A stretch of 20,951 bases of DNA. It comes from a virus. Each line of letters opens with the position of its first letter. The first letter of the stretch is position 1. Shown here piece by piece: positions 1-20,951 of the stretch. The notes beneath the pieces were generated by a model. It saw nothing but the letters and a program-made list of their open reading frames with translations, did no database searches and was not told where the DNA came from. The position numbers were made by a program, and so were the translations under genes. The stretch covers positions 1-20,951 of the IMG/VR virus record IMGVR_UViG_3300017751_000314; one strand, written 5' to 3'.

Positions 1-75
1 GAGTGGTCATCTTTATCGACTCGCATAGGTTCATGCGTCAAAACGAATCGTATAATCCGAACAAGGAGAATTACG

Positions 76-135
76 ATGAAAGAACTAGTATATATCTATC
101 GTGGTGTAAAATACGTAAAGCAAATAAAAGCGTAA
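76..135 (+). CDS. Possible 19-residue peptide with a YRGVxY motif
   Basis: This reading frame encodes 19 residues and starts at an ATG preceded by an AAGGAG ribosome-binding site (63-68) at a 7-base spacing, the best translation signal in the first 190 bases. The peptide contains YIYRGVKYVK, which resembles the short LTYRGVxY core of the DUF4278 family, small proteins of unknown function found in cyanobacteria and their phages. The same frame is open back to base 1, so it could instead be the end of a longer gene, but the strong ribosome site argues for a separate start. It lies just upstream of a terminator and is probably the last gene of its unit. The DUF4278 link rests on a few residues only. 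Confidence 0.4.
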   Translation: MKELVYIYRGVKYVKQIKA

Positions 136-144
136 ACCAAGCAG

Positions 145-170
145 AGGGCTCGCAATGGGTCCTTTTTTTT
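145..170 (+). terminator. Factor-independent terminator before gp4
   Basis: Bases 145-151 (AGGGCTC) and 157-163 (GGGTCCT) form a seven-pair stem, counting two G-U pairs, around a five-base loop, followed by an unbroken T run through 170. This is the layout of an intrinsic terminator reading left to right. It would end the transcript carrying the small peptide gene just before the late promoter of gp4. Confidence 0.7.
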
Positions 171-175
171 ATGCC

Positions 176-183
176 TATAAATA
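176..183 (+). promoter_or_regulatory. Late promoter TATAAATA for gp4
   Basis: An exact match to the T4-type late promoter element TATAAATA, which is read by the phage late sigma factor (gp55 in T4) and needs no -35 box. In T4 the element spans about -13 to -6, which would put +1 at base 189, the A of the gp4 start codon. It follows the 145-170 terminator directly, a plausible unit boundary. An 8-base AT motif also arises by chance in DNA this AT-rich, so position is the main support. Confidence 0.6.
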
Positions 184-188
184 ATGTT

Positions 189-671
189 ATGGCTTACTCC
201 GGAAATTACAAAATTAAAAAACCAGAAAAATATGCTGGAGATCCGTCGAAGGTCAAGTATCGTTCACTATGGGAGAGGCAAGCATTTAAGTGGTGTGAAG
301 CAAATCCGAAAGTAGTTGCTTGGAACTCAGAAGAGGTAGTAGTACCATATAGATGGAAAGTAGATAAGAAGCTGCATAGATATTATGTGGATCTACTCAT
401 TAAGATGGAATCAGGGCATGTTATACTCGTCGAGATCAAGCCGGATAAAGAAACAAAACCACCTAAACAACCATCGCGACAGACGAAGAAGTACATTACT
501 GAAGTAACAACATATATAAAGAATACCGATAAATGGGATGCTGCTCGTAACTATGCTGAAGATCGTGGTTGGACCTTTGAGATATGGACTGAACATACAT
601 TAAAGTCAATGGGTATTAAACTAGTTGGTGGTCCTCTCAAGAAGAAAAAGAAATCTCCTAAGAAAAAATAG
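189..671 (+). CDS. 4: Head completion protein gp4
   Basis: A 160-residue counterpart of T4 gp4 (about 150 residues), which acts on the DNA-filled head to make it competent for tail joining. The start at 189 is fixed by the family's opening MAYSG. An upstream in-frame GTG at 3 would add 62 residues unlike the family and overlap the terminator and promoter. The shared pattern runs through YRSLWE (24-29), VVAWNSE (42-48), YYVDLLI (65-71), LVEIKPDKET (80-89) and NTDKWDAA (112-119). Residues E29, D68 and E82-x-K84 match the spacing of a PD-(D/E)xK nuclease-type fold, as in TnsA-like proteins. The last residues are a lysine-rich tail (KKKKKSPKKK) that I do not recall in T4 gp4. No ribosome-binding site precedes the start, and a late promoter lies immediately upstream. 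Confidence 0.9.
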   Translation: MAYSGNYKIKKPEKYAGDPSKVKYRSLWERQAFKWCEANPKVVAWNSEEVVVPYRWKVDKKLHRYYVDLLIKMESGHVILVEIKPDKETKPPKQPSRQTKKYITEVTTYIKNTDKWDAARNYAEDRGWTFEIWTEHTLKSMGIKLVGGPLKKKKKSPKKK

Positions 672-741
672 TATACCTCTATCCCGCCGGGTAACTATAT
701 TATTATAACATACTTTCACCCAAATGTACACTGTTAAATGA

Positions 742-749
742 TATAAATA
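742..749 (+). promoter_or_regulatory. Late promoter TATAAATA in the 672-785 gap
   Basis: An exact TATAAATA in the only sizeable non-coding gap (672-785). The predicted start near base 755 gives a leader of about 30 bases before the gene at 786. The gap otherwise holds a short CCCGCCGGG hairpin near 684-692 with no T run, too weak to call a terminator. This promoter probably serves the run of tail genes that follows. Confidence 0.6.
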
Positions 750-785
750 AAGATATAAGTAAAACATAGATGGATAGTAAATAAT

Positions 786-1373
786 ATGGCTTCGTTGTTT
801 GATACATTACAAGCAGGTGCTCAAAGAGCTGGAATACAACAAAGGACTAAACAGTCTAAGAATTGGTTCCGCAAAAATGTTAACGCACTAGGTGACATAT
901 CACCGCGCAAACTTTTAAAAGATGCTGCCCTCGAGCCGGCTGGAAAAGAAATTGCTGGTAACATGTATATGTACTTTTATGATCCTAAGCATAAGAAGAC
1001 ACTACCATATTATGATAAGTTCCCATTAGTGATTATGGTTGAACCAGCACCGGGTGGATTCTATGGTTTAAATTTACACTATTTAGCTCCCGGTGTAAGA
1101 GCAAGATTCCTTGATGCATTAATGGATACTGCACCTAAAAATATAAACGATAAGAGTAGATTAAAATTACGATATGATTTACTTCAATCAACAAAAAAGT
1201 TTAAAGAGTTCGAACCTTGCTTTAAGCATTATTTAAGTAGTCAAATAAAAGGTATGCCAGTAAGAGTTCCAATGACTGATTGGGAAATTGCAATCTTCTT
1301 ACCAGTTGAACAATTTGCTAAAGTTAAAAAAGAATCTGTTTGGAGATATTCTCGCAAACAATATAACGGATAA
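786..1373 (+). CDS. Conserved T4-like phage protein of unknown role
   Basis: A 195-residue protein whose core looks like one I have seen in marine T4-like phages: NMYMYFYDPKHKKTLPYYDK (59-78), then FPLVIM, GGFYGLNLHYL and, near the C-terminus, MTDWEIAIFLPVEQF. The first 50 residues are basic and probably partly disordered. No signal peptide, membrane helix or catalytic motif is visible. It sits between gp4 and the tube initiator, downstream of a late promoter, so it is likely made late and acts in the virion or its assembly. A head or DNA-end protein such as gp2 is possible from position only; I cannot confirm it. It is not gp53, which is encoded at 6003-7061. The start lacks a clear ribosome-binding site. 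Confidence 0.75.
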   Translation: MASLFDTLQAGAQRAGIQQRTKQSKNWFRKNVNALGDISPRKLLKDAALEPAGKEIAGNMYMYFYDPKHKKTLPYYDKFPLVIMVEPAPGGFYGLNLHYLAPGVRARFLDALMDTAPKNINDKSRLKLRYDLLQSTKKFKEFEPCFKHYLSSQIKGMPVRVPMTDWEIAIFLPVEQFAKVKKESVWRYSRKQYNG

Positions 1374-1378
1374 AAAAT

Positions 1379-2077
1379 ATGTCAATCAATAATTTAAAAG
1401 CCATCGTTGGTAAAAGACAAGGATTAGCACCGACTAATCGGTTCTTGACTATATTTACGCCACCAACACAGGCGTTAGTTAATCTAAATCCATTAGATAT
1501 TGTTGGTCGATTTGCTAATGGAACCTTTAATGCACGAAGCTTAGTAAGCGATCCAAGAGATATTGCTTTCCTTTGTGAATCGACACAGCTTCCAGGTCGT
1601 AGTTTAAATACATTAGATTACGCTGCAGAAAAAGAAACACTCAAAATACCTAATGGGTATATTGATGACGATGTTACAATGACGTTCTTACTTACAAACG
1701 ATTATTACATGAAAGATATGTTTGAAACGTGGATGTCTTCAATTGTCGATACAGAGAATTATACATTAGGTTATAAGAAAAATTATCAAACAGATATTGT
1801 TATTCAACAGCTCAACACTGCTGATAATAATGTTTATGCGGTAAGATTAATTAATGCGTATCCAATAGCGATAGCGGCAATTGATTTAAACAACGAAACA
1901 GAAAACGGAATACAAAAAGTACAAATAACATTCGCGTATGATAGATATGTGCCAGAGAATTTTATTCAATCATCTCTTTCTGCAATCATATCAGCAATAC
2001 CAAACGTAGGCGGTTTATTAGGAAATCTACCCAGCAAAACATCAAGTGGGTTGAAAAAGTTTAGTTCATTATTTTAA
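1379..2077 (+). CDS. 54: Baseplate tail-tube initiator (gp54-like)
   Basis: A 232-residue member of the tube-protein fold family that includes T4 gp19, gp48 and gp54. Near the N-terminus it has a strand entry, NRFLTIFTPP, then DPRDIAFLCESTQLPGRSLN, the usual tube-fold stretch, and later VTMTFLLTNDYYMKDMFETW and a YPIAIAAIDL-to-FAYDRYVPENF strand pair. The C-terminal 30 residues are hydrophobic and Ser/Gly-rich (SLSAIISAIPNVGGLLGNL), like the tail of T4 gp54 and absent from the shorter gp19. T4 gp54 is longer (about 320 residues). It would sit on the gp48 cap and start polymerisation of the tube. A different tube-family assignment (gp19 or a gp48 paralogue) cannot be excluded. It begins 5 bases after the previous stop. 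Confidence 0.65.
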   Translation: MSINNLKAIVGKRQGLAPTNRFLTIFTPPTQALVNLNPLDIVGRFANGTFNARSLVSDPRDIAFLCESTQLPGRSLNTLDYAAEKETLKIPNGYIDDDVTMTFLLTNDYYMKDMFETWMSSIVDTENYTLGYKKNYQTDIVIQQLNTADNNVYAVRLINAYPIAIAAIDLNNETENGIQKVQITFAYDRYVPENFIQSSLSAIISAIPNVGGLLGNLPSKTSSGLKKFSSLF

Positions 2078-2097
2078 TATTATTATAGGAGTTTATT

Positions 2098-2802
2098 ATG
2101 GCTTTACCAGTATTGAATGCTGCGAAGTATAAGACAGTTATACCATCACTAGGACAGGAAATAGAATATAGACCTTACCTAGTAAAAGAAGAAAAGATCT
2201 TAATGATTGCATTAGAATCAAAAGATCAAAAGCAAATTTTAACAGCTTTCAAGGATGTAATTAAAGCATGTGTATATGACGAAATCGATGTTAATCGATT
2301 AGCGATGTTTGATTTAGAAGCGTTATTTTTACAATTAAGAGGAAAGTCGGTTGGTGAGTCGACAGAGATAAAGATTAAGTGTAGTCATTGTGAAGCTGAA
2401 AATGATCAGGAAATTAATTTTGACGAGATTAATATGCCAGTTGTTATAAAGCAAAATAATGTGATTGCTCTTACTGATGATGTAGGTGTTACATTAAGTT
2501 ATCCATCAGTAGGTGGATTAGAAAAACAAGATTTGAAAGCCAGTGGTATTGATCAGGCTTTGGCTATGATTATTAGTTGTATTGAATCAATTTACGACGC
2601 AAACAATGTATATTCTGCAAAGGATGAAGGTCCTGCTGCAATTAAAACGTTTGTTGATTCTCTAAATAGTCAGCAGTTTAAATTACTTACGGAATACTTT
2701 GAAAATATGCCGGCAGTAACTTATGATATGAAGTTTGATTGTAATAAATGCGGTATGAAAAATGAAACAGAGTTAAGAGGCTTTGACAATTTTTTTGGTT
2801 AG
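2098..2802 (+). CDS. 26: Baseplate hub assembly protein (gp26-like)
   Basis: A 234-residue protein of the T4 baseplate family (gp26 type), thought to help build the central hub. Recognisable parts are IEYRPYLVKEEKILMIALES near the N-terminus, LFLQLRGKSVGE (77-87) and two CxxC pairs, C95/C98 (CSHC) and C215/C218 (CNKC). Together these could bind one zinc ion, one pair in the middle and one close to the C-terminus. The start has a good ribosome site (AGGAG at about 2087-2091). The last codons AAT TTT TTT GGT TAG contain the heptamer T TTT TTT at 2790-2796. A -1 shift there bypasses the stop and continues into the gp51-like segment, giving a 297-residue product. Confidence 0.8.
   Translation: MALPVLNAAKYKTVIPSLGQEIEYRPYLVKEEKILMIALESKDQKQILTAFKDVIKACVYDEIDVNRLAMFDLEALFLQLRGKSVGESTEIKIKCSHCEAENDQEINFDEINMPVVIKQNNVIALTDDVGVTLSYPSVGGLEKQDLKASGIDQALAMIISCIESIYDANNVYSAKDEGPAAIKTFVDSLNSQQFKLLTEYFENMPAVTYDMKFDCNKCGMKNETELRGFDNFFG
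2790..2796 (+). promoter_or_regulatory. Candidate -1 frameshift slippery site, T TTT TTT
   Basis: Seven T residues sit so that the gp26 frame reads T TTT TTT, a form that fits the X XXY YYZ rule for -1 slippage. The two slipping codons are F232 and F233, with the gp26 stop two codons later. The -1 frame then runs TGG TTA GGC without a stop to 2990. A six-pair stem (2797-2802 with 2839-2844, one G-U pair) with a long loop is the only downstream structure I found, and it is weak. Confidence 0.55.
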
Positions 2803-2990
2803 GCCTCTCTCACGATACCTTATACAACCACTATAAGACTAACTTTGCGATGATGCAACACCATGGATATAGCTTGACAGAGCTCAATGATATGGTGCCA
2901 TGGGAACGTGAAATATATGTTTCGTTATTACAAGAACATATTAAAGAAGAAAACGAACGACGTAAAGCAGAACAAGCAAGGAGTAAATAA
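2796..2990 (+). CDS. 51: gp51-like baseplate hub assembly segment, -1 frame of gp26
   Basis: A 64-codon frame encoding a short protein like the gp51 proteins of T4-like phages, recognised by MMQHHGYSLTELNDMVPWER followed by a charged helix ending in ARSK. gp51 is needed for hub assembly. The first ATG is at 2850 and would give 46 residues, but it has no ribosome-binding site. Coding-like sequence (LSHDTLYNHYKTNFA) extends upstream of it right to the end of gp26 with no ATG, GTG or TTG start in frame. This suggests it is made as a -1 frameshift extension of gp26, like the split tail-assembly chaperones of other phages. The stop TAA overlaps the ATG of the next gene (TAATG). Start at 2796 assumes frameshifting; use 2850-2990 if it is translated alone. 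Confidence 0.65.
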   Translation, partial: WLGLSHDTLYNHYKTNFAMMQHHGYSLTELNDMVPWEREIYVSLLQEHIKEENERRKAEQARSK

Positions 2991-3316
2991 TGTCAGAAGA
3001 AGTAAAAGAAGCATTCCATCCAGCAGATACTAATGGTGATGGTAAAGTAAGTGCAGCTGAAGAGGCAATGTATCTTGAGTTTAGACGTAAAGAACTCGAA
3101 GATGCGGATGCTATGCGAGATGCACAAAGAAATATGACTTGGTTTGCACTAGGTGGATTGCTTCTTTATCCTTTCGCTGTAGTATTGGCATCATTAGCAG
3201 GTTTAGATCAGGCTCAAAGTACATTAGGTGATATGGCTCCTACGTACTTTGTTGCTGTTGCTGGTATCGTTGCTGCATTCTTCACGTCACAAGCAATAAG
3301 TTCTAAAAAGAAATAG
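2990..3316 (+). CDS. Small EF-hand membrane protein, unknown role
   Basis: A 108-residue protein. Residues 13-24 (DTNGDGKVSAAE) fit a complete EF-hand calcium loop: D13, N15, D17, G18, V20, S21 and E24 are all in place. A charged helix follows (about 25-48). Then come two hydrophobic segments, about 50-72 and 82-102, joined by a short polar loop, and a KKK end. That predicts a two-helix hairpin in the cell membrane with both ends on the same side, probably cytoplasmic. It overlaps the stop of the gp51-like segment by one base and has an AAGGAG site 6 bases ahead, so it is co-expressed with tail genes. The size and two helices recall a holin, but nothing else supports that. No signal peptide is visible. 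Function unknown. Confidence 0.75.
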   Translation: MSEEVKEAFHPADTNGDGKVSAAEEAMYLEFRRKELEDADAMRDAQRNMTWFALGGLLLYPFAVVLASLAGLDQAQSTLGDMAPTYFVAVAGIVAAFFTSQAISSKKK

Positions 3317-3325
3317 GTATAAGTT

Positions 3326-5113
3326 ATGGCTGAAGATAATCCAATAGAAGACATAAAGTTAAGTATGAAACAGCTTGCTGCTGGCTTTGGAGGTAAAAAT
3401 CTAAAGGAAGGCGGTAGTGGTGGAGTTGCGATTCAAGCATTGGCTGCAGAAATTGCAGAACAAAACAAGGTAGCTCAAGATAATAAAACTGATTTTGAAA
3501 GAAATAAGCTTTTAATGGATCTTGTATTGTCGACAGAAGCAGCTGATAAAGAAGGAAAAGCAAATTCACTTGCTTTAAGGTCACAGTTTATAGAATCACA
3601 ACAAAGATTAGAAAGAGCTATCGAAAGAGGTGATGCTGAAGCTACTCAATTGGAAAGAGATAATCAGGCTGAAATATTAGCTAATGCTGAGACAGAAGAA
3701 AATCGAAGAGAAGCAAATAAAGCGATTCAAGATCAATCTAATTTGCTAGGGAAAATATCCAGTGGTATTGGCGGTTTGGTTGGCTTCGCGAAAAAGAATG
3801 CCGTGGCTATTGGTGGTGGTTTATTGGCTGGTCTTGCAATCTTTGCGCCTGAACTAATGGAAAAATTAGTTGGTAGAGTAATTGAAGTATTAGGCTCTGC
3901 ATTTAAAATTGTTCAGTCTTTATTGGATGGAGATATCGAAGGCGCACTCGAGCTCTTTAAAGGTGAATGGAAAGCATTTACTGGTGCATTTATATTATTC
4001 TTTGGTGGTACAATTGTAAAAACATTGAAGGGTGTATTTAAAGGATTTAAGGCTTTAAAGAAGGCAGTACAAACATATAAAATGTTCTTAGCAACAGAAT
4101 ATGCTGGCAGTATGTTTGCTCACTTTAAAGATATGATGAAAAATCTCGGTGGCAAACTTATGAAAATTGTCAAAGGCCTCGGTAGAGCTGCAAAAATATT
4201 TTTTAAGTTTATTACATTACAGTACGTTCCACAATTTTTAACTCACCTTAAAGATATGACCAAAAATCTTGGTGGTAAATTTATGAAATTGCTAAAGGGT
4301 ATGAGAGCGGCCGCCATCGCATTTAGAGCCTTTATGATGCTTACGTTCTTCCCAGCTATGGGTGCAGCGTTAATGGGTATGGCTACATCACTATTAGCAA
4401 TACTTGTTCCCTTTGCTATTCCTATTGCAATCGGTTTAGCAATTGCAGCAGTGGTTGGTCTTATAGCTCTTGCAATGATTAAAATGAGAGATGCATTAGG
4501 ATTTGCTTCAGTCTTTGATCTTATAACATTGACGTTAGCCCATGCTAAAGATGGATTTGCTCACTTAAATAATTTCCTTGCTGATATAGTTGATTGGGTT
4601 GCTGATATTATTGAAAAAGGCGGTAAGTTTATAGGTTTCGATTTTGAGCTTCCTCGAATAGAAAGATTAGCTACAGATAATATGGCTAAGACCATGGTCG
4701 AGTTAAAAGAGAAAGGTCGTGAGCAAAGGGAAAAGGAAGCCGAGGAAGAAAGACTAAGAAAAGAAAATCCAAATGCACCACCGGCCGGTGGCGGTGGAAT
4801 GTTTGGTTTCGAAATGCCTGATTTTAGTGCAATGATGGGTGGCGGTGATAATGCAGGCGCAACTCCTGGTCTGCCCGCTGGTTTAGACTTTGCTTCATCT
4901 CCAGGTACAGGTGATGAAATAGACTACGAATCACAAATGAATGCATTAATGCAAGAACAAGCATCTAATGCTGCGGCATCAACTGCTCCTCCAGTAGTTG
5001 TTAGTCAAAAAGGTGGCACTGTAACTAATAATAATACAACCAATAATAATAGTAGATCTTACAAACGCCCTCGTGCTTGGGGATCTCACGAAATTAATAG
5101 CTCATACGCATAG
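3326..5113 (+). CDS. 29: Tape measure / tail-length protein (gp29-like)
   Basis: A 595-residue protein, nearly the length of T4 gp29 (590), which is threaded through the tail tube and sets its length. The call rests on size, architecture and place just before the tube cap gene, since the sequence itself is poorly conserved. Residues about 40-140 are charged and coiled-coil-like, and 155-175 form a Gly/Ala-rich hydrophobic helix. Residues 263-344 are two copies of a 41-residue repeat, and about 345-387 is a long hydrophobic stretch that could span a membrane, as in tape measures that enter the cell. The charged 450-480 region leads into a Gly/Pro/Asn-rich tail ending KRPRAW. The start follows the previous stop by 9 bases and lacks a strong ribosome site. 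Confidence 0.7.
   Translation: MAEDNPIEDIKLSMKQLAAGFGGKNLKEGGSGGVAIQALAAEIAEQNKVAQDNKTDFERNKLLMDLVLSTEAADKEGKANSLALRSQFIESQQRLERAIERGDAEATQLERDNQAEILANAETEENRREANKAIQDQSNLLGKISSGIGGLVGFAKKNAVAIGGGLLAGLAIFAPELMEKLVGRVIEVLGSAFKIVQSLLDGDIEGALELFKGEWKAFTGAFILFFGGTIVKTLKGVFKGFKALKKAVQTYKMFLATEYAGSMFAHFKDMMKNLGGKLMKIVKGLGRAAKIFFKFITLQYVPQFLTHLKDMTKNLGGKFMKLLKGMRAAAIAFRAFMMLTFFPAMGAALMGMATSLLAILVPFAIPIAIGLAIAAVVGLIALAMIKMRDALGFASVFDLITLTLAHAKDGFAHLNNFLADIVDWVADIIEKGGKFIGFDFELPRIERLATDNMAKTMVELKEKGREQREKEAEEERLRKENPNAPPAGGGGMFGFEMPDFSAMMGGGDNAGATPGLPAGLDFASSPGTGDEIDYESQMNALMQEQASNAAASTAPPVVVSQKGGTVTNNNTTNNNSRSYKRPRAWGSHEINSSYA
4112..4357 (+). repeat. Tandem 123-bp repeat inside the tape measure gene
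   Basis: Two head-to-tail in-frame copies, 4112-4234 and 4235-4357, each encoding 41 residues. The first contains HFKDMMKNLGGKLMKIVKG and the second HLKDMTKNLGGKFMKLLKG, and each continues with an Ala/Phe-rich helix. A more worn third copy may lie just before them, around FKGFKALKKAVQTYKMFL. This looks like an old internal duplication. Confidence 0.75.
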
Positions 5114-5122
5114 GAATAAAAC

Positions 5123-5992
5123 ATGACTAAGTTATACGTTTATCCAGAGAATCTTAGAGAGAAGGCTGACTCATTTAAAGGATTTCCTCATGTATCTTTT
5201 GAAATGATTCAACGCGCGATGCCGGAAGCAACAAAGGTTCATCTGTACGTGCCTCAAGGATTTTCTGTACCTGACGGTGCTTCCTATGGTACTATTGACT
5301 TAGGACAAATGGGTGCTACTCAACAAGAATTAAGTGAAACAAACATGGATGATCTAGCTAACCTTAAGGCTGGAGCTGCTCTCGATGCAGTAGGAGCGGG
5401 TACTTTAACACCGGCTGCTCAAAAAGCTGCTATCAAAAAAGGTATTGCTCTCAATCCTAATACTGCTGTTCAATTTGATACTGTAGCTTTAAGAACATTT
5501 GAATTTACTTTTAAAATGGTATCTGAATCTGCAAAGGAAGCACAACAAATATTTCTTATTGAAAATTTATTCCGTAAAGCATTATATCCTACACGTCAAG
5601 GCGCACTACTTAAATATCCTCCAACTTTTAAAATAGAGTTTTTGCATGGAGATCAGGTAAATGCATTTATGCCACGTATAATGGAATCATATTTAATTAA
5701 TATGACTACAACGTTTAATTCAAGTTCTAATATGTACCATGCTGATGGATCACCTTCTGAGGTTGATATATCTTTATCATTCCAAGAAACAGAACTTATT
5801 ACTCGTGAAAAGCTATACGGTACTGGAACAGGCATATCTAGTCCTGGATCTGAATTTGGTCTTAATTCTATCGAAGGTGAAATACAGAGTAGAGTTGGTG
5901 CATTAGAAACAGAGATTAAAGGTAGAGCGAATGAAGCCCGATCAGGGTTTAGTAGTGCAATAAATAATGTTGCTAGTCGATTTAAAATATAG
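5123..5992 (+). CDS. 48: Baseplate tail-tube cap (gp48-like)
   Basis: A 289-residue protein that fits gp48, which closes the top of the central hub and is the platform for gp54 and the tube. The tube-fold part starts around residue 115 with PNTAVQFDTVALRTFEFTFK, then an acidic helix (SESAKEAQQIFLIENLFRKA) and YPTRQGALLKYPPTFKIEFL. The final strands are MPRIMESYLINMTTTFN and SEVDISLSFQETELITREK. Its N-terminal 110 residues (YVYPENLREK onward) are less familiar, and its total length is below T4 gp48 (364). A ribosome site, AGGAA, lies just ahead of the ATG. It follows the tape measure gene by 9 bases, as gp48 follows gp29 in T4, which strengthens both calls. Confidence 0.7.
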   Translation: MTKLYVYPENLREKADSFKGFPHVSFEMIQRAMPEATKVHLYVPQGFSVPDGASYGTIDLGQMGATQQELSETNMDDLANLKAGAALDAVGAGTLTPAAQKAAIKKGIALNPNTAVQFDTVALRTFEFTFKMVSESAKEAQQIFLIENLFRKALYPTRQGALLKYPPTFKIEFLHGDQVNAFMPRIMESYLINMTTTFNSSSNMYHADGSPSEVDISLSFQETELITREKLYGTGTGISSPGSEFGLNSIEGEIQSRVGALETEIKGRANEARSGFSSAINNVASRFKI

Positions 5993-6002
5993 GAGCTTAT
6001 AG

Positions 6003-7061
6003 ATGTTTTTTAGCCAATTCCCCACAGTCGCTTATGATTTTAATCGCACCGGCACCGTTGACCGTATGGTGGATTTATTCCGTAGTATACGACCTGAAAC
6101 TGCACAAGAATTAAATAACGTTACTGTTTATAAAGATTTCGAAATTAATAATGGTATGCGTCCAGATGTTTTGTCACAAAAACTATACGGTACTTCAGAT
6201 TACTATTGGACCTTTTTTATTATTAACGATTTTTTACACGATGGTCTTCAAGTATGGCCAATGAGCGACGATATACTTCGAACGTATATTAAGAAAAATT
6301 ATTCAGGTAAAGCTTTATGTTTTAAACCAGATGTTGAGGAAGATGCAGACGGTATACCTGGAGGAACAAAAAATTCTGTTGCTGGTATACTCAAACTAGG
6401 AGAACTAATCTATGGCTCGACATCTGGTTCGATTGGTAGACTTGTTCGTAAAGACGCTGATTTAAATGAAATTATAGTTCAAGATGTTGTATCAGGTGTC
6501 CCGGGAACCAATCCATTTAGTGGTGCGGTTGATACAGCTATAACGGGTGGTGAGTTTAAGGCCGGAGAGTTTCTCACTGCATCTGAAACTAATTTAGATA
6601 GTGACACACTGTTCTCTTTAAAAATAAATAAATGTTATAATTATGCTGAAGCTCCTGCATATTATTATCAAACTGGTGATCCAGAACAAAGACCGATTAC
6701 AAATAATGATGGCATTGCACCTCTGTTAAATATCTATTCAGATCTACAATGGGATACTACCATACAAAGACGAGTTCCTGGGTACACAAGCTTTGGTGAT
6801 GGAAGCCCGGATCCAAAAATAGTATCAAACGCTGTATATTCTGCGCCATTAGTATATAGTGGTGGCTTTGATCCTCATTATACTGAAAATTTAAGAGAAG
6901 GATATAGTAATGATGCTGCCGACCTCGTAGGTGAGATATCATACGTGAGTAACGAACAGCATGTACGTAATTTAAATGATCAACGATCTAAGATAAAAAT
7001 TATCGATCCTGCTTATATCATTACGTTTGTTGAAGAGTTTGAGAATATTATAAATGGGTAA
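6003..7061 (+). CDS. 53: Baseplate wedge protein gp53 (enlarged)
   Basis: A counterpart of T4 gp53, a wedge subunit that bridges wedges to the hub. The N-terminal domain carries the family pattern: YKDFEINNGMRPDVLSQKLY (about 40-59), GTSDYYWTFFIINDF, then a W-PMSD turn (T4 has RPEELANAIYG, YWVLLMCND). The C-terminus (QRSKIKIIDPAYIITFVEEF) matches T4 gp53's ending. At 352 residues it is far longer than T4's 196. The extra sequence includes a beta-rich insert at about 125-200 (GELIYGSTSGSIGRLVRKD to FKAGEFLTAS), resembling modules in other baseplate proteins here, and an aromatic-rich stretch at about 205-300. A strong AGGAG site precedes the ATG. The last 8 bases overlap the gp27 gene. Confidence 0.85.
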   Translation: MFFSQFPTVAYDFNRTGTVDRMVDLFRSIRPETAQELNNVTVYKDFEINNGMRPDVLSQKLYGTSDYYWTFFIINDFLHDGLQVWPMSDDILRTYIKKNYSGKALCFKPDVEEDADGIPGGTKNSVAGILKLGELIYGSTSGSIGRLVRKDADLNEIIVQDVVSGVPGTNPFSGAVDTAITGGEFKAGEFLTASETNLDSDTLFSLKINKCYNYAEAPAYYYQTGDPEQRPITNNDGIAPLLNIYSDLQWDTTIQRRVPGYTSFGDGSPDPKIVSNAVYSAPLVYSGGFDPHYTENLREGYSNDAADLVGEISYVSNEQHVRNLNDQRSKIKIIDPAYIITFVEEFENIING

Positions 7062-8493
7062 TTTTACTTCCAAGACTGACGGCAATCGTACAGTATCTCC
7101 TGATGGTTACGACATATACTCAATAAATGTTACTCTTCTTAATGGTAATGTTGTTGATATAAAAGATCTTGTACAGCAGATAGAAATAATCGAAAGTCTG
7201 CATAGGTCGTCTATACAAGTAATGATGAGATTATATGATGGATCTAATTTCCTTGAAAATAGTCATCTTATAAGTGGTGAAAAGGTAAATATAAAAATAC
7301 GTAGAACAGCTAACAGTGGTGAAACATTTTCGAAATCAAGAGATAAATTTGATATTGAAGTTTTCATTGCAGCGATTGTTGGTCATACTAATCCTAAGCC
7401 AGGCCTTCAGGCATACACACTTGAATGTATATCTGAGCATGCAATGGTGAGTAATACTAAAAGCATCAATCGTTCCTTTAATGGAATTGTTGGTCAATTG
7501 GTTAATAATATATTTACACATGACCTAGGATTAATTGCAGGTGCAGATTATGATATTAAAAATATATCTGATTCATCCGATGCACTTAAAGGTATCTATC
7601 CAGATTTATCACCATTAGACGCTTTGACTTGGTTAACAAGAAATTCTTCTAATGATGGAACACCTTACTTCTTATATGAAACGATACAAGATGGACTGCA
7701 CTTTAAGTCATATAATGATATGCTTGAAGAACAATTATATCGCTCTTATAATGATGCAGCGTTTTCTCAAAACACTCCGAATACTCCTGGCAATTATTCA
7801 GAGTTAGAAAGAAAAATTCTAAATTTAAATTCTGATTTAAATAGATCAATATATGACGCGATTGATAATGGTGCGTATAGTTCTAGACTTCACACTATTG
7901 ATATTGCAACAAAAACCTATAAGCAAACTCAATTTACGTATGATAATGCTTACACGATAGATGCTAATTCTCCATTTAGTGAACAGACTGAAATTGATAA
8001 TCTAAAAGTAAATCAGTTTACATCAAATAAAGAATATTATGTTTCATTAAATTCACAAGCATTTGAAAAGGATATTAATTATCATAACCCAGCAAGTAAT
8101 TCCTTACTGCCTAAGCAATCATATTATAATAATCTTGGCTTTATGGGTTTAGATATGGAAATCTATGGTGATTTTAATTTATCAGTTGGACGAAAGGTTG
8201 GTATCATTATACCAAAGCCTGATAAAAGCGAAAGCGGTATCAATGAGGGAAATAAATTTACCGATAAATATATTGGTGGTGTCTACCTTGTTTCTTCAAT
8301 ATCGCATTTCTTCTCTCCTAATGATTATAGGTGTAGTGTTGGATTACAAAAAGATAGTCTAGCATTTGACTTAGATGCGGGAATAGAACTTGGTAAAGAC
8401 AATAATAAAAATAGTGCTTCTAGCAAAAAGCGTCGTAATCGAGTTGCAAACAATGCATCGGGATCAAAGATTGTTGGGGCCGGAAGGAATTAA
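7054..8493 (+). CDS. 27: Baseplate central hub protein gp27
   Basis: A 479-residue counterpart of T4 gp27 (391 residues), whose trimer forms the hub torus that holds the gp5 spike and joins the tube. The N-terminal tube-like domain reads VDIKDLVQQIEIIESLHRSS and continues FLENSHLISGEKVNIKIRRT. Residues about 108-145 (YTLECISEHAMVSNTKSINR) lead into a domain with LDALTWLTRNSSNDGTPYFL (about 190-210). The C-terminal barrel contains VGRKVGIIIPKPDK and GVYLVSSISHFFSPNDYRCS. The last 40 residues are polar and basic (SSKKRRNR) and probably disordered. It overlaps the end of gp53 by 8 bases and its own ribosome site is weak, suggesting translational coupling. It lies next to gp5, its structural partner. 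Confidence 0.8.
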   Translation: MGNFTSKTDGNRTVSPDGYDIYSINVTLLNGNVVDIKDLVQQIEIIESLHRSSIQVMMRLYDGSNFLENSHLISGEKVNIKIRRTANSGETFSKSRDKFDIEVFIAAIVGHTNPKPGLQAYTLECISEHAMVSNTKSINRSFNGIVGQLVNNIFTHDLGLIAGADYDIKNISDSSDALKGIYPDLSPLDALTWLTRNSSNDGTPYFLYETIQDGLHFKSYNDMLEEQLYRSYNDAAFSQNTPNTPGNYSELERKILNLNSDLNRSIYDAIDNGAYSSRLHTIDIATKTYKQTQFTYDNAYTIDANSPFSEQTEIDNLKVNQFTSNKEYYVSLNSQAFEKDINYHNPASNSLLPKQSYYNNLGFMGLDMEIYGDFNLSVGRKVGIIIPKPDKSESGINEGNKFTDKYIGGVYLVSSISHFFSPNDYRCSVGLQKDSLAFDLDAGIELGKDNNKNSASSKKRRNRVANNASGSKIVGAGRN

Positions 8494-8496
8494 AAT

Positions 8497-9924
8497 ATGA
8501 ATAGAAATAGTGATGCGTTTAAAGGTGGTAATTTTTGTTGGTTTACTGGGGTCGTCGAAGATCGCTTTGATCCACTTGAAATGAATAGAGTAAAAGTACG
8601 ATGCTTTGGTTACCATACAGAAAATAAAGCAGAGATTGCCACAGATGATCTACCATGGGCAACGGTAATGATGCCTACTACATCTTCTGGTACTTCTGGG
8701 ATTGGTGACACACCTCATGGTTTAATGGAAGGTTCGTGGGTTGTTGGATTCTTTCGTGATGGGCCATCTGCTCAAGATCCTGTAATTATGGGATCGGTTG
8801 CTTCAAAGAATAGTCCACGTAGTAAGGATCTAGGATTTACTGCTGCTGATTATCCTCGAGGAGAATATCAAAATAAATCTGATATTAACTTTGCTGCTAG
8901 AGAAACATTGTATGAAGGATCCAATCAATTAGAAACAAGACGACCAGGTCTTATTCCTAATGTTCGAACTGCTGTACCTGCTAAGGTGTCATCGGTGGCT
9001 GAAGATAAAGCTGAATCATTTTATGCAGAAGCACCTTGGAAAGAATTAGATCCAATGAATGATCACATACCTGAATATCCATATAATAAAGTGTATGAAT
9101 CAGAAGCTGGTCATGTCAATGAGATAGATGATACTCCAGGCTTTGAACGTACTCATCGATTACACTCTTCTGGCACATATGAAGAAATTTATAATGACGG
9201 TACAAGACAAGTAAAAATTGTTGGTGAAGACTACGAAGTTGTTTTATCAAATAAAAATATTCATATTAAAGGTAATTGTAATATGACTGTTGATGGCAAT
9301 CTTCGCCACCTCGTATATGGTAACTATCATTTACAAGTTGAAAAAGATATGACAGTCAATGTTAAAGGTTCTGTACAAGAAATGATTGGCGGTAACCGTG
9401 AAACAGAAATTGTACGTAGCCGATCAACCAACGTTGGTGTTGATGATAACCTGAGTGTTATGAATAACTCTACAACTAATATTATTAATGATAAATTATT
9501 AACAGTTGGTAATGATAATACAATATCAGTAACAAATAATATGTCAACAACTGTTTTAAATGATAATGCAATCGCGAATGCTGGTACGTTTGGCCATACA
9601 TCGATGGGTAATTATACTTTAAATGTTAATGCTAATCAAGCTATTGGTGTTACTGGTACATCAACAGAAGAAATTGACGGTCTTGTGACAGAAACATATG
9701 CAGCGAGTCAAACAACAAACGTAACAGGCACATTGGATATTGATGCATCAGAAGCTATGACTGTAGATTCTCCAGATGGAAGCATCGATTTTCCTGCTGG
9801 TAACATTACATCTAATAACGTTACATTACATACACATACACATCAGACAACATCGATGGATACTGGCAGTGGTTCTAATGCTGGCGCGAAGAATGCATCT
9901 GATGCGCCTAACAGTGGAACATAG
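8497..9924 (+). CDS. 5: Baseplate hub spike gp5, without lysozyme domain
   Basis: A 475-residue counterpart of T4 gp5 (575 residues), the trimeric needle under the hub. Residues 1-110 are the OB-fold domain (FTGVVEDRFDPLEMNRVKVR, LPWATVMMP, GLMEGSWVVGFFRDG, DPVIMGSV). T4 gp5 next carries a lysozyme domain; here about 110-205 is a shorter linker with no lysozyme motif. From about 225 to 440 it is the triple-stranded beta-helix, shown by short repeats built on V-x-GN or similar turns (MTVDGN, HLVYGN, MIGGN, TVGND, SMGN). Near the tip lies LHTHTHQ, with H445, H447 and H449, a good candidate for the metal-binding HxH motif of phage spike tips. The last 25 residues are Ser/Gly/Asn-rich. A ribosome site, GGAAGGA, overlaps the end of gp27. 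Confidence 0.87.
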   Translation: MNRNSDAFKGGNFCWFTGVVEDRFDPLEMNRVKVRCFGYHTENKAEIATDDLPWATVMMPTTSSGTSGIGDTPHGLMEGSWVVGFFRDGPSAQDPVIMGSVASKNSPRSKDLGFTAADYPRGEYQNKSDINFAARETLYEGSNQLETRRPGLIPNVRTAVPAKVSSVAEDKAESFYAEAPWKELDPMNDHIPEYPYNKVYESEAGHVNEIDDTPGFERTHRLHSSGTYEEIYNDGTRQVKIVGEDYEVVLSNKNIHIKGNCNMTVDGNLRHLVYGNYHLQVEKDMTVNVKGSVQEMIGGNRETEIVRSRSTNVGVDDNLSVMNNSTTNIINDKLLTVGNDNTISVTNNMSTTVLNDNAIANAGTFGHTSMGNYTLNVNANQAIGVTGTSTEEIDGLVTETYAASQTTNVTGTLDIDASEAMTVDSPDGSIDFPAGNITSNNVTLHTHTHQTTSMDTGSGSNAGAKNASDAPNSGT

Positions 9925-9933
9925 GAGATATAA

Positions 9934-10803
9934 ATGAGTGCATGCGGTAATAATAAAGCATTAGATGCATTAAAGGCTAAGCAAGCTGAATTGGATTCCT
10001 TACTACAAGGTGGTAAGGATGAACTTGCTGCTGTACAGGCTAAACTAGATGCAATGGCCGCAGACCTCGCGTCTTTCAAGCCAGAGTTACCAAAGCTTGA
10101 TAGTTTACAAGATAAGTTAAATGAACTAAAGACTAAACTTGATGATCCATTTGGCCTTGTAACTTTACAGGCTGAGATAAAAGAAAAGTTTGGTGATGCT
10201 GTTGGAGATTTAGATGACTTAATAAGTGGTGCACTTTTGGGTGATGATGCATGTGTTAAAGCACCAAATGTTGAAGCTGCTGAAGATGGTACAGTAAAGG
10301 AGCAGCCGGTAGAACCTAAGGTTCCGGAAGAGCCACCAAAACCAGAAGAACCTACACCTCTCTCAGATAAAGATATTGAAGACGCTAATAAGAGAACAAT
10401 GTTTGCAGCATATAAGCTAACATACAAAAGTCTTTTCAGACAAGCTAAGACTGAACTTGGTGGTTTGTTTAATAGTAAGAAAGCTGGTATTGCTATTATG
10501 AAGTTTGCACACCCTGAAATGTATATTTTTGTTGCCGAAGTGAGTGGTACTACCTTTGACGATTTAAAAAAATTCGACTATTCGCTAGAAGATCTTCGAA
10601 AATATCAAGCAGCTGCAGCTAAGAAATATCCAGGTGGAGAAGCATACTTTGCAAAATTTGTTCCAGAGGTAAAAGCTAAGTTCATTGAGTTAAATACCGA
10701 GTTTCCTGCAGTTTATGGTGGTACAACTATTGAAGAAGCGGCTCAACAATACACAGAAAGAAGAATGGCTAAACTTGCTAGAGAAGAAGCTGAAGAGGTA
10801 TAA
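9934..10803 (+). CDS. Coiled-coil / proline-hinge protein between gp5 and gp25, unknown role
   Basis: A 289-residue protein I cannot assign. Residues about 7-72 form an Ala/Leu/Lys/Asp-rich helix with coiled-coil spacing. About 75-105 is another helical stretch ending in a cysteine (C107; another cysteine is C4). A Pro/Glu/Lys-rich linker follows (122-142, with EEPPKPEEP). The C-terminal half (143-289) is predicted mainly helical, includes KRTMFAAYKLTYKSLFRQAK and AHPEMYIFVAEVSG, and ends in an acidic and basic helix. No membrane segment or enzyme motif is seen. It has an AGGAG site and is co-transcribed with gp5. Position and shape suggest a baseplate accessory or assembly protein; similar proteins occur beside gp5 in marine T4-like phages as far as I recall. 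A long open frame on the opposite strand here is a shadow. Confidence 0.75.
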   Translation: MSACGNNKALDALKAKQAELDSLLQGGKDELAAVQAKLDAMAADLASFKPELPKLDSLQDKLNELKTKLDDPFGLVTLQAEIKEKFGDAVGDLDDLISGALLGDDACVKAPNVEAAEDGTVKEQPVEPKVPEEPPKPEEPTPLSDKDIEDANKRTMFAAYKLTYKSLFRQAKTELGGLFNSKKAGIAIMKFAHPEMYIFVAEVSGTTFDDLKKFDYSLEDLRKYQAAAAKKYPGGEAYFAKFVPEVKAKFIELNTEFPAVYGGTTIEEAAQQYTERRMAKLAREEAEEV

Positions 10804-10806
10804 ATA
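10799..10806 (+). promoter_or_regulatory. Late promoter TATAAATA for the gp25 wedge run
   Basis: An exact late-promoter element that overlaps the stop codon of the preceding gene. Its last base is six before the A of the gp25 start, the same spacing as the promoter ahead of gp4. By T4 geometry +1 falls on base 10812, the start codon itself. It would drive gp25, gp6, gp7 and perhaps later genes. Confidence 0.55.
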
Positions 10807-10811
10807 ACAGT

Positions 10812-11273
10812 ATGGCATATACTTACAGTTCAACATCAGGCGGATCTACTAGTAGTAACGGGACAGCTACCACAACAGGTACGACCGCTACGATAGATCG
10901 TTATAGCGATTTAAATTTGCAAATGATGATACATCCACAGAAAAAAGATATCATACCTATCACTGGTGATGCCGCTGTTAAAAACGCAATAAGAACTTTA
11001 TTGTTAACAAATTTTATGGAAAGACCATTCCAACCAACTACTGGTGCAAATTTAAGAAGTTTGTTATTTGAGCCCAATGATTCAATTACAAGAATAGCAA
11101 TTAAAGATGCTGTTAAGAATGTATTAGAGAGACACGAACCACGAATAGAAAATATTAATGTTTTGATTGAACCTACTGCTGATGAAAACGCGTATAGACT
11201 TGTTGTTGTTTTTAGTATAAAGGAAAACGATTCAGTTCAAGACATTGAAATTAATTTAAGAAGATTAAGGTAA
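10812..11273 (+). CDS. 25: Baseplate wedge protein gp25
   Basis: A 153-residue gp25-family protein (T4 gp25 is 132), a wedge component that contacts gp6 and gp53 and gives the sheath its first docking layer. The family EPR motif is present at 109-111 (LERHEPRIENI), together with NFMERPFQPTTGANLRSLLF (68-86) and the closing strand VVVFSIKENDSVQDIEINL. The first 28 residues are Ser/Thr/Gly-rich and not part of the T4 protein, yet no ATG, GTG or TTG lies between base 10812 and the conserved DRYSDL, so this start is forced. The nearest purine-rich site, AGAGG, is 13 bases from the ATG, too far to be good. The late promoter at 10799-10806 sits directly upstream. Confidence 0.9.
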   Translation: MAYTYSSTSGGSTSSNGTATTTGTTATIDRYSDLNLQMMIHPQKKDIIPITGDAAVKNAIRTLLLTNFMERPFQPTTGANLRSLLFEPNDSITRIAIKDAVKNVLERHEPRIENINVLIEPTADENAYRLVVVFSIKENDSVQDIEINLRRLR

Positions 11274-11279
11274 AATACC

Positions 11280-13142
11280 ATGGCGTCAAATTTAAATGTA
11301 TCAGAATTAGATTTTGATCAAATAAAAGATAATCTAAAAAACTTCATGAAGTCACAATCTCAGTTTAAAGACTATGATTTTGATGGCTCAGGATTGAGTG
11401 TATTACTAGACATACTTGCTTATAATACACACTATAACGCTATGCTAGCTCACTTTGCTTTAAATGAAGCTTTCCTTGATTCTGCACAAATACGAGGTAA
11501 TGTTGTATCTCGTGCTGGTCTATTGGGTTATATTCCTCGATCAGTATTGGCACCTCGAGCAACCGTTAGTTTAACTGTAGATGTAAGTTCTAATACTTCA
11601 GCGAATTTGCCTACGACCTTAGTATTAGAAAGAGGTACTAAATTTACTACGAGTGTTGATGGTGTATCATATACATTTTCTGCAATACAATCTCAATCAG
11701 CTAGTCGAATAGATAGCGGCTCAACCAAGAAATTTATCTTTGATTCTATACCTATTGCTGAAGGTACAGTTCGTTCATTGTCTTATAGGGTTGATAATGA
11801 TATTGAAAACCAAAAGTTCCAGATATCAGATGCTGATGCAGATACTTCGTCATTAAGAGTTCGAGTCCAAAATAATCAGCAATCGGAGACCTTTGATAGT
11901 TATCAATTATTTACGTCTTTGCAAGATGTAGTATCTGATACTCAAGTATATCACTTACAGGAAAATTCAAGCGGCTTCTATCAGATATTTTTTGGTGATG
12001 GCATTATTGGTAAGAAGCCAGTAAATGATAACATTGTAACTCTTGACTATTTGGTCACACAGGGTATTGCGGCAAATGGTGCTGATGTATTTGATTTGGT
12101 AACAGCATTCCCAACGTTGAACGAACCAGATATAACAGTCACAACAATTATAAACGCGAATGGTGGTACATCAGCTGAAACAACTGAGTCAATACGATTC
12201 AATGCTCCTATTACTTTCCAAGCACAGGATCGTGCTGTTACTTCTCAAGACTATTCTGCAATTATTCAAAAAGGTTTTGCAAATATTGAATCAATATCGA
12301 CATGGGGTGGTGAAGATAATATTATTCCAGATTTCGGTAAAGCATATATCGCTATTAAACCACTTATTGGTGATGCATTAACAGCAACTGAAAAAGAAGA
12401 AGTTAAAGGTATTATTAAAAAGAAAAACATTGTATCGATTACTCCTGAGCTTATAGATCCTGAGTTTACTAATGTCGAGCTTGATGTGATTTTTAAATAC
12501 AATCCATCACTAACAAGTCGATCACAATCTGCATTAGAATCGTTAGTTAAAGATGTTGTTAATGATTATAACTTCAATCAGTTAAATCGATTTGATGGTG
12601 TGTTTAGACATTCTGAATTGCTAGGTCTCGTTGATAATGCTGATCCTGCAATTACAAGTTCTACTATTAGACCATTCCTATTTCAAACTATTACTCCTTC
12701 AGTATCTAGAGTAAAGAATAATTTTACTTTAACCTTTGCTGGAACTTTCTTTATTCAAAAAGGAAAGGCTTTTAATCTTTCGAGTTCTGCATTTAAATTT
12801 AATGGTTTAGATCATTTCTTTGGAGATGTAGAAATACCTGATTCGAATGATAGAACTGTTGTAATATACAAAATTGTGAATAATGAAAATATAATTGTAA
12901 ATGGAAACGCTGGATTGATTTCCGCCGCTACAGGTGTTATTACTTTAAATAATTTTGGGCCTGATGATACAACACCAATACGTGTTACAATAGCGCCTAA
13001 TTCCTTAGACATTGCACCAAAAAGAAATCAGATTGTTAATATTGATTCATCAAAAGTTAATACTACTGCTTCTGTCGATAACATTGCATACTCTGGCTCT
13101 GCTGGAACGATCAATTATGCAACTACTACTAGAATGAGATAA
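11280..13142 (+). CDS. 6: Baseplate wedge protein gp6
   Basis: A 620-residue counterpart of T4 gp6 (660), which forms the inner ring linking all six wedges and belongs to the baseplate J-like family. The N-terminus has the usual opening DFDQIKDNLKNFMKSQSQF (12-30), FKDYDFDGSGLSVLLDILAY, NTHYNAMLAHFALNEAFLDS and VVSRAGLLGYIPRS. The middle has QIFFGDGIIGKKP (about 235-247) and an AQDRAVTSQDYSAIIQKGF segment (about 313-331), typical of J-like proteins. Residues about 395-480 form the gp6 interaction domain (FTNVELDVIFKYNPSLTSRS). The C-terminal quarter is beta-rich. It begins 6 bases after gp25 with an AAGG site, and shares its transcript. Confidence 0.9.
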   Translation: MASNLNVSELDFDQIKDNLKNFMKSQSQFKDYDFDGSGLSVLLDILAYNTHYNAMLAHFALNEAFLDSAQIRGNVVSRAGLLGYIPRSVLAPRATVSLTVDVSSNTSANLPTTLVLERGTKFTTSVDGVSYTFSAIQSQSASRIDSGSTKKFIFDSIPIAEGTVRSLSYRVDNDIENQKFQISDADADTSSLRVRVQNNQQSETFDSYQLFTSLQDVVSDTQVYHLQENSSGFYQIFFGDGIIGKKPVNDNIVTLDYLVTQGIAANGADVFDLVTAFPTLNEPDITVTTIINANGGTSAETTESIRFNAPITFQAQDRAVTSQDYSAIIQKGFANIESISTWGGEDNIIPDFGKAYIAIKPLIGDALTATEKEEVKGIIKKKNIVSITPELIDPEFTNVELDVIFKYNPSLTSRSQSALESLVKDVVNDYNFNQLNRFDGVFRHSELLGLVDNADPAITSSTIRPFLFQTITPSVSRVKNNFTLTFAGTFFIQKGKAFNLSSSAFKFNGLDHFFGDVEIPDSNDRTVVIYKIVNNENIIVNGNAGLISAATGVITLNNFGPDDTTPIRVTIAPNSLDIAPKRNQIVNIDSSKVNTTASVDNIAYSGSAGTINYATTTRMR

Positions 13143-13149
13143 TTAATAT

Positions 13150-16100
13150 ATGGCTCAGCAAAGTTTAAAAAATCTAGATTCATTTTCAAGAGGTTACATT
13201 GAAGACGTAAGGTCGAAAGTAGATTTTGATACTACATTAAGAGCGCGCTCAACGGAAACTGTAGTTAACTCAACTACTATTACTTTGACGTCTCAACCCG
13301 TAAGCGTTCTTGACGGAAGTATTCCAGCCGAATTGGTAAATCCAATAGTCGGTAAAGTAATGTCAGGTACTGGCATTGAGGGTGTTCCTCGAGTTACTGA
13401 TATATCAGATGATCGTTTAACGATTACTTTTGATCAGCCACAAACGTTTGGTGATGTTGATGGATTAGCTATTACCTTTAGTGATACTAATTCCGGTATA
13501 GATCAGTATGAATTAACTGGATCTGCTAAGTCGAGATCTAAGGAAGATATTCGTATTGATCAATTGATTCCAGAAGAGCTGTTAGAGTATGCAACTAATT
13601 CAGCTTATGGTGGCAATGATACTGGTGGCATACGTACGTTTTTAGAATCTTATTATAAGTTTATGAACTTGGAAGAGTTTACTTATAAAGATGAAGAAAT
13701 GTTCGAAGATGTTGTTATAGACAACCAAGCAGCATTTAGAATTAATGTTCCGAATAAATTTTTCCAAAGAAATCTAGTATTAGCTGCAAAGTTTTTCGAT
13801 GCTGATGGATTGCCTTTATTAGTTGGTAACCAAGACGGTACACCCATTAGAAGTGGAGACGTTCTATTATTAGATGATACATCTCGATTGACTGTCGGCG
13901 AAAGCTATCAGATTGTAGATATAGGAAATGGAACAACTGAAAACATTGCTACTGGTATAAACAATATAACTGATAGAGAAAACGAAGAATATTTTTTGGA
14001 TGATATCTTTGTTGCAACTGATGTCGGTACAGCATACGATGCTACTCGAGGTTCTACTCCCGTAGGTGTTCAACTACTTGTATATCCATCAGTTGTTGAT
14101 GATATAAAAGAAAAAAATATTAGTATTAGTAATGCAAATAAGTTACCTGGTAGATTAGCTGATTCTGCAGAACCAACTGGTAGAACTGTAAACATATATG
14201 GACTATCACCAAGATTAAATAAACGAAAGATCACAATGAAGACTTTCGTTTATAACTATATTGATTCTGGTCCGTCATACCGTTTAAACACTATAGAAGA
14301 TTCTTTAAATCTAAATGAAGCTCAAGAAGAATTTCTTGATTTAATGCAGAAAGAAATCGCGCCTTCATTGGATAAAACTTCACCTGTTAATAAAAGAGCT
14401 ATATACGAAAAGATAATTGATTTCTATAAGATTCGAGGTTCTTTTGAATCGATTGAAACATTCTTTAAGTTATTGTATAATGAACAAGAAGTTCAAGTTC
14501 AGTATCCATGGGATAATACTCTTAAACCTTCTGCCGGTTTGTACGATCCAAAGTCAGCAGTTCAGGCCAACTATAATGAAACGTCTGTTGTCGAATCATC
14601 TAATAACGAGAATAACGATTTATTTGGTAAATCAGTCTCAGTAAGTGGTGATTCTTTTGCTGCTGGTGCGCCAAAAGAAGATTCAATCGGTGTCAATGCT
14701 GGTTCAGTATATGTATTTACGACAACTAATAAAGGACAATCATACACTGAAGAGCAAAAGATTTCGCGGACAATAACTGATAGTGATACTAATATTCACC
14801 ATGACCAATTTGGTCGGTGTGTATCATTAGATGGTGACACATTAGCAATATCTGCTCCAATAGATGAAACTACTGCAGGAGTAACTAAAACGGGTTCTGT
14901 CGAAGTCTGGAATCGTAGTGTAAATTCAAGTGGCAACAACGTTTGGAACTTTACTACTAAAATTGTTCCGCCGACCGGAGCTAATGGTGAAAGGTTTGCC
15001 TTTGGTAACGAATCAGTTTCTTTAAGTGGTGATTATCTCGCAATCGGTCATGAAGGGTTTGATGCAGATCCGGATAATTTCCCAAAAGGCGCTGTAGCGC
15101 TATATAAAAAGGCTGGTACTACATATTCATTACTACAAACAATACGAGCTCCGGGTAAATTAAATTCAGGAAGAGCTGGAAATATTGGTTTTGGCACAAC
15201 GGTTGTACTAAAAGGAAACTACCTCGTTGTTTCTTTTGAAAATTATTCGACGTCTTCAGTAGTAAAAACAGGTCGAGTAGTTGTTTATAAGAAAGATGCT
15301 ATAAGCGGATTATATGTAGAAGATGGAATTTTATCCCCAGTAGAAGATGTATCAAATCAAACATTTGGTTACGCCATTGATATTACTAATATTGAAAATG
15401 GAACACCTCGAATTGCTTTAACTAGCCGTGATAATCCGTATCATACAGTATATATTTTCGACAGGGATGCTGTTAATATTGATAATGCTGTCGTTACAGA
15501 TAGTAAGTCGTGGCATACTATACATTCTATTCCAAGTTATGTTGTTCCTTCTATAAGAGATAATACCAATTATGGTATAATTGTCCGATTAAGTGGTGAT
15601 AACTTAATTATTGGTGAGCAAGGATTCGATGATGGCGCTATAACTGATAATGGTAAAGTGTATCATTATGAATATAATGTTGATACACAACTTTGGGATC
15701 CAAAATTACAATATAGAGGCGATAAGACGGTTGTTGATGCTAACTTTGGTTTTGCCTTAGATTTATCTGATGACGACAAAGGTTATTTGATTATTTGTGC
15801 ACCAGGAAAACCAAACGGCAGTGGTAATCAAAAAGGTTTCGTAAGAACATATACACGTCCTGTATTATCTGGAACATTTACGACAAGTTCAGGCTTTTTA
15901 TCAGAGAAAAATATAAGAGTACATGACTCTGATTTTTATCAGAAATTCTCTTATGTTGTAAAGGTTGGTCGTAACCTATCACAATGGAAAGAACCATTCG
16001 ATAAGTTAGTGCATCCTGCAGGATTTAAATACTTCGGTGAAGTTTTACTTGTATTACAAGCAGTGCGTAATGTATTAGGCGATACTAATCCTAATACAAG

Positions 16101-17394
16101 CTTAGGAAAAGGCGATGATATAGAAGTATATGAAAACTCATATAGCGCATCACCTGCATTCAGAAAAACGTTGTCGTCAATGCCAGGTGTTCAGCCAGGT
16201 TATATTGGTATCGAAGATATAGGTTTATTAATAGAAGCAATTGCTTCGAGCTTTGGTATTATTGGTGTTGCACGACCGAATAAAAACGCAAAGATATCAA
16301 TGAAAACTGTTTCGAGCACTGGCGGTTTATCATTGATATCGATTCCTGAGCCTGGACATGGTTATCCTTCTGTACCTGCTATTACATTAGGTGGAGATGG
16401 ATCCGGAGCAACTGCAACAGCAGAAATAAATAGCAAAGGCGAAGTCAATAGAGTAGTTCTTACTGGCGGACATACTACATTCGATTTCTCTGGTATTGCT
16501 GCTGATGATGCTCGAGCAGCAGGAACTTATACTGCTGTAACAACTGGTGGTAGCCGATCTTCTGGTAGTGGTGCTAGTGGTCAGGTAACAATCGTTGTAA
16601 CTGACGGTGGTAGTGCTGCAACGAATGGTGTTATATCAAGTATTACTTCAACTACAACTGGTAGTGCATACGAAGTTGGTGAGATTATTACAATACCTGG
16701 TTCAGTTATGGGTGGTGCTGCAATATCATTTACAGTTGCTAGTGTTGGTACAGGATATAGTGTAGGTGGCACAACCACTGCAATACAAACTATTGCGCAG
16801 GAGTCTGCAGACGATGGTTTGACTGGCGATAATGAGATTGTTCAATTTAAAATCGGTAAACTTAATTCAACAACCTTAGGTTTAGACTTAGTCGGATTAA
16901 ATAATAAAGAGCACACTTCAACGCCAACAATTATAATCTCTCCACCAGATGCTCGTGCTCATGATGGTAAACCTTTATCAACGAATGTACAAGCTACTGC
17001 TACTCTTACACGGAACAGTACTACTGGCCATATTACAGGATATACGATTACAAATCCTGGTAATGGTTATTTAAATGATGCAACGATACGAGTAGAAACT
17101 CAAACTCAAAAGCATGTTCCAAATTATATACACAAGAAGATTATACCAGCTAATCACGATGACAACATCACAGCTACACTGCCAGAGAATAGTTACTTCG
17201 CACGTAAAGATTACGATGTAAAAGAAAGCTCTGCATTTTTAAGAAATAAAAAATTCCAAGGGAATTATCAAATTAACATGTTTTCTAATATTGCAATAGA
17301 AGATATTAACACAACAACTGATGATGGAACTACTATAAATAAATTAAACATTCAAGCACATTTATCAGACGCAATTACAGAAACTACACTATAG
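13150..17394 (+). CDS. 7: Baseplate wedge protein gp7 with inserted FG-GAP propeller
   Basis: A 1414-residue gp7-type wedge protein (T4 gp7 is 1032), the central long wedge subunit. An N-terminal segment (LDSFSRGYIEDVRSKVDFDT) is followed by a beta module at about 35-112. Helical core segments are GIRTFLESYYKFMNLEEFTY and AIYEKIIDFYKIRGSFESIE, then TFFKLLYNEQEVQVQYPWDN. Residues about 488-905 hold seven FG-GAP-like repeats, each beginning near FG, followed by a V-x-L/V-x-GD turn and ending in a G-x-V-x-V/Y strand, predicting a seven-bladed beta-propeller. The gp7 core resumes at FLSEKNIRVHDSDFYQKFSY and VHPAGFKYFGEVLLV. The last third (about 1050-1320) is Gly/Thr-rich beta repeats such as GHGYPSVPAITLGGDGSGAT. 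It follows gp6 by 7 bases with no good ribosome site. Confidence 0.82.
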   Translation: MAQQSLKNLDSFSRGYIEDVRSKVDFDTTLRARSTETVVNSTTITLTSQPVSVLDGSIPAELVNPIVGKVMSGTGIEGVPRVTDISDDRLTITFDQPQTFGDVDGLAITFSDTNSGIDQYELTGSAKSRSKEDIRIDQLIPEELLEYATNSAYGGNDTGGIRTFLESYYKFMNLEEFTYKDEEMFEDVVIDNQAAFRINVPNKFFQRNLVLAAKFFDADGLPLLVGNQDGTPIRSGDVLLLDDTSRLTVGESYQIVDIGNGTTENIATGINNITDRENEEYFLDDIFVATDVGTAYDATRGSTPVGVQLLVYPSVVDDIKEKNISISNANKLPGRLADSAEPTGRTVNIYGLSPRLNKRKITMKTFVYNYIDSGPSYRLNTIEDSLNLNEAQEEFLDLMQKEIAPSLDKTSPVNKRAIYEKIIDFYKIRGSFESIETFFKLLYNEQEVQVQYPWDNTLKPSAGLYDPKSAVQANYNETSVVESSNNENNDLFGKSVSVSGDSFAAGAPKEDSIGVNAGSVYVFTTTNKGQSYTEEQKISRTITDSDTNIHHDQFGRCVSLDGDTLAISAPIDETTAGVTKTGSVEVWNRSVNSSGNNVWNFTTKIVPPTGANGERFAFGNESVSLSGDYLAIGHEGFDADPDNFPKGAVALYKKAGTTYSLLQTIRAPGKLNSGRAGNIGFGTTVVLKGNYLVVSFENYSTSSVVKTGRVVVYKKDAISGLYVEDGILSPVEDVSNQTFGYAIDITNIENGTPRIALTSRDNPYHTVYIFDRDAVNIDNAVVTDSKSWHTIHSIPSYVVPSIRDNTNYGIIVRLSGDNLIIGEQGFDDGAITDNGKVYHYEYNVDTQLWDPKLQYRGDKTVVDANFGFALDLSDDDKGYLIICAPGKPNGSGNQKGFVRTYTRPVLSGTFTTSSGFLSEKNIRVHDSDFYQKFSYVVKVGRNLSQWKEPFDKLVHPAGFKYFGEVLLVLQAVRNVLGDTNPNTSLGKGDDIEVYENSYSASPAFRKTLSSMPGVQPGYIGIEDIGLLIEAIASSFGIIGVARPNKNAKISMKTVSSTGGLSLISIPEPGHGYPSVPAITLGGDGSGATATAEINSKGEVNRVVLTGGHTTFDFSGIAADDARAAGTYTAVTTGGSRSSGSGASGQVTIVVTDGGSAATNGVISSITSTTTGSAYEVGEIITIPGSVMGGAAISFTVASVGTGYSVGGTTTAIQTIAQESADDGLTGDNEIVQFKIGKLNSTTLGLDLVGLNNKEHTSTPTIIISPPDARAHDGKPLSTNVQATATLTRNSTTGHITGYTITNPGNGYLNDATIRVETQTQKHVPNYIHKKIIPANHDDNITATLPENSYFARKDYDVKESSAFLRNKKFQGNYQINMFSNIAIEDINTTTDDGTTINKLNIQAHLSDAITETTL
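14617..15867 (+). repeat. Seven FG-GAP-type protein repeats in gp7
   Basis: Encoded repeats start near residues 490 (DLFGKSVSVSGD), 552 (DQFGRCVSLDGD), 615 (FAFGNESVSLSGD), 678 (IGFGTTVVLKGN), 737 (TFGYAIDITNIENG), 806 (NYGIIVRLSGD) and 864 (NFGFALDLSDDD), about 60 to 70 residues apart. Several have a GAP-like turn (AAGAPKED, AISAPIDE, ICAPGKP). The repeats are divergent in DNA. Canonical calcium-binding DxDxDG loops are not evident. Confidence 0.75.
17334..17341 (+). promoter_or_regulatory. Possible late promoter TATAAATA upstream of gp8
   Basis: An exact late-promoter element inside the last codons of gp7. The predicted start at about 17347 leaves a 57-base leader before gp8. Because it lies in coding sequence and the motif is expected roughly twice by chance on this strand, support is weaker than for those at gene starts. 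Confidence 0.35.
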
Positions 17395-17403
17395 GAAAAG
17401 ATC

Positions 17404-19110
17404 ATGGCCGCAATCATATCATCAAACTTTAGATCACTTAACGCTGCAGCTTTTGTTGATGAAATACAAGGGGATAGAAGCAACGTATATATTGGATTAG
17501 GTAAATCTAGTCCATGGGGAGGAACCACTACAGCTAATACTAGCGATACTGATGCTCCTACACCAACCGATACACTAGACGGAATCAACGAAGCACGTCA
17601 ACAACTTATTGGTTTAAAACTAGTAACCGATAATGATATCTCGCACGTTGTACCAAGATACGATTGGAGTGCCGGTAACGTATTTGTTGCATGGGATTCA
17701 ACTGATCCAGCTATCTTTGATAAAGCTTTCTATTGTTTAACTCCAGACTTTAAAGTTTATAAGTGTATTATTGCTCCAACTTCTGGTGGTGTATCTGATG
17801 TTCCAACTTTTACAAGTGCTGCTGTTCAATCGACAGCTGATGGCTATCATTGGAAATATATGTACACTATTCTTGCTTCTGATTCGGAAAAGTTTTTAAC
17901 AAATTCTTATATGCCTGTTAAAACATTTACTGAGAAAACTACTGCTATATGTGCTGTTGATTCTGCTGGAACTGTAGTAACTCTTGAAAACGAAAATCCT
18001 AGGATTCAAGTCGGTCAAAAAATTACTGCAGATACAACTGGTGGTAATTCAAGCGTTCCAGTCGATACAACAGTCATATCGGTGAGTGGTAAAGTTGTTA
18101 CTGTTTCTGGTAATGCCACAGTTAAGGATGGAAACATTCTAACCTTTGGAAATTTCTTATCGACTGATCCAAAGTTTGCACAACAACAATCACAAGTTTC
18201 TTCTCGTGCTTTAGGCGCTGCTGGTGGTATTGAAAGATTAAAATTAACAGCTGGTGGCACTGGTTATAATAATGACGGTAGTGGTATATTACTAACCATT
18301 ACTGGTGACGGCGCCAATGCTGCACCGGGTCAAACTGGTATTAATGCTAGCTACGTATCTGGTGGAGCTTTCGTAAGTGATATTATTATGACTGATATTA
18401 CACCTGACGCTGGTGACTCGGTTGGGTCTGACTATACTGTTGCTCAAGTTGCCGTTAGTGGTGGCGGTGGTTCGGGCGCTTCTTTCGAACCAATTATTGC
18501 TCCTCGTGGTCGACCAGGATTCAGTACTGTTAACCCAAATGGTGGTCATGGTTGTGATCCAGTATTTGAACTAGGTGGTTTTTATGTAGGTGTTAACGTA
18601 CAGATAAGTGGTACAGCTGATAGTGCAATTGCTAATACTCAAGACTTTAGACAAATATCATTGATTCGTAATCCACTTATAAATGGTGTAATCCCAACTA
18701 ATCCGGCTTCAGCAATTAATACATTAAAATACATATCGTATACGACTGGATATACTGAGGCTGCAAACTTAGCGTTAGCAGTACAAGCTAATGATCATGT
18801 AATTGAAAATACTAGCTCTGGATTTAAAGGATATATAGTTAATGTAGATACAACTAATAGAAGAATTTACTATTTCCAGAATGATCTAACCGGTTATATC
18901 CCACCTGTCGACAATGCTAATATGATTGTTAAGACTGGTGGCCAAGTGGCTACACAATATGCATTAAGCAATGCTAATACTGCTTCTGTTAATGCTGCTC
19001 CTGCTAACTTTACTGCAGGATCTGGTGAAATGTTATTCCTTGAAAATAGAGATCCAATTCAAAGAAGTACATCTCAGATCGAAGACATTAAACTAATTAT
19101 AGAATTTTAA
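17404..19110 (+). CDS. 8: Baseplate wedge protein gp8 (enlarged)
   Basis: A 568-residue counterpart of T4 gp8 (334), which binds gp7 and gp6 as a dimer in the wedge. Family marks are SNFRSLNAAAFVDEI and VYIGLGKSSPWGG at the N-terminus, VVPRYDWSAGNVF, FKVYKCIIAP, DGYHWKYMYTI, then FRQISLIRNPL (from about 414) and the ending GEMLFLENRDPIQRSTSQIE. These match T4 gp8 in order. Two extra beta regions explain the size: about 180-250 (a VGQKITADTTGGNS to ILTFG module) and about 274-395 (GGTGYNNDGSG, SGGGGSGASFEP, PNGGHGCDP). Both kinds of module also occur in gp7 here. A ribosome site, AGGAAAAG, precedes the start. Confidence 0.88.
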   Translation: MAAIISSNFRSLNAAAFVDEIQGDRSNVYIGLGKSSPWGGTTTANTSDTDAPTPTDTLDGINEARQQLIGLKLVTDNDISHVVPRYDWSAGNVFVAWDSTDPAIFDKAFYCLTPDFKVYKCIIAPTSGGVSDVPTFTSAAVQSTADGYHWKYMYTILASDSEKFLTNSYMPVKTFTEKTTAICAVDSAGTVVTLENENPRIQVGQKITADTTGGNSSVPVDTTVISVSGKVVTVSGNATVKDGNILTFGNFLSTDPKFAQQQSQVSSRALGAAGGIERLKLTAGGTGYNNDGSGILLTITGDGANAAPGQTGINASYVSGGAFVSDIIMTDITPDAGDSVGSDYTVAQVAVSGGGGSGASFEPIIAPRGRPGFSTVNPNGGHGCDPVFELGGFYVGVNVQISGTADSAIANTQDFRQISLIRNPLINGVIPTNPASAINTLKYISYTTGYTEAANLALAVQANDHVIENTSSGFKGYIVNVDTTNRRIYYFQNDLTGYIPPVDNANMIVKTGGQVATQYALSNANTASVNAAPANFTAGSGEMLFLENRDPIQRSTSQIEDIKLIIEF

Positions 19111-19128
19111 TAAGAGAAATAAAAAACT

Positions 19129-20951
19129 ATGGCAATTACAACTTTAAATACGAATCCTAATAGCGCATATACCTTAGATGATTTCGATGAAACTAAAAAC
19201 TATCATCGAGTATTGTTTAAGCCAGGTGTTGCTGTACAGGCCCGTGAACTTACACAAATGCAAACTGCCATACAACGCCAAATTGATTATCATGGTCAAT
19301 ATAGCTTTGCTGATGGAGCTCGTGTAGTCGGTGGCAAAATTTCTCTTAATACTGAATATGATTTCATCAAAGTAGAAGATACATTTACGACTGGTGGTAC
19401 TGCATTCATTACATCTTCCTATATGGCTGATTATAAGGATAGCATTATTGAAGGTGCCACAAGTGGAGTAAAAGCACAAGTACTTCAAGTTATTAATGCG
19501 GCTGGTACTGATGTGAATGATGCTACAAAGACTGGTGTATTAGCAGATCCTGGCGGAGATGCTATCACTATATTCATACAGTACGTAGAAGGTGATGCTG
19601 ATGCAAACGCTGGTACTGGTGGTACAAATAAAAGGTTCCTTGCTGGTGAAGTAATTAAACTCTTAGCCACGAATGGTTCCGAAATTACTGCAAAGAAAAC
19701 CCGTGTAGGTGGATTTGGTAATGGTGATACGCTTAATGGCGGAAGTGCTTCAACTGCAACTGCTGCAGAATTTATTGGATCAGGCACATTCGTAGATGAT
19801 GCAACAAATGATTCTGATTTAACAGCAGCCGAATCAATAGGTATAGGCTCTGCCGTAAGTATTGAAGAAGGTGCGTATTTTATTAAAGGTACATTTGTTT
19901 ATGTAAAAGAAGATACAATCATCTTAGACAAATATGCAAATTCTCCTTCATACATTGTTGGACTAAATGTATCTGAAAGTGTAGTTGCTTCAACAACTGA
20001 TTCGTCATTAAATGATAACGCTGCTGGTACTACAAATCTATCTGCTCCTGGTGCTGATCGATATAAAATCAACACTAAGCTAATTAAAACGGCAAACGAT
20101 GCCACACCAAATTCAGAATTTGTTAATTACGTATTGTTAATGACAGTTGAAAATGGTATTATTGCTTCCGATAAATCAACTGGCGATGCTAAAAATACAA
20201 CCGAACTTACGGCAAGATTAGCTCGTAGAACAAAAGAAGAATCTGGTAACTATAGTGTTAAGCCATTCAATTATGAAGCAAGAGAATATTTAAATAACGA
20301 AGGTGGTAATAATGGTTACAAAACATCTGCTACTATTATAGCAGATGAAAGTACTGTAGATAATACAACTGAAGCACGAGCATTCGGTAATAATAGACTT
20401 GCCTTTGGTATTCAACCAAACACAATGTATATTGATGGTTTCAGAGTAGAAAATATTCAAACTAAGTATGTTACTATTGAAAAGCCACGAACTGAGACTT
20501 TGGAAATTGGTGATGTTGAAAGAGAAATCAATTACGGTAATTTCTTCTTAGTTAAAGCTTCAACAATGACTGGTATGCCAGATATTAATGATTTTACTAT
20601 TGCGACATTACAGAGTAATGCTGGCAGCACTGCAATTGCACATTTTAGTGACATTGAACAAGCTGGACCTCATGCAGATAGAGGAGGTCAGCAAACTCTT
20701 ACAATAGAACATATTGGTGGCACTGGTGCTGCAGCTTGGACTAAAACTACTGCTGCTGGAGTCACTTCTAATATTGGTGGTGAAGTAACTCGTGGTGGTA
20801 CTTTTGATGATGCTGACGCTGATATGACAAAAGGTCTTAAATTTAAATTAATTGTTGGCTATGATGGATCACTAACAATTGATATACTTGAAGGCGGCCA
20901 ATATTATAATGTTAATAATGATTTTACGTTTGATCTTTCAGACATATTAGA
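19129..20951 (+). CDS. Structural protein of DUF4815 type, 3' end missing
   Basis: An open frame of at least 607 codons that runs past the window edge with no stop. The start MAITTLNTNPNSAYTLDDFD and the next segment FKPGVAVQARELTQMQTAIQ are typical openings of the large baseplate or tail proteins found after gp8 in marine T4-like phages. The stretch KPFNYEAREYLNNEGGNNGY (from about residue 379) and FGNNRLAFGIQPNTMYIDGF are marks of DUF4815. Between them lies an inserted beta region (about 100-225) with GATSGVKAQVLQVIN and GEVIKLLATNGSE, similar in style to the gp53 insert. In T4 the gp9 and gp10 genes occupy this place, so it may connect fibres to the baseplate; that is inference. Purine-rich AAGAGAAA lies upstream of the ATG. 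Confidence 0.8.
   Translation, partial: MAITTLNTNPNSAYTLDDFDETKNYHRVLFKPGVAVQARELTQMQTAIQRQIDYHGQYSFADGARVVGGKISLNTEYDFIKVEDTFTTGGTAFITSSYMADYKDSIIEGATSGVKAQVLQVINAAGTDVNDATKTGVLADPGGDAITIFIQYVEGDADANAGTGGTNKRFLAGEVIKLLATNGSEITAKKTRVGGFGNGDTLNGGSASTATAAEFIGSGTFVDDATNDSDLTAAESIGIGSAVSIEEGAYFIKGTFVYVKEDTIILDKYANSPSYIVGLNVSESVVASTTDSSLNDNAAGTTNLSAPGADRYKINTKLIKTANDATPNSEFVNYVLLMTVENGIIASDKSTGDAKNTTELTARLARRTKEESGNYSVKPFNYEAREYLNNEGGNNGYKTSATIIADESTVDNTTEARAFGNNRLAFGIQPNTMYIDGFRVENIQTKYVTIEKPRTETLEIGDVEREINYGNFFLVKASTMTGMPDINDFTIATLQSNAGSTAIAHFSDIEQAGPHADRGGQQTLTIEHIGGTGAAAWTKTTAAGVTSNIGGEVTRGGTFDDADADMTKGLKFKLIVGYDGSLTIDILEGGQYYNVNNDFTFDLSDIL

Follow-up and report, generated by a model that had tools for sequence, protein, structure and literature searches.

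gp26 and gp51 of a T4-like virus record as probably one tail assembly chaperone gene with a predicted -1 ribosomal frameshift

Are gp26 and gp51 two separate baseplate proteins, or are they two products of a single gene? The question is raised by a 20,951-base virus record (the window), which carries a T4-like tail module. By gp26/gp51, its closest named relatives are marine T4-like phages, now Kyanoviridae. The gp26 of the relatives is annotated as a baseplate hub subunit, and the phrog_634 family, which the gp51 part of the window matches (E 4.5e-29), is labelled 'baseplate hub assembly catalyst'. In tail chaperone genes, -1 frameshifting is classical. The analyses suggest, with a probability of about 0.93, that positions 2098-2990 form a single tail assembly chaperone gene, predicted to be decoded in two ways through a -1 ribosomal slip. 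This reading is based on a slippery heptamer, its phase and conservation, the coding selection past it, the missing start, the homology to T4 gp51, and a chaperone-like fold, each taken from the sequence or from a structural model.

All features described here lie on the plus strand. The short form, gp26 (TAC-N; 2098-2802), has 234 aa and matches PF12322 (E 9e-59) and phrog_150 (E 4e-61). Its 3' end reads AAT TTT TTT GGT TAG. The heptamer T TTT TTT (2790-2796) is in phase with the gp26 codons, and the 0-frame stop TAG (2800-2802) lies two codons past it. After a -1 slip, the codons would be TGG TTA GGC and onward through the TAA at 2988-2990. This extension (2796-2990) encodes 64 residues, the C-terminal domain of the long form (TAC-NC; 'gp51'); the predicted fusion has 297 residues, and its predicted junction peptide across the slip site is GFDNFFWLGLSHDTLYNHYK. 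The -1 frame opens at 2787 at the earliest, preceded by a TGA at 2784-2786. The positions and lengths given for gp26, the heptamer, and the two products in a preliminary description of this DNA were all correct on recomputation. The same description had called the -1 sequence gp51-like. The extension does match phrog_634, but of T4 gp51 it corresponds to no more than the C-terminal ~50 residues, with which it is collinear.

Relatives were drawn from IMG/VR and from annotated phage records, and yielded 232 distinct gp26/gp51 junctions. An in-phase T TTT TTN occurs within the final 15 gp26 codons of 229 junctions, in most of them at a distance of 10 nt from the stop. All 232 have the gp51 part in the -1 frame, and this frame stays free of stops for 90 nt or more beyond the gp26 stop, or as far as the available sequence extends. 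Elsewhere in gp26, the in-phase heptamer was found at 16 of 41,760 codon positions, or ~0.006 expected per 15 codons. Kinship inflates the raw counts; the 229 junctions correspond to 68 groups that are <75% identical over 90 nt. The residue before the heptamer is of six kinds (S, N, D, A, T, and H), and its codon ends in T without exception; Ser is encoded there by AGT and TCT only, the other four Ser codons being absent. The first Phe codon of the heptamer is TTT throughout, and the second codon is TTC (148), TTT (80), or TTG (1). Because the preceding residue varies yet its codon is always NNT, the constraint acts on the nucleotides and not just on the Phe-Phe pair. In E. coli, ribosomes slip efficiently on U_UUU_UUY (PMC4066793); the slip rate on the ribosome of the window's host may differ. 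The heptamer had been described as fitting the -1 slippage rule, with a comparison of relatives proposed as a check. The fit stands, and in cyanophages, pelagiphages, and farther T4-like phages the T-run is conserved together with its phase, as is the absence of any gp51 start that has a ribosome site. A scan with nt-1 gp26 as the query recovered only two relatives.

The slippery heptamer is absent in three distant phages, BX-1 (L095), K444 (L096), and phiA8-29 (L098), which are of the Ackermannviridae and the Vibrio K444 type. Their gp51 is also in the -1 frame, and two of the three have a TAATG overlap at the gp26 stop. These phages may use another slip site (possibly GTTTTT in BX-1) or coupled reinitiation.

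The junctions also bear on two other explanations of the broken frame. Homopolymers are common error sites, and an indel in the T run, whether by sequencing error or in a decaying gene, could have split one ORF. However, the 232 distinct junctions, which come from isolates and metagenomes, all show the same frame break, and most of them are T6C rather than T7, with purifying selection past the break; no intact single-frame form was seen in close relatives among the compared junctions. Since the comparison across relatives repeats the frame break, this explanation can be regarded as excluded, its probability being close to nil. Alternatively, the RNA polymerase, rather than the ribosome, might slip on the T run, and the same fusion product would be expected. 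The window does contain seven Ts, and UUUUUUU runs have been noted as possible sites of transcriptional slippage (PMC4066793). Polymerase slippage is nevertheless very unlikely because 148 of the 229 junctions read TTTTTTC, with six Ts only. The invariant phase to the gp26 codons and a conserved Shine-Dalgarno (SD)-like element at ribosomal distance also argue for slippage of the ribosome.

A ribosomal slip would bring the -1 frame into translation with no start codon of its own, and the alternative is that gp51 is a separate small protein, made from the ATG at 2850-2852 or by reinitiation past the gp26 stop. The GenBank records of relatives annotate gp51 as its own ORF, and in some relatives an ATG overlaps the gp26 stop or follows it closely. 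An ATG lies within six codons past the slip in 48 of 229 relatives, where a separate start is conceivable, though a reasonable ribosome site accompanies it in only one. No ATG, GTG, or TTG was found upstream of 2850 in the open -1 frame of the window. The SD score at 2850 is -1.5 kcal/mol, whereas the scores of 14 other start codons range from -2.7 to -8.0. Across the relatives, mean SD pairing is -1.31 kcal/mol at the first gp51 ATGs, -1.24 at internal Met codons, and -4.84 at gp26 starts. The first ATGs are no better than internal Met codons, and the ATG at 2850 was judged to be an internal Met rather than a start.

Coding selection was analysed in 121 junctions (93 distinct sequences) without ATG, GTG, or TTG in the first 17 post-slip codons. 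Counted by codon position of the -1 frame, 634 differences are at the third position, versus 220 and 159 at the other two. The dN/dS of the start-less stretch (2796-2849 in the window) is 0.12 in the -1 frame and at least 1.7 in the other two frames. Both other frames contain stops in every sequence tested, and the -1 frame is free of them in all. Purifying selection and openness are thus confined to the -1 frame, and therefore the start-less stretch is read in that frame, with no start inside. The preliminary description had noted that protein-like sequence continues upstream of 2850, with neither an alternative start nor a ribosome site there, and both observations are upheld. A separate gp51 is therefore highly improbable: the 18 codons before the ATG are under protein-level selection in the same frame, the slippery codons would be left unexplained, and T4 gp51 runs through the region as one protein.

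Signals around the heptamer are consistent with stimulated ribosomal slippage. Pairing to the 16S rRNA tail shows a sharp peak just 5' of the heptamer, with a mean of -5.6 kcal/mol over 229 junctions, and a purine motif ends 8-10 nt 5' of the heptamer in 213 of them. Codon choice leans toward the purine motif; Glu is encoded by GAG in 75% of cases there, versus 26% elsewhere. Proven stimulatory SDs lie at 6-17 nt, and a rule for such elements is available (PMC4066793). By this rule, 146 of 229 junctions carry a stimulatory SD, compared with 8.7% of control positions. The window element AAGAGG (2775-2780), which ends 9 nt before the heptamer, passes the rule and is inside the range. Such a proposed stimulator, with its conserved spacing, probably helps the slip.

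Downstream RNA structure was examined by permuting codons among relatives, with the amino acids kept, and folding codons 2-24. Over the relatives, the real folding energy is 3.5 kcal/mol better than the permuted one (z -11.7). In upstream control stretches, which are shorter, the difference is 0.1-0.6 kcal/mol, and z drifts to -2.9; therefore, only the size of the excess counts. The window alone is unremarkable (z -0.9). Some lineages have a clear stem from ~6 nt past the heptamer (S-CAM7 and P-SSM2). In the cyanophage lineages L092, L099, L103, L107, and L147, the stem GTATGGCTCA/TGAGTCATAC starts at this distance, which is classical for stimulators. The register of the stem after the heptamer varies between cyanophage lineages. 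The clade of the window instead has a smaller stem farther downstream, supported by covariation; in the window it would be the weak hairpin CTTATA/TATAAG (2819-2837), an uncertain candidate stimulator. RNAalifold gave no consensus structure for 28 relatives because the stems shift register between lineages, and the codon-permutation test was used for this reason. For the window itself, the analysis does not confidently single out one downstream hairpin. Downstream structure perhaps helps the slip, with the window's own structure being weak. AGAGGC (2776-2781) is a perfect inverted match to GCCTCT (2803-2808), but this pairing was rejected as a candidate; a ribosome on the heptamer covers it, and relatives such as L033 do not share it.

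Comparison with T4 links the predicted products to a known pair of genes. Pairwise tblastn with these queries missed T4 gp26 and gp51, and profiles alone detected both. The window gp26 and the T4 homologues share PF12322 and phrog_150. Both T4 gp26 and T4 gp51 match PF12322, and T4 gp51 has the C-terminal domain in addition; its last ~50 residues correspond to the 64-residue part of the window, and its other ~200 residues are a gp26 paralogue. A fusion profile was built from 223 predicted fusions. Its alignment with T4 gp51 (E 5e-13) is collinear, spans positions 24-283, and crosses the slip site at its Phe. With T4 gp26 (E 3e-27), the alignment stops at the slip site. T4 gp51 thus corresponds to the predicted fusion over its whole length and shows that the long form exists as an actual gene, T4 gp26 corresponds to the short form, and the pair predicted from one gene here would therefore be the two-gene pair of T4. 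The gp26/gp51 fusion put forward in the preliminary description gains support from this collinearity. The T4 case differs in that the two genes lie on opposite strands, as they also do in Aes508, and in that the gp26 end has no slippery heptamer. T4 gp26 ends in GLKEFFELL*, and it is not slippery because the Phe pair is encoded by TTC TTT.

A sequence search among solved structures gave nothing useful. An AlphaFold model of gp26 (pLDDT 89.7) was also compared with solved structures. Its N-terminal domain matched best to 3fgx (Z 7.6), to 2ob9, which is the tail assembly chaperone of HK97 (Z 7.5), and to YqbN 3klu (Z 7.0), a middling Z over just the first ~95 residues. These three agree mutually and stand apart from the following matches (Z 4.9 and 3.2). 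Foldseek gave a probability of 0.91 with an E of 0.26. The model thus provides moderate evidence for an HK97-type chaperone fold in the N-terminal domain.

The upstream neighbour (1379-2077) is a tail tube-type protein, with matches to PF06841 (E 7.5e-7) and phrog_3629 (E 2e-35). The protein at 3326-5113 had no significant match in the Pfam/PHROG profile searches, and it is placed in the tape-measure slot by position only, from synteny with the pelagiphage HTVC008M, where the equivalent slot holds a tape measure gene (phrog_58, E 8e-12). The order is thus the tail tube gene, the chaperone gene, a 108-aa ORF, and the tape-measure slot, the last by positional identity. In the product of the 108-aa ORF (2990-3316), two hydrophobic segments come after an EF-hand-like loop (DTNGDGKVS). 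Its EF-hand Pfam matches are weak and below the cut-off in both the window and HTVC008M, and of 212 relatives, 31 carry the loop motif downstream. Farther along the window, a 1414-aa protein (13150-17394) combines a baseplate-wedge match (PF23786, E 4e-7) with FG-GAP repeats (PF14312, E 8e-25), which are unusual for a T4-like structural protein.

In lambda (gpG/gpGT) and P2 (E/E+E'), one gene likewise yields a short and a long product, through a -1 slip shortly before the first frame ends. The likeness extends to the HK97 chaperone fold of the N-terminal domain, and it may extend to the position between the tail tube and the tape measure, the latter assigned here by position. However, there is no detectable sequence similarity, and the present gene has a U_UUU_UUU/C slip site, a larger first domain (gp26, 234 aa), and a conserved upstream SD-like element. 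The locus is very probably a chaperone pair of the gpG/gpGT type, rather than a hub subunit and a 'catalyst'. Most ribosomes would terminate at the TAG at 2800 and yield the 234-aa short form. A minority would slip by -1 on T TTT TTT, probably aided by AAGAGG 9 nt upstream and perhaps by RNA structure downstream, bypass the stop, and append 64 residues to give the long form. Low-level slippage would then fix how much long chaperone is made relative to the short one. If the lambda gpG/gpGT model carries over, the tape measure protein might be coated by both forms, tail tube subunits might be recruited by the additional domain that the rare long copies carry, and both forms might depart before the tail is completed. 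We infer that slippage occurs at some rate, that the stimulators act on it, and that the products take part in assembly. E. coli dnaX-type signals also combine a slippery heptamer with an upstream SD-like stimulator. The dnaX gene is unrelated, and its strong hairpin close past the slip site is absent in the window and present in some relatives. The lambda steps behind the analogy (tape measure coating, tube recruitment, and release) are summarised in PMC5009743.

According to the Atkins review, chaperone frameshifting is widely conserved 'except T4' (PMC5009743). For phages of the Adele type (Vandenendeviridae/Andersonviridae), a conserved -1 frameshift was likewise argued from an open -1 frame and a poly-T motif, in another phage family and with the motif GTTTTT (PMC12846349). 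Two papers cite Vladimirov et al. 2022. In the PRFect paper, the citation concerns T4-like phages whose short gene is accompanied by a separate fused one; in that on phage Adele, it concerns the poly-T slippery sequences of T4-like TAC-N genes (PMC12846349). Cyanophages, gp26, and gp51 are unmentioned in the PRFect paper. On these second-hand citations, frameshifting in some T4-like phages is probably already published. The chaperone arrangement of the lambda and P2 type, which the preliminary description had transferred to a T4-like phage, is in line with this literature as far as it is quoted, and with the HK97 fold match. Vladimirov, Gautam and Davidson are reported to have identified the tail assembly chaperones of T4-like phages in 2022 (Virology 566:9-15), in a work whose title argues for a mechanism other than frameshifting. 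As far as the second-hand citations go, the mechanism and its occurrence in T4-like phages (the latter probably published) are known, and the present member, the breadth, the stimulators, and the unmarked annotation are added here.

Taken across the T4-like superfamily (cyanophages, pelagiphages, schizo-T-even, and rhizobial relatives), we lean towards frameshifting being the ancestral and prevailing state, driven by a conserved composite signal of SD-like element, slippery U6Y, and downstream RNA structure; T4 and its close kin would then have lost the slip site after a duplication. The exception reported for T4 would not extend to its marine relatives, and the locus would offer a natural case of a protein ratio that one lineage sets by frameshifting and another by having two genes. 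In hundreds of genomes of cyanophages and pelagiphages, the 'baseplate hub subunit' and 'baseplate hub assembly catalyst' are very probably one frameshifted chaperone gene, and the annotated gp51 proteins would then be truncated or missing. T4 and Aes508 apart, slippage is marked in 0 of 25 annotated record regions examined. In these 25 records, gp51 is a truncated ORF, has an arbitrary ATG start, or is missing. In the last case, S-CAM1 (L102), S-PRM1 (L103), and AS-zj (L105), the gp51 part is present in the sequence and wholly unannotated.
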